Positions 1 through 64,000 of a stretch of DNA of 64,000 nt are shown one piece after another. Position numbers and translations under genes: made by a program. The DNA is taken from positions 992,001-1,056,000 of the forward strand of contig NZ_CP015104.1 in NCBI RefSeq assembly GCF_002214525.1, written 5' to 3'. This DNA comes from Thermococcus sp. P6 (GTDB lineage Archaea; Methanobacteriota_B; Thermococci; Thermococcales; Thermococcaceae). The notes beneath the pieces are model-generated. The model made no database searches and was not told the DNA's origin. It was given only the letters and a program-made list of their open reading frames with translations. Position 1 is the first letter of the stretch; each line of letters opens with the position of its first letter.

Positions 1-366
1 ATAATATCGAAGGGGCCGATTTACGACCTCATGGTTACAGAAGCGGACGTTCTGGTGGCACTCGCCCAGCTCGGTTACGAGACTGCAAAGGACGTGCTCA
101 GGAAGGACGGACTCCTGATCGTCGATACAGACCTCGTGAAACCCGAAAGGGATCACGTGGGTGCCCCGTTCACGAGGCTGGCCGAGGAGAGCACCGGGCT
201 TGCCCTGACCGTCAACATGGTGGCCCTCGGCTACCTCGTGGCGAAAACCGGGGTGGTGAAGAAGGAGAGCGTCGAGGAAGCGATAAGGAGACGCGTTCCC
301 AGAGGAACCGAGGAGATAAACATAAGGGCCTTCAGGGCCGGTTACGAGAGAGGGGTGATATCATGA
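1..366 (+). CDS. 2-oxoacid:ferredoxin oxidoreductase, gamma subunit (3' part)
   Basis: The reading frame is open from the first base, so this is the C-terminal 121 residues of a gene that starts upstream; the ATG at 31 is internal. The stretch matches the gamma subunit of archaeal ferredoxin-dependent 2-oxoacid oxidoreductases: it resembles the C-terminal half of the complete gamma subunit at 2353, including the shared '[12 protein letters not shown]'-like ending (here RGTEEINIRAF). Its stop overlaps the ATG of the next gene by 4 nt (ATGA). In Pyrococcus a 2-oxoglutarate oxidoreductase operon lies directly before a second alpha-beta-gamma set, and the same arrangement is likely here, but which substrate this complex uses cannot be read from the fragment. 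Confidence 0.88.
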   Translation: MISKGPIYDLMVTEADVLVALAQLGYETAKDVLRKDGLLIVDTDLVKPERDHVGAPFTRLAEESTGLALTVNMVALGYLVAKTGVVKKESVEEAIRRRVPRGTEEINIRAFRAGYERGVIS

Positions 367-1511
367 GGTATCCTTTTCCGGTTGGGAAATCGGACTTCAT
401 TCAGGGTGATGAGGCCATAGCAAGGGCCGCCATTCTGGCCGGCTGCAGGTTCTACGCGGGCTACCCGATAACGCCCGCAAGCGAGATATTCGAGGCCATG
501 GCACTCTACATGCCTCTCGTTGATGGTGTAAGCATACAGATGGAGGATGAGATAGGGAGCATAGCGGCGGTGATAGGCGCCTCTTGGACGGGAGCAAAGG
601 CTATGACGGCAACGAGCGGACCGGGCTTCAGTCTTATGCAGGAGAACCTCGGCTACGCGGTCATGACCGAAACGCCGCTCGTTCTCGTTGACGTTCAGCG
701 CGGCGGTCCCTCGACGGGCCAGCCGACTCTGGCCTCTCAGGGGGACATTATGCAGGCCATCTGGGGAACCCACGGGGATCACTCCCTTATAGTTCTGAGC
801 CCGTCGACCGTTCAGGAGGCCTTTGACTTCACGATAAGGGCATTCAATCTGGCCGAGAAGTACAGAACTCCCGTTGTTCTCCTCGCCGATGCGGAGATAG
901 CCCACATGCGCGAGCGCGTTTACATCCCGGAGCCCTCCGAGATAGAGATCGTTAACCGCAGGCTTCCCGCGGGTGAGGAGGATGCCAGGCTTCCCTTCGG
1001 GGACCCCTACGGCGACGGCGTTCCACCCATGCCGATTTTCGGAAAGGGCTACAGGACCTACGTCACGGGTTTAACCCACGACGAGAGGGGAAGGCCCAGA
1101 ACGGTGGAGGCTGAAGTCCACGAGAGGCTCATCAGGAGGATAATCGGAAAGCTGGAGCGCAACAGGAAGGCCATATTCTCCTACGATGAGTTCATGCTCG
1201 AGGATGCGGACGTGGCGATAGTGAGCACGGGAATAGTCTCGCGCTCCGTCCTCAGGGCGGTTAAGGTTCTCAGGGAGAGGGGAGTTAAGGCCGGGATGCT
1301 CAAGCTCAACACCATATGGCCCTTCGACTTCGAGATGATCGAGGAGCTCGCGGAGAGGGTCGAGAGGATATACGTCCCCGAGATGAACCTCGGCCAGCTC
1401 TACCACCTCGTCAGGGAGGGGGCGAACGGAAAGGCCGGCGTTGAGCCCATACCAAAGATCGGCGGTGAGGTTCACACCCCGATGGAGATAGTTGAGAGGG
1501 TGGTGGGATGA
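363..1511 (+). CDS. 2-oxoacid:ferredoxin oxidoreductase, alpha subunit
   Basis: This 382-aa protein is the alpha subunit (pyrimidine-binding/transketolase-like domain) of a 2-oxoacid:ferredoxin oxidoreductase, which decarboxylates a 2-oxoacid to its acyl-CoA with TPP and passes electrons to ferredoxin. Visible family motifs are GYPITPASE near residue 36, GPGFSLM near 82 and RGGPSTGQPT near 116; the C-terminal third is the Rossmann-like transketolase C domain. It overlaps the preceding gamma gene by 4 nt and the following beta gene by 4 nt, so the set is translationally coupled. The pathway partner is ferredoxin. In Pyrococcus the equivalent second set is called KOR-2 or XOR; its true substrate is uncertain, so no symbol is given. 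Confidence 0.92.
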   Translation: MRYPFPVGKSDFIQGDEAIARAAILAGCRFYAGYPITPASEIFEAMALYMPLVDGVSIQMEDEIGSIAAVIGASWTGAKAMTATSGPGFSLMQENLGYAVMTETPLVLVDVQRGGPSTGQPTLASQGDIMQAIWGTHGDHSLIVLSPSTVQEAFDFTIRAFNLAEKYRTPVVLLADAEIAHMRERVYIPEPSEIEIVNRRLPAGEEDARLPFGDPYGDGVPPMPIFGKGYRTYVTGLTHDERGRPRTVEAEVHERLIRRIIGKLERNRKAIFSYDEFMLEDADVAIVSTGIVSRSVLRAVKVLRERGVKAGMLKLNTIWPFDFEMIEELAERVERIYVPEMNLGQLYHLVREGANGKAGVEPIPKIGGEVHTPMEIVERVVG

Positions 1512-2356
1512 TGCACCTTAAGTCCGCTTACGAGATTCGCGATAAGTACCTGAGGAAGGACATGCTCCCGACGATATTCTGTCCGGGCTGCGGGATAGGT
1601 TCGGCCTTACAGTACACCCTTCGGGCGATAGACGATCTCAATCTGGATCCGGATAGCATGGTCTGGGTCAGCGGAATCGGCTGCAGTTCCCGGGTTCCCG
1701 GCTTCGTGAACTTCGACGGCCTCCACACGACCCACGGAAGGGCACTGGCCTTTGCAACCGGCATAAAGCTCGCAAATCCCGATCTCAAGGTTATAGCCTT
1801 CATGGGCGACGGCGACGCCGCGGCCATCGGCGGAAACCACCTGATTCACGCCATCAGGAGGAACCTCGACGTTACGGTTATCCTCATCAACAACTTCACC
1901 TACGGGATGACCGGCGGGCAGGTGGCTCCAACCACCCCGAAGGGCCTCCGCGGAACCACCGCTCCCTACGGGCAGTTCGAAAACCCCTTTGACATAGCCG
2001 GCCTGGCCGTGTCCGCGGGCGCCAACTACGTCGCAAGGTGGAGCGTCTTCAACTACCTTCAGGGCATCAACAGCATCAAGAAGGCCCTTCAGAAGGAGGG
2101 CTTCACGCTCGTGGAGTTCCTCTCGCCCTGTCCGATAAGCTTCGGGAGGAGGAACAGGATGAAAACGGCTCCCGAACTGCTCCGCTGGTACCAGAAGATA
2201 ACCGTGCCTCTGGCGAAGGCGAGGAAGATGAAACCAGAGGAGCTCGAGGGCAAGGTCGTCATCGGCGAGTTCGTGGACAGGGACAGGCCGGGCCTCGTTA
2301 GGGAATACGAGGCCTACAAACGGAGGGCAAAGAAGGCCATGGGGTGGGAAGAATGA
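1508..2356 (+). CDS. 2-oxoacid:ferredoxin oxidoreductase, beta subunit (TPP-binding)
   Basis: A 282-aa beta subunit that binds thiamine diphosphate and an iron-sulfur cluster. The TPP motif GDGDAAAIGGN is at residues 100-110 and ends in the NN pair at 128-129. Cysteines in CPGCG (25 and 28), C59 and one near 207 in SPCPISFG are the expected 4Fe-4S ligands. The start ATG overlaps the alpha stop (ATGATG at 1508), and its stop overlaps the ATG of the gamma gene. Length and motifs are normal for the archaeal two- or four-subunit enzymes. No ferredoxin-type delta subunit gene accompanies this alpha-beta-gamma set within the window. Confidence 0.93.
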   Translation: MMHLKSAYEIRDKYLRKDMLPTIFCPGCGIGSALQYTLRAIDDLNLDPDSMVWVSGIGCSSRVPGFVNFDGLHTTHGRALAFATGIKLANPDLKVIAFMGDGDAAAIGGNHLIHAIRRNLDVTVILINNFTYGMTGGQVAPTTPKGLRGTTAPYGQFENPFDIAGLAVSAGANYVARWSVFNYLQGINSIKKALQKEGFTLVEFLSPCPISFGRRNRMKTAPELLRWYQKITVPLAKARKMKPEELEGKVVIGEFVDRDRPGLVREYEAYKRRAKKAMGWEE

Positions 2357-2913
2357 GGAAGGAAGTGCTCTTCAGCGGTTTCGGCGGGCAGGGCGTCATA
2401 CTCGCCAGCGTCATCCTCGGAAGGGCGGCTGCCGTTTACGAGAACCTCTACGCGGTTCAGACTCAGGCCTACGGGCCGGAATCAAGGGGAGGAGCGAGCA
2501 GGGCGGAGGTGGTCATAAGCGACGAGCCCATAGACTATCCCAAGACCCTCGAGCCCGACTACGCGGTTTTCTTCTCTCAGGAAGCCTACAGCAAGTACCT
2601 CCGGACGCTGAAGGAGGGGGCGAGGGTCATAATCGAGGAGGAACTCGTCCCCCGGAGGGATCTCGACTTCGAGAAGAGGCTAAACGTGGTTGCCCTTCCC
2701 CTGACGGAGATTGCGGAAGAGGCCACGGGTTTGAGCCTCACGATGAACATACTCACCCTCGGGATCCTCACGGCGTGGACGGGGCTGGTCAAGGAGGACT
2801 CCATGGAGAGGGCCGTCGTCGATGCGGTTCCGAAGGGAACCGAAAAGATCAACCTGAAGGCACTGCACAGGGGGTTTGAACTTGGCCTAAAAGCCCGGAA
2901 CGGGGAGCTTTAG
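2353..2913 (+). CDS. 2-oxoacid:ferredoxin oxidoreductase, gamma subunit
   Basis: A complete 186-aa gamma subunit with the N-terminal GFGGQGV nucleotide-type loop near residue 10 and the conserved YGPESRGG stretch near 43. I start it at the ATG at 2353, whose TGA overlap with the beta stop (ATGA) and purine-rich GGTGGGAAG upstream favour it over the in-frame GTG at 2344. It closes a translationally coupled alpha-beta-gamma operon. It is paralogous to the partial gamma subunit at the window start, which supports two adjacent oxidoreductase complexes of different substrate range. T-rich sequence after the stop (TTTCCCAAAAATTTATC) doubles as the promoter of the next gene. Confidence 0.92.
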
Positions 2914-2963
2914 TTTCCCTCCTTTCCCAAAAATTTATCAACTCCCCTTCCGATTCTTTAACC

Positions 2964-3425
2964 ATGATAATAAACGAGACCAGAGGCAGGGTGTGGCACG
3001 GGAAGGTCAGGCTCGCCGACAGTTTCTTCAGGCGGTTCAGGGGCCTGATGCTTGTCGAAAACGTTGATTACGCCCTCGTATTCCTTCTTCCGGCTGAGAC
3101 GAGGGCCAGCGCTTCGATCCACACCCTTTTCATGCTCAGCGATATAGACGTGATCTGGCTCGACTCCTCGAGGAGGGTAGTTGACTTCAGGAGGGCCAGA
3201 AGATGGCGCCTCTACATCCCGGATAATCCCGCGAGGTACGTAATCGAGGGACCGGTCGGGCTGGTTAAGGCCCTCGAGGTTTCAAGGGGGGACCTGATAA
3301 GTTGGCAGGCCGACGAAGAGAAGAGGAAGGCGGTGCCCATGACGATCCCCCTGCCCGGGAAGGTATCCTTCGAATCTTCAAACAACCTCGTGAGAACCGA
3401 AGCAGTCGGGGAGGAAGGGGCCTGA
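2964..3425 (+). CDS. DUF192 family protein
   Basis: A 153-aa protein of the DUF192 family (COG1430), which is widespread and of unproven function. Family signs are RFRGLM near residue 26, the central acidic-aromatic segment [17 protein letters not shown] around 52-68, and the late YVIEGPVG element near 92. Many family members are secreted, but this one has no signal peptide, as is usual in Thermococcales. A TATA-like AAATTTAT at about 2931-2938 lies only about 27 nt before the ATG, so the transcript is probably leaderless. It is transcribed alone, convergent with the pterin-synthase-like gene; the stops are 4 nt apart. Residues after about 115 are charged and poorly conserved. Confidence 0.85.
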
Positions 3426-3429
3426 GGCC

Positions 3430-3777
3430 CTAAAACTCCAGCTCCACGCCGTTGTCCTCTCCCTCCCAGAGGGTTACCCTCTCGACCCTTACACCCTCGG
3501 GAAGGCCCTCCCCGATTTCCCCGGCTATCCAGAGGGCGATGTTCTCCGTTGTGGGGTTCTCGAAGAGCTCGTTGAGGTTCCTGTGGTCGAGTTTTTCGAT
3601 CGCTTCGTTCACTATCCTCCTCAGCAGGAGGAAGTCCATAACGTAGCCTCCCTTCATCTCTCCCCCGACGGCAACCTCGAGGTGGAAGGTGTGACCGTGA
3701 ATCTCCTCGGGCTTTCCGTCTATCACCACCGCGTGGGCGGCCTCGAACCTGAAGCGCTCTACTATCCTAGCCCTCAT
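3430..3777 (-). CDS. 6-pyruvoyl-tetrahydropterin synthase/QueD family protein
   Basis: A 115-aa protein of the PTPS/QueD fold. The zinc ligands are visible as the His of FEAAH and the two His of HGH. The catalytic Cys that QueD and PTPS-II carry four residues before HGH is absent; the positions read P-E-E-I, with Glu at -3 and -2. Cys-less family members with a nearby Glu are associated with making 6-hydroxymethyl-dihydropterin for folate or methanopterin-type cofactors in archaea, so a pterin role is more likely than queuosine/archaeosine, though this is inference. The start at 3777 follows GGTGGTGGC; an upstream extension of 16 codons lacks family similarity. A TTTAAG box lies about 30 nt before the start. 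Confidence 0.85.
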   Translation of the reverse strand: MRARIVERFRFEAAHAVVIDGKPEEIHGHTFHLEVAVGGEMKGGYVMDFLLLRRIVNEAIEKLDHRNLNELFENPTTENIALWIAGEIGEGLPEGVRVERVTLWEGEDNGVELEF

Positions 3778-3901
3778 GCCACCACCGGGAAGCGTTGGAG
3801 GAGCTCCCTTAAACCTTTTTGGCAATATGTTAAATCATGCATATTTTTTTCCTATTTAATAACCCACCGTAATGTTTAAAACCCGCAGGTCTTATAAGGG
3901 G

Positions 3902-3916
3902 CCGGGAACATCCCGG
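3902..3916. promoter_or_regulatory. Perfect inverted repeat between TATA box and start of metG
   Basis: CCGGGA and TCCCGG arms of 6 bp flank the trinucleotide ACA. The TATA box CTTATAAG is at 3891-3898, so the transcription start is expected near 3920 and the palindrome falls between the TATA box and the start, ending 4 nt before the GGTGGT ribosome-binding site. That position suits a repressor operator rather than an RNA hairpin. No regulator is known to me for this site. Confidence 0.45.
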
Positions 3917-3929
3917 GACGGTGGTTGAA

Positions 3930-6131
3930 ATGGTCAGGTACATGGTAACTTCCGCCCTTCCTTACGCTAACGGACCCATTCACGCCGGACATCTGGCCGG
4001 AGCTTACCTGCCGGCGGACATCTTCGTGCGTTACCTGAGGCTGAAGGGTGAAGAGGTTCTCTTCGTATGCGGAACGGATGAACACGGCACCCCTATAACC
4101 TTCCGGGCACTCAAGGAAGGCAGAAGCCCGAGGGAAATAGTGGACGAGTTCCACGAGCACATAAAGACCACCTTTGAAAGGGCCAAGATAAGCTTTGACC
4201 ACTTCGGCAGGACCGAGCTACCGGTTCACTACAGGATAAGTCAGGAGTTCTTTCTAAAGGCCCTTGAGAACGGCCATCTGGTCAAGAAGGTCAGCAAACA
4301 GGCCTACTGCGAGCACGACAGGATGTTCCTGCCCGACAGGTACGTGGTGGGCACCTGCCCCTACTGCGGTGCCGAAAACCAGAGGGGGGACCAGTGCGAG
4401 GTCTGCGGACGCCCCCTGACCCCGGAAAAGCTCATCAACCCGCGCTGCAACATCTGCGGCAACCCGATAACCTTCAGGGATTCCGCCCACTACTACATCA
4501 GAATGAAGGACTTTGAGGAAAAACTGAAGGAGTGGGTTGAGGCTCAGAAACACTGGAAGCCCCACGTCAGGAACACGGTTCTCGCGTGGATAGAGGAGGG
4601 CCTCGAGGACAGGGCCATCACGAGGGACCTCGACTGGGGCATACCCGTTCCGGTGGATGATGAGGACGTTAAAGGCAAGGTCCTCTACGTCTGGTTCGAG
4701 GCCCCCATCGGCTACGTCTCGATAACGGTCGAACACTTCAGGAGGCAGGGAAGGGAGGGGGAGTGGAAGAAGTTCTGGCTGAACCTCGACGGCCAGACGA
4801 GGGTGATACACTTCCTGGGCAAGGACAACGTGCCCTTCCACGCCATATTCTGGCCGGCCTTCCTGATGGCCTACGGAAAATACCGGGACGGGGAGGTGGA
4901 GGCCGAGTGGCTCCTGCCCTACGACGTTCCGTCGAACGAGTACCTCAACCTCGAGGGCAGGAAGTTCTCCACGAGCAGGAACTGGGCGATATGGGTTCAC
5001 GAGTTCCTTGACGTCTTCCCGGCGGATTACCTGCGCTACTACCTAACCGCCATAATGCCCGAAACACACGACAGCGACTTCAACTTCGCGGACTTCAAGA
5101 GCAAGATAAACGAAGAGCTCGTGAACAACCTCGGAAACTTCGTCCACAGGGCCCTGAGCTTCGCCAACCGTTACTTCGAGGGAATCGTACCCGAGAGGGG
5201 TGAGATGGACGAGCTCGACGAAAGGGCCTTCGATGAGATCGAAAGGGCCCTGAAGGAGACGGGAGATTTAATAGCCCGGTACAGGTTCAAGGACGCTTTG
5301 AAGAGGGTCATGGAGCTGGCCATCTTCGGCAACCGCTACTTCGACTACAGGAAGCCGTGGAAGACCTCAAAGGTGGACCCCGTCAGGACGGCCACGACCG
5401 TGAACGTTTCCCTCCAGATAGTCAAGGCCCTCGGCATACTCCTCGAGCCCTTCCTCCCCGATGCGAGCGAGAGGATATGGCACCTCCTCAACCTCGAGGA
5501 GCTGAAGGAATGGAAGTTCCGGGAGATCAAGCCGGGGCACCGGGTTAGAAAGGCCACCCCGATGTTCAGGAAGGTGACCGATGAGGACATAATCCACTTC
5601 ATCGTGAACTACATAGGCAGGGGCAATCCCGCAAGCGCGAGGGTGCTCCTCGACAGGTACTACAAACGGGAGGAGGTTGTGAAGGCAACGCTGGAACGCT
5701 CCATCAATAGGGAGGAGTCCCTCGCGATCCTCCGGAGCATTTACGGTGAGGAGATTGGAGGGGGAACCGAAGAACCCCGGAAAAAGGAAAAGGAGGGTAA
5801 AAAGATGGAATATGTGGACTTTGAGGACTTCGCCAGACTCGACCTGAGGGTTGGGAAGGTAGTGAGCGTGGAGAACCACCCCAACGCGGACAAACTCTAC
5901 GTCGTAAAGGTGGACCTCGGGGATGAGATCAGGCAGCTGGTGGCCGGGCTGAAGGCCTATTACAAACCCGAGGAGCTGCTCAACCGTTACGTCATCGTCG
6001 TGGCCAACCTGAAACCCAAGAAACTCCGGGGCGTTGAGAGTCAGGGCATGCTCCTCGCGGCGGACGACGGGAAGAACGTTGCCCTTCTGATGCCGGACAG
6101 GGAGATAAAGCCCGGCTCGAAGATAAGGTGA
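3930..6131 (+). CDS. metG: Methionyl-tRNA synthetase
   Basis: A 733-aa class I synthetase that charges tRNA-Met. The HIGH motif is HAGH at residues 18-21 and the KMSKS loop is KFSTS near 345. Two zinc knuckles (CPYC, CEVC, CNIC and a fourth pair) lie near residues 140-185. The catalytic and anticodon domains are followed by a charged linker and a C-terminal tRNA-binding OB domain of the Trbp111/EMAP type from about residue 625, which here is fused rather than encoded separately. The ATG at 3930 has GGTGGT at canonical distance (4 nt); the in-frame GTG at 3921 lies within that site. A strong hairpin with T-run overlaps the stop codon. Confidence 0.97.
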   Translation: MVRYMVTSALPYANGPIHAGHLAGAYLPADIFVRYLRLKGEEVLFVCGTDEHGTPITFRALKEGRSPREIVDEFHEHIKTTFERAKISFDHFGRTELPVHYRISQEFFLKALENGHLVKKVSKQAYCEHDRMFLPDRYVVGTCPYCGAENQRGDQCEVCGRPLTPEKLINPRCNICGNPITFRDSAHYYIRMKDFEEKLKEWVEAQKHWKPHVRNTVLAWIEEGLEDRAITRDLDWGIPVPVDDEDVKGKVLYVWFEAPIGYVSITVEHFRRQGREGEWKKFWLNLDGQTRVIHFLGKDNVPFHAIFWPAFLMAYGKYRDGEVEAEWLLPYDVPSNEYLNLEGRKFSTSRNWAIWVHEFLDVFPADYLRYYLTAIMPETHDSDFNFADFKSKINEELVNNLGNFVHRALSFANRYFEGIVPERGEMDELDERAFDEIERALKETGDLIARYRFKDALKRVMELAIFGNRYFDYRKPWKTSKVDPVRTATTVNVSLQIVKALGILLEPFLPDASERIWHLLNLEELKEWKFREIKPGHRVRKATPMFRKVTDEDIIHFIVNYIGRGNPASARVLLDRYYKREEVVKATLERSINREESLAILRSIYGEEIGGGTEEPRKKEKEGKKMEYVDFEDFARLDLRVGKVVSVENHPNADKLYVVKVDLGDEIRQLVAGLKAYYKPEELLNRYVIVVANLKPKKLRGVESQGMLLAADDGKNVALLMPDREIKPGSKIR

Positions 6132-6150
6132 GAGTTCTCTCACCTTTTTT
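6126..6150 (+). terminator. Hairpin plus T-run at the metG stop
   Basis: AGGTGAGAG (6126-6134) pairs perfectly with CTCTCACCT (6137-6145), immediately followed by a run of six T. The metG stop codon TGA lies within the 5' arm. Archaeal termination depends mainly on the T-run; the stem may also protect the mRNA 3' end. Confidence 0.6.
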
Positions 6151-6236
6151 ACCGGACTTCGGTGAAGGTACCCGTTGTTTTCCCTTCCCGGACGGGAAAC
6201 TTCCAAGGAAAAACCTGAAAGGGGGGCACGCTGTGG

Positions 6237-7061
6237 TCAGAACCTCAGCTCCACCCAGTTCTCCTTGCTCCCCTTGAGGACCTTCACGAGTCCCTTCCTT
6301 TCGAGGCGCCTGAACATCCTCCATGCGGTGGTTTTCGGAAGGCCGATGGCCTCTCGAACCTCCGCCTGACTGGCCCTTCCACCCCTGTCGAAGAGGTATA
6401 TCAGCGCACGCTTCTCGTCCTCCGTGAGGTCCAGGTTGTTGAGCCTTTCCATGTACTCCTCGCGGCTCGGGGGTTTCTTTCCCCTTTTCATCTTCCACAG
6501 GAGGTAGGAGAGGCTTCCGAGGAGGCCCAGAACGGCCAGCACCGGGATGTAGGACGTTTTCCCTTCGTAATCCCCGGATGTAACGCCCTCGAGCGTGTAC
6601 GAAACGCTCTGGTTCCCGGGGGGCATCGTTATGGAGTTGCCCGCTATCTCGAGGGGTACGTCACTGAGGTCCACAACGACCGCGTTCTCGGGGAACACGA
6701 CCGTGAACGAGTGGTTCGTGGAAAGGTTGAGCTTCCACAGGATGCCCTCCTTTGAAGTTAGATCCGGGGTGTAGTAGGAAACCCTGATGACCCCCGCCTC
6801 CCCGGGGTACACGAGAAGGCTTCCGTTCTCGAGCCGGAAGTCGAGCGGGTTCCCGTCCCCATCCTCAACGATGAGGTTCTCGTAGTGCTCCGGCAGGGAA
6901 AGCTCGATCTGGGACGAGTACTCCGGAGAGAGGATCTCGTATTCAACCTTAACGTAACCGTCGCTGTAAACCGTCAGAAGGAGGGACGAGATGGAGTAGG
7001 CACGAACGGCGGGAAACAGAAGCAGGGTCATCAGGATGAGAGTGATCGTTCTGGTCCTCAT
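6237..7061 (-). CDS. Membrane-anchored winged-helix protein with extracytoplasmic domain
   Basis: A 274-aa protein built like a one-component membrane sensor. Residues 1-21 form a signal peptide or N-terminal anchor; 22 to about 168 are a beta-rich extracytoplasmic region with several NxS/T sites; 170-189 is a transmembrane helix followed by the basic stop-transfer KMKRGKK; 208-274 is a winged helix-turn-helix of the kind placed in archaeal DUF4897/DUF7343-type membrane proteins (helix 'SQAEVREAIGLPKTTAWRMF'). The ATG has GGAGGTGAT upstream. It follows the secreted helical protein with a 30-nt gap and is clearly its operon partner. I infer that the outer domain senses something, possibly its partner, and the inner domain binds DNA; neither ligand nor target is visible. 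Confidence 0.8.
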   Translation of the reverse strand: MRTRTITLILMTLLLFPAVRAYSISSLLLTVYSDGYVKVEYEILSPEYSSQIELSLPEHYENLIVEDGDGNPLDFRLENGSLLVYPGEAGVIRVSYYTPDLTSKEGILWKLNLSTNHSFTVVFPENAVVVDLSDVPLEIAGNSITMPPGNQSVSYTLEGVTSGDYEGKTSYIPVLAVLGLLGSLSYLLWKMKRGKKPPSREEYMERLNNLDLTEDEKRALIYLFDRGGRASQAEVREAIGLPKTTAWRMFRRLERKGLVKVLKGSKENWVELRF

Positions 7062-7091
7062 TTAATCATCACCTCCGAAAAAGGAAAAGGG

Positions 7092-8306
7092 TCAGGAGTG
7101 GGCCAGAATAAACTCCTCGACCCTGTGGAGGCTTTCGAGTGCAATGGCGAAGTGGGCTCTGGCATCGGCCGGCTTCTTTTTCCCGAGGAAGTGTATACCC
7201 ATCCTGAGCTCCTCGACGGCCACTCTAAGGCCCAGCTCGGCCCTCCTCGTGTCCACGCCCCTTCTCCTGAGCCCCTGAAGCGCCTTCCCGTCCTTCTGAA
7301 TTCTGTCGTTCATCTCCTTGAGGAAGCCGCGCAGGTTCTTCATCTTTTCATCGAGCTCCCTCTCACGAGCCTTCCTGAGAACGAAGTTAACGGCCCTGTG
7401 GAAGTCCCCTATGGTTTCCCTGTTGTCGTTCATCACGCTCAGGGCCTCTTCCCATTTCCCTTCGTCCGCGAGGGCCTTAACCTGTTCGTAGACCTCTGAG
7501 AAGGCGTCGAGCTTTTCCTGGAGTTCGGTGACGTTCTGACCGTTCTCTTCTCCGGCTTCGATGGCCTTTTCAACGATCTCGATTCCTTTCTCACCTTTGT
7601 CGAGGAAGTCCCTGACGATCTTATCGGCGTTTGCGTAGGCAAGTTGCTCGCGAACCTTTCTGAGTTCTTCGTCGAGGAGCGCCTTCTTCTCCTCTGCTAC
7701 CTCGTAGTCCTCCTTCGCCTTCTCGTAATCGCCGGCCTTTAGGTCATCCAGCACGGCTTTGTACGCCGCTTTCGTCTCGTTGTAGAGGGCCGTCAGGTTG
7801 CTCACGTCTATCCCCTGATTCTCCGCCATCTTTATCGTCTTCTCAACGAACCTGAAGTACTCGGTGGTGCGTTCTATTCCCATCCTGAGTCTCTCCCTCG
7901 CGTCCTGAACCTTCTCCCCCGCTTCCCTGATGGCCGAGAGTGCAACCCTGTAGTGGTGCATTGCAGTGAGGCTGTCGAGTATCGAGTTGTAGTAGTCCCC
8001 GGCGTTGTACTCCTCAACGGCCCGCTCTTTGTACTCCTCCGCCATGTTGTAGTGGGTCAGTATGGTTGAGTTCTCGGGCAGTTTGTCCTTTAATCCTTCT
8101 ATCTTATCTTCCGCGAACCTGCTGAGCTTCTGGAGGTTCTCAACGAGCCTCTCGGCTATTAGGGCTTCTCTCGTGGCGTTGTCAAGCACGCCGGTGTAGG
8201 CTTCCGTGTCGTTGGCTTCCCCGTTCGCTTCCGCGAGGCCCAGCGGCACGAGGCTCCCAACCAGCAGTACCGCAAGGGCCATTGCAAAGGCCTTCATCCC
8301 GTTCAT
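7092..8306 (-). CDS. Secreted alpha-helical (coiled-coil) protein, unknown function
   Basis: I do not recognise a named family. The 404-aa product starts with a signal peptide (about residues 1-25, hydrophobic AMALAVLLVGSL core) and the rest is almost entirely charged alpha helix with heptad-like spacing, rich in Glu, Lys, Arg and Ala. Segments such as YNAGDYYNSILDSLTAMHHY and LKAGDYEKAKEDYEVAEEK resemble tetratricopeptide-like helical hairpins. I chose the ATG at 8306 because GGTGAT precedes it by 4 nt; GTG 8315 and ATG 8312 fall inside that site. It leads the operon with the membrane winged-helix gene. The C-terminus (DARAHFAIALESLHRVEEFI) again looks like a helical repeat. No lipobox or surface anchor is seen. 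Confidence 0.75.
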   Translation of the reverse strand: MNGMKAFAMALAVLLVGSLVPLGLAEANGEANDTEAYTGVLDNATREALIAERLVENLQKLSRFAEDKIEGLKDKLPENSTILTHYNMAEEYKERAVEEYNAGDYYNSILDSLTAMHHYRVALSAIREAGEKVQDARERLRMGIERTTEYFRFVEKTIKMAENQGIDVSNLTALYNETKAAYKAVLDDLKAGDYEKAKEDYEVAEEKKALLDEELRKVREQLAYANADKIVRDFLDKGEKGIEIVEKAIEAGEENGQNVTELQEKLDAFSEVYEQVKALADEGKWEEALSVMNDNRETIGDFHRAVNFVLRKARERELDEKMKNLRGFLKEMNDRIQKDGKALQGLRRRGVDTRRAELGLRVAVEELRMGIHFLGKKKPADARAHFAIALESLHRVEEFILAHS

Positions 8307-8360
8307 GGGCATCACCGATCACCCCTACGTCCCTTCCCTATTTTAGGACCCCGGTGAAAC

Positions 8361-8368
8361 GAACGTTC
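8361..8368. promoter_or_regulatory. GAACGTTC palindrome upstream of the 8306 operon
   Basis: The palindrome GAACGTTC lies about 55 nt upstream of the start of the secreted-protein gene, just upstream of a TATA-like CCTAAAATAG at about 8338-8347. A half-copy, TCGTTCC, follows 7 nt away. The place is right for an activator or repressor site of the operon. The rest of 8315-8500 is AT-rich (TTTAATC and TTTTATT runs) with no gene. Confidence 0.3.
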
Positions 8369-8500
8369 CAAATCGTTCCAGCGGTTCAGACCTGGATTTT
8401 AATCGTCGTTTTATTCCAAATCGGCTTTAATCTGGTTTTACCTGTTAAAGCCCCCGTGGAGGGGCCAGTGAGGGTTGTTGGTTGAGGTTCTTAATAAACC

Positions 8501-9232
8501 TTACATCAGGATTTTAATCGCTATCACCACGAGCAGAACCGAGAAGCCTTTCCTCAGGTGCTCCGGGTGGAGCCTGTGGGTAAGTAGCGCCCCCAGTCTG
8601 GCCCCCATCAACAGGCCCGGGCTCAGGAGGAGGGCGGTGTAAACATCAACCTGTCCGAGGCTGTAGTGGCCGATTGAACCCACAAGGGCCGTGAAGAACA
8701 GGGCGAAGCTCGAGGTTCCGATGGCGTAGCGCATGGGTATGCCCACGTAGGAGTAAAAGAGGGGAACGTTTAGGATCCCCCCGCTTATACCGAGCAGGCC
8801 CGAGGTGAGGCCCGAGAGGACGCCCACGAGGGCAACCTTCCGGGCTTCGAAGTTTCCCGCTCTTGAATTCTCTTCCCCCTTCCCCCGGAACATGTGGACG
8901 GCGAGGTAAAGGAGGAGGAAGGCGAAGATCAGTCTTAGATACTTCTCGGGAAGCAGGGAGGATACGTAAGCGCCGGCCAGCGCGAAAGGAGCGGAGAAGG
9001 ACTCCTTCAGGAGAACGACACGGTAGAGGACCGCTTTCTTTTTAAGATGGGTAAATGCAGCTGACAGGGAGCTGAAGGTTATGCATACCAAACTCGTCCC
9101 CACGGCAACGTGAACGGGAAGGCCGAGTAACACGAGCGTTGGAACTATGAGGAAGCCACCCCCGACACCGAAGAGACCGGCGATGAGACCTATGCCAAGC
9201 CCGATGATGAGGTCGAGGAGGTAATCCAGCAT
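8501..9232 (-). CDS. TauE/SafE family permease (first of two)
   Basis: A 243-aa integral membrane protein of the TauE/SafE (sulfite/sulfonate/organoanion exporter) family, with 7-8 predicted helices in two homologous halves. The glycine-rich signature GLFGVGGGFLIVP near residue 20 recurs as GLLGISGGILNVP near 145. This repeat is the family hallmark. The substrate cannot be told from sequence; sulfite, sulfonates, thiosulfate or small carboxylates are known for relatives. It sits 56 nt downstream of a paralogous permease on the same strand and probably shares its transcript. The ATG at 9232 gives a normal family length. Confidence 0.88.
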   Translation of the reverse strand: MLDYLLDLIIGLGIGLIAGLFGVGGGFLIVPTLVLLGLPVHVAVGTSLVCITFSSLSAAFTHLKKKAVLYRVVLLKESFSAPFALAGAYVSSLLPEKYLRLIFAFLLLYLAVHMFRGKGEENSRAGNFEARKVALVGVLSGLTSGLLGISGGILNVPLFYSYVGIPMRYAIGTSSFALFFTALVGSIGHYSLGQVDVYTALLLSPGLLMGARLGALLTHRLHPEHLRKGFSVLLVVIAIKILM

Positions 9233-9288
9233 AAAGGCTCCTCGAGTCCGGGGTTAAAAATCCTTTGATGAACCGCAGGGGAAAGGAA

Positions 9289-10062
9289 TCAGGGGACACC
9301 GAAACCGAGCCCCTTGAGTATCATCCTCAGGGCGAGCAGGAACATTACCACCGCAAATGCCTTTTTCAGGGAGGAAGCTTTTGTCCTTCTGGCAACCCTC
9401 GCACCGAGCTGGGCACCCGTTATCAGGCCCGGAACGAGGAGGATTAGCCACTGAACCTCAACGTTGCCGAGGGTGTAGTGTTTGATGGCCCCGGCGGATG
9501 CCGTGAAGACTATGGTAAAGCTTGAGGTTGCCACCGCGTAGTGAATCGGCAGACCGAGGTAGGTCAGGAAGGGGACGTTGATTATGCCTCCCCCAACGCC
9601 GAGCAGACCGCTCGAGATTCCGGCGAAGAAGCCGCCGATGGGGACGAGTTTGTAGTTTATCCTGACTTCCTCCAGCCTTACATCTCCCGGTTCGGCCGTT
9701 TTCTTCCGGTATACCCTGAAGGCGACGGGAAGAAGCGCCAGACCGAAGATGACCTTCAGCTGGCCGGCGCTCACGTAACCCGTCATCCATGCCCCTGCGT
9801 AGGCCCCTATCACGGCCGTCGAAGCGAGGAGGAGACCGGTTTTGTAGTGTATCCTCCCCTGCCTCGAGTAGCCTATCGCCGAGCTGAGGGACGTGAAGAC
9901 CACCGCAGCGCTCGAGGTTCCCACCGCATGGTGTATCTCGACGCCGAGGAAGTTGAGCACCGGAACCACCAGAAAGCCTCCACCGAGGCCAAAGAGGGCG
10001 GCGAGGATTCCTATGAACACCCCCACCGCGAAGTAGCCCGTGTATTCGAGGTACCTCAACAA
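9289..10062 (-). CDS. TauE/SafE family permease (second of two)
   Basis: A 257-aa TauE/SafE-family permease with the paired signatures ALFGLGGGFLVVP near residue 24 and GLLGVGGGIINVP near 157. It shares the same architecture as the following gene and both probably come from a local duplication, since residues around HAVGTS and YAVATSSF align well. The gene begins 18 nt after the stop of the D-2-hydroxyacid dehydrogenase, so dehydrogenase and two permeases may form one transcript. That context raises the option that the permeases move an organic acid, but sulfur oxyanions remain equally possible. Confidence 0.88.
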   Translation of the reverse strand: MLRYLEYTGYFAVGVFIGILAALFGLGGGFLVVPVLNFLGVEIHHAVGTSSAAVVFTSLSSAIGYSRQGRIHYKTGLLLASTAVIGAYAGAWMTGYVSAGQLKVIFGLALLPVAFRVYRKKTAEPGDVRLEEVRINYKLVPIGGFFAGISSGLLGVGGGIINVPFLTYLGLPIHYAVATSSFTIVFTASAGAIKHYTLGNVEVQWLILLVPGLITGAQLGARVARRTKASSLKKAFAVVMFLLALRMILKGLGFGVP

Positions 10063-10080
10063 CGGAGCACCCCCGGGGTT

Positions 10081-11082
10081 TCACAGGAGTTTGACCTCCT
10101 CAGGGGGGCGTACCTTAACCACCTCCCGGTTCACGAGCGTCTCAGGGATCTTCCCCCGGAGCACCGTCAGGAGGTTTCTAACCGCCTGAAAGCCCATGTC
10201 CTCCATGGACTCCCTCGAAAGGCCCGCGTGGTGGGGGGTCAAAACGGTCTCCAGCTCGTATTTGAAGAGCTCGTGCTCCCTGACCGGTTCCCTCTCGAAG
10301 ACGTCCGTGGCGTAGCCCCTGAGCCTGCCCCCTTCGATGGCCTTTACAACGGCCTTCTCATCGACGAGCGTTCCCCTGCCTATGTTGACGAGGTATTTGC
10401 CCTCGAGGAACTCAAGCCGCTCCTCGTTTATCACGTGGTAGGTCTCAGGGGTCGCGGGAAGGGCGAGCACAACGATGTCGCTCTCCTTCAAAACGTCCTC
10501 GAGGGGTCTGTAAACGGCCCCGGTTTCCCTCTCGATGTCCTCCTTCCTCGTCCGTGACCAGTAGAGTATCTCCGTCCCCATGGCCTTCATCCTTCTCGCT
10601 ATGGCCTTTCCGATGGCGCCCATGCCGAGGATTCCGACCTTCTTGCCGTAGAGGGTTTCGACGTCCTTGAACCTGCTCCATATCATCGCGTGGCTCTCCC
10701 ACCCGCCGGATCGTATCAGCCTGTCGGTGTAGGCTATCTTCCTGAGGAGGGCTATGGTGAGTCCCACGGCGAACTCGGCAACTGCCTCGCTGAGAACCCC
10801 CGAAACCTTGGTAACGTATATTCCCCTCCTCGTTGCGGCTTCAACGTCCACGTGATCGTAGCCGGCCGAGTGACAGCTTATGACCTTCAGCCTCTCGGCA
10901 CGCTCGATAACATCCCCCGGCAACCTGTTGAGGGGCGAGACTATCACCCCGTCGAACTCGCCTATCCTTTTCTTGAGCTCCTCCGGGTCGGGATAGAGGA
11001 GGGTCTCCACGTCCGCGTACTTCCTGAGCTCCTCAAGGGGTTCCCTCTTCATCTTGAACAGAACCGCTACCTTCGGCCTCAT
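10081..11082 (-). CDS. D-2-hydroxyacid dehydrogenase (glyoxylate/hydroxypyruvate reductase type)
   Basis: A 333-aa NAD(P)-dependent D-isomer-specific 2-hydroxyacid dehydrogenase, which interconverts 2-oxo and D-2-hydroxy acids. The nucleotide-binding [12 protein letters not shown] is near residue 152; [16 protein letters not shown] near 92 and [13 protein letters not shown] near 235 are family landmarks, with the catalytic Arg, Glu and His (HHAG near 284) present. The C-terminus extends about 15 residues beyond the common length and ends in a basic-acidic tail. Thermococcales have several paralogues (glyoxylate reductase, phosphoglycerate dehydrogenase and others), so the substrate is open. 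It is first in a probable operon with two TauE permeases. The ATG has GGTGGG upstream. Confidence 0.88.
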
Positions 11083-11183
11083 CCCACCACCTTAAAATAA
11101 CTATCGAAGCGTGCCTAATAACGTTTTCCCCGCCACCGGGAAAACTTAAAAACTCGTCCGGTTCCTCTCTTTGGGTGGTGTTC

Positions 11184-12632
11184 ATGAGCAAAGTGGAACG
11201 AAAGAGGTGGAGCGAGGAGTTCAGCGAGTGGTACAACGAGCTCATAGAAACGGCCGGGATTCAGGACAAGCGCTATCCCATCAAGGGAATGAACGTCTGG
11301 CTCCCCTACGGGCTGAGGATCATGCGCAACATCGAGGGCTTCATCCGCTCTGAGATGGAAAGAACCGGACACGGAGAGGTTCTCTTTCCGGCTTTGATAC
11401 CGGAAACCGAGTTCCAGAAGGAGGCCGAACACATAGCGGGCTTTGAGGGAGAGGTATTCTGGGTAACGCACGCCGGCCACGATCCACTGGACGTCAGGCT
11501 TATCATGAGGCCCACGAGTGAGACCGCCATGTACCCGATGTTCTCCCTGTGGATACGCTCCCACGCCGACCTTCCCTTCAAGGTATACCAGATAGTCAAC
11601 GTTTACCGCTACGAGACGAAGCACACGAGGCCTTTAATCAGGGTCAGGGAGATAAGCAGGTTCTTTGAGGCCCACACAGCTCATGACAGCTTTGAGGACG
11701 CCGAGAGGCAGATAAAGGAAGACCTTGAGATATTCGAGGGACTTGCGAGGTTCCTTGCCCTGCCCTACGTAATCTCAAAGCGACCCGAGTGGGACAAGTT
11801 CCCCGGTGCCTACTACTCCCTCGGCGCGGAGGTTATGATGCCCGACGGCAGGACGCTCCAGATCGGCACGATGCACAACTACAGGCAGAACTTCTCAAGG
11901 GCCTACAACGTTCAGTACGAGACCGAGAGCGGGGAGCATGAATACGTCCATCAGACGACCTTTGGGATGAGCGAGCGCCTTCTGGCCGCGGTGATAGCGA
12001 TACACGGCGACGACAGGGGAATGGTCCTTCCCCCGAACGTGGCCCCGATACAGGTGGTGATAGTCCCGATACCAAAGAAGAACGTCGAGGCGGACGTTTT
12101 CTCCTATGCCCGTGAGATAGCCCGGGAACTGGCCGATGCCGGTATAAGGGTGCACGTGGACGAACGCGACATAAGGCCCGGAAGGAAGTACTACGACTGG
12201 GAGCTCAAGGGCGTCCCGCTCCGCATCGAGGTCGGTCCGAGGGACGTCGAAGGGAAGAAGGCCGTTCTTGCGAGGCGCGATACCCTCGAGAAGGTCACGG
12301 TCGAACGCGGGGCCATCGTGGAGGAGGTAAGAAGGCTTCTGGATGAGATCCACGAGAACCTCTACAACCGTGCCCGGGAGTTCCTCGAGAGCCATATAAA
12401 GAGGGCCGGGAGCATCGAAGAGGCCAAGGCCCTGTTCGAGGAGCGGCGCGGGATAGTTGAGATCCCGTGGTGCGGGGAGGAGAGCTGCGGTCTTGAGATG
12501 GAGGAGGAGCTCGAGGCCAAGATGCTCGGGGTCCCCTACCCGGAGGAAGAAGCTACGGCTCCTGAGGGCAGCAGGTGCCCCGTCTGCGGCAGGGAAGCCC
12601 GGTTCGTGGCGAGGTTCGCGAGAACCTACTGA
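11184..12632 (+). CDS. proS: Prolyl-tRNA synthetase (archaeal/eukaryotic type)
   Basis: A 482-aa class II synthetase. Motif 2 is visible as [18 protein letters not shown] near residue 140-160. The C-terminal domain carries the zinc cysteines (WCGEESC and CPVCG) and the protein ends in the aromatic Tyr (ARTY), typical of the archaeal/eukaryotic type that lacks the editing insertion. The ATG at 11184 has GGTGGT 4 nt upstream; the in-frame GTG at 11175 is inside that site. A TATA-like AACTTAAAAAC is at about 11143-11153. It is transcribed divergently from the dehydrogenase. Confidence 0.97.
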
Positions 12633-12669
12633 CCGTTCCACTTTTTACCCATTGTGGACGGGGAGAGGC

Positions 12670-14283
12670 ATGATTCTTGGAATCCACGACGGTCACGACG
12701 CCGGTGCCGTTCTAATCGATGGGGAGAGGATATTTGCGGTAAACGAGGAGCGTTTAAACAGGGTTAAGAAGTACAGGGGTTTTCCGGAGCTGAGCCTCAG
12801 AAGGGTCATGGAGATGGCCGGGGCGGACCCGGAAGAGGTTGAGGCCATAGCCGTGGCCGGGATATTCAGAAGGAGGAAGCGTCTGCTCGAGCTGGAAAGG
12901 AACCTCAGGAAGGTGTTCGGTCCGGACTTCAAGAGGAAGGTCCTCTTCGTCGAGCACCACCTCGCCCACTCCTCCTCGGCCTATTACACCTCGGGCTGGA
13001 GGGATGCCCTGGCTTTGAGCGTTGACGCCGCCGGCGACGGTCTCAGCTCCTCGGTTTACATAGCGAGAGCTGGAGAGATGATCCGGATAGCCCAGAGCAC
13101 CTACGTGGACTCCGCCGGGGACTTCTACGCCTCGATAACAGAACTCCTTGGCTTCAGGCCGATGCGCCACGAGGGGAAGGTCATGAGCCTCGCGGCCTAC
13201 GGAAGGCCGACCTACGACTTGAGTTCGATTATAGAGCTGAACGGCCTGAGCTTCGACAACCACCTCGGGCTCATAGGGAGGGAAGCGACGGAGAAACTGG
13301 CGGAACTCCTTGCCTACCCGCTGGAGCGTGCTGAAGAGATAGCCCTCCAGATGAAGCGTGGAAACCTCAACGGGGAACTCCAGAGGAAGGCCATCGAGAT
13401 AGCCGCAAGCGCCCAGAAGCACCTTGAGAGGCTCATGGAAGAACTCGGCCTCAGGCTAAAGGGTAAGGGACTGCCCGTGGCCTATGCCGGCGGGGTGGCC
13501 CAGAACGTGAAGGCCAACGCCGTGCTGAGGGGCATCCTTGGGGACGATAACCTGTGGGTCTTCCCGGCCATGGACGACGGCGGGCTGGCCTTTGGGGCGG
13601 CGGTTTTCATAAAGGCCCAGATGGAGAGGCTCGATGGGGTCTGGAGGGCCAGAAAGCTGGAGCACGTTTACCTCGGCCCGGCCTACGGGAGGGAGGAGGT
13701 CGAGGAACTCCTGAGGAAGGAGGGCGTTGAGTTTGAGGAGACCGATGACGTTCCGGGAGCCGTTGGCGACGCCCTGACGGAGGGCAGGCTCGTAGGATTC
13801 TTCAACGGCAGAATGGAGTTTGGACCGAGGGCCCTTGGCAACCGTTCGATTCTCGCTGACCCGGGGGATGAGGGCGTTAAGGAACGCCTGAACGTTGCCC
13901 TCGAGCGTGACGTCTTCCAGCCCTTCGCACCTTCCATGCTCTTTGAGAGGGCCGGCGAATACCTCGAGGACCTGAAGGGAGAGCCCAACGGCTTCATGAC
14001 GATGAGCTACACCGCAAGCGGGGAGTTCAGGGAGCTCGCCCCGGCCGTGGTTCACGTGGACGGCACTACAAGGCCTCAGGCCCTCAGGAGGGAAACCAAC
14101 CCCCTCTACTACGAGGTCATCAAAGCCTTTGAAAGGAGGACGGGTCTGGGTGCCCTTCTGAACACGAGCTTCAACATGCACGGCGAACCCATAGTCTGCT
14201 CCCCTCTGGACGCTCTGAGAACCTTCAGGAGGGCGAACCTTGACCTGCTCGTCATGGAGGGCTTCCTGATCGAGAACCGTTAA
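12670..14283 (+). CDS. Carbamoyltransferase of the NodU/CmcH family
   Basis: A 537-aa protein with the N-terminal Kae1-like ASKHA domain (LGIHDGHDAGAVLIDG at 3-18; metal site EHHLAHSSSAY near 97) and the C-terminal carbamoyltransferase domain (EFGPRALGNRSILADP near 383 and NTSFNMHGEPIV near 498). The family transfers a carbamoyl group from carbamoyl phosphate to a hydroxyl, via carbamoyl-adenylate. The natural acceptor here is unknown. The ATG at 12670 follows GGGGAGAGG; the frame stays open upstream but without similarity. It stands alone, 37 nt after proS on the same strand, with no sugar or antibiotic genes near that would name a substrate. HypF is excluded because acylphosphatase and zinc-finger domains are missing. 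Confidence 0.85.
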   Translation: MILGIHDGHDAGAVLIDGERIFAVNEERLNRVKKYRGFPELSLRRVMEMAGADPEEVEAIAVAGIFRRRKRLLELERNLRKVFGPDFKRKVLFVEHHLAHSSSAYYTSGWRDALALSVDAAGDGLSSSVYIARAGEMIRIAQSTYVDSAGDFYASITELLGFRPMRHEGKVMSLAAYGRPTYDLSSIIELNGLSFDNHLGLIGREATEKLAELLAYPLERAEEIALQMKRGNLNGELQRKAIEIAASAQKHLERLMEELGLRLKGKGLPVAYAGGVAQNVKANAVLRGILGDDNLWVFPAMDDGGLAFGAAVFIKAQMERLDGVWRARKLEHVYLGPAYGREEVEELLRKEGVEFEETDDVPGAVGDALTEGRLVGFFNGRMEFGPRALGNRSILADPGDEGVKERLNVALERDVFQPFAPSMLFERAGEYLEDLKGEPNGFMTMSYTASGEFRELAPAVVHVDGTTRPQALRRETNPLYYEVIKAFERRTGLGALLNTSFNMHGEPIVCSPLDALRTFRRANLDLLVMEGFLIENR

Positions 14284-14375
14284 CCTTCATTGATGCACCT
14301 TAATGTTCTTTAACGTCCAGATTTTTCGGAGGGTAACGTTATAAACATTCCCGCGAAGGAGGGGCGGTGATGATC

Positions 14376-15545
14376 ATGGCCCTGAGCGACAGGCTTGAAC
14401 TTGTCAATCCTTCCGAGATCAGGAAGCTTTTCGATCTGGCACAGGGTGTTGAGGGGCTCATCTCCCTCGGCATAGGGGAACCCGATTTTGACACCCCCCG
14501 GCACATAAGGGAGTATGCCAAGGAAGCTCTCGACAGGGGCCTGACGCATTACGGCCCGAACGCCGGTATCATGGAGCTCAGGGAGGCGGTGGCGTGGAAA
14601 CTCCGGGAGCAGAACGGCATCGAGGCCGATCCAGCGAGGGAGATCATGATAACGGTGGGGGCCAATCAGGCCTTTCTGATGGGGCTTGCAACCTTCCTCC
14701 GCGACGGGGAGGAGGTCCTCATACCCTCGCCCGCCTTCGTTAGCTACGCCCCGGCGGTAATCCTTGCGGGAGGAAGGCCCGTCGAGGTTCCCACCCGCGA
14801 GGAGAACGAGTTCCGCCTGACTGTCGAGGACCTCGAGGAGCACGTAACTCCTAAGACGAGGGCTTTGATAATAAACACCCCGAACAACCCCACGGGCTCG
14901 GTTTTAAGGAAGAAGGACGTTGAGGAGATAGCCGACTTCGCGGTGGAGCACGACCTGATGGTTCTCAGCGATGAGGTTTACGAGCATTTCGTTTACGACG
15001 GAGCAAGGAACCACAGCATAGCTTCCCTCGACGGCATGTTCGAGCGCACCATAACGATAAACGGCTTCTCAAAGACTTTCGCGATGACCGGATGGCGGCT
15101 CGGCTTCGTTGCGGCCCCCGAATGGGTAATCGAAAGGATGACCCGCTTCCAGATGTACAACTCCACCTGCCCGGTTACCTTCGCCCAGTACGCCGCGGCC
15201 AGAGCCCTGAGGGACGGGCGGAGCTGGAAGGCCGTCGAGGAGATGAGGAGGGAGTACGATAGAAGAAGGGAGCTCGTCTGGAAGCGTTTGAACGAGATGG
15301 GACTGCATGCAGTTAAGCCAAGGGGCGCCTTCTACATCTTCCCGCGCATCAAGGAGACCGGTCTGAGCGGCGGTGAGTTCAGCGAGCTCATGCTCCGCCG
15401 GGCTAAGGTGGCAGTGGTCCCGGGTTCGGCCTTCGGGAGTGCGGGCGAGGGATACATAAGGATAAGCTACGCCACGGCCTACGAAAAGCTCGAGGAGGCC
15501 ATGGACAGGATGGAGAAAGTCCTGAAGGAGGAGAAGCTCGTTTAA
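14376..15545 (+). CDS. Aromatic/aspartate aminotransferase, class I PLP-dependent
   Basis: A 389-aa fold-type I aminotransferase. The PLP lysine is K233 in SKTFAMTGWRLG; NTPNNPTG near 168 and the Arg in YIRISYATA near 362 complete the active site. It closely resembles the Pyrococcus enzyme characterised as an aromatic aminotransferase, from MALSDRLELV onward, so transamination of Phe/Tyr/Trp (and perhaps Asp) with 2-oxoglutarate is likely. In this organism such enzymes feed 2-oxoacids to the ferredoxin oxidoreductases. The ATG at 14376 lies 4 nt after GGTGAT; upstream GTG 14367 and ATG 14370 overlap that site. The gene has its own promoter with a GTTATAAAC box at 14338-14346. Its stop overlaps the convergent phosphoesterase by 4 nt. 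Confidence 0.92.
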   Translation: MALSDRLELVNPSEIRKLFDLAQGVEGLISLGIGEPDFDTPRHIREYAKEALDRGLTHYGPNAGIMELREAVAWKLREQNGIEADPAREIMITVGANQAFLMGLATFLRDGEEVLIPSPAFVSYAPAVILAGGRPVEVPTREENEFRLTVEDLEEHVTPKTRALIINTPNNPTGSVLRKKDVEEIADFAVEHDLMVLSDEVYEHFVYDGARNHSIASLDGMFERTITINGFSKTFAMTGWRLGFVAAPEWVIERMTRFQMYNSTCPVTFAQYAAARALRDGRSWKAVEEMRREYDRRRELVWKRLNEMGLHAVKPRGAFYIFPRIKETGLSGGEFSELMLRRAKVAVVPGSAFGSAGEGYIRISYATAYEKLEEAMDRMEKVLKEEKLV

Positions 15546-16186
15546 AGTTTCCTCAGCTCAACTTTTATTCCTTTTCCCAGCTCCAGAACCGCGTAGTGGC
15601 CCCTGAAGAGGGGGCCGGGGTTCACCACGAGCGTCTCCCCAACCCGATCGATCCCCGTTCCTTCGTGTATGTGGCCGCACACGACCATCCGCGGGCTTTT
15701 CCTCTCGATGAAGTCCCTCAGCGCCCTGCTTCCGGCGTGAAGGCCTGAGCGAACCCTGTCCACTTTGGTTCCGTAGGGCGGGACGTGGGAAAGGATCACA
15801 TCCCCCTCCCGGTAGTTCCTCTTTAGTATCCCCCGGATCTCATCCTCGCCCAGCTCCCACACCGTGCCGAAGGGCGTTAAGTTCGAGCCCCCGATCCCGG
15901 TTACGCCGATCCCGCCGATCTCGCGCCGTCGGTCGTGAAGGCCTATCCCGAGTTCCTCCAGAAGTTCCGGCACGTCCCTGCCGTCGCAGTTCCCGTGAAC
16001 GGCCAGCACGGGCCTTCCAGTGTCCAGTAGAGGTATGAGAACCCTCTCAGCTTCGCGCGAGTTGCCGAAGTGGGTGATGTCCCCGGCCACGAGGATCGCG
16101 TCGAACTCCTCCCCTTCAAGAACCCCCGCGAGTTCCCGGGTTTTTCTCGAGTTTCCGTGGATGTCCGTTACGGCCACGAGTTTCAT
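15542..16186 (-). CDS. Metallophosphoesterase (calcineurin-like, YfcE/MJ0936 type)
   Basis: A 214-aa binuclear metallophosphoesterase. All five motifs are present: DIHGN at 8-12, GDITHFGN near 36, HGNCDG near 63, SHVPPYG near 134 and CGHIHEG near 170. Such small enzymes hydrolyse phosphodiesters or nucleotides; the natural substrate is not known. Translation begins 4 nt after the stop of the adenylate-kinase-like gene, so the two are cotranscribed. It converges with the aminotransferase and shares 4 nt with its stop. Confidence 0.87.
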   Translation of the reverse strand: MKLVAVTDIHGNSRKTRELAGVLEGEEFDAILVAGDITHFGNSREAERVLIPLLDTGRPVLAVHGNCDGRDVPELLEELGIGLHDRRREIGGIGVTGIGGSNLTPFGTVWELGEDEIRGILKRNYREGDVILSHVPPYGTKVDRVRSGLHAGSRALRDFIERKSPRMVVCGHIHEGTGIDRVGETLVVNPGPLFRGHYAVLELGKGIKVELRKL

Positions 16187-16190
16187 AAAC

Positions 16191-16730
16191 TCACCCCCCG
16201 AGCCTCAGGTAGTCCTTAACCTCGTCGTAATCCCGGCTCCAGTCAACGATACCAACCCTCCTCTTCACCCCCTTTTCAAGGAGTGCGAGGATCTCGTCCA
16301 CAACTTCCTCGGGGGTCTTGCCGGTGGTGTCTACCTCCAGAACCCTTTCCCTCCCCTCGAGGGCCTCGATTAGTATCACATCCACCAGCTCGGCCTCAAC
16401 GTTCTCGGCCAGCTTCTCCCTCGGGTAACCCCTGAGCGAGAGCCTTTCCGCCACCACCTTCGGATGGAGCCTGAGAACCACCACGACGTCCACGGGGAGC
16501 AGGTGGCTCAGGTGGCCGTCAACGACTACATCCTTGCCCGAGAACTCGCGCCTGAACTCCCGGGCGAGTCTCTCCACGTCTATCTCTATCTCCTCTCCAG
16601 AGGGTTCTCCAAGGCCCTTCATCAGGGCAAAATCCTTCACGCTAACGTACTCGTAGCCGAGCCTTTCGCTGAGGAGCTTTGAGACGGTGGTCTTGCCCAC
16701 CCCGGGTGTACCGCTAACCGCTATCCTCAT
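16191..16730 (-). CDS. Fap7/hAK6-type adenylate kinase
   Basis: A 179-aa P-loop kinase with GTPGVGKT at residues 7-14. The pattern (short NMP-binding region, HLSHLL near 75, and [15 protein letters not shown] in the lid region) matches the Fap7/AK6 family, not canonical archaeal adenylate kinase. In eukaryotes and archaea Fap7 acts with Rps14 in the last steps of small-subunit assembly and also has adenylate kinase activity. The ATG at 16730 begins the P-loop domain; an open frame upstream to 16886 crosses the promoter and is not used. It heads a two-gene operon with the phosphoesterase. Its TATA box TATAAAGG lies near 16758-16765. Confidence 0.88.
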
Positions 16731-16821
16731 CGCTTCCCCTTCTCCCCTGCCTTTATATTTCTGTTCCTCGTTGATCGTCGAATTTATGTATGGCGTTCGG
16801 CGAAAACCTTTTAAGGATTGG

Positions 16822-16838
16822 GCGTCTAAGATAGACGC
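16822..16838. promoter_or_regulatory. Perfect inverted repeat GCGTCT-N5-AGACGC before a 69-aa gene
   Basis: Arms GCGTCT (16822-16827) and AGACGC (16833-16838) flank AAGAT. A TATA-like CCTTTTAAGG lies at 16807-16816, which puts the transcription start near 16838, so the repeat fills the space between TATA box and start. It abuts the ribosome-binding site GGTGG at 16840. The position is typical of a repressor operator. Confidence 0.5.
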
Positions 16839-16850
16839 AGGTGGCGTAAA

Positions 16851-17060
16851 ATGAAGGGACAGGAGTTGTTGAGGAGGAAACTGCACGTTGTTAGGGAGCA
16901 GAGGAAGTTTCTAATGCTCGAGGAGGCCCGGCTCATAAGGCTCGCCCGCCAGAAGAAAAGCGCCGCAATGCAGCTCGCCAAGATCAAAAAGGAGAAGGTT
17001 GCCCTCACCCTTGAGGAGGCAAGGATTCTAAGGGCCCTGAAGCAGAGCCCGACCCTCTGA
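16851..17060 (+). CDS. Small basic helical protein, unknown function
   Basis: A 69-aa, strongly basic, almost fully alpha-helical protein (Lys, Arg, Leu, Glu rich; no Cys). It contains a short internal similarity: [14 protein letters not shown] near 21-34 and [14 protein letters not shown] near 52-65, giving two copies of an LEEARxxRxL motif separated by a basic helix. I do not recognise the family; it looks like a Thermococcales-specific protein. Small size, charge and a perfect palindrome next to its start make a nucleic-acid-binding, self-regulating protein possible. The ATG at 16851 follows GGTGGCG. It converges with the SAM synthetase gene, 17 nt between stops. Confidence 0.72.
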
Positions 17061-17077
17061 ATGGAAAAGGAAAGGCA

Positions 17078-18295
17078 TCAGAAGACGTTCAGCCTGTCTT
17101 CCAGTATCATTTTCTGTATCTTCGTGATGTCGGCGAGCCATGCGTCCGCTATCTCGTAGGCCGGCTTCTGCAGGTTGTCGATGCTGTAGCCCTTCTCGGG
17201 GATGATCTGAATGCTCGCGACAAGGGGCTCGTCTATCGGCCTTCCTATCTGGCTGAGTATCCTGACGTAAACCTCGGTGACGCCCTCCACCTCTTCGGCG
17301 ATGTCGTTGGCTATGAGCATCGAGAGGAGGTTGTATATCTTCCCCACGTGGCTTACCGGGTTCTTTCCGGCTGCGGCTTCCATGCTCATGTGCCTGTTCG
17401 GGGTGATCAGCCCGTTAACGCGGTTGCCCCTGCCCACGCTACCGTCGTCCCCGGCCTCGGCGCTGGTTCCGGTGACGGTTATGTAGTAGATGCCCTTCTT
17501 CGGATCGTCGGCCGTGTTCACGTAGACGTTGACCTTCCTCTCGGTGTGCTCCTCGATTACTCCCCTCGCGGCGTCGTAGATTGCCTCCTTGACGGCCATG
17601 TACTCCTCCGGGGTGGTGACCTCGCTGTCCACTATGGCCGCGGCTATGGTTACATCGATCTCGTCACCCTTCCTGAGACCCATCACCTTGATGTCCTCCC
17701 CGACTGCCGGGTGTTTCCTCTTGAAGTCGTCGCTGTTGAGGAGTTTCTCGATCTCAAGGGTTATCCTCTCGGTCTCACTGAGGGGGGCGTAACCAACGCC
17801 GAAGCTCGTGTCGTTGGCGAGGGGAATCGGGTTCTCCCGGGCCTTGTTGAACACTCCAACGAGGTCCACGCTTCCCTGACCTATGCGGGAGTCGATGACA
17901 ACGTGGTTCTCGAGGTCGAGGTGTCTGACGGCCTTCCTGAGGTAGTCGCGGGCGGCCTTCAGGGCCACCTCGTGGACCGGGAAGAGCTCGCGGTCGACTA
18001 TCTCCACGGCCCTTCCTGAGAGGAGTATGTATATCGGCTTGACGACCTCACCTCCGCCGAAGCGGGGGTAGGCTTCACCGCCGACGACCTCGACCTGATC
18101 GGTGTTGTGGTGGAGTATTATGCCGTACCTCTTTATGTACTCCCTGCTGAGGGCCCTGCTGACGGCCTCGGCTATGCCGTCCGCTATGCTGTCCGGGTGG
18201 CCTATTCCCTTCCTCTCGACGAGTTCGACCTTCTGCATCTCCACGGGAGTTCTTACGAGCTCCTCAACGACTATGTTCCTTACCTTCTCAACCAT
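17078..18295 (-). CDS. mat: S-adenosylmethionine synthetase, archaeal type
   Basis: A 405-aa archaeal-type methionine adenosyltransferase (COG1812), which makes SAM from methionine and ATP and is only distantly related to bacterial MetK. Conserved blocks are [17 protein letters not shown] near 27, [12 protein letters not shown] near 62, [15 protein letters not shown] near 131 and [21 protein letters not shown] near 278. The ATG at 18295 follows GAGGTGA; the GTG at 18304 is within that site. The promoter has a clear TTATATAA box at about 18337-18344. No SAM riboswitch-like structure is visible in the roughly 20-nt leader. Confidence 0.97.
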
Positions 18296-18400
18296 GAGCG
18301 TCACCTCGTAGATCGGTGTGGGAACCTACGTCGGTCCTTTTATATAACTTTCGGCATGAAACCCGGCTTTTGATATTCCTAAGAGTTATTAAATTCGGAA

Positions 18401-18419
18401 TCGGGGAAATTTTTCCCGA
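18401..18419. promoter_or_regulatory. Near-perfect inverted repeat upstream of the translin operon
   Basis: TCGGGGAAA and TTTCCCGA arms (one bulged G) lie about 25 bp upstream of the TATA-like CTTTTAAGG at 18440-18448 of the translin-family gene, in the divergent region shared with the SAM synthetase promoter. It could be an upstream activator site; it could also be chance in an AT/GC-mixed spacer. Confidence 0.25.
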
Positions 18420-18476
18420 AGGATCTTCGTGGCGGTGGCCTTTTAAGGTCCGGACTGAACTCCCGGCGGTGGGACA

Positions 18477-19127
18477 ATGAAGCTCGAGGAGATAGTGGAC
18501 GAGATACGTGAGGTTCTCGATGAAAAGGAGGAGCTCAGGGAGGAGGCCCTGAAGCTCACCCGTGAGATAGTCAGGCTCAGCGGGAGTGTTGTAAAAGCCC
18601 TCCACCGCGGGGAGCTTAAGGAAGCGGAGGAAAAGCTAAACTCGGCCCGGGAGAGGGTTGAGCTGCTCAAAGAAAGGCTCAAGAACCATCCGGACTTATA
18701 CTTCACGGGCTACGTCCAGAGCGCCCATCAGGAGTTCGTGGAGGCCCTTCTGTTCTTCGCATACATGACCGGCGGGGAGTTCCCCTCCCCCGATGAACTC
18801 GGGGTTCCACACGCCGATTACGCCCTTGGAGTCGGCGACTTCATCGGCGAACTGAGGAGGCACTTTCTGATACTCCTGCTGGATGGAAAGGTCGGGGAGG
18901 CCGGGGAGGTGTACGCCTTCATGGAGGAGGTTTACAACGCCCTCATGACGCTGGAGTATCCCAAGGGCCTCGTGAACATCCGCCAGAAGCAGGATGCGGC
19001 AAGGCACGTGCTTGAGAGAACTCTGGAGGACCTTACGAGGGCGAAGCTCAGCAGAAGGCTCGAGGAAAGGCTTGAAGCCCTGTCGGGGATGGTCGATGAG
19101 GAAGCCAAGCAGTCCAGTGATCCGTGA
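18477..19127 (+). CDS. Translin family RNA-binding protein
   Basis: A 216-aa all-helical protein of the archaeal translin/TRAX family (COG2178). Eukaryotic translin-TRAX (C3PO) is an ssRNA/ssDNA nuclease, and an archaeal homologue forms octamers with RNase activity. Visible helices include the long N-terminal [12 protein letters not shown] region, the conserved central [19 protein letters not shown] near 82, and [12 protein letters not shown] near 119, where the last motif holds the acidic residues of the TRAX-type active site. The ATG follows GGTGGGAC. Its 3' end overlaps endonuclease V by 32 nt, so the two are translated from one mRNA, followed by RibK and a membrane protein. Confidence 0.85.
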
Positions 19128-19680
19128 GGAGAGGCTCGAGAGGATAGCCAGAATACAGCTGAAGCTCGCCCGGAGGATAGTGGAGAGGCCGTTAAAACCT
19201 GAGGAGGTTCACACGGTAGGCGCGGTGGACGTTTCCTATGGCAGTAGAGCGAGGGCATCCTTCGTCCTCTGCTCCTACCCGGACTGCAGGCCGGTTAAGA
19301 CGAGGGTTGTGGAGACCGAGATTCCCTTCGCCTACATCCCGACGTTCTTCTTCCTCAGGGAGACGAGACCGATCCTTCTCGCGGTTGAGGGGGATTTCGA
19401 TGTTCTTCTCGTTGAGGGACACGGAAGGGCCCATCCCCGCGGCTACGGGCTGGCTTCTCACGTGGGGCTTCTCCTCGGGAAGCCGACCATCGGGGTGGCG
19501 AAGAGACCCCTGAGGGGGGTCGAGGGCGGGAGGTTCGCAAGGGTGGGAAAAGCTTATGTAAGCGTGGGGCACTTAATCGATCTGGAATCGGCGGTGAGGA
19601 TCGTAACTCCACTGCTCGAAGAAGGTTATCCTCTGCCTTTGAAGATGGCCGATAAGCTGTCCAAGAGGGGAAGGTTATGA
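19096..19680 (+). CDS. nfi: Endonuclease V
   Basis: A 194-aa deoxyinosine-specific endonuclease V. The catalytic DVSY at 45-48, the wedge region [13 protein letters not shown] near 83, [19 protein letters not shown] near 111 and GVAKRPL near 138 are all present. It cleaves one phosphodiester 3' of deaminated adenine, which matters at high temperature. It starts inside the translin gene (ATG 19096, 32-nt overlap), and its stop overlaps the ribK start by 4 nt (ATGA). The frame is open further upstream, but only the part from 19096 shows similarity to the family. Confidence 0.93.
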
Positions 19681-20312
19681 AGAAGGTTCAGGCTCTCATA
19701 CTGCTCGCCCGGAGGGGTGCCACTGGCAGGATGGTAAGGGTGACCCTGAGGGAGCTCGCCGGCGAGCTCGGGATGTCCCCCCAGTCCGTCCTCAGGCTTC
19801 TTGATGAGATGGAATCGGAGGGACTGGTGGAAAGGGACGTAATCGGAAGAAAAACGTACGTTGGGATAAGTCCCGAGGGATTGACGTTTCTGGAGAAACT
19901 CTGCGATGCGATCTCGGAGACGCTTTACGACGGCCTGGTACTCGGCGAGGTCGTTTCGGGAATGGGGGAAGGGGCATACTACGTTAAACAGTACGCTCCC
20001 CTGATAAAGGAGTACCTTGGCTTCGAACCCTATCCCGGCACGCTGAACGTTAAGGTGCTGTTCCCGAAGACCATCTTCGATGCCCTCTGTCAGGTCAGGC
20101 CCGTGATCCTGCCGGGCTTCACGAGGAACGGAAGGACCTTCGGGGACGTTAAGGCCTACCGCGTTCGGGTGGAGGGGGTAGAGGGGGCCATTGTGATACC
20201 CTCCAGAACCGTCCATCCACCGAAGATCGCCGAGGTAATCGCTCCCGAGTGCCTCAGGGAGAGGCTTGGACTCAAAGACGGGAGCAGGGTAAGGATACAG
20301 GTCGTGAGATGA
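19677..20312 (+). CDS. ribK: CTP-dependent riboflavin kinase with N-terminal winged helix
   Basis: A 211-aa protein in which residues 1-75 form a winged helix-turn-helix ([21 protein letters not shown]) and 85-211 form the archaeal CTP-dependent riboflavin kinase (DUF120), with [11 protein letters not shown]-like and [22 protein letters not shown]-like blocks. It converts riboflavin to FMN using CTP. The fused HTH is common in euryarchaea, where such RbkR proteins also regulate riboflavin genes, so a dual role as enzyme and regulator is plausible. It overlaps both neighbours by about 4 nt. Confidence 0.93.
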
Positions 20313-20830
20313 TGAGGTGGCTTTCCGTACTCACGTGGGCCGGCGTTGGTGCCTTTTTGGGATTCGCCATAGCGGTCGGCCTTTACTCAGCAACCGGAAA
20401 CGAGAACTTCGTGTACCTCATATACCTCGGAACGCTCCTCGGGGGCCTTCTTGGAGTGAGGTATCCTATGGAGATGCAGGCGTCCCCTTTCGCGTTCCTC
20501 CTGGGGTTCCTCGCAACGAGCCTTCTGGCAGTCCTCTGGACCGTAACTGACATCGGGACGGCCGGGATGTACGCTTTCCTTGCGGTCGTAATGGCCCTCA
20601 TGATGCTCTCCGGGTTCAGCTGTTTCCTCGACATGTTTCTGGCCCCCCTGACCTACGTGGGTGGGTTTGGCGTTGCGATGCTGACCTTCAGGGGTTATCC
20701 ATCACTCCATGGTTCTGAGGGGGCCATTGCGGGCCTCTTCACCGCCGGAATCATGGGGGCGATAGTGGTCTTCTTCGGCGTGTTCGCGAGATGGGCGTTC
20801 ATCGCGGCCAGAAACGTCACGCGGCGGTAA
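20309..20830 (+). CDS. Integral membrane protein, unknown function
   Basis: A 173-aa protein with about five predicted transmembrane helices (near residues 7-27, 33-50, 56-76, 83-105 and 130-158) and no soluble domain. I recognise no family. Two start codons, 20309 and 20312, both overlap the ribK stop; either gives nearly the same protein. It ends the translin-nfi-ribK operon. Motif [22 protein letters not shown]-like glycine-rich loop near 127 may mark a re-entrant segment, but this is only a reading of hydrophobicity. Confidence 0.7.
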
Positions 20831-20871
20831 CGTTTAAATACATCCGGCAACAACCGGACCCGGTGATGCTC

Positions 20872-21078
20872 ATGGTGATGCGCCTTTCAAAGCTCTACGG
20901 GAAGCAGATATACGACACCAAGGGTTACTACGTGGGCTACACGGACGAGGTTCTAATCGAGATAGACCGGGGCAGGGGAAAGGTGCTCGCCCTCGGCCTC
21001 CCCGGCGAGAAGGTGGGGATTCCCTACGACAAGGTCACGGCGATAGGCGACATAATCCTCGTAAAGGCCCGGGAGTGA
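20872..21078 (+). CDS. Small PRC-barrel domain protein
   Basis: A 68-aa single PRC-barrel domain (LYGKQIYDTKGYYVGYTDEVLIE then VGIPYDKVTAIGDIILV). Archaeal stand-alone PRC-barrel proteins include the CdpB cell-division proteins that bind SepF in other euryarchaea; some others act in RNA metabolism. Which applies here is not visible. The ATG at 20872 is 4 nt after GGTGAT and about 35 nt after a strong GTTTAAATA box at 20832-20840. It is convergent with, and directly abuts, the RCK-DHH gene. Confidence 0.85.
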   Translation: MVMRLSKLYGKQIYDTKGYYVGYTDEVLIEIDRGRGKVLALGLPGEKVGIPYDKVTAIGDIILVKARE

Positions 21079-22542
21079 TCACTCCTCTTTAACTTTTAAG
21101 GCCTCGAGGAACCTCTCGGTTATGGCTTCTTCTGCCAGTCTTAGCAGTGAATCCTTGTCCTTCGCAAGCTTGAAGATTCCCAGGGGGATCCTCGCACCGC
21201 CCGACTGGGAATGGCCACCGCCACTGCCGATTCCCTCGAAGGCTTCCTTCAGAACCGCCCCTATGTTAACCCGCACATCGCGGGTCCTCGCGGAGATCTC
21301 TATCCTGTCGTCAACGATTCCGAAGACGAGGACGGTCGTTATGCCCTCAAGGCGGAGGAGGAAGTCCGCCGATTCGGCTATCGCGTCCCTGTTCGTTATG
21401 AACCCTACGTTGCTGATAACGACGTTCTTGTAGATGCGCCGGTTCATTATCGCTCTGGCCAGTATCTCGGCCGTTTCCGTGCTTATGTCGGGGTGCTCTA
21501 TCTTGTCGAGAAGGTCGTAATCCACCTTTCCCGCGAGGAAGTCTATAGCCTTCAGATCGACGTGGCTCAGCTTGGAGAACTTTCTGGTGTCGATGTATAT
21601 CCCGTAGAAGAGGGCCGTTCCGAGGATCGGCGAGATGGGGATGTTGAGAGTGCGGAGGTATTCGGTCAGTATCGCGGAGGAGGAGTTCACTTCGGGCCTT
21701 ATGTCCAGAAAGGCATCACCGGGGAGGATTTCCTCGAGGTGCTGGAACACCTGATGATGGTCCACCACCACCTGTATCTTGCTGTAGTCCTCCTCCTCGA
21801 GCACCGTCAGGTTTCCGTTCGGCTGGCAGTCCACGATGGCTATAAAGGGGTGGCGCTTGATCTCGTAGGACCCGCGGGATACCTTCCTCAGTTCTATACC
21901 GAGCAGGTTGACGAACGCCCTATTCTCGTGGTGGGTTATTTCACCGCCGTAAACTATCCTTGTCCTGAGCCCGAGGGTTTCGGCTATGGCACTCAGGGCG
22001 GTTGCACTCGCTATGGAATCAGGGTCCGGGTTGTCGTGGGTAACTATGAGGAGGGAATCACCCTTCTCCTTCAGTTCCCTGAGCTTTTTGACGAGCATGT
22101 TCGCGTTCTTCTTCTCCCCGAGCATTTCAACAGTTCTCACCACAGCATCCCTGAGGGCGTTGCGGGGAGAGATCGCGTAGTCGATCTTTACCTCCGTCTC
22201 GAATTCGTCTTGGATTCTGGTTATCAGCTCGTCGAGGGATACACCATCGGGAAGGAGCGTGAGAACAGGAACCTCTTTGTTGTTGCTCCTTATCACGTAA
22301 AGGGTTTTTCCCAGGGTACCAACGTCCATCACGGTTATTATTACCAGCTCGGTCCTGTCTATGCCCGCCTTTAACAGGGTCGCCGTGTATGAAAAGTCCC
22401 CCTGAACAACGTGGAAGCCACTCTCCTCGAGGGCCTTTGCCCGGAGTTCATCCTTCTCAACGATGGTTACCTCGAACTCCCCTTTAAGGGACTCGGCTAT
22501 TAAACGGCCCAACGTTCCCCCCCCGAGTATCAGCACCCGCAT
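21079..22542 (-). CDS. RCK_N-DHH phosphoesterase fusion
   Basis: A 487-aa fusion of an N-terminal Rossmann RCK/TrkA-N domain (LILGGGTLGRLIAESL at 4-19, to about 115) with a DHH-DHHA1 phosphoesterase (HDNPDPDS at 169-176, DHH at 261-263, GGGHSQSGG near 451). The DHH module resembles nanoRNase/c-di-nucleotide phosphodiesterases; the RCK part resembles ligand-sensing domains of potassium transport. Such fusions are conserved in Thermococcales and methanogens and have been suggested to hydrolyse cyclic dinucleotides or short oligonucleotides under NAD(H) or nucleotide control; this is unproved. A TATTTAAA box lies about 30 nt upstream, and GGTGAG precedes the ATG. Confidence 0.85.
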   Translation of the reverse strand: MRVLILGGGTLGRLIAESLKGEFEVTIVEKDELRAKALEESGFHVVQGDFSYTATLLKAGIDRTELVIITVMDVGTLGKTLYVIRSNNKEVPVLTLLPDGVSLDELITRIQDEFETEVKIDYAISPRNALRDAVVRTVEMLGEKKNANMLVKKLRELKEKGDSLLIVTHDNPDPDSIASATALSAIAETLGLRTRIVYGGEITHHENRAFVNLLGIELRKVSRGSYEIKRHPFIAIVDCQPNGNLTVLEEEDYSKIQVVVDHHQVFQHLEEILPGDAFLDIRPEVNSSSAILTEYLRTLNIPISPILGTALFYGIYIDTRKFSKLSHVDLKAIDFLAGKVDYDLLDKIEHPDISTETAEILARAIMNRRIYKNVVISNVGFITNRDAIAESADFLLRLEGITTVLVFGIVDDRIEISARTRDVRVNIGAVLKEAFEGIGSGGGHSQSGGARIPLGIFKLAKDKDSLLRLAEEAITERFLEALKVKEE

Positions 22543-22656
22543 TTACCTCACCTTTTGCACGGTAATGTTTAAATATGATCGCCGATATACTGGGACGGTG
22601 AAATTTCATTAGGGGTTCTTTAATGCCGGCGGTATATATAGCTAATGGTGGTGGCT

Positions 22657-24336
22657 ATGCAACTTCCCAATAAGGAGCCACTCTTTGAGAACTTGGTGGC
22701 CACTTCGGCGGATGAACTGGAAGACCTCATCCAGAGGGCCCTTTCAAAGGGCAGCGGGGTCTTCTTGAAGGTATTCACCAAGGACCGGTCTGGAAAGTAC
22801 TACATAACGGTGCTCCTCGACCGTTCGAAGGCACTCGCGGCCGAATGCCTTCTTGTGGATAAGGATCAAATCCTTACGGGGGAAGAGGCGGTAAACCTGT
22901 TGAGGTCCCTGCTCGGTAGCCCAATGGTGATCGACGTCTATGCCCTCGATGAGCTGGAAATCAAGATTTCAATAGCGGACAACGTTGAGGCCTACGTCCA
23001 GACTCCAAAGATCCCCCTGAGCGAGCTCTTCGGGAAATCGGGAGGATCGACGAAAGTGGGGGAAAAGTCCCTCTCAGAGACCGTCGCCAGTAAAGTTGAA
23101 AGAACTGCGGTGGAAAAACCGGCTTTAGCCGGAGGAACCGTCCAAAAACCCGAAAAGGAAACCATGAAACCGGCTCCCCCGAAGGAGCCCGAGATAATCG
23201 TTAACTTCACCGGGGGCGAGCTTCCGAGGAGGGCGTTTCAGGCGTATGCTGAGGAACTGCTCAAGGAATCCCGGAAAATCAGGGGCCTGAGCATCAGCAG
23301 GATCGAGTTCGAAGCGAACGCCGGGGAAGGGGTGGTTTACCTAAACGTCCGCATATACGGCACCTCCACCGGAGACTCAGGGGATATACAAATCGCCGAG
23401 AGGAGAATGCTCCACGCCGTGAGCAAGTACGCTCCGATTATCCTCAGGGAGGCCGATGTTAAGCCCATACTCCGGGATGTGAGTGTCGTCATTGATGGTC
23501 AGGAGGTCAAACCCCAGGAGATCGTGGAGAGGGAGAAAAAGAAACAGGGTAACGTCACAAAGGACGGAAGTGTAACCCTTTCTGTTCTTGAGGATGTCTG
23601 GCCCTATTTCAGCGCCTACGCGAAAACCGTCATCACGGAACTCAGGGGGGCGGGTTTAAAGATCAAAAGGGCTCACTTTGACGTCAGGGGGAGAAGGGAG
23701 TTCGAGATCAACCTCTCAGTGGTCGTTGAGTCCGGGAAGGAGGACGTGGAGAAGTTAATCAGGGATACCCTCACGAGGCACGCCAGAGAGCTCGGAAGAT
23801 CCATAAACCGTTACATAACCGTCCACAACGTTGACGTTGAGGTCATAACTCCCACAGCCCGGGGAGTGGCCCGTAGCCCCGTGGTGAGCTCGGGAAAGGC
23901 CGCGGAAGTTCTGATTAAGAAGGAGGACCTCGAGAAGGAGGTGGAGAAACTGCTCAAGCAGGCGGGGATAGACGAGCTATCTCCCCTCACGGAGGAGAAG
24001 AAAAAGGAAACCCAGGAGACTTTCCTCAAAAGCCGCATAGAGCCGGCCATTGAGAGGTTGAAGACAAGGATTAACGCTGAGATGAAGCTCATACCGAGGG
24101 TTACGTTTAAATGGTTCAAGATGAACCACGAGGTGAAGGGTTCCGAAGTGATAGTTGACGTTGAGGCCAGTTTCATGAGGGAGGAGACGGGTGGACTCTT
24201 CGGGTCCTTCTCAGGGGTCTCAGACGACAGGTTAAAGAAGGATATCAAAGAGACGGTAATGAGGATCATTCGGGAGGTTTCCAGAGAATACGGGGTAAAG
24301 ATAAAACTGAGGAAGCTCAACGTGATCCTCCGCTGA
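22657..24336 (+). CDS. Conserved archaeal protein with three internal alpha/beta repeats
   Basis: I cannot name this 559-aa protein with certainty; it may belong to the uncharacterised archaeal DUF2226 group. It has an N-terminal globular domain (1 to about 115, LVATSADELEDLIQRAL), a Pro/Lys/Thr-rich linker (about 118-178), and three similar modules near 186-281, 311-398 and 453-559. Each module reads as helix, two strands, helix, strand, for example LSISRIEFE/VVYLNVRIYG, LKIKRAHFDV/FEINLSVVVE and LIPRVTFKWF/VIVDVEASFM, then a helix and a final 'V-x-V-x-I' strand. There is no membrane segment or catalytic motif. The ATG at 22657 has GGTGGT upstream. An unusually good TATATATA lies at 22633-22640, oddly close to this start. 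Confidence 0.72.
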   Translation: MQLPNKEPLFENLVATSADELEDLIQRALSKGSGVFLKVFTKDRSGKYYITVLLDRSKALAAECLLVDKDQILTGEEAVNLLRSLLGSPMVIDVYALDELEIKISIADNVEAYVQTPKIPLSELFGKSGGSTKVGEKSLSETVASKVERTAVEKPALAGGTVQKPEKETMKPAPPKEPEIIVNFTGGELPRRAFQAYAEELLKESRKIRGLSISRIEFEANAGEGVVYLNVRIYGTSTGDSGDIQIAERRMLHAVSKYAPIILREADVKPILRDVSVVIDGQEVKPQEIVEREKKKQGNVTKDGSVTLSVLEDVWPYFSAYAKTVITELRGAGLKIKRAHFDVRGRREFEINLSVVVESGKEDVEKLIRDTLTRHARELGRSINRYITVHNVDVEVITPTARGVARSPVVSSGKAAEVLIKKEDLEKEVEKLLKQAGIDELSPLTEEKKKETQETFLKSRIEPAIERLKTRINAEMKLIPRVTFKWFKMNHEVKGSEVIVDVEASFMREETGGLFGSFSGVSDDRLKKDIKETVMRIIREVSREYGVKIKLRKLNVILR

Positions 24337-24344
24337 TTTTTTAT

Positions 24345-24402
24345 CCTCAGCACTCAAGATCGTCATCATCCTTACGTCAGCCCTGCCTGGCTCATCACTC
24401 CT
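24345..24402 (-). ncRNA. Box C/D guide sRNA
   Basis: On the minus strand all four boxes occur in order with ideal spacing: C GTGATGA (24398-24392), 11-nt guide, D' CTGA (24380-24377), 7-nt spacer, C' ATGATGA (24369-24363), 12-nt guide, D CTGA (24350-24347). A TATA-like TTAAATA at 24428-24422 places the 5' end near 24400, just before box C. The RNA would guide 2'-O-methylation of targets complementary to the guides (5'-CCCUGCCUGGC and 5'-CACUCAAGAUCG), at the fifth residue from each D/D' box. It starts opposite the spacer and ends 11 bp from the stop of the preceding plus-strand gene. The exact ends are estimates. I could not assign the rRNA or tRNA targets. Confidence 0.88.
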
Positions 24403-24499
24403 TCTTCCATGGCTCCGGGGGTATTTAACCCTATTCCCCGGGCTATTCGTCTATTATCGAAACGCTAAGTTTTTAAACTGAGCGGTACCCCGGTTCAAC

Positions 24500-25369
24500 A
24501 TGAACGGCCTGATTATCGGAATCACCGCAGCCCTCACCTCGGCTTTCTCGTGGGCCCTCGCCACGATTCTCATAAAGATAGGGATGAGGAATAAAAGCCC
24601 TATAGCCGTTAACATAGTGCGACTGTACATCGTCTCCGCCCTCTTTGGAATCGTCTTCCTGATCGAGGGGAGGTTTTCCATTCTGGAATCCCTCCCGCTT
24701 GAGCTCCTTATCGTGGCCTTCGTCTCCGGACAGCTGGGCTTCGTTGTGGGCGATTACTTCTACTTCAACGCCCTCAAAATGGCCGGCGTTTCGAGGACGG
24801 TACCTGTAACGTCCACGTATCCCCTCTGGACCATACTGTGGGCCGTTCTCTTCCTCGGCAGGGAAGTAAGCCCTCGGGTAATCGTGGGTGCCCTTTTGAT
24901 CTTCGGAGCCATAGTCCTCGTGAGGAAGGGGGAAGAGGAAGAGCACGTCAATGGAAAGGCCTTTATCTTCGCCCTGCTTGCCCCGATATCATGGAGTCTC
25001 GCCATACTCACCATGGACTGGCTTACCGGATACATAGATGTTCTCACACTGGCCGGGTTGAGGATGATGATGGCGGCCCTTGGTATTACCTTCCTCCTTC
25101 CAAGGTTCGGTGAAGAGCTCTCGAGTCTTACGAAGGAGGAGATGGCTGTACTCTTCGGTGCAGCGTTTTTTGGGCTCTTCATAGGGCAGTACCTCTTTGT
25201 CTACTCCGTGAACCTTTTGGGTTCCCAGATGGCGGCACCCATCTCGGCGATAAATCCCGTCATCTCCTCCGCGCTGGCGGTGGTTTTCCTGAAGGAATCC
25301 CCGAGCAGGAAGATACTCGAAGGTCTCCTGCTTGCTGTTCTCGGCGTGGTGCTGATCTCGACGGGATGA
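24500..25369 (+). CDS. DMT superfamily permease (EamA family)
   Basis: A 289-aa drug/metabolite transporter with ten predicted helices in two EamA halves (1-140 and 150-289). Typical features are SFSWALATILIKIG near residue 14 and AAPISAINPVISSALAVVFLKE near 244. The substrate is unknown; family members export amino acids, sugars or metabolites. A TATA box in AGTTTTTAAACT (24468-24479) lies about 26 nt before the ATG and no GGTG-type site precedes the start, so the mRNA is probably leaderless. It stands alone between two guide RNA genes. Confidence 0.88.
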   Translation: MNGLIIGITAALTSAFSWALATILIKIGMRNKSPIAVNIVRLYIVSALFGIVFLIEGRFSILESLPLELLIVAFVSGQLGFVVGDYFYFNALKMAGVSRTVPVTSTYPLWTILWAVLFLGREVSPRVIVGALLIFGAIVLVRKGEEEEHVNGKAFIFALLAPISWSLAILTMDWLTGYIDVLTLAGLRMMMAALGITFLLPRFGEELSSLTKEEMAVLFGAAFFGLFIGQYLFVYSVNLLGSQMAAPISAINPVISSALAVVFLKESPSRKILEGLLLAVLGVVLISTG

Positions 25370-25406
25370 GGCTCAGGTTTTTAAGTTCCAGCGCGTAGGT
25401 AAACAC

Positions 25407-25567
25407 GCCGACAGCGGGGGGACAATCGTCTCCTCGCACGGGCCCGGTCAACCCGCCTCCGTGAGGTACGGATTTGTGAGCGGAGAGTGCTCACGCCGGG
25501 CTCACAGGGCCGGGAGCATCCACCCGTGTGATCAATGAACGCGGGCCTCTGTACCCGGCCCACATTT
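25407..25567 (+). ncRNA. H/ACA box guide sRNA
   Basis: This GC-rich spacer has a textbook archaeal H/ACA hairpin: lower stem GGGCCGGG (25507-25514) with CCCGGCCC (25554-25561), an internal pocket (25515-25522 and 25546-25553), upper stem CCCGUG (25523-25528) with CGCGGG (25540-25545), a kink-loop UGAU..UGA (25529-25539), and ACA at 25562-25564. A second module 5' of it has stem GGGCCCGG (25440-25447) with CCGGGCUC (25496-25503) and ACA at 25504-25506; its interior can fold in more than one way. A further hairpin is possible at 25416-25435. A TTTTTAAG box at 25378-25385 puts the 5' end near 25407, and TTTT at 25576 may end it. Target uridines in rRNA are not assigned. Confidence 0.82.
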
Positions 25568-25627
25568 CGATCTCCTTTTGAGGAAGGTTTATAACCCCGG
25601 GGAAGATTAAATAACCGGTGGTTATTG

Positions 25628-26191
25628 ATGGTGATCATACCCCACCCCGTTGATCCCCGGGTGGTGAGGCGAATAAGGAAGGAGCTCGGCATGACTCAGG
25701 AAGAGCTCGCGAAGAAGGCCGGGGTAACTCAGGCATACATAGCCAAACTCGAAATCGGAAAGGTTGATCCGAGGCTCTCCACCTTTAACCGCATCCTTCA
25801 GGCCCTCCTCGAGTGCAAGCGGGCCCGGTTTAAGGCCAGAGACGTTATGTCCTCCCCCGTCATCTCCGTCAAGCCCTACGATGTGGTTGAGAAGGTCATA
25901 AGGATAATGAACGAGCACAACATCTCCCAGATACCGGTCATCTCGGGCAACAAGGTCGTCGGTTCTGTAACGGAACGGACGCTGGTCAGACAAAGCCTCG
26001 AGTACGAGGACATATACGATCGGAAGGTCATGGAGGTCATGGCGGATCCCTTTCCCATAGTGAACGAGAACGATGAGCTTGAGATCGTCAAGTACCTACT
26101 CGAGGAACATCCCGCGGTTCTGGTTCAGGACAGGAGGGGAAAGATCGTCGGGATAATAACCCGGGTGGACATCTTCAGGCTCGGAAAGTAG
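25628..26191 (+). CDS. HTH (XRE) regulator with two CBS domains
   Basis: A 187-aa protein with an XRE-type helix-turn-helix at 10-65 (LGMTQEELAKKAGVTQAYIAKLE) followed by a CBS pair (MSSPVISVKPYDVVEKVIRIM near 75 and VMADPFPIVNENDELEIVKYLL near 138). CBS pairs bind adenosyl ligands such as AMP, ATP or SAM, so this is probably a nucleotide-sensing regulator; its targets are unknown. The ATG at 25628 lies after GGTGGTTATT. A TTTATAAC box is at 25588-25595, with a CCCCGGGG palindrome (25595-25602) directly behind it. Confidence 0.88.
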   Translation: MVIIPHPVDPRVVRRIRKELGMTQEELAKKAGVTQAYIAKLEIGKVDPRLSTFNRILQALLECKRARFKARDVMSSPVISVKPYDVVEKVIRIMNEHNISQIPVISGNKVVGSVTERTLVRQSLEYEDIYDRKVMEVMADPFPIVNENDELEIVKYLLEEHPAVLVQDRRGKIVGIITRVDIFRLGK

Positions 26192-26336
26192 CCCATCTTT
26201 CTGAAACCGCCTGATTTAAGCCTCAATGGGAGCGTTAATCCTTCCCCTCTGGAACCTCCTCTGGTCAAAATATCCAATAGATTTATATACCCGAAACCCG
26301 AGCAGTTATGGATAAATAATCCGGTGGTGATGCGCA

Positions 26337-27443
26337 ATGAAGAGAACCGCCCTTTTGCTCGTGCTCCTCCTGCTCGGTGCGGTAGTGGCCGCTGGATGTA
26401 TTGGCGGAGAAAAGGCAACGACGGAAACGTCGACTTCTTCACCGGCAACCACCTCAAATAGCCCGACAGAGTCTTCCGGGACAACTACCTCAACGAGCTC
26501 GACAGGATCTTCTGGAACAACCACATCAACGAGTCCGACAGAGTCCTCCAGCATAACCTCGACCACCTCCGCGGAACTGGAAACGGGGTATCCAATTGAG
26601 ATCAGGGATTTCGCGAACAGAACCGTGACCATCGAAAAGAAACCCGAGCGCATCGTGAGCCTCGCACCGTCCATAACCGAGGATCTCTACTACATCGGTC
26701 AGCTGGGTTCGGTGGTCGGTGTCACGAAGTGGGCCGATTTTCCGCCGGCCGTTGCCAACATCACCCGTGTTGGCGGTTACGGTAAGTACGCTAACTTGGA
26801 GATCATAGCTTCCCTCAACCCGGACCTTATACTTGCGGACGGTTACTCGATGTCCATACTGGAGGACCTCGAAAAAATAGCCCCTGTGGTCATAATCGAT
26901 CCAAAGAACATAACGGACATCTACCGCTCGATTGAGCTCCTCGGAAAGATCACCAACAGCGAGGAGGAGGCCAGACGGGTCGTTGCCGACATGAAGGCGG
27001 AGGTGGATTACGTTACCTCAATGGTGGCTGGAGAGCCAAAACCGAAGGTGCTGTTCATAACGTGGTGGAATCCCATCTGGGTTCCCGGGAACGGCACGTT
27101 TCAGGACGACCTCATAAGGCTCGCCGGCGGCGAGAACGTGTTCCACGACGTGAACGGCTGGGCTCAGGTTAGCATGGAGCAGGTCCTCGAGAGGGACCCC
27201 GAGGTCATAATCCTCTCCTCCGGGGGCATAACGGCCGAGGAACTCTGCAACACCCCGCTTGTCGACACGAAGGCCCTAAAGGAGGGCAGGGTCTTTACCA
27301 TAAGCGACGAGAACCTCGTCTCCAGACCGGGGCCGAGGATAGTGTACGGCCTCCGGGAGATCGCCACCTACCTCCATCCCGAGGCGTTCAACTATACCTT
27401 CCAGCCGCTAACCTGCAACGCCACGGCCTCCGCCGGGGGCTGA
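26337..27443 (+). CDS. ABC transporter substrate-binding lipoprotein (cobalamin/iron-siderophore, BtuF type)
   Basis: A 368-aa lipoprotein with a type II signal peptide (lipobox AAGC, Cys at 21), a Ser/Thr-rich spacer (about 28-78, with near-repeated TESSGTTTSTS units) and a BtuF/FhuD-type binding domain: RIVSLAPSITEDLYYIG near 105, DLILADGY near 163 and a helix-linked C lobe. The spacer is expected to be O-glycosylated and to hold the binder off the membrane. No permease or ATPase gene is adjacent, so it must use components encoded elsewhere. A TTTATATAC box is at 26281-26289 and GGTGATG precedes the ATG. Confidence 0.9.
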   Translation: MKRTALLLVLLLLGAVVAAGCIGGEKATTETSTSSPATTSNSPTESSGTTTSTSSTGSSGTTTSTSPTESSSITSTTSAELETGYPIEIRDFANRTVTIEKKPERIVSLAPSITEDLYYIGQLGSVVGVTKWADFPPAVANITRVGGYGKYANLEIIASLNPDLILADGYSMSILEDLEKIAPVVIIDPKNITDIYRSIELLGKITNSEEEARRVVADMKAEVDYVTSMVAGEPKPKVLFITWWNPIWVPGNGTFQDDLIRLAGGENVFHDVNGWAQVSMEQVLERDPEVIILSSGGITAEELCNTPLVDTKALKEGRVFTISDENLVSRPGPRIVYGLREIATYLHPEAFNYTFQPLTCNATASAGG

Positions 27444-27444
27444 A

Positions 27445-27463
27445 CCCTTTATTTTTTAAAGGG
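27445..27463 (+). terminator. CCCTTTA-TTTTT-TAAAGGG hairpin
   Basis: A perfect 7-bp inverted repeat with a T5 loop follows the lipoprotein stop directly. The T-run may end that transcript, while the TTTTTTAAA part sits at the right distance (about 35 nt) to be the TATA box for the small gene at 27491. Confidence 0.5.
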
Positions 27464-27490
27464 ATCCGGGGAAGTTCCCGTGGTGATGGT

Positions 27491-27661
27491 ATGGAACGGA
27501 GGACCTTCTACCGGGTTCTTCTGGTGATAGTTCTGATCCTTGCCCTGATTTACACCCTTGGAATAGTGGGGGTTCTTCCCTTCGAGCTCAGCTACTACAT
27601 CACGATAATCATGATAATGCTCTTCCTCTACCTCCGCCTCGAGGGGAAGCTGAGGAAATAG
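27491..27661 (+). CDS. Small membrane protein (56 aa)
   Basis: A short gene with strong signals: GGTGAT then 3 nt then ATG at 27491, and a TATA-like TTTTTTAAAGG about 35 nt upstream. The 56-aa product has a basic start (MERRTFYR), two predicted transmembrane helices (about 9-28 and 34-49, separated by VLPFELSYY) and a basic end (RLEGKLRK). Both termini should face the cytoplasm. I recognise no family. It follows the orphan substrate-binding lipoprotein and may or may not relate to it. Confidence 0.65.
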   Translation: MERRTFYRVLLVIVLILALIYTLGIVGVLPFELSYYITIIMIMLFLYLRLEGKLRK

Positions 27662-27713
27662 GCGATTTTCTCTTCCGTCCCTTTTCGGAAACAAAAAAGG
27701 AGTGAAACCTTTG

Positions 27714-27738
27714 GTTTAGAATTTTTGGGTTTAAAAAC
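27714..27738 (+). promoter_or_regulatory. Promoter of the hydrogenase operon with degenerate SurR-like site
   Basis: TATA-like GGTTTAAAAAC lies at 27728-27738. Just upstream, GTTTAGAAT (27714-27722) matches the SurR half-site GTTn3AAC with one mismatch, and another GTT begins at 27729 after a 6-nt gap (the known Pyrococcus consensus is GTTn3AACn5GTT). SurR is known to activate hydrogenase operons from a site upstream of the TATA box in Pyrococcus, which is the position seen here. The match is imperfect. The leader to the GTG at 27821 would be about 60 nt. Confidence 0.4.
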
Positions 27739-27820
27739 GTTTTTTTTAGGCGGGCGAGCAGGTTAGGTTGAAGGATAAAGATGAGCATGTGAATATATGT
27801 GATCATTGGGAGGTGAGCCG

Positions 27821-28921
27821 GTGAGGTATGTTAAGCTTTCCCGGGAAAACACTTACGAGTTCCTGGAACGTCTGAAAAGCTTCGGGAAGCTCTACGGCCC
27901 TGTGAAGGTCTCTGAGAAGTTTTACGACTTCAGGGAAATAGATGATGTTAGGAAAGTGGAGTTTGACTACGTCAGAACCCTCATGCCTCCAAAGAAGTTC
28001 TTCTTACCCCCAAGGGAGAAGATGTTCGAGTTCAACCTTGAAAAGAACGAATACAGGGAAAACGTGCCTGAAGTCGAGCCTCTGGTTATTTTCGGCCTGC
28101 ATTCCTGCGACATCCATGGCCTCAAGATACTGGATAGCGTTTACCTCGATGAGTTCCCCGACAAGTACTACAAAATGAGGCGGGAGAAGAGCGTAATCAT
28201 AGGACTAAGCTGTATGCCGGACGAATACTGCTTCTGTAACCTTGTGGGGACGGATTTCGCTCAGGATGGCTTCGACCTCTTCCTTCACGAGCTTCCGGAC
28301 GGATGGCTCATCAGGGTCGGGAGCAGAAGGGGTCATGAAATCGTTGATGGGAACATAGAACTCTTCGAGGAAGTTACCAGGGATGACGTCTGCAACTTCA
28401 GGGATTTTGAGGGAAGGAGGGCTCGTGCCTTCAGATACCATGAGGAATGGGACGACATCCGTTACCTCCTCGAGCTGGAAGCAGAACATCCCCTATGGGA
28501 AGAGGAAGCGAAAAAGTGCTTCGCCTGCGGGAACTGCACCACCACCTGTCCGACGTGTCGCTGCTACGAGGTTCAGGACGTTGTGAGCATAGACGGGAGG
28601 AGCGGCTATCGTGAGAGACGCTGGGACTCGTGCCAGTTCCGGAGCCATGGACTCGTTGCCGGCGGCCACAACTTCAGACCAACCAAAAAAGCCCGCTTTA
28701 TGAACAGATACCTGTGCAAGATGTCCCTCAACGAGAAGCTGGGGATTAGCTTCTGCGTTGGCTGTGGGAGGTGCACCTACTTCTGCCCGGCCGGGATAAA
28801 CTTCCTTGAGAACCTCAGAAAGATAGCCGGCTACACGGAGGTGTGCTGCCCACCCCGGATATCTGGGGAGATACCGAAAAAGGGGTTTGCATACGTTAAG
28901 ACTCGGGGTGATGGGTTATGA
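27821..28921 (+). CDS. hydB: Sulfhydrogenase I beta subunit (iron-sulfur)
   Basis: A 366-aa electron-transfer subunit of the soluble NADP-dependent [NiFe] hydrogenase of Thermococcales. It carries ferredoxin-type clusters: [14 protein letters not shown] from residue 233 and [12 protein letters not shown] from residue 312, plus earlier Cys pairs. The sequence is very close in layout to Pyrococcus SHI beta ([18 protein letters not shown] start, [22 protein letters not shown] block). I begin it at GTG 27821, preceded by GGGAGGTGA; it then starts VRYVKL like its homologues. Beta and gamma together form the sulfur-reductase/NADPH module. It is first of four genes overlapping by 4 nt or less. Confidence 0.95.
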
Positions 28922-29805
28922 AGGAGCTTAACCTGCCGAAGGAGATTCTGATGCCCAACGATAACCCCTACTCCCTCCACAGGGCCAAGGTGCTTAGGAT
29001 TTACCCCCTGACCGATAAGGAAAAGCTATTCCTCTTTCGATTCGAGGATCCACAGCTGGCCGAAAGCTGGACGTTCAGGCCGGGACAGTTCGTCCAGCTC
29101 ACCGTACCCGGTGTGGGTGAGGTGCCGATAAGCTTGTGCTCGTCCCCCATGAGAAGGGGTTTCTTCGAGCTGTGCATCAGGAAGGCCGGTAGAGTTACGA
29201 CGGTAATACACAGGCTTAAACCCAATGATAGAGTTCTCGTCAGGGGACCTTACGGGAACGGCTTCCCGGTCGATGAGTGGGAGGGCATGGATCTGCTCCT
29301 CATAGCCGCGGGTCTCGGAACGGCACCCCTGAGAAGTGTGTTCCTTTACGCCATGGACCACCGCTGGAGGTACGGCAACATAACCTTCATCAACACCGCC
29401 CGTTACGGCAAAGATCTGCTCTTCTACAGGGAACTCGAGGCCATGAAAGACATGGCCGAGGCGGAGAACGTTAGGATAATCCAGAGCGTGACGAGGGACC
29501 CCGACTGGCCCGGGCGTCACGGAAGGCCTCAGAAGTTCATTGCCGAAGCCAACACCGACCCGAAGAAGACGGCCGTGGCGATCTGCGGCCCCCCGAGAAT
29601 GTACAGGTCGGTCTTTGAGCACCTCATAAACTACGGTTACCGCCCGGAGAACATCTTTGTCACGCTCGAGAGGAAGATGAAGTGCGGGATAGGAAAATGC
29701 GGCCACTGCAACGTTGGAACGAGCACCAGCTGGAAGTACGTCTGCAGGGACGGGCCGGTCTTCACCTACTTCGACATAGTGTCAACTCCGGGTTTACTCG
29801 ACTGA
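28918..29805 (+). CDS. hydG: Sulfhydrogenase I gamma subunit (FAD/NADP-binding)
   Basis: A 295-aa flavoprotein of the ferredoxin-NADP reductase fold. FAD-binding elements are [22 protein letters not shown] near 60, NADP-binding elements are [15 protein letters not shown] near 126, and the C-terminal [2Fe-2S] ligands are C256, C261, C264 and C276. It accepts electrons from NADPH and passes them through the beta-subunit clusters to the hydrogenase dimer. The start ATG overlaps the hydB stop (ATGA). The next ATG-like position, MNLPKE in Pyrococcus, corresponds to residues 4-6 here, so the N-terminus may be 3 residues shorter in relatives. Confidence 0.95.
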
Positions 29806-29815
29806 GGTGGTCGGT

Positions 29816-30601
29816 ATGGGAAAGATCAGGATCGGATTTTATGCTCTAACCTCATGCTACGGCTGTCAGCTTCAGTTCGCCATGATGGACGAGATACTAA
29901 GCCTGCTTCCCGGGGTTGAGCTCGTCTGCTGGTACATGGTTGACAGGAACAGCAGGGAGGATGAGCCCGTGGATATAGCCTTCATCGAGGGAAGCGTTTC
30001 AACGGAGGAAGAGGTTGAGCTCGTGAAGAAAATCCGGGAGAACGCTAAAACCGTCGTTGCCGTCGGTGCCTGTGCCACCCAGGGCGGTGTTCAGAGCTGG
30101 GACGATAAACCGCTCGAAGAACTCTGGAAGACCGTTTACGGGGATGCAACCGTTAAGTTCCGGCCGAGGAAGGCCGAACCCGTCGAGAACTTCATCAAGG
30201 TCGATTACAGGATCTACGGCTGTCCACCGGAGAAGAAGGACTTCATCTACACCATTGGGACGCTCCTCATAGGCTCCTGGCCCGAGGACATAGACTATCC
30301 CGTATGTCTTGAATGCAGGCTGAGGGGCAATTCCTGCGTGCTTATAGAGAAGGGTGAGCCCTGCCTCGGCCCCGTAACGAGGGCGGGCTGTGACGCGAGG
30401 TGTCCGGGCTACGGGATAGCCTGCATAGGTTGCAGGGGGGCCATAGGTTACGACGTTGCCTACTTCGATTCGCTCGCGCAAACCCTGAAGGAGAAAGGCC
30501 TCACAAAGGAGGAGATAATCGAGAGGATGAAGATCTTCAACGGTCACAACCCCCGGATTGAGGAGATGGTCGGGAGCATGTTCAGGGAGGTGGAAAAATG
30601 A
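29816..30601 (+). CDS. hydD: Sulfhydrogenase I delta subunit ([NiFe] small subunit)
   Basis: A 261-aa small subunit of the [NiFe] hydrogenase, holding three 4Fe-4S clusters. Cys14 and Cys17 (SCYGCQ), the Cys of GACATQGG near 87, and CPP near 134 bind the cluster proximal to the NiFe site; later [11 protein letters not shown] and [11 protein letters not shown] bind the others. Length equals the Pyrococcus SHI delta subunit. I start at ATG 29816, after GAGGTGGTCGG; a GTG at 29807 lies in the ribosome-binding site. Stop overlaps the hydA start. Confidence 0.95.
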
Positions 30602-31881
30602 AGAACGTTTACCTTCCTATAACCATCGATCACGTGGCGCGCATTGAGGGAAAGAGCGGCGTGAAGATACTCGTGGGGGAGGATGGGGTTAAGGAGGTTA
30701 AGCTCGAGATCATCGAGGGTCCGAGGTTCTTCGAGGCCATAACCATTGGCAAGAAACTCGAGGAGGCTCTGGCGGTTTATCCCAGGATATGCTCCTTCTG
30801 TGCGGCATCCCATAAACTCACCGCCGTCGAGGCGGCTGAGAAGGCCGTCGGCTTTACCCCAAGGGAGGAAATTCAGGCCCTGAGGGAGGTTCTCTACATA
30901 GGTGACGTGATAGAGAGCCACGCCCTTCACCTTTACCTCCTCGTGCTGCCGGATTACGCCGGCTACTCGAACCCATTCGACATGGCCGATAGGTACAGGA
31001 AGGAGATAGGCATAGCCCTCGAGCTTAAGAACCTCGGCAGTGCCATCATGGACGAACTCGGTTCGAGGGCGATACATCAGGAGAACGTCGTCCTCGGGGG
31101 CTTTGGAAAACTTCCGGACAGATTCACGCTGGAGAAATTGGAGGAGAGGCTTAAGGAGGCACTCCCAAAGGCGGAATACACCTTTGAGCTTTTCAGCAAG
31201 CTGGAATCTTATGAAGAAGTCGAAGGACCGATAACCCACCTCTCGGTGAAGCCCCGCGGGGAGTACAGCGTGTACGGGGATAGATTAAAGGCCAGCGATG
31301 GGAACGAGTTTCCGAGCGAGGATTACAGAAAGCACATAAGGGAGTTTGTGGTGGAGCACAGCTTTGCCAAGCACTCCCACTACCACGGAAAACCCTTTAT
31401 GGTGGGGAGCATATCGAGGGTGGTCAACAACCATGAAAGGCTTTACGGAAGGGCAAAGGAGCTCTACGAGAGCCACAGGGACCTTTTAAGGCCCACCAAT
31501 CCCTTTTCCAACAACCTCGCTCAGGCCCTCGAGCTGGTTTACTTCACAGAGAGGGCCATCGACCTGATAGATGAGGTCCTTGCAAAGTGGCCTGTGAGAC
31601 CGAGGGATAACGTCGAGGTGAAGGACGGTTTCGGCGTCTCCACCACGGAAGCCCCCCGCGGGGTGCTCGTTTACGCCCTGAAGGTCGAGGAAGGAAGGGT
31701 TGCCTACGCCGATATAATAACGCCGACCGCCTTTAACCTCGCCATGATGGAGAGGCACGTCAGGATGATGGCGGAGAAACACTACAGGGACGATCCTGAG
31801 AGGCTCAAGCTCCTTGCGGAGATGGTGGTAAGGGCCTACGATCCGTGCATCTCCTGTTCCGTCCACGTGGCGAGGCTCTAA
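30598..31881 (+). CDS. hydA: Sulfhydrogenase I alpha subunit ([NiFe] catalytic)
   Basis: A 427-aa large subunit with the four NiFe-ligating cysteines: C65 and C68 (RICSFC) and C417 and C420 (DPCISC), plus H423. The sequence ends HVARL; in this family a protease removes the tail after that His, here four residues. The hydrogenase catalyses reversible H2 oxidation coupled to NADP and was first described as a sulfhydrogenase. The matching maturation protease is the next gene. A T8 run (31883-31890) follows the stop and may partly terminate transcription before the protease gene. Confidence 0.96.
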
Positions 31882-31910
31882 CTTTTTTTTCAATTCAGGG
31901 CGGTGGTCCT

Positions 31911-32360
31911 GTGGAAACGCTCGTCCTTGCCCTCGGTAACGAGCTGATGAAGGACGACGGGGTGGGCATTAAAGTGGGTAGAATACTGCTTGAAAAAGGT
32001 TACAACGTTCTCGAGGTGGGCACCGACATCTTCAGGCTCTCGAGCTATTACGGGGGGGAAGGGAGGATCGTAATAATCGATGCCGTCCTGAGCAGCGAAC
32101 TGGAACCCGGGGAGGTGATTCACCTTCGGGGGGATGAGATATTCGAGAAACTCAGGGGTGAAATAAGAAGCGCCCATTTCATGGGTGCCATAGACGGGCT
32201 TAGGCTTTTGATGTTGCTCGACGAACGCCTTTCTATGGTTGATGTCCACTTCATCGGCGTCGTTGTGAAGGAGATAGGCCTCGGGACTGAGCTCAGCAGG
32301 GAGGTGGAAAAGGGCCTGAGTAAAGCTGTCGAACTCGTTGAAGAATTGTGTAAAAACTGA
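31911..32360 (+). CDS. Hydrogenase maturation endopeptidase
   Basis: A 149-aa HybD/HycI-type peptidase. Family signs are LALGNELMKDDGVGIKV at 6-22 with the nickel-probing Glu and Asp, IVIIDAV with a second Asp near 56, and AHFMGAID with a His near 91. It should cleave the C-terminal tail of HydA after nickel insertion. I start it at GTG 31911, which has GGTGGT 3 nt upstream; the longer open frame begins inside hydA. Its position next to hydBGDA supports a dedicated role. Confidence 0.9.
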   Translation: METLVLALGNELMKDDGVGIKVGRILLEKGYNVLEVGTDIFRLSSYYGGEGRIVIIDAVLSSELEPGEVIHLRGDEIFEKLRGEIRSAHFMGAIDGLRLLMLLDERLSMVDVHFIGVVVKEIGLGTELSREVEKGLSKAVELVEELCKN

Positions 32361-32371
32361 ACCCTCGAAAA

Positions 32372-34273
32372 TCAGGCGAAAAGCGGGAGGGCCTCCCTCA
32401 CGCGTTTGAGGAGCTCCCTCTTCTCATCGCCCTCCTCGAGGGCTACCTCGAGAACCTCGTCTATGGTGTCCACGGGGACAATCCTTATCCTCTCCGCCTT
32501 ATCCCTGCTCAGGAACACGTCCTTTTCGTTGCTCCGGGGTATTATCACGGTCTTTATGCCCGCCTCTATGGCGGCTTCTATCTTCGGGGTTGCGCCGCCT
32601 ATCGGGAGCACCTCCCCCCTGACGCTCAAAGAGCCGGTCATCGCCACGTCCTGCCTTATCGGGATTCCCTCGAGGGCGGATATAACTGCAGTTGCCACGC
32701 TTATGCTCGCGCTGTCTCCTTCGACGCCCTCGTACGTCTGAAGGAACTGAACGTGTATGTCGTACCTGCTTATGTCCTCCCCCTTGTAGCGCTTGATTAT
32801 CGCCGAGACGTTCTGAACGGCCTCCTTCGCTATCTCGCCGAGCTTTCCCGTGACTATGATCCTGCCCTCCTCCCTGCTGGCGGCGGGGGCAACAACCGCC
32901 TCTATCGGGAGCACTATACCGCTCTGTTCACCTATGACGGCCAGTCCGTTGACGCGGCCAATCTCGCTTCCCTCGGTCTTGATAACCTGATACTCCTTCT
33001 TGTTCTCAATGTACCAATCCGCAAGCTGCTTCTCGAGGGGTTTCGCCATCCTTATGGCCTCGAGAACGTCCTCCCGCTCCACGTACTTCCTGCCCTTTTT
33101 CACCGCTATGTCCCCTGCTGCCCTCACGATGCCGCCAAGGTCACGGAGACGGAGCGTCAGGTGCCCCTTCCTCCCGGCGCGCTTCTGGGCCTCGCGTACT
33201 ATCTCCTCAACGGCCTCGCGCGTGAAGTGCGGGATCTTGCCGTCGCGCTTTACCTCCTGAGCAACGAACTGGACGAGCTTTTTCCTGTTTTCGAGCGTGT
33301 CCGGCATCGTGGTGCGCATGTACACCTCGTAACCGTACCCCCTGATACGGGAGCGAAGCGCGGGATGCATCTTGTCGACCGTATCCAGATTGCCCGCAGC
33401 AACTAGGATGAAGTCGCAGGGAACGGGTTCCGTTCTTACCATAGCACCGCTTGAGAGCTCGCTCTGGCCGGTTATGGGCATCTTCTTCTCCTGCATAGCC
33501 GTAAGGAGGCTCTGCTGCATCTTTATGTCGAGGGTGGCGATCTCGTCTATGAAGAGGACGCCCCTGTGGGCGCGGTGTATCATGCCGGGCTCAACCCTCT
33601 CGTGGGCCGGCGTTCCAAGACCGCCGCTCTGGAAAGGGTCGTGGCGTACGTCCCCAAGGAGCGCACCCGCATGAGCGCCCGTGGCATCAACGAAGGGCGC
33701 CTTATTCCTCCCGCAGTTGTCCACGAGGAGTTTTGGAACGAGGGCCTGATTTTTGAACCTCATGTTGGAGATTACCATTATGCTGAGCAGTATGACGAAG
33801 AGTCCCATGAGGAGGATCTCGGGGGTTCTTGCCATTAAGACGGCCAGCACCACGGTGAAAACAACGAAGAGGAGCAGGTATGATTTTGTGTTCTCCTGAT
33901 TCTTGGCCTTTTCACGGTACCTTTCAACTATCCTTTTCCCATTACATGCAGGAACGGTCTTTATCCGGGGCATGTTTTCGTCTTCGGGATTTGGAAAGAC
34001 GAGTATATCCTCGAGGTTTTCGGTGGGAAGGAGCTCGGCCATGGCCTGACCGAGCATTGACTTGCCGGTTCCCGGTTCACCGATGAGCAAGACGTGCCTT
34101 TTCTGGTTTGCGGCCGTTTTTATAACCTCAACCGCATGATCCTGTCCTATGACCTGATCTATGAGCTTATCGGGGACCCTTATATCCTCGGTTGTGGTGA
34201 ACTCTATCCCCAGCTCGATTCTCTCTCCGTATTCCACGGGGGTCACTTCCTTACTGACGTTCTCTTCCCCCAT
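32372..34273 (-). CDS. lonB: Archaeal ATP-dependent Lon protease (LonB, membrane-bound)
   Basis: A 633-aa membrane-anchored Lon. Walker A is GEPGTGKS at 65-72; two transmembrane helices (about 132-148 and 152-169) are inserted in the AAA+ domain; Walker B is GVLFIDE near 258; the Ser-Lys dyad is S521 (GDSAS) and K564 (GGATPK). It is the main ATP-dependent quality-control protease beside the proteasome in archaea. No intein is present, unlike some Pyrococcus copies. The promoter has a GTTATAAAT box at about 34318-34326; the ribosome-binding site GAGAGGG is less regular than in neighbours. It converges with the hydrogenase protease gene. Confidence 0.95.
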
Positions 34274-34388
34274 CTTCTTTCCCTCTCTTCATCCCTCTGA
34301 TCGTGAGATGGCGGGGGGATTTATAACTTTTTTGAGGTGGCGGAAAAGCTAAAATACAACCTCGCGCACAGGAACTCCGGTGGGGAAG

Positions 34389-35189
34389 ATGAAGATCCGG
34401 GATCAGATCGTGTTTACCGCACGTCACGGGAACTGGAAGGTGGCCCACAGGCTCATCGATATGGAGGACGAGAAGGTGGCCCACTTCATAGCGGGCATCG
34501 CCAACACCATTAACCCGAAGATACCCGAGTACCTCACGGGCATAATGAACGTCAGCGGAATAATGAGCCTCGCCGAGGAGCTCAGGAGAAAGGAACTGAG
34601 CGATGCTATTGTTGCCCTTAAATCCCGGGGAACCTCGACAAAGCTCGGCAGACTTGTTTTTGAGGAGGACAAAAAGCTCAAGAAGCATCTCGTCACGGTT
34701 GCCAGAGCGGTTCTCGTCAGGGAAACGCTCTCCGGGAAGGTGCCCCTGGATTATCCGGAGGGGCCTCTGGAGGGGGTTGAGATCGTCTTCCCCTACGCGG
34801 AGGACCACGTCAACTTCGTGGCGTTCCACACGCAGGGAAAAACGAAGTGGAGGGCCGTCAGGAGGATCATCATCGACGAGAAGACCCCAATGGAGGACGT
34901 TGCGAGGGTCCTCGCGAGCATAAACGAGAGCATCACCCTCAAACTGCCCACCTACGCTGGAATAGACACCGGGGGAATAGAGCGGTGGTTCGGCGAATAC
35001 AGGAAGGTGAAGAAGGGGGAGATACCGGCGGTTATTGAAAAGTACAGGCACTTTCAGGCGAGGAATTACGCCCCCGCGGGTTTTGAGGAGCATGCAAGGA
35101 TCTACGCCCTTAGAACTGCCCTCGAAAAGATCGGGTTGCCCCTGGATGTTCCAGCGAAGAGCCTTGAGAAGTATCTGGAGAAGAAATGA
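34389..35189 (+). CDS. Conserved hypothetical protein
   Basis: I do not recognise this 266-aa soluble protein. It is mostly helical at the N-terminus (DEKVAHFIAGIANTINPKIPEYL) with an alpha/beta middle (GVEIVFPYAEDHVNFVAFHT) and a conserved-looking ARNYAPAGFEEHARIYALR segment near 220. No transmembrane segment, cofactor motif or metal site is clear; a single EHxxxxA stretch is not diagnostic. The ATG at 34389 has GGTGG 5 nt upstream and a CTAAAATAC box about 35 nt upstream. It is followed after 9 nt by the JAMM peptidase gene, probably on the same mRNA. Confidence 0.7.
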   Translation: MKIRDQIVFTARHGNWKVAHRLIDMEDEKVAHFIAGIANTINPKIPEYLTGIMNVSGIMSLAEELRRKELSDAIVALKSRGTSTKLGRLVFEEDKKLKKHLVTVARAVLVRETLSGKVPLDYPEGPLEGVEIVFPYAEDHVNFVAFHTQGKTKWRAVRRIIIDEKTPMEDVARVLASINESITLKLPTYAGIDTGGIERWFGEYRKVKKGEIPAVIEKYRHFQARNYAPAGFEEHARIYALRTALEKIGLPLDVPAKSLEKYLEKK

Positions 35190-35198
35190 GGGAGGAAC

Positions 35199-35570
35199 AT
35201 GGAAAGGGTCAGGATCAGGCGGGAGCTCATGGATTACCTGCTGGAGCTCGCCCGCGACTTCTATCCCAACGAATTCGCAGGTTTCCTGAGGGAACGGGAC
35301 GGGGTATTCGAGGAGGTCCTCATAGCTCCGGATCCCCACTTCGGCAGGGGGTCCGCCTTCTTCAACCCGTGGATGTTGCCCCACGACGAGAGCGTGAAGG
35401 GAACGGTCCATTCCCATCCCGGACCGAATCCCCGTCCGTCGGGAGCGGATCTGAGCTTCTTTTCGAAGTTCGGAGGGGTTCACCTGATAATCGCCTACCC
35501 CTTCGTGGAGGAGAGCGTTAGGGCGTACGGAAGCGATGGGAGGGAGCTTCCCATAGAAATCGTGGACTGA
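35199..35570 (+). CDS. JAMM/MPN+ metallopeptidase
   Basis: A 123-aa single-domain JAMM protein with the complete zinc site: Glu25, and H71-x-H73 followed by ten residues and D84, with Ser81 in place. The best-studied archaeal relatives, PfJAMM1 and HvJAMM1, remove ubiquitin-like SAMP modifiers (desampylases). It begins with GGGAGGAAC before ATG and sits 9 nt after the hypothetical gene at 34389. No SAMP or E1 gene is close by, so the role is taken from the family. Confidence 0.9.
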   Translation: MERVRIRRELMDYLLELARDFYPNEFAGFLRERDGVFEEVLIAPDPHFGRGSAFFNPWMLPHDESVKGTVHSHPGPNPRPSGADLSFFSKFGGVHLIIAYPFVEESVRAYGSDGRELPIEIVD

Positions 35571-35638
35571 GACGGAAAAGTGTTAAAAGCGTTCATATGA
35601 ATTTAAAGGTAGTTGTTACTCCCGGACGGTGGTTGAGG

Positions 35639-36016
35639 ATGAAGGTTAAGGACTTCCTTGACGGGCTGGATCCGAAGCAGAGGGAGAGGTTAAGCCACCT
35701 CGCGGAAACCGGAGCCCTCATCGATCTCGAGGGGGAGGTCGATGTCTCAATAGATGGGGACGTCATGGAGTTTCTGAAGGCCCTCTCGAACCCCCTGAGG
35801 CTGAGGATACTCAAGCTCCTTAAGGAGGGATGGCTCTGCGTGTGCCTCATAGCCACGATACTGAAGCGGGATCAGACCCTGATAAGCCACCACTTGCGTA
35901 TCCTTAAGTCCCTTGGACTGTTGAAGGAGCGCAGGGAAGGTAAGATGCGCTTCTACAGGACCGACACCGAAATCCTGAGGGAGTACCTCTCCAGAGTGAG
36001 CTCGGAGCTGGTGTAA
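35639..36016 (+). CDS. ArsR-type metalloregulator
   Basis: A 125-aa winged-helix protein of the ArsR/SmtB type. The recognition region is CLIATILKRDQTLISHHLRILKSLGL. The pair C67-V-C69 (LCVCL) matches the ELCVCDL metal-binding helix of arsenic/antimony or cadmium sensors, so thiophilic metal sensing is possible. I use ATG 35639 because GGTGGTTGAG precedes it; the frame extends to 35597 without similarity. A TGAATTTAAAGG box lies at about 35596-35606. The next gene, MazG, starts 2 nt after the stop, which suggests one transcript; no metal efflux gene is adjacent. Confidence 0.85.
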   Translation: MKVKDFLDGLDPKQRERLSHLAETGALIDLEGEVDVSIDGDVMEFLKALSNPLRLRILKLLKEGWLCVCLIATILKRDQTLISHHLRILKSLGLLKERREGKMRFYRTDTEILREYLSRVSSELV

Positions 36017-36017
36017 C

Positions 36018-36326
36018 ATGAACGAACTCCAGAGGCAGGTTGATGAACTTATAGAAGAATTTGGGGGCTACTGGGAGCCTTTTGAGATGCTCGCCGCCCT
36101 CGTGGAGGAACTGGGGGAGCTATCTGAAGAGATCCTGAAGGTTGAGGGGGTCAAGGGGACCGGTAACAGGAAGAGGCTCGAGGAGGAATTCGGCGACGTT
36201 ATGTTCGCCCTCGCCTGCATGGCCAACCACTACGGAATAGACCTCGTCGGGGCACTTAAGGGAAGCATCGAAAAGTACCGGAAGAGGGACATGGCCCGGT
36301 GGGCCCGGAATAAGCGGGGGGAATAA
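36018..36326 (+). CDS. MazG-type nucleotide pyrophosphohydrolase
   Basis: A 102-aa single-domain MazG/all-alpha NTP pyrophosphatase. The magnesium-binding pattern is EELGELSEEI near 27 and EEFGDVMFALACMAN near 53. These enzymes hydrolyse NTPs or dNTPs, often non-canonical ones, to NMP and pyrophosphate. GGTG in the ArsR gene end serves as its ribosome-binding site, showing coupling. Length is typical of the short archaeal form. Confidence 0.88.
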   Translation: MNELQRQVDELIEEFGGYWEPFEMLAALVEELGELSEEILKVEGVKGTGNRKRLEEEFGDVMFALACMANHYGIDLVGALKGSIEKYRKRDMARWARNKRGE

Positions 36327-36412
36327 CCAGGTAATTGGAAATCCTGCAAATTATCGAAACATTTTTATAATCGGTCTCCCAACTTTTACCACACTTTCGG
36401 GGGAGTGGGAGC

Positions 36413-36862
36413 ATGGCGGATAAAATAAAGGAGATTGACGTGAAGATTTTGAAGCTTCTCTCTGGAAACGCCCGCCTTACCTACAAGGAGCTCGCAGAGC
36501 TTCTCGACACCACGAGGCAGAGGATATCGCGGAGGATGGAACGTCTGGAGAAGAGCGGTATAATCAGGAAGTACACCATGATACCCGATTACGATGCCCT
36601 CGGCTACGTTCACGTTATCCTCGGGGTGACCCTCAAACCGTCCGTTGGCGTGGATGAGGTTATTCCAGTTCTCGTCGAGGACGAAAACGTTAAGATCGTT
36701 GAACGGGCCATCGGCTCGCACAACCTCGTCGTCCACATCATCGGACCCAAGGATATGAAGAAGCTCGAGAAGATTATAGAAGCGGTTTCCCGGAAGATAC
36801 CGGGTGTGGACAGGCTCGACGTGACCTTCGTGACCGATATCGTCAAGTTTGAGACCCTCTGA
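36413..36862 (+). CDS. Lrp/AsnC family transcriptional regulator
   Basis: A 149-aa feast/famine regulator: N-terminal HTH (LLSGNARLTYKELAELLDTTRQRISRRME) and C-terminal RAM/ACT-like ligand domain (VHVILGVTLKPSVGVDEVIPVL). It is monocistronic, with a TTTTTATAAT box at 36362-36371, about 45 nt before the ATG, and GGGGGAGTGG as ribosome-binding site. Ligand and target genes are not visible; autoregulation is usual. Confidence 0.9.
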   Translation: MADKIKEIDVKILKLLSGNARLTYKELAELLDTTRQRISRRMERLEKSGIIRKYTMIPDYDALGYVHVILGVTLKPSVGVDEVIPVLVEDENVKIVERAIGSHNLVVHIIGPKDMKKLEKIIEAVSRKIPGVDRLDVTFVTDIVKFETL

Positions 36863-36931
36863 TTCTTTACTTCTTAGCCGGACGACGAAAGGCTAATAAA
36901 TGCTATACCCATGGGTTTTCAGGTGGCAGGA

Positions 36932-37654
36932 ATGTTCGAGAGACTGGCGATGGAAGCAGCGACCGTCACGGTGCTCGGCCTCTTTGCCCACAGGCTGGGG
37001 GCCCTCGATGCCCGGGGTACGATTGGGGCGGCGCTTCTCGGGTTCGCGGTTATGGAACTGGGTGGAGTTTATCCCTTTGTGGCCCTGCTGACGTTCATGG
37101 TTCTGGGCGTTCTCGCCACGAGGTACAGGTTCGGAGAGAAGGCCCGGCTGGGCGTTGCTCAAAGCAAGGGGGGAGTGCGTGGCTGGGAAAACGTTATCGG
37201 CAACGGCCTCGCGGCGGTGATCTTCCTCGTCTTCGAGTACTTCTCCAGAATGGACGTCTTCTGGGCGGCGAGTTTTGCGGCCATAGCCACGGTTAACGGG
37301 GATACGCTTGCGAGCGAGCTTGGCAAGGTCTTTGGAAAGAACCCCAGACTCATAACAACCCTCAAACCCGTAAAACCGGGAACCAACGGGGCGGTTTCAT
37401 GGGCCGGGGAGCTCTTCGCCCTCGCCGGTTCGCTCGTGATAGCCTTCCTGGCCCTTCCCCTCACCTCTGAAAAGATCGCAATGCTGCTGTCGGTAACCCT
37501 CGGGGGGTTCATAGGCGTGAATCTGGACAGCCTTATAGGTGCCACCCTTGAGAACGAGGGAATAACCAACAACGCCTCTACGAACTTCCTCGCGAGCCTC
37601 TTCGGCGGTTTCCTCGGTGGGGGCCTTTTCTACCTGATGGCTTTGATCCGATGA
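36932..37654 (+). CDS. DUF92 (TIGR00297) family integral membrane protein
   Basis: A 240-aa membrane protein with about six helices and the family signature TVNGDTLASELGKVFGKNPRLITTLKPVKPGTNGAVS near residue 118-150, which is the conserved CTP-kinase-like site of DUF92. The plant homologue VTE6 is a phytyl-phosphate kinase, so a polyprenyl-phosphate kinase activity is possible here. I prefer ATG 36932, which has GGTGG 5 nt upstream and a CTAATAAATG box about 35 nt upstream; the earlier ATG 36911 would be too close to the box. It converges with the THUMP-SPOUT gene, 6 nt between stops. Confidence 0.85.
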   Translation: MFERLAMEAATVTVLGLFAHRLGALDARGTIGAALLGFAVMELGGVYPFVALLTFMVLGVLATRYRFGEKARLGVAQSKGGVRGWENVIGNGLAAVIFLVFEYFSRMDVFWAASFAAIATVNGDTLASELGKVFGKNPRLITTLKPVKPGTNGAVSWAGELFALAGSLVIAFLALPLTSEKIAMLLSVTLGGFIGVNLDSLIGATLENEGITNNASTNFLASLFGGFLGGGLFYLMALIR

Positions 37655-37660
37655 CGGGGT

Positions 37661-38707
37661 TCAGGGCTTCTTCCGGAGGTACTCTTCGTAAACCTCCCAC
37701 AGGGATACGAGTGCCGCCGGAATGCCGTGTTCAGTGGCGAACGTCATGTACGGTGCCAGATCAACGACGTAATCGGCGAACCTGAAAAGGCCCCTTGGGA
37801 TTCCCTCTCTGGAACCGATGAAGATGACAACCTCCTTCGAGTGGAAGAGATCCCTCGCGAGCTCATCCTTGACCCCGGCGAGCGTCGGCCCCTTGGGGTC
37901 CGTGATTATGAGCAACCTCTTCTTCCTTCTTTTATCGCGGACGACCTGATAGAGGTCCCACAGGCTGACCGGGACCTTCTCAACCTTCCACGGATAGGCC
38001 TCACTCTGTATCCTATGCCTGCTCTCCTGACCGATTTTCACGCCTTTCAGAAACTCCGCAAGCTCAAAAGCGTCCATCTTCTCCTTGGGGGCGATTATTA
38101 ACTCCTTAACCTCGAAGGCCTGTGCAGCCCTTCCTATCTTCTCTCCAAAGCTCCTGCATGCCCGGTAATCGCCCCAGTAGGGCATCTGAACGAGGACGAC
38201 CTTTTGAAAGAGCTTTCTGGCGTCTATTTTCCCCGGGGTAAACTTCCTGAACTCCTCTCCCGGGAGGAGGGATACGTAAGCTCTGTCGCCGATTATCTCA
38301 ACCTGAACGACCCTGTCCGGCCAGCTGAGGTTCACGTCGGAATTCGTCAGCTCCCTTATCCTCGCACCGAGCTCCCTGTTAACGTCCACGCTGCTGAAGT
38401 CGTGCTTTCCCCTGCGCTTGGTCCTGACTGCGAAGGTCTCTTCCTCCTTTATGAGGGGGGCTATCTTCCCGGCGGTGTCAACTATGGCCTCAAGTTCCGC
38501 GGGGACCTCGACCAGAACCGGTATGGCCCTCTCCACCTCGGGGATCTCGAGTATCCTTTCAGCGGCGTTTCCGTCTTCACTCTCCACTATAACGAGCCCG
38601 GAGTAGCCCATCGGCGACGCCCAGACTTCGGCGTCGGGCAGGGTCTCCCGGATGTACCCGGCCGCTACTCCCTCCAGTCCACGCTGGGTTTTGACTATGA
38701 ACTTCAT
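37661..38707 (-). CDS. THUMP-SPOUT RNA-binding/methyltransferase protein
   Basis: A 348-aa protein of COG1818: an N-terminal ferredoxin-like plus THUMP RNA-binding domain (about 1-165, FAVRTKRRGKHDFSS and NLSWPDRVVQVEIIG) and a C-terminal SPOUT-like fold (LVQMPYWGDYRACRSFGEKIGRAAQAFEV, then LLIITDPKG and VIFIGSREGIPRGLFRFADY near 290). The trefoil-knot features suggest SAM-dependent RNA methylation, probably of tRNA, but the exact site is not known. It is the last gene of the S15-GAN-Pcc1-S3Ae operon, 36 nt after S3Ae. Confidence 0.85.
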   Translation of the reverse strand: MKFIVKTQRGLEGVAAGYIRETLPDAEVWASPMGYSGLVIVESEDGNAAERILEIPEVERAIPVLVEVPAELEAIVDTAGKIAPLIKEEETFAVRTKRRGKHDFSSVDVNRELGARIRELTNSDVNLSWPDRVVQVEIIGDRAYVSLLPGEEFRKFTPGKIDARKLFQKVVLVQMPYWGDYRACRSFGEKIGRAAQAFEVKELIIAPKEKMDAFELAEFLKGVKIGQESRHRIQSEAYPWKVEKVPVSLWDLYQVVRDKRRKKRLLIITDPKGPTLAGVKDELARDLFHSKEVVIFIGSREGIPRGLFRFADYVVDLAPYMTFATEHGIPAALVSLWEVYEEYLRKKP

Positions 38708-38743
38708 GTAAGTCCCCGTAAGAATGTTGAAGGGAAGGAGCCC

Positions 38744-39343
38744 TCACATCTCGGGCTCGGCGAGAACCTTTATCTTCCTGATCTCAGCCCTCTTGATCGG
38801 GTATATCTTTCTGGCCTCCTTGGCTATCTCCGCGGCCATCTTCCCGCTCACGGCCTCGAGGACGAAGTCCCTGTAGTTCAGCTCCTCCGCCTTCCTGTAG
38901 ATGATGTCCTGGATGATCTTCCTTATCGCCTTCTCCTGACTGGTCTGTATCCTCCTGTAGGCAATGACCATGCCCATGACGCGGAGCCTGTAGCCGTCCT
39001 TGGTGGTGACGTTGAAGATCCCGTCGATCCTCGTGGTTCTCCTCCTCACGAGCGAGCGGATGTAGCTCCTTGCAAGGGTGTGCCCCTTAAACTTCGTGTA
39101 GGCGTTTCCTCCCTTAACGTCGTGTACCTGGAAGTAGAGCTTGACCTGGCCCTTCGTGAAATCGCCCGTGAGATCCCTAAGGGTGGTCTCTATAACGCGA
39201 CCGATGACCTTTTCGGGCTCGTCTGCCGGGGTGAGGCCTATCTCCTTGCTCCCGAAGAAGTCAGGAGCGTAAACAACGTACCACTCCTTCATCTTCCACT
39301 TATCCTTGGTGACAGCCCTTTTCCTTGGGTTACCCTTTGCCAT
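38744..39343 (-). CDS. 30S ribosomal protein S3Ae (eS1)
   Basis: A 199-aa ribosomal protein eS1. Sequence marks are [12 protein letters not shown]-like ([17 protein letters not shown] near 20), [20 protein letters not shown] near 102 and a basic lysine-rich N-terminus. It binds the platform of the small subunit. I start at ATG 39343, after GGAGGTGTGAAG; the upstream GTG at 39349 lies in the site. It follows pcc1 by 15 nt in the operon. Confidence 0.95.
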
Positions 39344-39358
39344 CTTCACACCTCCAGT

Positions 39359-39619
39359 TCATACCTTTTCGGTAACATCTTCGGCGATTTTGATTGAAAA
39401 CACCAAATCATCGAGCGCTTTGACGAGTGTCTCAATCTCACCCGAGTATTTAACCTTTGTTATAACCCTTCCATCTTCCCATCGGGTTGAGACATTTAAA
39501 CTTTTCTTAAGCCCCTCCGGAAGGTTTTCGTTGTCAACTTCCAGCGCCCCCGCTATGGATTTTGCCCTCGCCTCATCGCCGTAGTTCCAGACTATCTCGG
39601 CGGTTGCCTCAACCTTCAT
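39359..39619 (-). CDS. pcc1: KEOPS complex subunit Pcc1
   Basis: An 86-aa Pcc1 homologue, the dimerising subunit of KEOPS, which with Kae1, Bud32 and Cgi121 makes t6A at position 37 of ANN-reading tRNAs. The domain is beta-alpha-beta-beta-alpha: [22 protein letters not shown], then [19 protein letters not shown] and a C-terminal helix. Its start overlaps the GAN stop by 4 nt. The grouping with GAN and ribosomal proteins is conserved in Thermococcales. Confidence 0.9.
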
Positions 39620-41034
39620 CCCTTCCCCCCCTCCTGTTCCCCAAGGATCTCGTTGAACAGCCTTATGAACTCGTCGATCTTTCCTCTGGGGAAGCGGATC
39701 CCCGCGGCTATGGCGTGCCCGCCACCTTCTCCTCCCAGCTTTTCGGCGACTTTTCTGAGGGCCTCTCCGAGGTGGTACCCCTTTTTCAGGGCCTTTTCGG
39801 TGGTTCTGGCTGATCCCTTCACGAGTCCCGGATCCTCCTCGCTGTCGGCAATCACGACAACCGGCTTCCCGGGATCGGCGAGGCCGGAGTTTATGGCCAT
39901 GTTTGCGGCGATCCCGACGAGGGTGTCCTTTATGTTTTTGCCGGCGTAGAAAACGTAGGCGTGCTCCCCTTCGCTCGCCATGTTCCAGTTGCGGATGATG
40001 AATTTTCTGGCCTCCATCTGCTCCCGCCTGTAGTCTTCCAGCATCTCCCGGGCCCGTTTGTAAGCGTTTTCATCGCCCATGCAGACCGCAACTCCCAGCG
40101 TTCCGGCGTTGAGCCTCCCGGTGGCGTTTAAAAGGGTTGCGAACTCTCTCGCCTCGTGCCTCGGATCCCCCTCGGGGTAGAGGGGGCTCACCACGACGTC
40201 TCCAATGAGCCTGTCTATGGCTTCCTTGGGAGCGCCGTGTTTTATGAGGTGTATCACGAGGGCATCGTGGAGTTTCCTCTTCTTCTCCTCGCGGAGCTGC
40301 CAGTACTTCACGTCAGGATCGAAGCCCTTGGACCTTAGAAACTCGATGGCATTCCTCTCGTCGCCCGTTATCCCCGGGAGTTCGGGGTTGGTGGCGTAGG
40401 CCAGCATCTGGAAAAGCGGCCTGCTCTCCCTTCCGAAGAGGCGGAGCTCCTTTCTGACCTCGAGGACTCCGGCTTTTTTTCCGTCTTCGATGATGTCCAC
40501 GTTGAGTCCGTGGAATGTCCCGTCTATCTCCTGCATGTCCCCGACGGCACCTACGATAGCGGTGTAGGCCAGATCCCTGTTCCTCCCGTCGATCTCCTTG
40601 GCAACGAAGTAGGCAACGCCCGACCCGCTGAGGTCCCTGACGCTGTTGGCCCCGAAGGGAACGGGGTTCACGAGCACGTGGGAATCTCCGGATAGATCCT
40701 CCTTCTCCGGGGGGTGGTGGTCGGCAACCACGACGGTGGCGAAGTCAAGGTACTCATCTATGAGCTCCATGGAACCGCTTCCGAGGTCGGTAAAGACGTA
40801 TATCTCCCGCTTCTCGGATGCGAGGCCCTTCAGGATGTCCTCGCTGAGCTGTTTGACTATGCTGAGCTGAAAGCTACCGCCCTCCCGGGCGATCGCTCTG
40901 GCGAGAATCGCACCGGCGGTTATGCCGTCCGCGTCCCGGTGGGAGACCATCCTTATAGTGTGGCCTAACTCAACGTGCATCCTTATTAGCTCTGCTCCAT
41001 CTCGAACCCTTTCCAAGAAGGCGCCCCGGTCCAT
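39616..41034 (-). CDS. GINS-associated RecJ-like nuclease (GAN)
   Basis: A 472-aa DHH-family exonuclease. Motifs are HRDADGITA at 32-40, DLGSG near 83, DHH at 105-107, and GGGHAIAAG in the DHHA1 domain near 442. In Thermococcus the GAN nuclease binds GINS in the replisome and degrades ssDNA 5'-3'; it is the archaeal counterpart of Cdc45. The gene neighbours (S15 before, Pcc1 and S3Ae after) are the same as for the characterised GAN gene. The ATG at 41034 is 27 nt after the S15 stop. Confidence 0.9.
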
Positions 41035-41061
41035 TTTATCACCTTATAAGAAAGAAAGGAA

Positions 41062-41517
41062 TCAGCGGACCAGGAGTTTGGCCTTCTCCGGATCGTAGCG
41101 CCACTTGGCCGGCAGTTTTCCGGTTCTGCGGTAGTACTTAACCAGACGCCGGATCTTGCTCTCGGTGAGCTGCAGACCCCTCCTCGAGTGCGTGTCCTTC
41201 GGGTGCATCTCGAGGTGCTTCCTCAGGTTGACGGCCTTCCTGATCAGGGCCATGAGGTCCTCGGGTATCTGGGGCGCGAGGCCGTTCTCCTCAAGGATCT
41301 TGGTTATCTTCTTGCCTGTGATGAGCCTGACGCTCGGGATTCCGTACTGGTCCCTGAGGATGGTCCCTATCATGGCGGCGCTGTAACCTTCCTTCCTGAG
41401 CTTTACAACGAGCCCCTCGACCTCCTCCGCCGTGTACTCAACCCAAGTCGGCGGAGCGGTCCTCGGTGGCTTCTTAGAACCTGATTTACCCCTCTTTCTC
41501 GCGTGTATCCTTGCCAT
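41062..41517 (-). CDS. 30S ribosomal protein S15 (uS15)
   Basis: A 151-aa archaeal/eukaryotic-type uS15 with an N-terminal extension ([17 protein letters not shown]) and the conserved core [36 protein letters not shown]. It binds 16S rRNA in the central domain. The start at 41517 follows GGAGGTGATGGT; the upstream extension to 41565 has no similarity. It leads the minus-strand operon S15-GAN-pcc1-S3Ae-THUMP/SPOUT. Confidence 0.96.
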
Positions 41518-41598
41518 ACCATCACCTCCGGGTGACGGCCAGCTCCCGCCGGCCGCCCCTCGCATCAGCCTGAAGGGAGGAGTTTAAAAAGTTTGCCG

Positions 41599-42072
41599 TC
41601 AGTGGCAGCTAACGGCACCGCCTTCCTTTCCGGTCCAGCTGCATTTGTCAACGAGTTTCCCGCCGGCATCGTAGAGGTAGGCCGTGTCCCCGTCGTTGTT
41701 CCAGACCGCCTGGTTCCATCCCCAGTAGAGGTCCGTGGAGTTGTCCCCCCCGGAACCCGTGTGCACCCTAACGCTCGCACCGGCCTTCAGGACAAAGCCC
41801 GGGGGAAAGGTGTAGGCATGGTTCTTCTCGTCCTTCAGCTGCCACCCGCTCATGTCAACTTCCACGATGCCCCTGTTGGTTATAAGGACGTATTCTCCCT
41901 CTACATCGCTACCGGGTGGATTGTACATCACGTAGGATATGATCACTCCCTGAGTTTCAGGAACCGTAAGGAGGATCTCCCTTATGGTGTATATCGTGGA
42001 GAGGACCATCACGATCAATACCACGATCATGAACAGGTAGTCTATGGACGATTGGGCCCGAACGGGGGACAT
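41599..42072 (-). CDS. Secreted lamin-tail-domain protein with class III (pilin-like) signal peptide
   Basis: A 157-aa protein. Residues 1-6 (MSPVRA) followed by QSSIDYLFMIVVLIVMVL form an archaeal class III signal sequence, expected to be cut between A6 and Q7 by the EppA/prepilin-type peptidase. From about 40 onward there is a lamin-tail (LTD) immunoglobulin-like domain: ISYVMYNPPGSDVEGEYVLI, NRGIVEVDMSGWQLKD and an ending with two Cys (KCSW and SCH) that could form a disulfide. LTD domains occur on surface and nuclease proteins. The protein thus looks like a pilin-type subunit or tip with an LTD head. GGGGAT precedes the ATG; a T7-A box is near 42103-42110. Confidence 0.8.
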   Translation of the reverse strand: MSPVRAQSSIDYLFMIVVLIVMVLSTIYTIREILLTVPETQGVIISYVMYNPPGSDVEGEYVLITNRGIVEVDMSGWQLKDEKNHAYTFPPGFVLKAGASVRVHTGSGGDNSTDLYWGWNQAVWNNDGDTAYLYDAGGKLVDKCSWTGKEGGAVSCH

Positions 42073-42139
42073 ACTTATCCCCGTTTACGTATCAACAGCA
42101 TCCTAAAAAAACGTTTCCCATTAACGACCGGGAGAATGC

Positions 42140-42217
42140 TGGTAGCGGGGGGAGGATTTGAACCTCCGACCTCCGGGTTATGAGCCCGGCGGGCACTCCT
42201 AGCTGCCCCACCCCGCT
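42140..42217 (-). tRNA. Initiator tRNA-Met (CAT)
   Basis: The minus strand folds as a complete cloverleaf with encoded CCA (complement of 42140-42142). Acceptor AGCGGGG pairs with CCCCGCT, giving the A1-U72 pair typical of archaeal initiator tRNA. The D stem is GGGC/GCCC, the anticodon stem is CCGGG/CCCGG with the three G-C pairs of initiators, the loop is CTCATAA with anticodon CAT (complement of 42180-42182), and the T arm is GGAGG-TTCAAAT-CCTCC. There is no intron. A TTTATAAA box at about 42245-42252 lies roughly 30 nt upstream. Confidence 0.97.
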
Positions 42218-42361
42218 GCTTCCATCGATTGGTTAAGGGGAGGGTTTATAAATTTTGTGCTACCGAGCTTCTGGCCGGAAGGATTAGGCAATCCGCCTTC
42301 GAATCCAGCGGGATGGCGATAACTTATAAGGGATTCCTTCCCTATGTTATCGGGTGAGGAT

Positions 42362-43522
42362 ATGCATCTGACGAGAGAGGAGGAACTCATCCTGGCCGGT
42401 GAGTACGGCTACGCCCTTCAGAAGGCGATGGAGATTCTCGTCGCTCTCGGTGACATTTACGGTGCCGATAGGTTGATTCCCATAAAGAGCGCCCAGATAG
42501 CCGGGGTTTCCTACAAGAACATCGGAGATGCGGGTGTAGAGTTCTTGCGGGATTTTGCCGAAGCGGGGGCCAGGGTGAGCGTTTACACCACCTTAAATCC
42601 GGCTGGCGTGGGTGATGACGCCTTTATGGAGAAGCAGAGGGAGGTGCTCGAGCTCTACAGAAGGATGGGCGTGGAGGTTACCTCGACCTGCACCCCCTAC
42701 TACGGGGCCAACCTTCCAAAGTTCGGCGATCACATCGCGTGGAGCGAGAGTTCGGCTGTGATATTCGCCAACTCGATTCTCGGGGCCAGAACAAACCGGG
42801 AGGGCGGTCCCTCGAGTCTTGCCTCTGCCATAGTCGGCAAAACCCCGAACTACGGCCTCCACCTCGATGAGAACAGGAAGGCGACCGTTGTTGTCGAGGT
42901 TGATGCCCCTCTCAGGGGCTTCGTGGATTACGCCGCTCTGGGCTACCACCTCGGCAGAACCCTCGGCAACGACGTTCCCTACATCAGGGGCCTGAAGCCG
43001 GAGCTTACGGAGTACCTCAAGGAGATGGGCGCTTCCATGGCCGCCAGCGGCTCCATAGCCCTCTACCACGTGGAGGGCGAAACCCCCGAGTACGGGAGCG
43101 CCATAACGGATAAACTCGAGAGGGTAACCGTTGAGGAGTCAGACATCAGGGCCGTCAGGGAGGCTTTCAGTGATGACTGGAGCGGGATAGATGTGATCCT
43201 CGTCGGCTGCCCCCACGCTTCCCTTCTCGAGATAAAAGAGGTGGCCGAACTCCTCAGGATGCGCGGAAGGCCTCTCAGGATACCCCTTTTCATCACCGCA
43301 AGCAGGGCCGTGAAGGCGCTCGCCGATGCCCTCGGGTACAGCGAGGTCATAGAACGCTACAACGGGAGGATACTTCCCGATTCCTGCCTCGTGGTTTCCC
43401 CCGTGAAGGAGTGGTACAGCGGAGTGGCCACCAACAGCGGAAAGTCGGCCTTTTACTTCCGTTCCTTCGGGTTGAACGTGAGGCTCGACGACGTGGAGAA
43501 CCTGATTAAAGAGGCTCCGTGA
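42362..43522 (+). CDS. Phosphomevalonate dehydratase large subunit (aconitase X)
   Basis: A 386-aa aconitase X large subunit (DUF521). Cys residues in TSTCTPYYG near 115, and those in GCPHAS near 281 and DSCLV near 339, fit the iron-sulfur site; WSESSAVIFANSILGARTNREGGPS near 130 is a family signature. With the small subunit that follows, it forms the archaeal enzyme that dehydrates mevalonate 5-phosphate to trans-anhydromevalonate phosphate in the modified mevalonate route to isoprenoid lipids, as shown in Aeropyrum. The ATG at 42362 follows GGTGAGGAT and lies about 37 nt after CTTATAAG (42323-42330); the ATG at 42344 is too close to that box. Confidence 0.9.
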   Translation: MHLTREEELILAGEYGYALQKAMEILVALGDIYGADRLIPIKSAQIAGVSYKNIGDAGVEFLRDFAEAGARVSVYTTLNPAGVGDDAFMEKQREVLELYRRMGVEVTSTCTPYYGANLPKFGDHIAWSESSAVIFANSILGARTNREGGPSSLASAIVGKTPNYGLHLDENRKATVVVEVDAPLRGFVDYAALGYHLGRTLGNDVPYIRGLKPELTEYLKEMGASMAASGSIALYHVEGETPEYGSAITDKLERVTVEESDIRAVREAFSDDWSGIDVILVGCPHASLLEIKEVAELLRMRGRPLRIPLFITASRAVKALADALGYSEVIERYNGRILPDSCLVVSPVKEWYSGVATNSGKSAFYFRSFGLNVRLDDVENLIKEAP

Positions 43523-43531
43523 GGTGATGTT

Positions 43532-43924
43532 ATGCGACTCAGGGGCAGGAAGATAGTAGGCGGAAAGGCCGAGGGAGAACTTCTGGTGTCCCGTAAGCCC
43601 CTCTCCTTCCTCGGCGGTGTCGATCCGGAAACGGGGATCGTGACCGACGCGGAGAGCGACATAAAGGGTCAGAGCATAGCCGGGAAGATACTCGCCTTTC
43701 CCAGAGGTAAGGGTTCAACAGTGGGTTCTTACGTCATCTACGCCCTGAAGAAAAACGGAAAGGCGCCGGAGGCCCTCATAGTCGGGGAGGCTGAAACCAT
43801 CGTGGCAACCGGGGCCATAATAGCCGGAATACCGACGATCGATGGGGTTGACGTCTCAAAGCTCAAAACCGGAAAACGCGCCCGCGTGGATGCCGACGAC
43901 GGACTGGTGGATGTGGGGGAATGA
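43532..43924 (+). CDS. Phosphomevalonate dehydratase small subunit (swivelling domain)
   Basis: A 130-aa swivelling-domain protein (DUF126/aconitase X small subunit) with RKIVGGKAEGELLVS at the N-terminus, GKILAFPRGKGSTVGSYVIY near 50-69 and the catalytic-site Ser in that loop. It completes the aconitase X enzyme. The gene starts 9 nt after the large-subunit stop, with GAGGTGATGTT before the ATG. T-run ATTTTTAAGG after the stop is probably the next gene's TATA box. Confidence 0.9.
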   Translation: MRLRGRKIVGGKAEGELLVSRKPLSFLGGVDPETGIVTDAESDIKGQSIAGKILAFPRGKGSTVGSYVIYALKKNGKAPEALIVGEAETIVATGAIIAGIPTIDGVDVSKLKTGKRARVDADDGLVDVGE

Positions 43925-43965
43925 TTTTTAAGGTCTCTCCCCCTCTCCGGATGGGAGTGTGAAAA

Positions 43966-45204
43966 ATGCCGAAGGGCATCTACGAGTGCGTCGACTGCGG
44001 CCACAGGGAGCTTTTCGATTCCTCAGAGCCGGTGCTCGAGAAAGCCTGCCCCCGCTGTGGGGGTGACATGGTCCTCGTGGGCCTTGCCGGGGAGTCCGGG
44101 AAAGGGCAGAGCGGACCCTCAACTCCTAAGGACCTTGAGGAAAAGCTGAGGGAGTTCTACGATCTCGAGCTGAACCGGGTCGAGGGCAACCTCCTCGTCT
44201 TCGAGGTTCGCGAGATCCTCGAGCGGGACTTCGAGAGGGTTCTCGGCGAGCTTGAGAAAATCGGCTACTGGGCCGCCCTTAAAAAACGGAATGATAATGT
44301 GCTGCTCTTCGTCTTCCCCGCTCAGGAGGTGAAGGAAGAAAAAATCTGGCTCCCTCTGGTTTTTCTGATGGCCACGATCCTTACGACGTTCCTTGCAGGT
44401 TACTACCTCTCGCTGGGCTACGTCGATTTTCTGAACACCTACGGCCTTCCGGGGGTCAGGGACCCCTACCTGAACGCCGTGGCCTTCTCCGTAGCTTTAC
44501 TGGCCATAATCGGGACCCACGAGCTCGGCCACAAGATAGCGGCGGCCTATCATGGCGTTAAGGCCACGATGCCCTACTTCATACCCTTCCCGAACATACT
44601 GGGGACGCTGGGGGCCGTCATAAGGGTTAAGTCTCCCCTGCCAACGAGAAACGCCGCCATAGACCTCGGGGTCAGCGGTCCGATAGCAGGTTTCCTCGTG
44701 GCGATTCCGGTTACCGTGATCGGGCTCAGGCTTTCCGTTGTGGTTCCCTCAGGTACCCTCTCTCAGGCCCCGGGTGGTTCCATCGTCTTCGGTACAAACC
44801 TGCTCTTCGTGTTCCTTGAAGAGTACGTCCTTAAGCTCCCGCAGAACGCTGACATCTTCCTCCACCCGGTCGCCATAGCCGGATGGGTTGGGATTCTGGT
44901 GACGTTCCTCAACCTGATCCCGGTGGCCCAGCTGGACGGCGGCCACATCGCCCGCTCCTTCCTCGACGAGAGAACGCACAGGTACCTCACAATGGCCGTC
45001 GGCTTCGTCCTTCTTGGAATGAGCTACCTCTGGGCCGGCTGGCTTATATGGGGCATGTTGGTCCTCCTGATGGGTTCCTTCGGCAACCCCGGGCCTCTGG
45101 ACGAGGTCTCTCCCGTTTCAAAGGGGAGGCTTCTGCTCGTGATACTCTCCGTTGTGATCTTCCTTGTCTCGGCCACACCGAGGCCGCTCTGGGCTACGGG
45201 GTAG
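43966..45204 (+). CDS. Site-2 protease-like membrane metallopeptidase with N-terminal zinc ribbon
   Basis: A 412-aa M50-type intramembrane protease. The active site is HELGH at 185-189 and the third ligand lies in NLIPVAQLDGGH (D324). Six to eight helices span about 125-410. A cytoplasmic front part has a four-Cys zinc ribbon (C8, C11, C28, C31) and a PSCP-like alpha/beta domain (about 50-120). Such enzymes cut membrane-bound regulators or signal peptides within the bilayer; the substrate is unknown. It is tempting that membrane-anchored regulators like the one at 6237 are substrates, but there is no direct evidence. It starts after GGAGTGTGAAAA and its 3' end overlaps the convergent HTH gene by 11 nt. 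Confidence 0.88.
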   Translation: MPKGIYECVDCGHRELFDSSEPVLEKACPRCGGDMVLVGLAGESGKGQSGPSTPKDLEEKLREFYDLELNRVEGNLLVFEVREILERDFERVLGELEKIGYWAALKKRNDNVLLFVFPAQEVKEEKIWLPLVFLMATILTTFLAGYYLSLGYVDFLNTYGLPGVRDPYLNAVAFSVALLAIIGTHELGHKIAAAYHGVKATMPYFIPFPNILGTLGAVIRVKSPLPTRNAAIDLGVSGPIAGFLVAIPVTVIGLRLSVVVPSGTLSQAPGGSIVFGTNLLFVFLEEYVLKLPQNADIFLHPVAIAGWVGILVTFLNLIPVAQLDGGHIARSFLDERTHRYLTMAVGFVLLGMSYLWAGWLIWGMLVLLMGSFGNPGPLDEVSPVSKGRLLLVILSVVIFLVSATPRPLWATG

Positions 45205-45757
45205 TTCTCTTCTCCTTTAGTATCTGCTCTATGTCGTAGTATATGGAGTCCCTTGAGACGCCGAACGTCCGGGCCACCTCCGAGATGTTGAGGACCCTCG
45301 GGTTGTAGTTGAACTTCCGCAGGACATCGCTCAGAAGCTTCCTGCGCTCCTTTATCGTGTAATCTTCCAGGGATTTCACCTGAGGGGGGGCGTTGTAGAG
45401 GACGATTCCAACGGCGTAAGTTCGCCTCGTCACGGGCGTTGTATAGGTTCCAACCTCGAAGTCCACGACCTTCGCTCCGGAGGGAAGCTTTAAGTTGATC
45501 TTTTCCAGCGCCTTTTGAATCGCATCCTCCCTGCTCTTTCCATGGTGGTACTCCGCGAGAAGGCCTTTCACGGCGTCGGTCGATTGGTCTATCAGGACGG
45601 TTACCGTCAGGTTCATAAAAGCCCCAAAGGTCAGGCGGATTTTTGATGATTTTATAGTCCCGTACCTCGATGACAGGAGGGTCCTTGATTTCATTGCGAT
45701 ATCTTTTAAACAATCCTCAATGCTGGCGGATTCGCATTGAAGGGCAAGCAATTCCAC
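45194..45757 (-). CDS. Predicted HTH transcriptional regulator
   Basis: A 187-aa soluble protein with a C-terminal helix-turn-helix (LNISEVARTFGVSRDSIYYDIEQIL, about 156-180) preceded by an alpha/beta domain with LTVTVLIDQSTDAVKGLLAEYHHGKSREDAIQKAL near 49-84. I do not recognise a named family. GTG 45757 has GGTGGT 3 nt upstream and a TTATATATC box at about 45815-45823; an alternative ATG at 45616 would remove the Cys-containing first 47 residues and begins at MNLTVTVLIDQ. It is divergent from the pilin-like gene at 45876, with 118 bp shared, and could regulate it. Confidence 0.7.
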   Translation of the reverse strand: MELLALQCESASIEDCLKDIAMKSRTLLSSRYGTIKSSKIRLTFGAFMNLTVTVLIDQSTDAVKGLLAEYHHGKSREDAIQKALEKINLKLPSGAKVVDFEVGTYTTPVTRRTYAVGIVLYNAPPQVKSLEDYTIKERRKLLSDVLRKFNYNPRVLNISEVARTFGVSRDSIYYDIEQILKEKRTTP

Positions 45758-45763
45758 GTTACC

Positions 45764-45868
45764 ACCTCTGAGGTTTTCACAATATTGGGATTACACCCCT
45801 CATATTTGGGTAGAAAGATATATAAGCTTTTTCAGAGTTTCATCCCATGAAGACAACCTCCTGGAGGT
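45764..45868. promoter_or_regulatory. Divergent promoter region with two related palindromes
   Basis: ACCTC-T-GAGGT (45764-45774) covers the ribosome-binding site of the minus-strand HTH gene, and ACCTCC-T-GGAGGT (45856-45868) covers that of the plus-strand pilin-like gene. One arm of each is the GGAGGT/GAGGTGGT site itself; the matching arm is extra. AGATATATAAGC (45813-45824) can serve as TATA box in either direction. The symmetry suggests protein binding or ribosome-site masking; it may be partly chance. Confidence 0.35.
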
Positions 45869-45875
45869 GATGTGA

Positions 45876-46058
45876 ATGAAGAGGAAAGCACAGGGTGCCA
45901 TCGAGTACCTGTTCATGATCGCTGCAGCGCTGGTGATAGTTTTGATCGTGGTCAGGCAGCTCCAGGGCAGGGGCAAAAGCGCAAGTGAACTGGCCGGTCA
46001 AGCCGAGAACAAGATCTCCGGCGAGCTTCAGGAACAGATAACCAGCACCAACGGTTAA
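45876..46058 (+). CDS. Small class III signal-peptide (pilin-like) protein 1
   Basis: A 60-aa protein with the class III signal sequence MKRKA-QGAIEYLFMI (expected cut between A5 and Q6), a hydrophobic helix (about 10-27) and a short charged, amphipathic tail rich in Gln, Glu, Lys and Ser. It matches the archaeal Q-x-x-I-E-Y-L-F-M-I group (Pfam class III signal peptide) of small adhesion-pilus subunits. The ATG follows GGAGGTGATGTGA. It is followed by a strong hairpin and then a second gene of the same type. Confidence 0.82.
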   Translation: MKRKAQGAIEYLFMIAAALVIVLIVVRQLQGRGKSASELAGQAENKISGELQEQITSTNG

Positions 46059-46090
46059 CTCCGAGGCCAAGAATCAGATATCCAGGGGGT

Positions 46091-46132
46091 TTGGGAGCTC
46101 AATAGGGATTGACTCCCAATTCTCTGTTTTTT
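46091..46132 (+). terminator. Strong hairpin and T-run between the two pilin-like genes
   Basis: TTGGGAG (46091-46097) pairs with CTCCCAA (46113-46119) and TCAAT (46099-46103) with ATTGA (46108-46112), loop AGGG, one bulged C. A TTTTTT run follows at 46127-46132. It should stop or reduce read-through into the second gene, or protect the upstream mRNA, giving the first subunit in excess. Confidence 0.65.
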
Positions 46133-46154
46133 CTTAATCTATGGTGGGATTTCC

Positions 46155-46340
46155 ATGGGACGGAACGCTCAGGCATCGCTTGAATACCTTTTTATGATAA
46201 CCCTTGCGATAATTATGATTCTAATATTCGTATGGAGGTTCTTTGACCCAAGGTTCGGGACCATCAGGAAGGGAGGGGAACTTCAGGGTTCTCTGGAGAA
46301 GAACGTTTCGAAAGGGATAGAGAGCATTGGGGACCGGTAG
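46155..46340 (+). CDS. Small class III signal-peptide (pilin-like) protein 2
   Basis: A 61-aa protein with MGRNA-QASLEYLFMI at the start (cut expected between A5 and Q6), one hydrophobic helix to about residue 29 and a charged tail (GGELQGSLEKNVSKGIES). It is a paralogue of the preceding gene. GGTGGGATTTCC precedes the ATG. Its stop is only 3 nt from the stop of the convergent glycosyltransferase gene. Pilins of this organism are often glycosylated, so the neighbour could be functionally linked, but this is inference. Confidence 0.8.
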   Translation: MGRNAQASLEYLFMITLAIIMILIFVWRFFDPRFGTIRKGGELQGSLEKNVSKGIESIGDR

Positions 46341-46343
46341 GCT

Positions 46344-48605
46344 TCACCTCCCCGGCCTCAGTTTCAACCTCTCTCCCCCGATCTCAAGCCGTTTTCTGGA
46401 AGTTTTTTTAGCGAGGAATCTTTCTCCCAGAATTTCCAGCTCGCAGGTATCCGTGAAAATCCTCAGCCGGTTCACGGTTTCCTCTTCATTCCCTACGGGA
46501 TTAAAACTCCCGCTGGCATCATAGAATGCCACGAAACTTCCTTTGAATTCGATTTCCAGACTGTTTCCATCGGGTATGTCCAACAAAAGGCCATCGTTCG
46601 AGGTGTCCACGAGGAATTCAACGCTACCCTCGTTTGAGTACTGGATCACCCTGTAGGTCCCGTTTTTCACGCGCATTATCCTCGTTCTGTGGCTGAATTC
46701 CTCTCCTTCCTTTTTGAGGTTGATGTAAGCGGCTATGCTCCCGTTTGTCCATATCGCAATTTTTCCATTGTATGCAGAGAAAGAAAGCCCCCCCTGTGCG
46801 TTTCTTTTTAGGTCGTAAACCTCTATAACGTCGCCGGAATCGTAGGAATCCGCGTACTCCAGAGTAGTGTTGGCATGCAAAAAGGAAAAGATATACCTCA
46901 AATTCCCCCGGAGCAAAGATGAAGTCCACGCTTCATAAACCCACGTGCTCAGGATTGCGTAATCACCGGATCCCCTGACATTTTCAATCATATCCCTTCC
47001 ATCGGTGCCCTTCAAAAGTATCAGACCGAAGGTGTCAACATGCCACGGGTCCACGGTCAGATTCAGGTAGTAAGCGTTCATGGGATTAACGGAATAATAT
47101 ACGGCCTCACCCGTTCCTTTCGTTTCGATGTAATCGCCCAGATCGTCCCTGAGGGTCTTTGTCTTTGTGGCCCAGCCAAGTTTAAGGGTTCCCGAAGGGA
47201 ACCTGTAGATCATTCCAAAATCCGCCACTGAAAGAAAGACCAGCGATATGAGAACCGCCACGGCAGCTTCCCTTCTCGATACCCTTAAACTAAGGAGGAA
47301 GTCCAGCAGGAGGAGGTATAAAACGAGGGTCATCGGGTACAGAAACCTTGGAGTGGGTATTATTGGAGAGACGAAAAAGTAAACGAAAAAGTTCATCATG
47401 AAGAGAATTTTGAGGGCATCTCCGGCGCCATGGTCCCTCCTGGGGGAGTTCTTCATCACCGCCAAAACCACGAGAGCAAGCAGAACCATCAGGGGAACAT
47501 CGTACACGAGGAATTCGGGTCTGGAAGCACGAATATCCCCGAATTTTTTCCCCATATAGTAAAACAGATTTAAGAACGGCAGGAACCTTCCTCCCTGCGA
47601 AACGTAGGTCTGGGATAGGTAATCCCTGCTAACCGCCACCCCAAGGAACCCCTCCACGGTTGCCTTGGGGATAAGGGCAAAGAGGGCGAGCTTGAGTTCT
47701 GTTTTTAGATTTTTAAAGAGAACTCTCAGCGTTTCAAGGAACTTTCCAAAATAGCTGAGCCTGAATATGCAGATGGTCAGGAGGGCCCAGAAGGTTAAAA
47801 GGATCATCACTGGAATTATGTGTCCCTTAAGAGTTGTGGCGTGGATTCCCGGCACTACCATTATCTCCCGGAGGAGTTTTGCCGGATGGAGCATAACGGC
47901 AGCTATGCACAGGAGCGTCATAAAAAGGTAGGTGACGATCGCTATGAACACCTGAGTTCTGTTTAACAGCACATCCACCGTTCCCTTCAGGTATCCCCAC
48001 GTTTTTTCATCCAGCGACAGGACAACCACCAGATAGAGAGCCAGGAGGTAGGGGATTATCGTGAACTTCGACGTGCTTCCCAGCCCTGCCCAGAAAAGGG
48101 AGACGTAGGCATGTTTGAGGTTCCGCCCTTTGGCGTATCTAACGAAATGATAGAGGGAGAGCAGTGTAAACAGCTCAATTGAAGTTTCGTGAAAAACCAG
48201 AGGGTTCACATGGATCAAAAGGGGATCCATTGCGAGCAGTCCAGAAAACGCAATCCCCAGCTTCCAGTCTCTGACTTCCTTACCCACATAATAGGCGACT
48301 ATCAAAGACAGAAAACCCAGAAAAACGGAGAACAATCTGCCCACGATATAGCTATCCCCGAAGATTCTAAGCCACAGGGCGAGCAGGTAGTAAAAGAGGG
48401 GAGGATGAACAGCGAATATGTCCCTGTAGGGCAGGTATCCGTGGTTTATAAGGCGGGCGATCAGGAGATACGTCCCCTCATCGTAATCGAAGTACTCGTT
48501 CATATGTCCGGCAATTCCGTGGAGTCGGGTGAATAGGTAATAGGCGGATATCAGGATCATGAACGTCAGGGCTTTTCGATTGAATTTAAGTTCCCCGGCT
48601 TTCAA
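46344..48605 (-). CDS. Multi-pass membrane glycosyltransferase (GT39/ArnT-like, GT-C fold)
   Basis: A 753-aa GT-C type glycosyltransferase. The catalytic acidic motif in the first outer loop is D40-Y-D-E (YFDYDEGTYL), followed by HPPLFYYLLALWLRIFG near 68; about eleven helices span 10-470. Residues about 480-753 form a soluble extracytoplasmic beta-rich domain with several NxS/T sites. Such enzymes transfer a sugar from a dolichyl- or polyprenyl-phosphate carrier to proteins or lipids on the outer face. The sugar and acceptor are not known. It is monocistronic with a CTTAAAAAG box near 48637 and lies convergent to the pilin-like genes. Confidence 0.8.
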   Translation of the reverse strand: MKAGELKFNRKALTFMILISAYYLFTRLHGIAGHMNEYFDYDEGTYLLIARLINHGYLPYRDIFAVHPPLFYYLLALWLRIFGDSYIVGRLFSVFLGFLSLIVAYYVGKEVRDWKLGIAFSGLLAMDPLLIHVNPLVFHETSIELFTLLSLYHFVRYAKGRNLKHAYVSLFWAGLGSTSKFTIIPYLLALYLVVVLSLDEKTWGYLKGTVDVLLNRTQVFIAIVTYLFMTLLCIAAVMLHPAKLLREIMVVPGIHATTLKGHIIPVMILLTFWALLTICIFRLSYFGKFLETLRVLFKNLKTELKLALFALIPKATVEGFLGVAVSRDYLSQTYVSQGGRFLPFLNLFYYMGKKFGDIRASRPEFLVYDVPLMVLLALVVLAVMKNSPRRDHGAGDALKILFMMNFFVYFFVSPIIPTPRFLYPMTLVLYLLLLDFLLSLRVSRREAAVAVLISLVFLSVADFGMIYRFPSGTLKLGWATKTKTLRDDLGDYIETKGTGEAVYYSVNPMNAYYLNLTVDPWHVDTFGLILLKGTDGRDMIENVRGSGDYAILSTWVYEAWTSSLLRGNLRYIFSFLHANTTLEYADSYDSGDVIEVYDLKRNAQGGLSFSAYNGKIAIWTNGSIAAYINLKKEGEEFSHRTRIMRVKNGTYRVIQYSNEGSVEFLVDTSNDGLLLDIPDGNSLEIEFKGSFVAFYDASGSFNPVGNEEETVNRLRIFTDTCELEILGERFLAKKTSRKRLEIGGERLKLRPGR

Positions 48606-48719
48606 ATGCCCTTCCCCCTATCGGTTCGGGGAATCTTTTTAAGTTTTTGTCGTAAACCAGCGGAAAAGCTTTAACCTCTAAGACATATGGGGATACCATA
48701 GGAAATGCCGGTGGTGGAA

Positions 48720-49313
48720 ATGGCTTTCTTACCCTTCGGCTCGAAGAAGAGCAGGATCAAAAAACTTATCGAAGATGACCGCTTCGACGAGGTCGTATCG
48801 ATGGCCCTAAAGGACGGGAAAACCATAAAAGCCCTGATAGAACTCCTCGACGACCCGGTTCCGGGCGTTCGGGGAGATGCCCTGGTCCTCATCGCAACGG
48901 TGCTCAAGCAGGAGGAAGGGGCCATCAAACCCTATCTGGGGGAGATCTTTGCCAGAGCTTTCGAACTGACGGAGAGCAGAAACCCATACGTAAGGGAAAA
49001 TGCCATGATGCTCTCCTACGAACTCACCCGGAGGTTCCCGGAGGAGCTGGTAAGACTGAAGGATTCCGCCCTAAAGACGCTGATGGAGGACCTCATGGAG
49101 GGAGATAAGCACACGAAGGGCTTTGTACTGGTGCTCATCGGAAGGCTGGGCAAAGAGGCTAAAGCGTTCCTCAACGATGAGGAAATCAAAGAGTTGAGAA
49201 GCCACGTTGAGGAGTTCGTTAACGTGGAGGACAGGGTCATACTGCCCCTCGAGGGTTACAAGTGGGTCCCCCTTGGGGACATAGCCAGAGAGACCTTAGA
49301 AAAGCTTTCCTGA
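48720..49313 (+). CDS. HEAT-repeat-like protein
   Basis: A 197-aa all-helical protein with HEAT/armadillo-type repeats: LLDDPVPGVRGDALVLIATVL near 42, ESRNPYVRENAMMLSYELTRRF near 85 and DKHTKGFVLVLIGRLGKEA near 128. It is a protein-protein interaction scaffold of unknown partner. I start at ATG 48720 (GGTGGT 4 nt upstream), not at 48705, which lies in the leader. The next gene begins 9 nt after its stop. Confidence 0.8.
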   Translation: MAFLPFGSKKSRIKKLIEDDRFDEVVSMALKDGKTIKALIELLDDPVPGVRGDALVLIATVLKQEEGAIKPYLGEIFARAFELTESRNPYVRENAMMLSYELTRRFPEELVRLKDSALKTLMEDLMEGDKHTKGFVLVLIGRLGKEAKAFLNDEEIKELRSHVEEFVNVEDRVILPLEGYKWVPLGDIARETLEKLS

Positions 49314-49322
49314 GGGATTTCA

Positions 49323-49562
49323 ATGATTGGCGAGCTTTTGTTCCTGTTCCTTTTTATCCTTGTGGCCCTCTACATCGTCATCAAACTGACGCTGGCCGTC
49401 CTGAAGTACCTAATAACCAACGCCATCGTGGGTCTCCTGCTCCTGTGGGCTATCAACACCGTTGGAATAGCGCACGTTGAGTACACCCCTCTGAACATCC
49501 TCATAGTGGCCGTGGGTGGAGTTGCTGGAGTTGTTCTTCTGCTACTGCTCTCGTGGCTTTAG
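49323..49562 (+). CDS. BofA-like small membrane protein
   Basis: A 79-aa hydrophobic protein with three helices (about 3-24, 29-45 and 57-78). The pattern YLITNAIVGLLLLWAINTVGI then YTPLNILIVAVGGVAGVVLLLLL matches the BofA family; in Bacillus BofA inhibits the sigma-K site-2 protease SpoIVFB. Archaeal homologues are uncharacterised. A site-2 protease-like gene occurs 4 kb away at 43966, which makes the comparison interesting, but no link is shown. It is translated 9 nt after the HEAT protein. Confidence 0.75.
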   Translation: MIGELLFLFLFILVALYIVIKLTLAVLKYLITNAIVGLLLLWAINTVGIAHVEYTPLNILIVAVGGVAGVVLLLLLSWL

Positions 49563-49636
49563 CTTCTCCCGGCTAAATCTTTATAAGCTTCCCCCCGAGC
49601 CCCTTCTGGAGCGAGGAATTTTGGATGGTGATGATC

Positions 49637-50884
49637 ATGTCCCACAGATCCGCTGAGATGTATGAACTTAAGAAGAAGGTTGAGGAGCTGAAGGGTTATC
49701 GAGGTCGTGCGACCGAACTGGTGAGCCTTTACATTCCCGATGGCTACGACATAAACAAGGTTATGCAGCAGCTCAGGGAGGAGTACGGAACGGCCCAGAA
49801 CATAAAGTCCAAGTCCACCCGAAAGAACGTCCTTGGAGCTCTGGAGAGGGCGATGCAGCATCTGAAGCTCTACAAACAAACGCCTCCAAACGGTCTCGCA
49901 CTCTTCGTTGGAAACGTCAGCGAGCAGGAGGGTGTGAGCGATATAAGGCTCTGGGCGGTAGTTCCGCCCGAACCCCTCAGGGTTCGACTCTATCGATGTG
50001 ACCAGACTTTTGTAACCGAGCCCCTTGAGGAGATGCTTCGCGTCAAAGAAGCCTACGGCCTGATAACCGTCGAGAAGAACGAGGCCACGATAGGCCTCCT
50101 GAGGGGCAAGAGGATAGAGGTCGTGGAGGATCTGACCTCCAACGTTCCCGGAAAGACCCGCGCCGGAGGTCAGTCCGCGAGGCGTTACGAGAGGATTCGA
50201 GAGCAGGAGACCCACGAGTTCATGAAGCGCATAGGCGAGCACGCCAACGAGGTTTTTCTCCCCCTCCTTGAGAAGGGCGAGCTGAAGGGTATAATCATCG
50301 GTGGCCCCGGACCGACCAAGGAGGAGTTCGTTGAGGGGGACTACCTCCACCACGAGCTGAGGAAGAGGATCATAGGCGTGGTGGACATAAGCTACCACGG
50401 TGAGTACGGTCTCAAAGAGCTCGTCGAGAAGGCCAGCGACATACTCAGGGATCACGAGGCCATCAGGGAGAGGCACCTCATACAGAACTTCTTCAAACAC
50501 CTCGTGAAGGACACGGGCATGATAACCTACGGTGAGAAGGAGGTAAGGAAGGCCCTCGAACTGGGTGCCGTCGAAACCCTGCTGATAAGCGAGGGCTACG
50601 AGAGGGTTAGGGTTAAGGCGGTGTGCAAGAACTGTGGCTGGACGGAGGAGAAGACCATGAGCGAGGCGGAGTTCCACGTTTACAGGAAAAAGCTCACTCA
50701 CTGCCCCAAATGCGGGAGCCAGAACATCAGCTTTGAGAAATGGGACGTTGCAGAGGAGCTCATAAAGATGGCGGAGGAGAGCGGTGCCGAGGTGGAGGTA
50801 ATATCCCTCGACACCGACGAGGGCCAGCAGTTCTACAGGGCCTTCGGAGGTCTGGGTGCGTTCCTGAGGTACAGGATTCAGTGA
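49637..50884 (+). CDS. prf1: Peptide chain release factor aRF1
   Basis: A 415-aa archaeal/eukaryotic release factor that reads all three stop codons. Stop-recognition motif NIKS is at 55-58; the peptidyl-tRNA hydrolysis loop GGQ is at 177-179; the C domain has zinc-type Cys pairs (CKNC near 333 and CPKC near 355). The ATG at 49637 is 4 nt after GGTGAT. A TTTATAAG box lies at 49579-49586. It converges with argS. Confidence 0.97.
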
Positions 50885-50910
50885 TTTTCCCCGTTTTTCA
50901 AAGGACGAAA

Positions 50911-53741
<2,831 letters not shown>

Positions 53742-55091
53742 GGTTTCTTCCATTTTCACCGTCATGAAGGCTCCGGACTCCTCGTAGTTCTCTATCTCCC
53801 TCAGGATAACGTCCATGGGGTTCTCAAGACCGCTCACGATGCTCCTCAGGTAGGCGCGATAGCTCCCGTTGGTTTCGATCAGCTTCTCCACGGTTTCGGC
53901 AACCTTCAGCGGGTCCGTTGAGTGAAACTCCAGCCCCCTCTCCACGAGCCATTTCGTAACTGCCAGCAGCTTCCCGGGATAGGTTGAGACCGTCGGCGTT
54001 CCAAGGGCTATCGCTTCCCTGTTCATCGTTCCGCCTGCACCTACCATGACTCTGGCGTAGTGGAGAAGGCTCAAGCTGTCAACGGCTCGCTCCGGCATTA
54101 TAACGTTATCGAAGCGCTCAAAGCGTTTTCTCTGCCGTGCCGTTCTCGGGAAGAGCACGATCGGCATGTCCGGAAGGAGGGGGATAACGTCCTCGAGAAC
54201 GCTTTTCTCCGGTCCGTGGAAGTAGTTGGCCTTCACGGGTTCGGTGCGCATGACGAGGTATTCACCGGCCTTCAGGCCGAGCTCCCGGAGGACCTTCCTG
54301 TCGGGAACGAAAGAGTGGAGGTGCGCCAGCTCGGAGAAACCGTTAACCGGCCGCATTCCGTTTGGATCCGCCCCGTGTTTCAGGAGCTCGTAGGCGTCTA
54401 TGGCCTTTGGATAGAGGAGGAGCGTGGTGTAAGGCAGGATGAGCTTGTTCTGCCCGATAGCTGTCTCGTTGTCAACGAAGCCTATGGCCGGTATCTGGAG
54501 ACCGAAGGCAACCCTCGGGGCCTCGGCGGAGTGCTTGTAGAGGGCCAGATCCGGCTTCTCCTCAATTATGAGTTTGGAAAGCCTGTAGGTTCTCTCAGCG
54601 CTCGCCAGAAGCTTTCCCTCGAGCGTTGCGCCCCCATGCTTTCCAACAACGTAGTAATCGAATCCGAGCATGTCCAGAATACCCGTTAACCCATCGAACT
54701 CCCTCGTCGTGATTATAACCTCGTGGCCCGTCTTCTCCAGCTCCCTGATTACACCCTTGAAGAAGTGAACGTGAGGGGCGTTCGTGATGTCGATCCATAC
54801 CTTCATGAGTTTCACCAATTTAGTGGACAATCCTGTCCAATATAAGGGTTTCCTGAAAATGGTTTTGAAGCCTTCTTTTTAAGGTCCTCTGATGGATTTT
54901 CACTGCGAAAAGACGTTTACAACGCTTTCTTTCGATGAGATGACCTGCAGGGAGATGGCTATCGGTCTGGAATCTGGTGTCTGGCTCTTGGAAAGCCTAA
55001 AACCTCCGTACCCTTCGGAAATCGATCCTAAAACCGTTTTCTGGAAAAGGCTTTTATTCCCGTGGGGAGCCCCTATAGAGGGTGCTGTGAA

Positions 55092-56378
55092 ATGATGGAG
55101 AGGATAGAGAAGGGAGAGGCGAAGATAGCCGTGATCGGTCTCGGCTACATCGGCCTCCCCACGGCCATAATGTTCGCAAACGCGGGTTTTCAGGTCACGG
55201 GTTACGAGATAAGGGAGGAGGTTGTTGAGGAAATAAACTCCGGAAAGGCCCACATCGTTGAGCCGGACATAGAGAACCTCCTCAGAGAGGCCATCAGGAG
55301 GGGAAACCTCCGGGCCACTTCGAACCCGGACGACATAAGGGACATGGACGTTTACATAGTATGCGTCCAGACCCCGCTTAATGAGGACAAAAGCCCGGAT
55401 CTTGGATACCTCGAAAGTGCCATCAAAACGGTCGCCGGGGTCATGAAGAGGGGCTCGCTGGTGGTGATAGAGAGCACGGTTCCTCCCCTGACGACCGTTA
55501 AGATGGCGAGCCTCATAGAGAAGATAAGGGGCTTCAAAGCCGGCGAGGACTTCTACATGGTTCACGCTCCCGAGAGGGTGATGCCGGGGAGGATATTCAG
55601 GGAACTCGTCTACAACTCCCGCATCTTCGGAGGGATAACCCCCGAAAGTGCCGAACTCGCCGAGAGGCTTTACCGCTCCTTCGTGAAGGGTCAGACGTTC
55701 AAAACAAGCTCAACGGTCAGCGAAGTCGTCAAGCTCATGGAGAACACCTTCAGGGACGTGAACATAGCCCTGGCCAACGAATTCGCCTACCTCGCCCACC
55801 AGTACGGCATAAACGTCTTCGAGGCTATAGAGCTGGCCAACACCCATCCGAGGGTCAGGATCCACCTGCCGGGAATAGGTGTCGGAGGGCACTGCCTGCC
55901 GAAGGATCCACACCTCCTCCTCTGGCCCGCGAAAGACGACTTCGGCCTGATAAGGCTCGCGAGGGAGGTAAACGACGGCATGCCCCTTCTCGCGAAGGAC
56001 CTGCTCTTCAGTGCCCTCAAAGCCGTTAACCTTCCACCCGAGAAGGCCGTAGTTGCAGTCCTCGGTCTGGCCTACAAGGGAAACAGCGACGACGTCAGGA
56101 ACTCCCCGGCGCTGGCTTTTGTGGACGAAATAAAGGACGACGTTAAAGAGGTAAGGACGTACGATCCCTTCGTGGGCGGGAGCTGTGGCACCGTTGAGGA
56201 GGCCCTCCACGGGGCGGATGCGGCTGTGATAGCCACGGACCACGACGCCTTCAGGGAGCTCAACTGGGAGGAGCTGGGGAAGCTCATGAGGACGAGGATC
56301 CTCGTTGACGGCAGGCACCTGATAGAGAAACCGCCGGAGGGCTTCGTTTTCAGGGGCATAGGGAGGGGTGAGTATTGA
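55092..56378 (+). CDS. wecC: UDP-N-acetyl-D-mannosamine dehydrogenase
   Basis: A 428-aa UDP-sugar 6-dehydrogenase. NAD is bound at GLGYIGLPT near residue 18; the catalytic Cys is C268 in GGHCLPKD; VQTPL near 95 and LAYKGNSDDVRNSP near 330 are conserved. It oxidises UDP-ManNAc to UDP-ManNAcA with two NAD. The start ATG at 55092 is followed by another at 55095. Upstream TTTTATT (near 55051) may be the TATA box. Its stop overlaps the wecB start by 4 nt (ATTGA arrangement). The 285 bp before it hold only its promoter and that of DUF354; I saw no further gene there. Confidence 0.9.
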   Translation: MMERIEKGEAKIAVIGLGYIGLPTAIMFANAGFQVTGYEIREEVVEEINSGKAHIVEPDIENLLREAIRRGNLRATSNPDDIRDMDVYIVCVQTPLNEDKSPDLGYLESAIKTVAGVMKRGSLVVIESTVPPLTTVKMASLIEKIRGFKAGEDFYMVHAPERVMPGRIFRELVYNSRIFGGITPESAELAERLYRSFVKGQTFKTSSTVSEVVKLMENTFRDVNIALANEFAYLAHQYGINVFEAIELANTHPRVRIHLPGIGVGGHCLPKDPHLLLWPAKDDFGLIRLAREVNDGMPLLAKDLLFSALKAVNLPPEKAVVAVLGLAYKGNSDDVRNSPALAFVDEIKDDVKEVRTYDPFVGGSCGTVEEALHGADAAVIATDHDAFRELNWEELGKLMRTRILVDGRHLIEKPPEGFVFRGIGRGEY

Positions 56379-57508
56379 AACCGGCCTTCGTCTTCGGAAC
56401 GAGGCCGGAGATAATCAAGCTCGCACCCGTCGTAAGGGCCTTCGAGGAGAGGTCTGTAAAGCCCCTCCTGATCCACACGGGGCAGCACTACGACTACGAG
56501 ATGAGCAGGGTGTTTCTTGAAGAGCTCGAGCTCGATGGGATTGACTACCATCTTGAGGTGGGTTCCGGAACTCAGGCCGAACAGACGGGCAGGGCCATGA
56601 TAGGGATCGAAAGGGTTCTGATGAAGGAAAAACCCGACGTGGTGCTCGTTCAGGGGGATACGAACACCGTCTTAGCCGGTGCTCTGGCGGGCGTGAAGCT
56701 GAAGATACCTGTTGCCCACGTGGAAGCCGGTCTGAGGAGCTTTGACAGGACCATGCCCGAGGAGATAAACAGGATTTTAACGGATCACGCCAGCGAGGTC
56801 CTCTTCCCGCCAACCGAGGAGGCGAGGAAAAACCTCGAGAGGGAGGGCGTAACCCGGAACGTTTACGTTGTGGGCAACACCATCGTGGATGCGGTTCTGC
56901 AGAACTCGAAGATGGCCGAAAGAAAGAGCGACGTTCTCGAAAGACTCGGCCTCAAACCGGGGGAGTACGTACTCGTAACCGCCCACCGCGCCGAGAACAC
57001 CGACAGCAGGGAGAACCTCGAGAGGCTCGTGGGCATACTGGAGGAACTTCCTATGCGAGCCGTCTATCCAATGCACCCCAGAACGAGGAATAGGCTGAAG
57101 GAGTTCGGGCTCTGGGAGAGGGTTGGCTCGATCGAGAAGCTCCTCGTAACCGAACCCCTCGGTTACCTCGACTTCCTCAGGCTGGAGAAGAACGCCTTCG
57201 CCGTGATGACCGATTCGGGCGGAATACAGGAGGAGAGCATAATCCTTAACGTGCCGTGCCTCACCCTCCGCTACAACACCGAGAGGCCCGAGACGGTTAA
57301 GGCCGGTGGTAACGTCCTCGTGGGCCTCGAGAAGGAGCTCGTCCTGAAGTATCTGAAGCGGCTCATGGAGGATGGGGAGTTCTACAGAAGAATGGCCTCC
57401 TCAAAGAACCCCTTCGGTGACGGAATGGCCGGCGAGAGGATAGCCGGGATTCTGCTCGAACTGTATGAGAGGGGAGAGCTCAGGGTCAGGAGCTCGAGGT
57501 TCATCTGA
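56375..57508 (+). CDS. wecB: UDP-N-acetylglucosamine 2-epimerase (non-hydrolysing)
   Basis: A 377-aa GT-B-fold epimerase converting UDP-GlcNAc to UDP-ManNAc, the substrate of WecC. Motifs are FGTRPEIIKLAPV at the N-terminus, HTGQHYDYEMSRVFLEEL near 33, QGDTNT near 90, HVEAGLRSFDRTMPEEINR near 112, and DSGGIQEES near 281. It starts with TTG at 56375, overlapping wecC. Together these give ManNAcA, a component of archaeal N-glycans and surface polymers. Confidence 0.92.
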   Translation: MKPAFVFGTRPEIIKLAPVVRAFEERSVKPLLIHTGQHYDYEMSRVFLEELELDGIDYHLEVGSGTQAEQTGRAMIGIERVLMKEKPDVVLVQGDTNTVLAGALAGVKLKIPVAHVEAGLRSFDRTMPEEINRILTDHASEVLFPPTEEARKNLEREGVTRNVYVVGNTIVDAVLQNSKMAERKSDVLERLGLKPGEYVLVTAHRAENTDSRENLERLVGILEELPMRAVYPMHPRTRNRLKEFGLWERVGSIEKLLVTEPLGYLDFLRLEKNAFAVMTDSGGIQEESIILNVPCLTLRYNTERPETVKAGGNVLVGLEKELVLKYLKRLMEDGEFYRRMASSKNPFGDGMAGERIAGILLELYERGELRVRSSRFI

Positions 57509-57511
57509 GCC

Positions 57512-58774
57512 TCATGGAAGGGGCGTCCCGATGTAGATGCCGTGCCTCGTCCTCACTATCCTGACCCGTATCCTCTCGCCCACCTCCGCGTCGGTGTTTA
57601 TGACCTCTATGAGACGGTTCCTCGCTCTGGCGAGCATCTCGCCCTCTATCCTGCCGGGAAGGACCACCTCAGCCTTGACCACCTCACCGGGCCGGAAGGC
57701 AAGGGGGATGAACTCGCGCCTCTCCATTCCAAAGTGCTTCGGCTTCAGAACGAGGGGTTTCATCCCCGTCTTCTCCTCCAGTCTTCTTAACCATGCGTAG
57801 AACTCCCTGAAGGGAACGGGCCGGGCTATCGCTGGGTTCCTCCCGAACTTGTAGGGGATGTAGTTCTGAAATCCGAGGGCGGGCCAGCGTTTTCCCGCAC
57901 CTATCTTTCTCGCAAACTCGATGAAAGCCTCGGCCTCGTCGTCGTTTATCCCAAAGATTATAACCGGGGCTATGAGAACGTCTATTCCTGCGTTAACGAG
58001 CGCTTCCGCCATCTCGAGAACGTGTTCGAGGTCGTAGCTCTTCATCCCCATGAGCATCCTCGCCTTCTCGGGGTCGAGGGAGTGGAGCGAGAGGTTAACC
58101 CTGTCGAGTCCCGCCTCCGCCAGCTCCTCAACGAGCCCCTCGTCGAGAATGGTCCCGTTGCTCTGCATGGATATCACCGAAACGGCAGGATTCCCCCTCA
58201 GCTTCTCCACCAGCTCAACCCTGAAGGGGTATATCAGGGGTTCGCCCTGACCGTCGATGTGCGCTTCCAATTTCTTTCCCTTGATTTCGGCCACACGGTT
58301 GAACCACTTCGTCAGGTAGTCGATGTCAACAACGTAATCGAGCCTTCTCGTCCTCGAGTAGGGCCCTTCGTCGACGGAGCAGAAGATGCAGCTGAGGTTG
58401 CAGCCGCTGGCTCCCCTGACCTGAATCAGATTGGTCCCCCTGTCTATCAGCCCGAAGGCGTTGTATCCGAGGAGAGGGACTTCCATCCCCTCGTGGATGT
58501 AGATAACCCTCCTGCCGGTGTAACGGTTCCTCAGGACCCTCCCGAGGTTGTTCTGAATGTAGATGGCGATGTACTTTTCGAGGCCGGAGCGGTCGTCGTC
58601 TATGAGCAGTGCGCCGTTTTTGGCGGTTACCTCGGGTTCTGTGCGGTACTTCCTTTTGATGATCCGTCGGAGTTCCCTTTTTTCGAATTCCGCGTAAAGG
58701 GTACCCCTCCAGATCAGTCTGATGTTCTCGCCCCCGTCTTCGAAGCGCGCGTGGGGGAGCCTGATCTCGATCAT
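57512..58774 (-). CDS. Radical SAM protein with C-terminal TRAM domain
   Basis: A 420-aa radical SAM enzyme. The cluster motif is C125-N-L-S-C129-I-F-C132; GQGEPL near 198 (SAM binding) and NLSLHS near 246 follow; the last 65 residues are a TRAM RNA-binding domain (AEVGERIRVRIVRTRHGIYIG). The pair radical SAM plus TRAM resembles tRNA-modifying methylthiotransferases, but the N-terminal MiaB domain is missing and a different N-domain is present. An RNA-modification role is likely, the reaction unknown. The ATG at 58774 is about 28 nt from a TTTTTTAAG box, so translation is nearly leaderless. Confidence 0.85.
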   Translation of the reverse strand: MIEIRLPHARFEDGGENIRLIWRGTLYAEFEKRELRRIIKRKYRTEPEVTAKNGALLIDDDRSGLEKYIAIYIQNNLGRVLRNRYTGRRVIYIHEGMEVPLLGYNAFGLIDRGTNLIQVRGASGCNLSCIFCSVDEGPYSRTRRLDYVVDIDYLTKWFNRVAEIKGKKLEAHIDGQGEPLIYPFRVELVEKLRGNPAVSVISMQSNGTILDEGLVEELAEAGLDRVNLSLHSLDPEKARMLMGMKSYDLEHVLEMAEALVNAGIDVLIAPVIIFGINDDEAEAFIEFARKIGAGKRWPALGFQNYIPYKFGRNPAIARPVPFREFYAWLRRLEEKTGMKPLVLKPKHFGMERREFIPLAFRPGEVVKAEVVLPGRIEGEMLARARNRLIEVINTDAEVGERIRVRIVRTRHGIYIGTPLP

Positions 58775-58929
58775 GTTCGCCCGTTTCCCACGGAGCTTAA
58801 AAAAGCCGCCTATGGATAAAAAATCCAAAAATCGAATGGGTAGGGACCTTCTGGAGTCATGGGGGCATGGAAACATTTTAATACCATTGGATTAAACGGG
58901 CTAATGATGAACTTCATAGGTGATGGATG

Positions 58930-59430
58930 ATGTGGGGAAAGCTGGAGCATTACTTTGACGAATACCCCGTGAGGAAACAGATCGCCAAAACCCTCCTCAG
59001 ATACGGCCTCAGGGTTTCCGAGGACATGAAGGTAAGGGCTGGGGACATAGAGGTCCCCTACACCAAGATCGCCAAGGCCCTCGACGTTGACAGGAGGGTC
59101 GTTAAGGAAACCGTGGGGATGATACTCAAGACGCCCGAACTGAGGCACGTGTACATGAACCTCGAGCCGACGGTTCACATGAAGCACGTTGGCAGACACG
59201 TTGGCTACGGCGTCATAGAGATCGAACCCGAGCCGAGGGCCATAGGGATACTCGCGAAGATAGCCCAGAAGATAGCCGAAAGGGACATCAACATAATTCA
59301 GGTGGTGGCGGAGGACCCGGAGCTCTACCCCGAGGCGACCCTAACGATAACCACCGAAAAGCCGGTTCCCGGCGATCTGATAAACGAGCTCTCCAAGCTG
59401 GAGGGTGTGAAGAGGATATCGATATACTGA
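58930..59430 (+). CDS. ACT-domain regulatory protein
   Basis: A 166-aa protein with an N-terminal HTH-like part (VPYTKIAKALDVDRRVVKETVGMIL near 45-70) and a C-terminal ACT domain (GVIEIEPEPRAIGILAKIAQKIAERDINIIQVVAEDP). It is probably an amino-acid-responsive regulator; ligand and targets are unknown. GGTGAT lies 5 nt before ATG 58930; ATG 58927, only 2 nt after it, is less likely. An ATTTTAATACC box is at about 58875-58885. Confidence 0.83.
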   Translation: MWGKLEHYFDEYPVRKQIAKTLLRYGLRVSEDMKVRAGDIEVPYTKIAKALDVDRRVVKETVGMILKTPELRHVYMNLEPTVHMKHVGRHVGYGVIEIEPEPRAIGILAKIAQKIAERDINIIQVVAEDPELYPEATLTITTEKPVPGDLINELSKLEGVKRISIY

Positions 59431-59549
59431 CTCTGGTTTTTTGTCTTTACAACCCAATTTTGAACCTTCTAGCCTTTCTACACTGATGCTCCGTGAGGGA
59501 CGCTTTTTATCACTGAAGGACGGATATGATGCCGCCATTTCAACCAAAC

Positions 59550-59587
59550 GTTTAAAACCTTTGTTCTTCGAAAGTAACGTTTATAAG
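59550..59587 (+). promoter_or_regulatory. mbx-type operon promoter with SurR-like half-site
   Basis: A full GTTn3AAC half-site (GTTTAAAAC, 59550-59558) is followed after 4 nt by GTT (59563-59565); the Pyrococcus SurR consensus has 5 nt there. TATA box TTTATAAG is at 59580-59587, so the site lies about 20 bp upstream of it. A 12-bp perfect palindrome CTCCACGTGGAG sits at 59622-59633 in the leader. SurR is the redox switch that controls hydrogenase and sulfur genes in Pyrococcus. Confidence 0.45.
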
Positions 59588-59661
59588 TCATAATTTTGAA
59601 CCGTAGGTTAGCCCAACTTAACTCCACGTGGAGGCTGCATTAACCTGCGGAGGGTTGCCGA

Positions 59662-60168
59662 ATGGGAGAAGCAAGCAAGGTAAGTCGTTACCTGTACACG
59701 GTTATTGTGCTTTTTCTGATATGGCTGTTCCTGACGGCCAGTCTGGATCCACAGGAGATGCTGGTTGGCCTGTTACTGGCACTCATAGTGGGCGCCTTCA
59801 CCTACGAGATATTCACCACCAACGGCCTCGCGAACCTCAGCCCCAGGAGGATCGTCTATGCGATAGCCTACGTCCCCTACTTTCTATGGGCCATGATAAT
59901 GGCGAACCTTGACGTCGCCTACAGGGTTCTGCACCCCAAGAGGCCGATAAATCCGGGAATCGTTGAATGCAGGACCGTTCTAAAGAGCGATGTCGGAAAG
60001 CTCGCCCTTGCGAACTCGATCACGCTAACGCCCGGAACCATAACCCTTGACGTTGACGGTGACAGATACTTCATACACTGGATAGACGTTAAGGACGCCT
60101 CGGTTGAGGGTGCGTCCCGGAACATAACCGCTCCCTTTGAAAAATTCCTGAAGGTGATCTTCGGATGA
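59662..60168 (+). CDS. mbxA: Mrp-type antiporter subunit E of membrane respiratory complex (MbxA)
   Basis: A 168-aa MrpE homologue with two to three N-terminal helices and a conserved cytoplasmic part (VAYRVLHPKRPINPGIVE near 89, LANSITLTPGTITLDVDGDRYFIHWIDV near 112). It is the first gene of an Mrp E-F-G-B-C-D series with 4-nt overlaps. MBH, MBS/Mbx and formate-hydrogenlyase clusters of Thermococcales all start this way. I assign mbx because two large antiporter-like subunits follow in tandem (62113 and 63597), as in mbxH-H'. GGAGGGTTGCCG precedes the ATG. Confidence 0.8.
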   Translation: MGEASKVSRYLYTVIVLFLIWLFLTASLDPQEMLVGLLLALIVGAFTYEIFTTNGLANLSPRRIVYAIAYVPYFLWAMIMANLDVAYRVLHPKRPINPGIVECRTVLKSDVGKLALANSITLTPGTITLDVDGDRYFIHWIDVKDASVEGASRNITAPFEKFLKVIFG

Positions 60169-60419
60169 TAGAGATAAACGTTTACCTCGCCCTGATAGCG
60201 ATAGCAACGTTATTCAGCATTTACAGGTTCCTGAGGGGACCGACCACGGTGGACAGGCTCGTCGCGGTTGACATCATGACCACCATCACCACGGGGCTCA
60301 TGGTCCTCTTTGCCCTGTACTACAGAAGGATAATATTCCTCGACGTTGCGCTCGTCTACGCGATACTCGCCTTCGGAGGGGTGATAGCCTTCGCGCGCTA
60401 TATGGAGGGAGGCCTATGA
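60165..60419 (+). CDS. mbxB: MrpF-like subunit (MbxB)
   Basis: An 84-aa, three-helix MrpF homologue (RGPTTVDRLVAVDIMTTITTG near 25-45). It overlaps the preceding and following genes by 4 nt each. It forms part of the sodium-translocating membrane module of the complex. The helix Asp in DRLVAVD is the conserved ion-path residue of MrpF. Confidence 0.82.
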   Translation: MIEINVYLALIAIATLFSIYRFLRGPTTVDRLVAVDIMTTITTGLMVLFALYYRRIIFLDVALVYAILAFGGVIAFARYMEGGL

Positions 60420-60790
60420 ACGCGTTCGCTATCACGGGGGAGATTCTGGTTCTCATCGGCACGTTCTTCTACATGCTCTCCGCCCTTGGTCTCATCAGGA
60501 TGCCCGACGTCTACAACAGGATGCAGACCTCAACGAAGAGCGCCACCCTCGGCTCCCTCGGTGTCATGATCGGTGTGGGCATCTGGGCCCTTGGGACGGA
60601 CTTCGGAAGCGTCGCCTGGTTCACGAAGACTCTGGTCATAGCCATCTTCCTTCTGCTGACGAATCCGATAAGCGCTCACGCCCTCATAAGGGCGGCCTAC
60701 AGGAACGGCATTCCCCTGTGGGAGGGTAGCGTTGTCGACAGGTACCGCGAGCACATGGAGGCCAAAAAGGAGGAAGGTGATGAGGAATGA
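60416..60790 (+). CDS. mbxC: MrpG-like subunit (MbxC)
   Basis: A 124-aa MrpG homologue with three helices and the family block LGLIRMPDVYNRMQTSTKSATLGS near 21-44, then NPISAHALIRAAYRNG near 82. The C-terminus is acidic (KKEEGDEE). It overlaps its neighbours by 4 nt. It belongs to the small membrane subunits that pack against MrpD-like proteins. Confidence 0.82.
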   Translation: MNAFAITGEILVLIGTFFYMLSALGLIRMPDVYNRMQTSTKSATLGSLGVMIGVGIWALGTDFGSVAWFTKTLVIAIFLLLTNPISAHALIRAAYRNGIPLWEGSVVDRYREHMEAKKEEGDEE

Positions 60791-61071
60791 GCGCCATTGC
60801 CGTTATTGAGTACATCATAATAGCCCTTATGGTGGTCTCCGCAATATTCGCAGTCGAGTGGAGGGACCTCCTTGCGGCGGTGGTTGGAATGGCCGCGGTG
60901 AGCCTCTTCGCGTCCATACTGTTCTTCATGCTTCAGGCACCGGACGTTGCGATGACGGAAGCAGCCATAGGGGCAGCGCTGAGCGGGGCGGTGTTCATCC
61001 TCGCCATAAAGAGGACCCGGCGCTTTGAGAGCGAGGAAGAGGAGAAGCCCGGCTGGTGGGTGAGGTGGTAA
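60787..61071 (+). CDS. mbxD: DUF4040 / MbhD-like subunit (MbxD)
   Basis: A 94-aa three-helix subunit corresponding to part of the MrpA C-terminal region (DUF4040): DLLAAVVGMAAVSLFASILFFMLQAPDVAMTEAAIGAALS, with the conserved Asp and Glu (PDVAMTEA) of the ion path. In MBH and Mbx complexes this piece is a separate protein. It overlaps mbxC by 4 nt; the next start is 2 nt after its stop. Confidence 0.82.
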   Translation: MSAIAVIEYIIIALMVVSAIFAVEWRDLLAAVVGMAAVSLFASILFFMLQAPDVAMTEAAIGAALSGAVFILAIKRTRRFESEEEEKPGWWVRW

Positions 61072-61073
61072 AG

Positions 61074-61775
61074 ATGATGAAGCGTCTCCTTGCGATAGGT
61101 CTAATCCTTGTAATCGGTTACTGGCTCGCGAACGGCCTCGCCGGGGTTCCCTTCGGCGAGGACAGGATGCTCGTTGGGCAGTATTACCTCGACAACGTGA
61201 AGCAGCAGACGGGTGCGATCAACGCTGTAACGGCCGTCGTCGTCAACTACCGTGGCTTCGATACGCTCGGCGAGGTTACCGTGCTCTTCATAGCCTCGAC
61301 CGGTGTCGGGGCGCTCCTCTGGAGGAGAAAGAAGGAGAGGACCGCCGAGGTTGAGGGTTCGGTTGTTCTTACAACCGGAACGAAGCTCCTCGTGCCCTTC
61401 GTCATCCTCTTCGGTTCGTACATATTCATCCACGGACACCTCACGCCGGGTGGAGGATTCCCGGGAGGGGCAACGATAGCCACGGCCTTCCTTCTGCTCT
61501 ACATGGCCTTCACGGCATACGAGATACCCCACAAGGGCTTTGAAAAGACGGAAGGCGTTGCCGGGATGAGCTACGTCCTCGTGGGCCTCATCGGGCTCGC
61601 CATAGGCGGTTACTTCCTCTTCGACTGGATATGGCAGACGTGGAAGATCGGCACCGTCGGAGAACTGTTGAGCGGTGGTTTCATACCGGTCATCTACATG
61701 CTCATAGGCATCAAGGTCGGCACCGAACTCAGCGGAATCATCGACAACATGATCAAGGAGGGGGTGAGCGAATGA
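61074..61775 (+). CDS. mbxF: MrpB-like subunit, MbhE-MbhF fusion type (MbxF)
   Basis: A 233-aa protein that joins the MbhE-like region (residues 1 to about 95, NAVTAVVVNYRGFDTLGEVTVLF near 48) with the MrpB/MbhF domain (about 100-233, HGHLTPGGGFPGGATIATAFLL). In MBH these are two genes; in Mbx they are usually one, which supports the mbx assignment. GGTGGT lies 4 nt before ATG 61074. The end overlaps the next start by 4 nt. Confidence 0.8.
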   Translation: MMKRLLAIGLILVIGYWLANGLAGVPFGEDRMLVGQYYLDNVKQQTGAINAVTAVVVNYRGFDTLGEVTVLFIASTGVGALLWRRKKERTAEVEGSVVLTTGTKLLVPFVILFGSYIFIHGHLTPGGGFPGGATIATAFLLLYMAFTAYEIPHKGFEKTEGVAGMSYVLVGLIGLAIGGYFLFDWIWQTWKIGTVGELLSGGFIPVIYMLIGIKVGTELSGIIDNMIKEGVSE

Positions 61776-62116
61776 TCAGTGCCTACTACTTCGGCGCGAT
61801 ATCCCTCGTCCTCATAGGCCTCTACGCCGTCCTCGTCAAGAAGAACCTGCTTAAGATACTCGTTGGGCTGAGCATCATGGAAACGGGAGTCAACCTTCTC
61901 CTCATCAGCATCGGGTACGTTTCCGGGAGGAGCGCGCCGATACTGAGCGAGGGGATAGGTCCAAATCAGGCCGTTGACCCGATCCCTCAGGCTCTGGTGC
62001 TCACGGCAATAGTCATCGGCGTTGCAACGACCGCAATGGCCCTTAGCGCCGCCATTCTGATCTATGAGAAGTATGGAACGCTCAACGTTGAGGAGATAAG
62101 GAGGTTGAGAGGATGA
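61772..62116 (+). CDS. mbxG: MrpC/NuoK-like subunit (MbxG)
   Basis: A 114-aa NuoK/MrpC homologue with three helices. NLLKILVGLSIMETGVNLLLI near 24-44 holds the conserved Glu of the helix, and DPIPQALVLTAIVIGVATTAM near 69 follows. ATG 61772 overlaps mbxF; the upstream open frame in another phase is not a gene. It is a channel-forming partner of the MrpD-like subunit. Confidence 0.85.
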   Translation: MISAYYFGAISLVLIGLYAVLVKKNLLKILVGLSIMETGVNLLLISIGYVSGRSAPILSEGIGPNQAVDPIPQALVLTAIVIGVATTAMALSAAILIYEKYGTLNVEEIRRLRG

Positions 62117-63600
62117 ACGGACAGTACGCTTCGCTGCTCATAGCTTTACCCCTCATCAGCGCCTTCTTCGTGCCCCTGCTCAAGGGGGCCGGAAAGAAGG
62201 CCGTCGGCTACTTCCTCGTAGTGGTCACGGCCCTTCAGGCGGTGATAGCGACCCTCGTCTTCCAGCAGGTCTACGACACGGGAAAGCCAATAATCGTCAT
62301 GGCCGGTGGCTGGAAACCGCCCGTGGGAATCAACCTCTACATCGGCCACTTCGCGGCACTGTTCGTTCTTATAGTTGCGGTGGTGAGCTTTCTGGTGGCG
62401 GTGTTCAGCCTCAGAGCTGTCAAAGTCGAGCCGATCGATAAGTACGCGATGCTCCTGCTGCTCCTCATGCTCGGTGCAACGGGCATGATCGCCACGGGAG
62501 ACATCTTCAACCTCTTCGTCTTCATGGAGATAACCTCCATCAGCGCCTACGCTCTCACGGCCTACAACAAGACGGGAGAAGCGGCGGAAGCTTCCATGAA
62601 GTACATTATCCTCGGTGGAATCGGCTCGAGCTTCTTCCTCATAGGCGTGGCGTTGATCTACGGCTCCCTCGGGACCCTCAACATGGCCCACATAAGCGAG
62701 CTCGCCTGGACCATGAACCCGACGGTTGCGGAGGTCGGGCTGGCGCTGATAGTCTTCGGTCTGGCGGTTGAGGCCGAGATATTCCCGCTCAACGCATGGG
62801 CGCCCGATGCCTATCAGGCCGCACCCCACCCGGTTACCGTGATGTTCTCGGCCTTCGTGGTCAAAGCCGGCCTTTACGCCATGGCCAGAATAGTTTACCT
62901 CATGAAGGACCTCTGGAACTGGAGCTCCATCCTGAGACTGCTCGTCATACTGGCGACCCTCACGGTGATCGTTGGGGAGCTTGCAGCGTTGAGGCAGAGG
63001 AACGTCAAGAGGATGGTGGCCTACTCCAGCATATCCCAGATAGGCCTGATGGCGCTCGCCTTCGCCCTCGGCACCGAAGCTGGGGTCGATGCCGGAGTCT
63101 TCCACATGGTGAACCACGCGATAGTCAAGACCCTGCTCTTCCTCGGCGTGGGCTACGTTGCGCTCACTCTCGGCGGGACGGGAATCGAGAACTTCAGGGG
63201 GCTTGGAAGGAGGATGCCCGTTACCGCCTTCTCGATATCCGTCGGTGCCGTTGCCACGGTGGGAGTGCCACTCTTCAACGTCTTCTGGAGCAAGGTAAGG
63301 ATAATCCTGGCCACCCTTGACGTGGGCTACACCTGGGCCGCAGTCCTCGTCCTCGGGGCCAGCGTTGTGGAAGCGGTCTATTACTTCAGGCTGCTCCACA
63401 CGATGTGGTTCGGCGAAGGAGGGGAGAGAAGGGACGAAAGCCTGACCATGGGCCTTATAATGCTCTTGCTGGCCCTTCTGGTCATAGCAATAGGCGTCTA
63501 CCCGGACTACGTGTGGAACATCGCCCAGAAAGCTGGAAACGACATCTTCAACGTCGCCCAGTACGTTAAGAACGTGCCACTGATGGGGGTGGGAGCATGA
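62113..63600 (+). CDS. mbxH: MrpD/NuoN-like antiporter subunit (MbxH)
   Basis: A 495-aa, about 14-helix proton/sodium antiporter-like subunit. The conserved Glu in NLFVFMEITSISAYAL near 136-151, the Lys in helix 7 (PVTVMFSAFVVKAGLY near 239-254) and the MVAYSSISQIG segment near 299-309 are typical of MrpD/NuoN. It starts 4 nt inside the mbxG stop and its own stop overlaps the next ATG, so the operon continues. It pumps ions in response to electron transfer in the peripheral arm. Confidence 0.88.
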   Translation: MNGQYASLLIALPLISAFFVPLLKGAGKKAVGYFLVVVTALQAVIATLVFQQVYDTGKPIIVMAGGWKPPVGINLYIGHFAALFVLIVAVVSFLVAVFSLRAVKVEPIDKYAMLLLLLMLGATGMIATGDIFNLFVFMEITSISAYALTAYNKTGEAAEASMKYIILGGIGSSFFLIGVALIYGSLGTLNMAHISELAWTMNPTVAEVGLALIVFGLAVEAEIFPLNAWAPDAYQAAPHPVTVMFSAFVVKAGLYAMARIVYLMKDLWNWSSILRLLVILATLTVIVGELAALRQRNVKRMVAYSSISQIGLMALAFALGTEAGVDAGVFHMVNHAIVKTLLFLGVGYVALTLGGTGIENFRGLGRRMPVTAFSISVGAVATVGVPLFNVFWSKVRIILATLDVGYTWAAVLVLGASVVEAVYYFRLLHTMWFGEGGERRDESLTMGLIMLLLALLVIAIGVYPDYVWNIAQKAGNDIFNVAQYVKNVPLMGVGA

Positions 63601-64000
63601 TTAACGAACTCCTGATCATAATCTTCGCGCCCCTCATAGCGGGGGTCCTGGCATGGTGGCTCGACGTTAGGGGGATAAGGGAAATCCTCGGCGTGGCCGG
63701 ACCGGCCGTTTCCCTGTCCTACCTCGTCAAACTTTACACGACGATAGATAGCGGAGGGTTCGTCAATTACACGGTGAACCTCGGGGGCTTCTCCTTCAAC
63801 TTCGCCCTGACCCAGCTCAGCTGGATATTCGGCATGATAGCCGGCGTTATCGGTCTGGCGGCGGCGCTCGGAATGGCCTCGACCTCGAAGAGCGGCTACG
63901 AGTGGCTTTTCGCCCTCATGAGCCTCACGGGTGTCCTCGGGGTGTTCCTTTCCTACGACCTGCTGGCCTTCTTCATATTCTGGGAGATCATGACCTTTGG
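63597..64000 (+). CDS. Second antiporter-like subunit (NuoL/MrpD type), 5' part (MbxH')
   Basis: The reading frame from ATG 63597 is open to the window end (134 residues seen). The visible part is hydrophobic: an N-terminal helix (LLIIIFAPLIAGVLAWWL), a loop, then helices, and the segment LLAFFIFWEIMTF with the ion-path Glu. This is a second large antiporter-like subunit next to mbxH. In MBH the next gene would be the small mbhI, so two large subunits in tandem point to the Mbx/MBS sulfane reductase. The catalytic subunits lie beyond the window. Confidence 0.8.
   Translation, partial: MINELLIIIFAPLIAGVLAWWLDVRGIREILGVAGPAVSLSYLVKLYTTIDSGGFVNYTVNLGGFSFNFALTQLSWIFGMIAGVIGLAAALGMASTSKSGYEWLFALMSLTGVLGVFLSYDLLAFFIFWEIMTF

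Follow-up and report, generated by a model that had tools for sequence, protein, structure and literature searches.

A candidate surface-to-DNA circuit in Thermococci formed by a membrane-bound winged-helix regulator and its secreted helical partner

In ToxR, the winged helix is cytoplasmic and N-terminal and the periplasmic domain is C-terminal, and its partner ToxS is anchored in the membrane. ToxR/ToxS and TcpP/TcpH are bacterial transmembrane regulators with a cognate partner that acts on the outer domain (PMC10269533, PMC7496328). Among the archaea, ArnR and ArnR1 of Sulfolobus are membrane-bound one-component regulators that control the archaellum and pili; they consist of an N-terminal helix-turn-helix (HTH), a HAMP-like and a sensing domain, and two C-terminal transmembrane helices, with no secreted partner listed (PMC6396743). 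ArnR also appears as an archaeal example in a table of characterised transmembrane regulators (PMC10269533). Here, we describe a gene pair, designated S and M, from a 64,000-nucleotide stretch of the Thermococcus sp. P6 genome (hereafter, the window). Like ToxR/ToxS and TcpP/TcpH, it comprises a membrane-bound winged-helix regulator (M), which would likewise work from the membrane, encoded with a partner (S), for which we propose an action on the outer domain, and the partner is adjacent and co-inherited, as in ToxR/ToxS-type systems (80 of 87 M genes, with co-duplication). Unlike ToxR, M carries its ectodomain at the N-terminus, after a signal peptide, and its winged helix at the C-terminus, and unlike the membrane-anchored ToxS, S is soluble and secreted, with a signal peptide only. 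Further differences from ToxR/ToxS are the archaeal origin of S–M and the operator-like element that the promoter of the partner gene itself carries. The combination of an N-terminal winged helix, a C-terminal periplasmic domain, and an anchored partner was not found in S–M, and because the topology of M is reversed and S is soluble, we do not regard the pair as a member of ToxR/ToxS. M resembles ArnR and ArnR1 as an archaeal membrane-bound one-component regulator, but differs from them in its N-terminal ectodomain, single transmembrane helix, C-terminal winged helix, and partner S. A literature search, in which subscription journals were poorly covered, found neither the S–M pair nor its promoter motif described.

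In the window, S precedes M on the minus strand, with a spacing of exactly 30 nt (Table 1). A preliminary description of this DNA had proposed two co-oriented genes 30 nt apart, and both open reading frames (ORFs) were confirmed at 6237–8306. The start codon of S reads as ATG, with GGTGAT just 5′ of it. Two tandem TauE/SafE-type transporter genes lie 5′ of S on the same strand (8501–10062), and many Thermococcales share the location of S–M beside metG-like and tauE-like genes. A function shared with the conserved neighbours (metG-like, tauE-like, and others) was not evident; we take them instead to mark one stable ancestral location, because paralogous S–M pairs have other neighbours.

Table 1. 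Positions of the S and M genes, their protein regions, and the promoter elements in the window
Feature	Position	Strand	Remark
M ORF	6237..7061	minus	274 aa, single-pass membrane regulator
M ectodomain	6582..6998	minus	residues about 22–160, beta domain (23–157 in AlphaFold2 model), pLDDT mostly >90
M transmembrane helix	6486..6545	minus	residues 173–192, AlphaFold2 helix; then KMKRGKK (positive-inside)
M cytoplasmic winged helix	6246..6443	minus	residues 207–272 by Pfam; 200–272 in AlphaFold2 model
S ORF	7092..8306	minus	404 aa; start 8306, end 7092
S signal peptide	residues about 1–26		followed by charged helical hairpins, several N-glycosylation sequons
TATA-like box TAAAATA, S–M promoter	8339..8345	minus	position conserved in homologues
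Outer downstream half-site GGGTCC	8346..8351	minus	overlaps BRE position
Core operator-like palindrome GGAACG-TT-CGTTTC	8356..8369	minus	within profile hit 8337–8380
Outer upstream half-site GGAACG	8374..8379	minus	10-bp phase with core

The structure of S predicted with AlphaFold2 from an 84-sequence input consisted only of helices (mean pLDDT 86), and no membrane helix beyond the signal peptide was found in the sequence or in the model. The signal peptide and the helix-only model bear out the earlier suggestion of an exported, charged helical protein. Pfam returned no family above the cut-off for S, the weak candidates below it (SH3BP5 etc.) being taken as coiled-coil noise, and a fold search against the PDB gave no match at E ≤ 0.001. 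The cold-induced proteins CipA and CipB of P. furiosus have been described as solute-binding proteins (PMC10746257), and an identity of S with these was rejected because S is all-helical.

The AlphaFold2 model of M (mean pLDDT 85) begins with a signal helix at the N-terminus. Its ectodomain matched ribophorin I/Ost1 (Foldseek 6s7t_E, E = 9.5e-7, probability 1.0) and the N-terminal domains of M1 aminopeptidases (Foldseek E of about 4e-5). Unlike in those proteins, with which identity is about 15%, there is no oligosaccharyltransferase or peptidase context and the ectodomain is fused to a winged helix. A Pfam search of M at E ≤ 1 gave no ribophorin family match, and the modelled likeness to both groups is a fold resemblance only. 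The winged helix matched TrmB (PF01978, E = 4.3e-9) and DUF7343 (PF24034, E = 1.2e-7), both above the gathering cut-off, and the helix sequence in its recognition helix region, LPKTTAWRMFRRLE, is conserved in an 81-row alignment. M shares this type of winged helix with the TrmB family (PF01978; TrmBL1, PMC4158304), but has an ectodomain and a membrane helix instead of the sugar-binding domain: the protein stops at the winged helix, where the C-terminal sugar/effector-binding domain of TrmB would follow, and the TrmBL1 equivalog model NF047390 matched only the winged helix, with 19 bits against a cut-off of 650. The operator-like element predicted for M likewise differs from the Thermococcales glycolytic motif of TrmBL1 (PMC4158304). 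AlphaFold2 and Pfam thus confirmed the one-pass membrane protein with an outer beta-rich domain and an inner winged helix that had been proposed for M. PMC10269533 defines a transmembrane transcription regulator as a single protein with a DNA-binding domain and one or more transmembrane regions; M has this composition and belongs to the class, with DNA binding predicted.

M was present in 59 and S in 55 of 61 Thermococcaceae genomes. Among 79 fetched Thermococcaceae loci, single-S and single-M loci included, S lay immediately upstream of M on the same strand for 80/87 M ectodomain genes and 80/90 S genes, and in most of these 80 adjacent pairs, the two genes overlapped by no more than 4 nt or were up to 93 nt apart. 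The distances among S proteins correlated with those among M proteins (r = 0.78; 0 of 2000 permutations), and at loci with two pairs, the paralogue assignments of S and M were concordant in 149 of 153 comparisons. Paralogous pairs often stand in tandem. Judged from these sequence comparisons, the S–M pair was duplicated as a unit. S and M occur together in about 92% of the M loci, in paralogues, in other families, and in Thermoprotei; the genes are not usually apart, and this pairing supports the layout originally suggested, a sensor with a dedicated secreted partner. A separate 49,106-base contig (G053:C2, locus L086), possibly a plasmid, bears two tandem S–M pairs, the first of which has triple 10-bp-spaced GAAACC repeats upstream.

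Several paralogue classes depart from the standard pair. In the M3 class, which is paired with S3 at six loci, the ectodomain and transmembrane helix are kept and the winged helix is gone. A class of stand-alone S paralogues occurs without M at eight loci (L068, L071, L074, L077, L081, L085, L090, and L135), several of which adjoin leuS. All seven of the 87 M genes that lack S are from Pyrococcus-like genomes and lie behind a DUF134-like gene. This small HTH gene and the accompanying M paralogue (L095, L102, L113, L115, L120, L122, and L126) suggest another regulatory couple that is worth a look.

S–M pairs were also found in other families of Thermococci. A genome-contig scan (alignment A5) identified a pair in a Thermoprotei metagenome-assembled genome (L323), and a search of the class to which this genome belongs yielded further pairs. 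At seven Thermoprotei loci, the place of S is taken by a secreted protein, and the profile of these proteins matched S with an hhalign E of 1.2e-13, compared with 5.8e-4 for reversed-sequence controls. Some of them contain an additional N-terminal segment ahead of the helical region, and those of L340, L345, L347, and L329 end in Gly/His-rich tails (e.g., GHGHHRGGRGH), which suggests metal binding. Many Thermoprotei genomes encode an M-like protein with no adjoining S; at six such loci (L333, L334, L335, L339, L341, and L343), the M-like gene lies directly 3′ of a conserved GalT/HIT-family-like enzyme gene, not of S. The M-like proteins of G080 and G081 (L171 and L172), which also lack S, are encoded near trpB and a predicted methyltransferase and have an altered recognition helix, IPKTSLSKLL, as against IPKT[TS][AST]WR in the M proteins of families f1, f2, and f4.

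The M-like proteins without an adjoining S in G080/G081 and in many Thermoprotei genomes, together with the DUF134-linked M genes, would fit a reading in which the M ectodomain directly senses membrane state, a glycan, or a metal, and S is the main regulated product and does not contact M. We consider this quite unlikely, however, because both the co-duplication of S and M and the retention of S next to the non-regulating M3 suggest that S contacts the ectodomain. Among the sequence data, the strongest argument for their working together outside the cell is that S is still found beside M3, a form without the winged helix.

A comparison of the DNA 5′ of S genes revealed a conserved block beside the TATA box. 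The copy in the window, on the minus strand from 8379 down to 8339, is GGAACG-ATTT-GGAACG-TT-CGTTTC-ACCG-GGGTCC-TAAAATA. Its four half-sites, an inner pair with one outer site on either side, are in 10-bp phase, and the last of them lies over the BRE. The core of the consensus is the inverted repeat GRAACG-NN-CGTTYC, which most paralogues carry just 5′ of the TATA box of S, and the direct repeat GRAAC[GC]-N4-GRAAC[GC] was found near 52 of 83 S starts, with 0.008 expected per start. The inner palindrome is conserved in families f2 and f4, whose M proteins are just 25–40% identical. Several S–M pairs, many of them in loci of the Pyrococcus-like genus g2, have no recognisable element.

A profile, R1, was built from the S-promoter elements. 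In the whole genome to which the window belongs (G000), R1 detected a single site, at the S promoter (E = 7.3e-14), which supplies a predicted target where the preliminary description had none. Over 1.49 Mb of loci, nearly all strong matches were S promoters, a result that is partly circular because R1 was trained on them, plus one ABC operon; the matches away from S and those in Thermoprotei are unaffected by this circularity. Matches occurred in 74 of the 94 family genomes, and R1 found zero sites in G028 and G040, two near-complete genomes with no M ectodomain. The one-mismatch pattern GRAACGNNNNGRAACG gave 57 matches in the genome of the window and its reversed form 31; as a genome scan it was uninformative save for its single exact match at S, and R1 was used instead.

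In Thermoprotei, the promoter-proximal half of the element, TTYCAnnGnnTTCCT, is recognisable upstream of the S genes. A matrix derived from Thermococci and including the TATA columns gave individual p values of 0.0003 to 0.036 for six evaluable Thermoprotei promoters, for which a combined p overstates independence because two of the loci, L345 and L347, are relatives. With the TATA columns removed, the S promoters of L323 and L329 scored highest among 4008 windows. The match at the L330 promoter was weak, and a high-scoring window at L346 was attributed to chance because it sits within another gene.

The specificity of the element for S promoters, its absence from two genomes lacking the M ectodomain, and its persistence across phyla argue for DNA binding by the winged helix. 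The element includes the BRE/TATA region, as might be expected if it belonged to a different regulator and M controlled something unrelated. This is very unlikely given that G028 and G040 lack both the element and the M ectodomain, that the element and the recognition helix are co-conserved in f1, f2, and f4, and that G080/G081, with their changed helix, have no S.

The element also precedes S genes paired with an M that lacks the winged helix (L100, L105, L108, L111, L119, and L132) and the S genes of the eight stand-alone loci. Since these S genes have either no M or one that cannot bind DNA, the element, if functional, would have to be served by an M encoded elsewhere, and action of M in trans on other S paralogues is implied. 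Away from S genes, R1 gave roughly thirty matches at E ≤ 0.001 in the 94 family genomes. The targets inspected include an ABC-2 exporter operon with a NEW3-domain protein (in G016, directly 3′ of an S–M pair), a LamG-domain membrane protein, a PMT-type membrane protein, a GH39-like secreted protein, a DUF257 protein, and an uncharacterised protein of about 110 amino acids. Several of these are envelope proteins, which suggests a role in envelope homeostasis. In the genome of the window, the element occurs at no other gene, so the predicted regulon there is S–M alone. The protein of about 110 amino acids (GYLFKN..LIGIYVE) has no Pfam match; it carries the S-type element in many genomes and is often encoded just 5′ of rpoH/rpoB-like genes (L249:7033–7359, L280, L281, L282, L283, L277, L278, and L290).

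These distributions also bear on whether S–M might mainly be a structural surface complex, in which M anchors S and the winged helix serves dosage autoregulation with no external signal. The existence of S-only copies that carry the element would suit such a complex, as would M3, which retains the ectodomain and transmembrane helix and pairs with S3. We nevertheless regard it as unlikely, because the winged helix is highly conserved in most M proteins and the presence of the element at unrelated genes (those for the ABC-2 exporters and the protein of about 110 amino acids) exceeds the dosage control of a single complex.

The architecture of the two genes, their pairing and co-duplication, the operator-like element, and the regulon candidates can be read from the sequences; from these, we infer that S–M is probably an autoregulated surface-to-DNA circuit composed of a transmembrane one-component regulator, M, and a dedicated extracytoplasmic partner, S. 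M, whose beta ectodomain faces outwards and whose winged helix lies in the cytoplasm, would act as a one-component transcription factor, most likely with two dimers on the four 10-bp-phased half-sites (GRAACG n4 GRAACG nn CGTTYC n4 GGTTCC), at a position just 5′ of the S-promoter BRE and partly over it. It would control its own operon and, in trans, further S paralogues, to which certain genomes would add other envelope/export genes. Exported S would most likely touch the M ectodomain, and the amount or state of surface S, or something that S binds, would provide the signal that sets M activity. As for the sign of regulation, the P. furiosus consensus is G/C(A/T)AAA for the BRE and TTT(A/T)3 for the TATA box (PMC10746257), and the S–M promoter deviates from both. 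Since the promoter is off this consensus and the operator-like element lies upstream, we lean towards activation; repression through the blocking of TFB is the alternative that we do not favour.

More broadly, and only tentatively, S–M may represent an archaea-specific signalling family of Thermococci and Thermoproteota in which S gates M via a ribophorin-like ectodomain, the regulator, partner, and operator have been kept together, and the pair has been duplicated into parallel circuits, with M3 as a decoy or anchor and with control of envelope genes. The flow of information from the cell surface to the genes is poorly known in archaea, and in Thermococci, transmembrane regulators account for a high share of the signalling genes (PMC10269533). 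The near-universal Thermococcales regulator M now gains a predicted operator, regulon, and extracellular partner, and these predictions can be put to the test in Thermococcales amenable to genetics. Should the Thermoprotei promoters contain true homologous sites, the regulator and its site would constitute a pair conserved across archaeal phyla.
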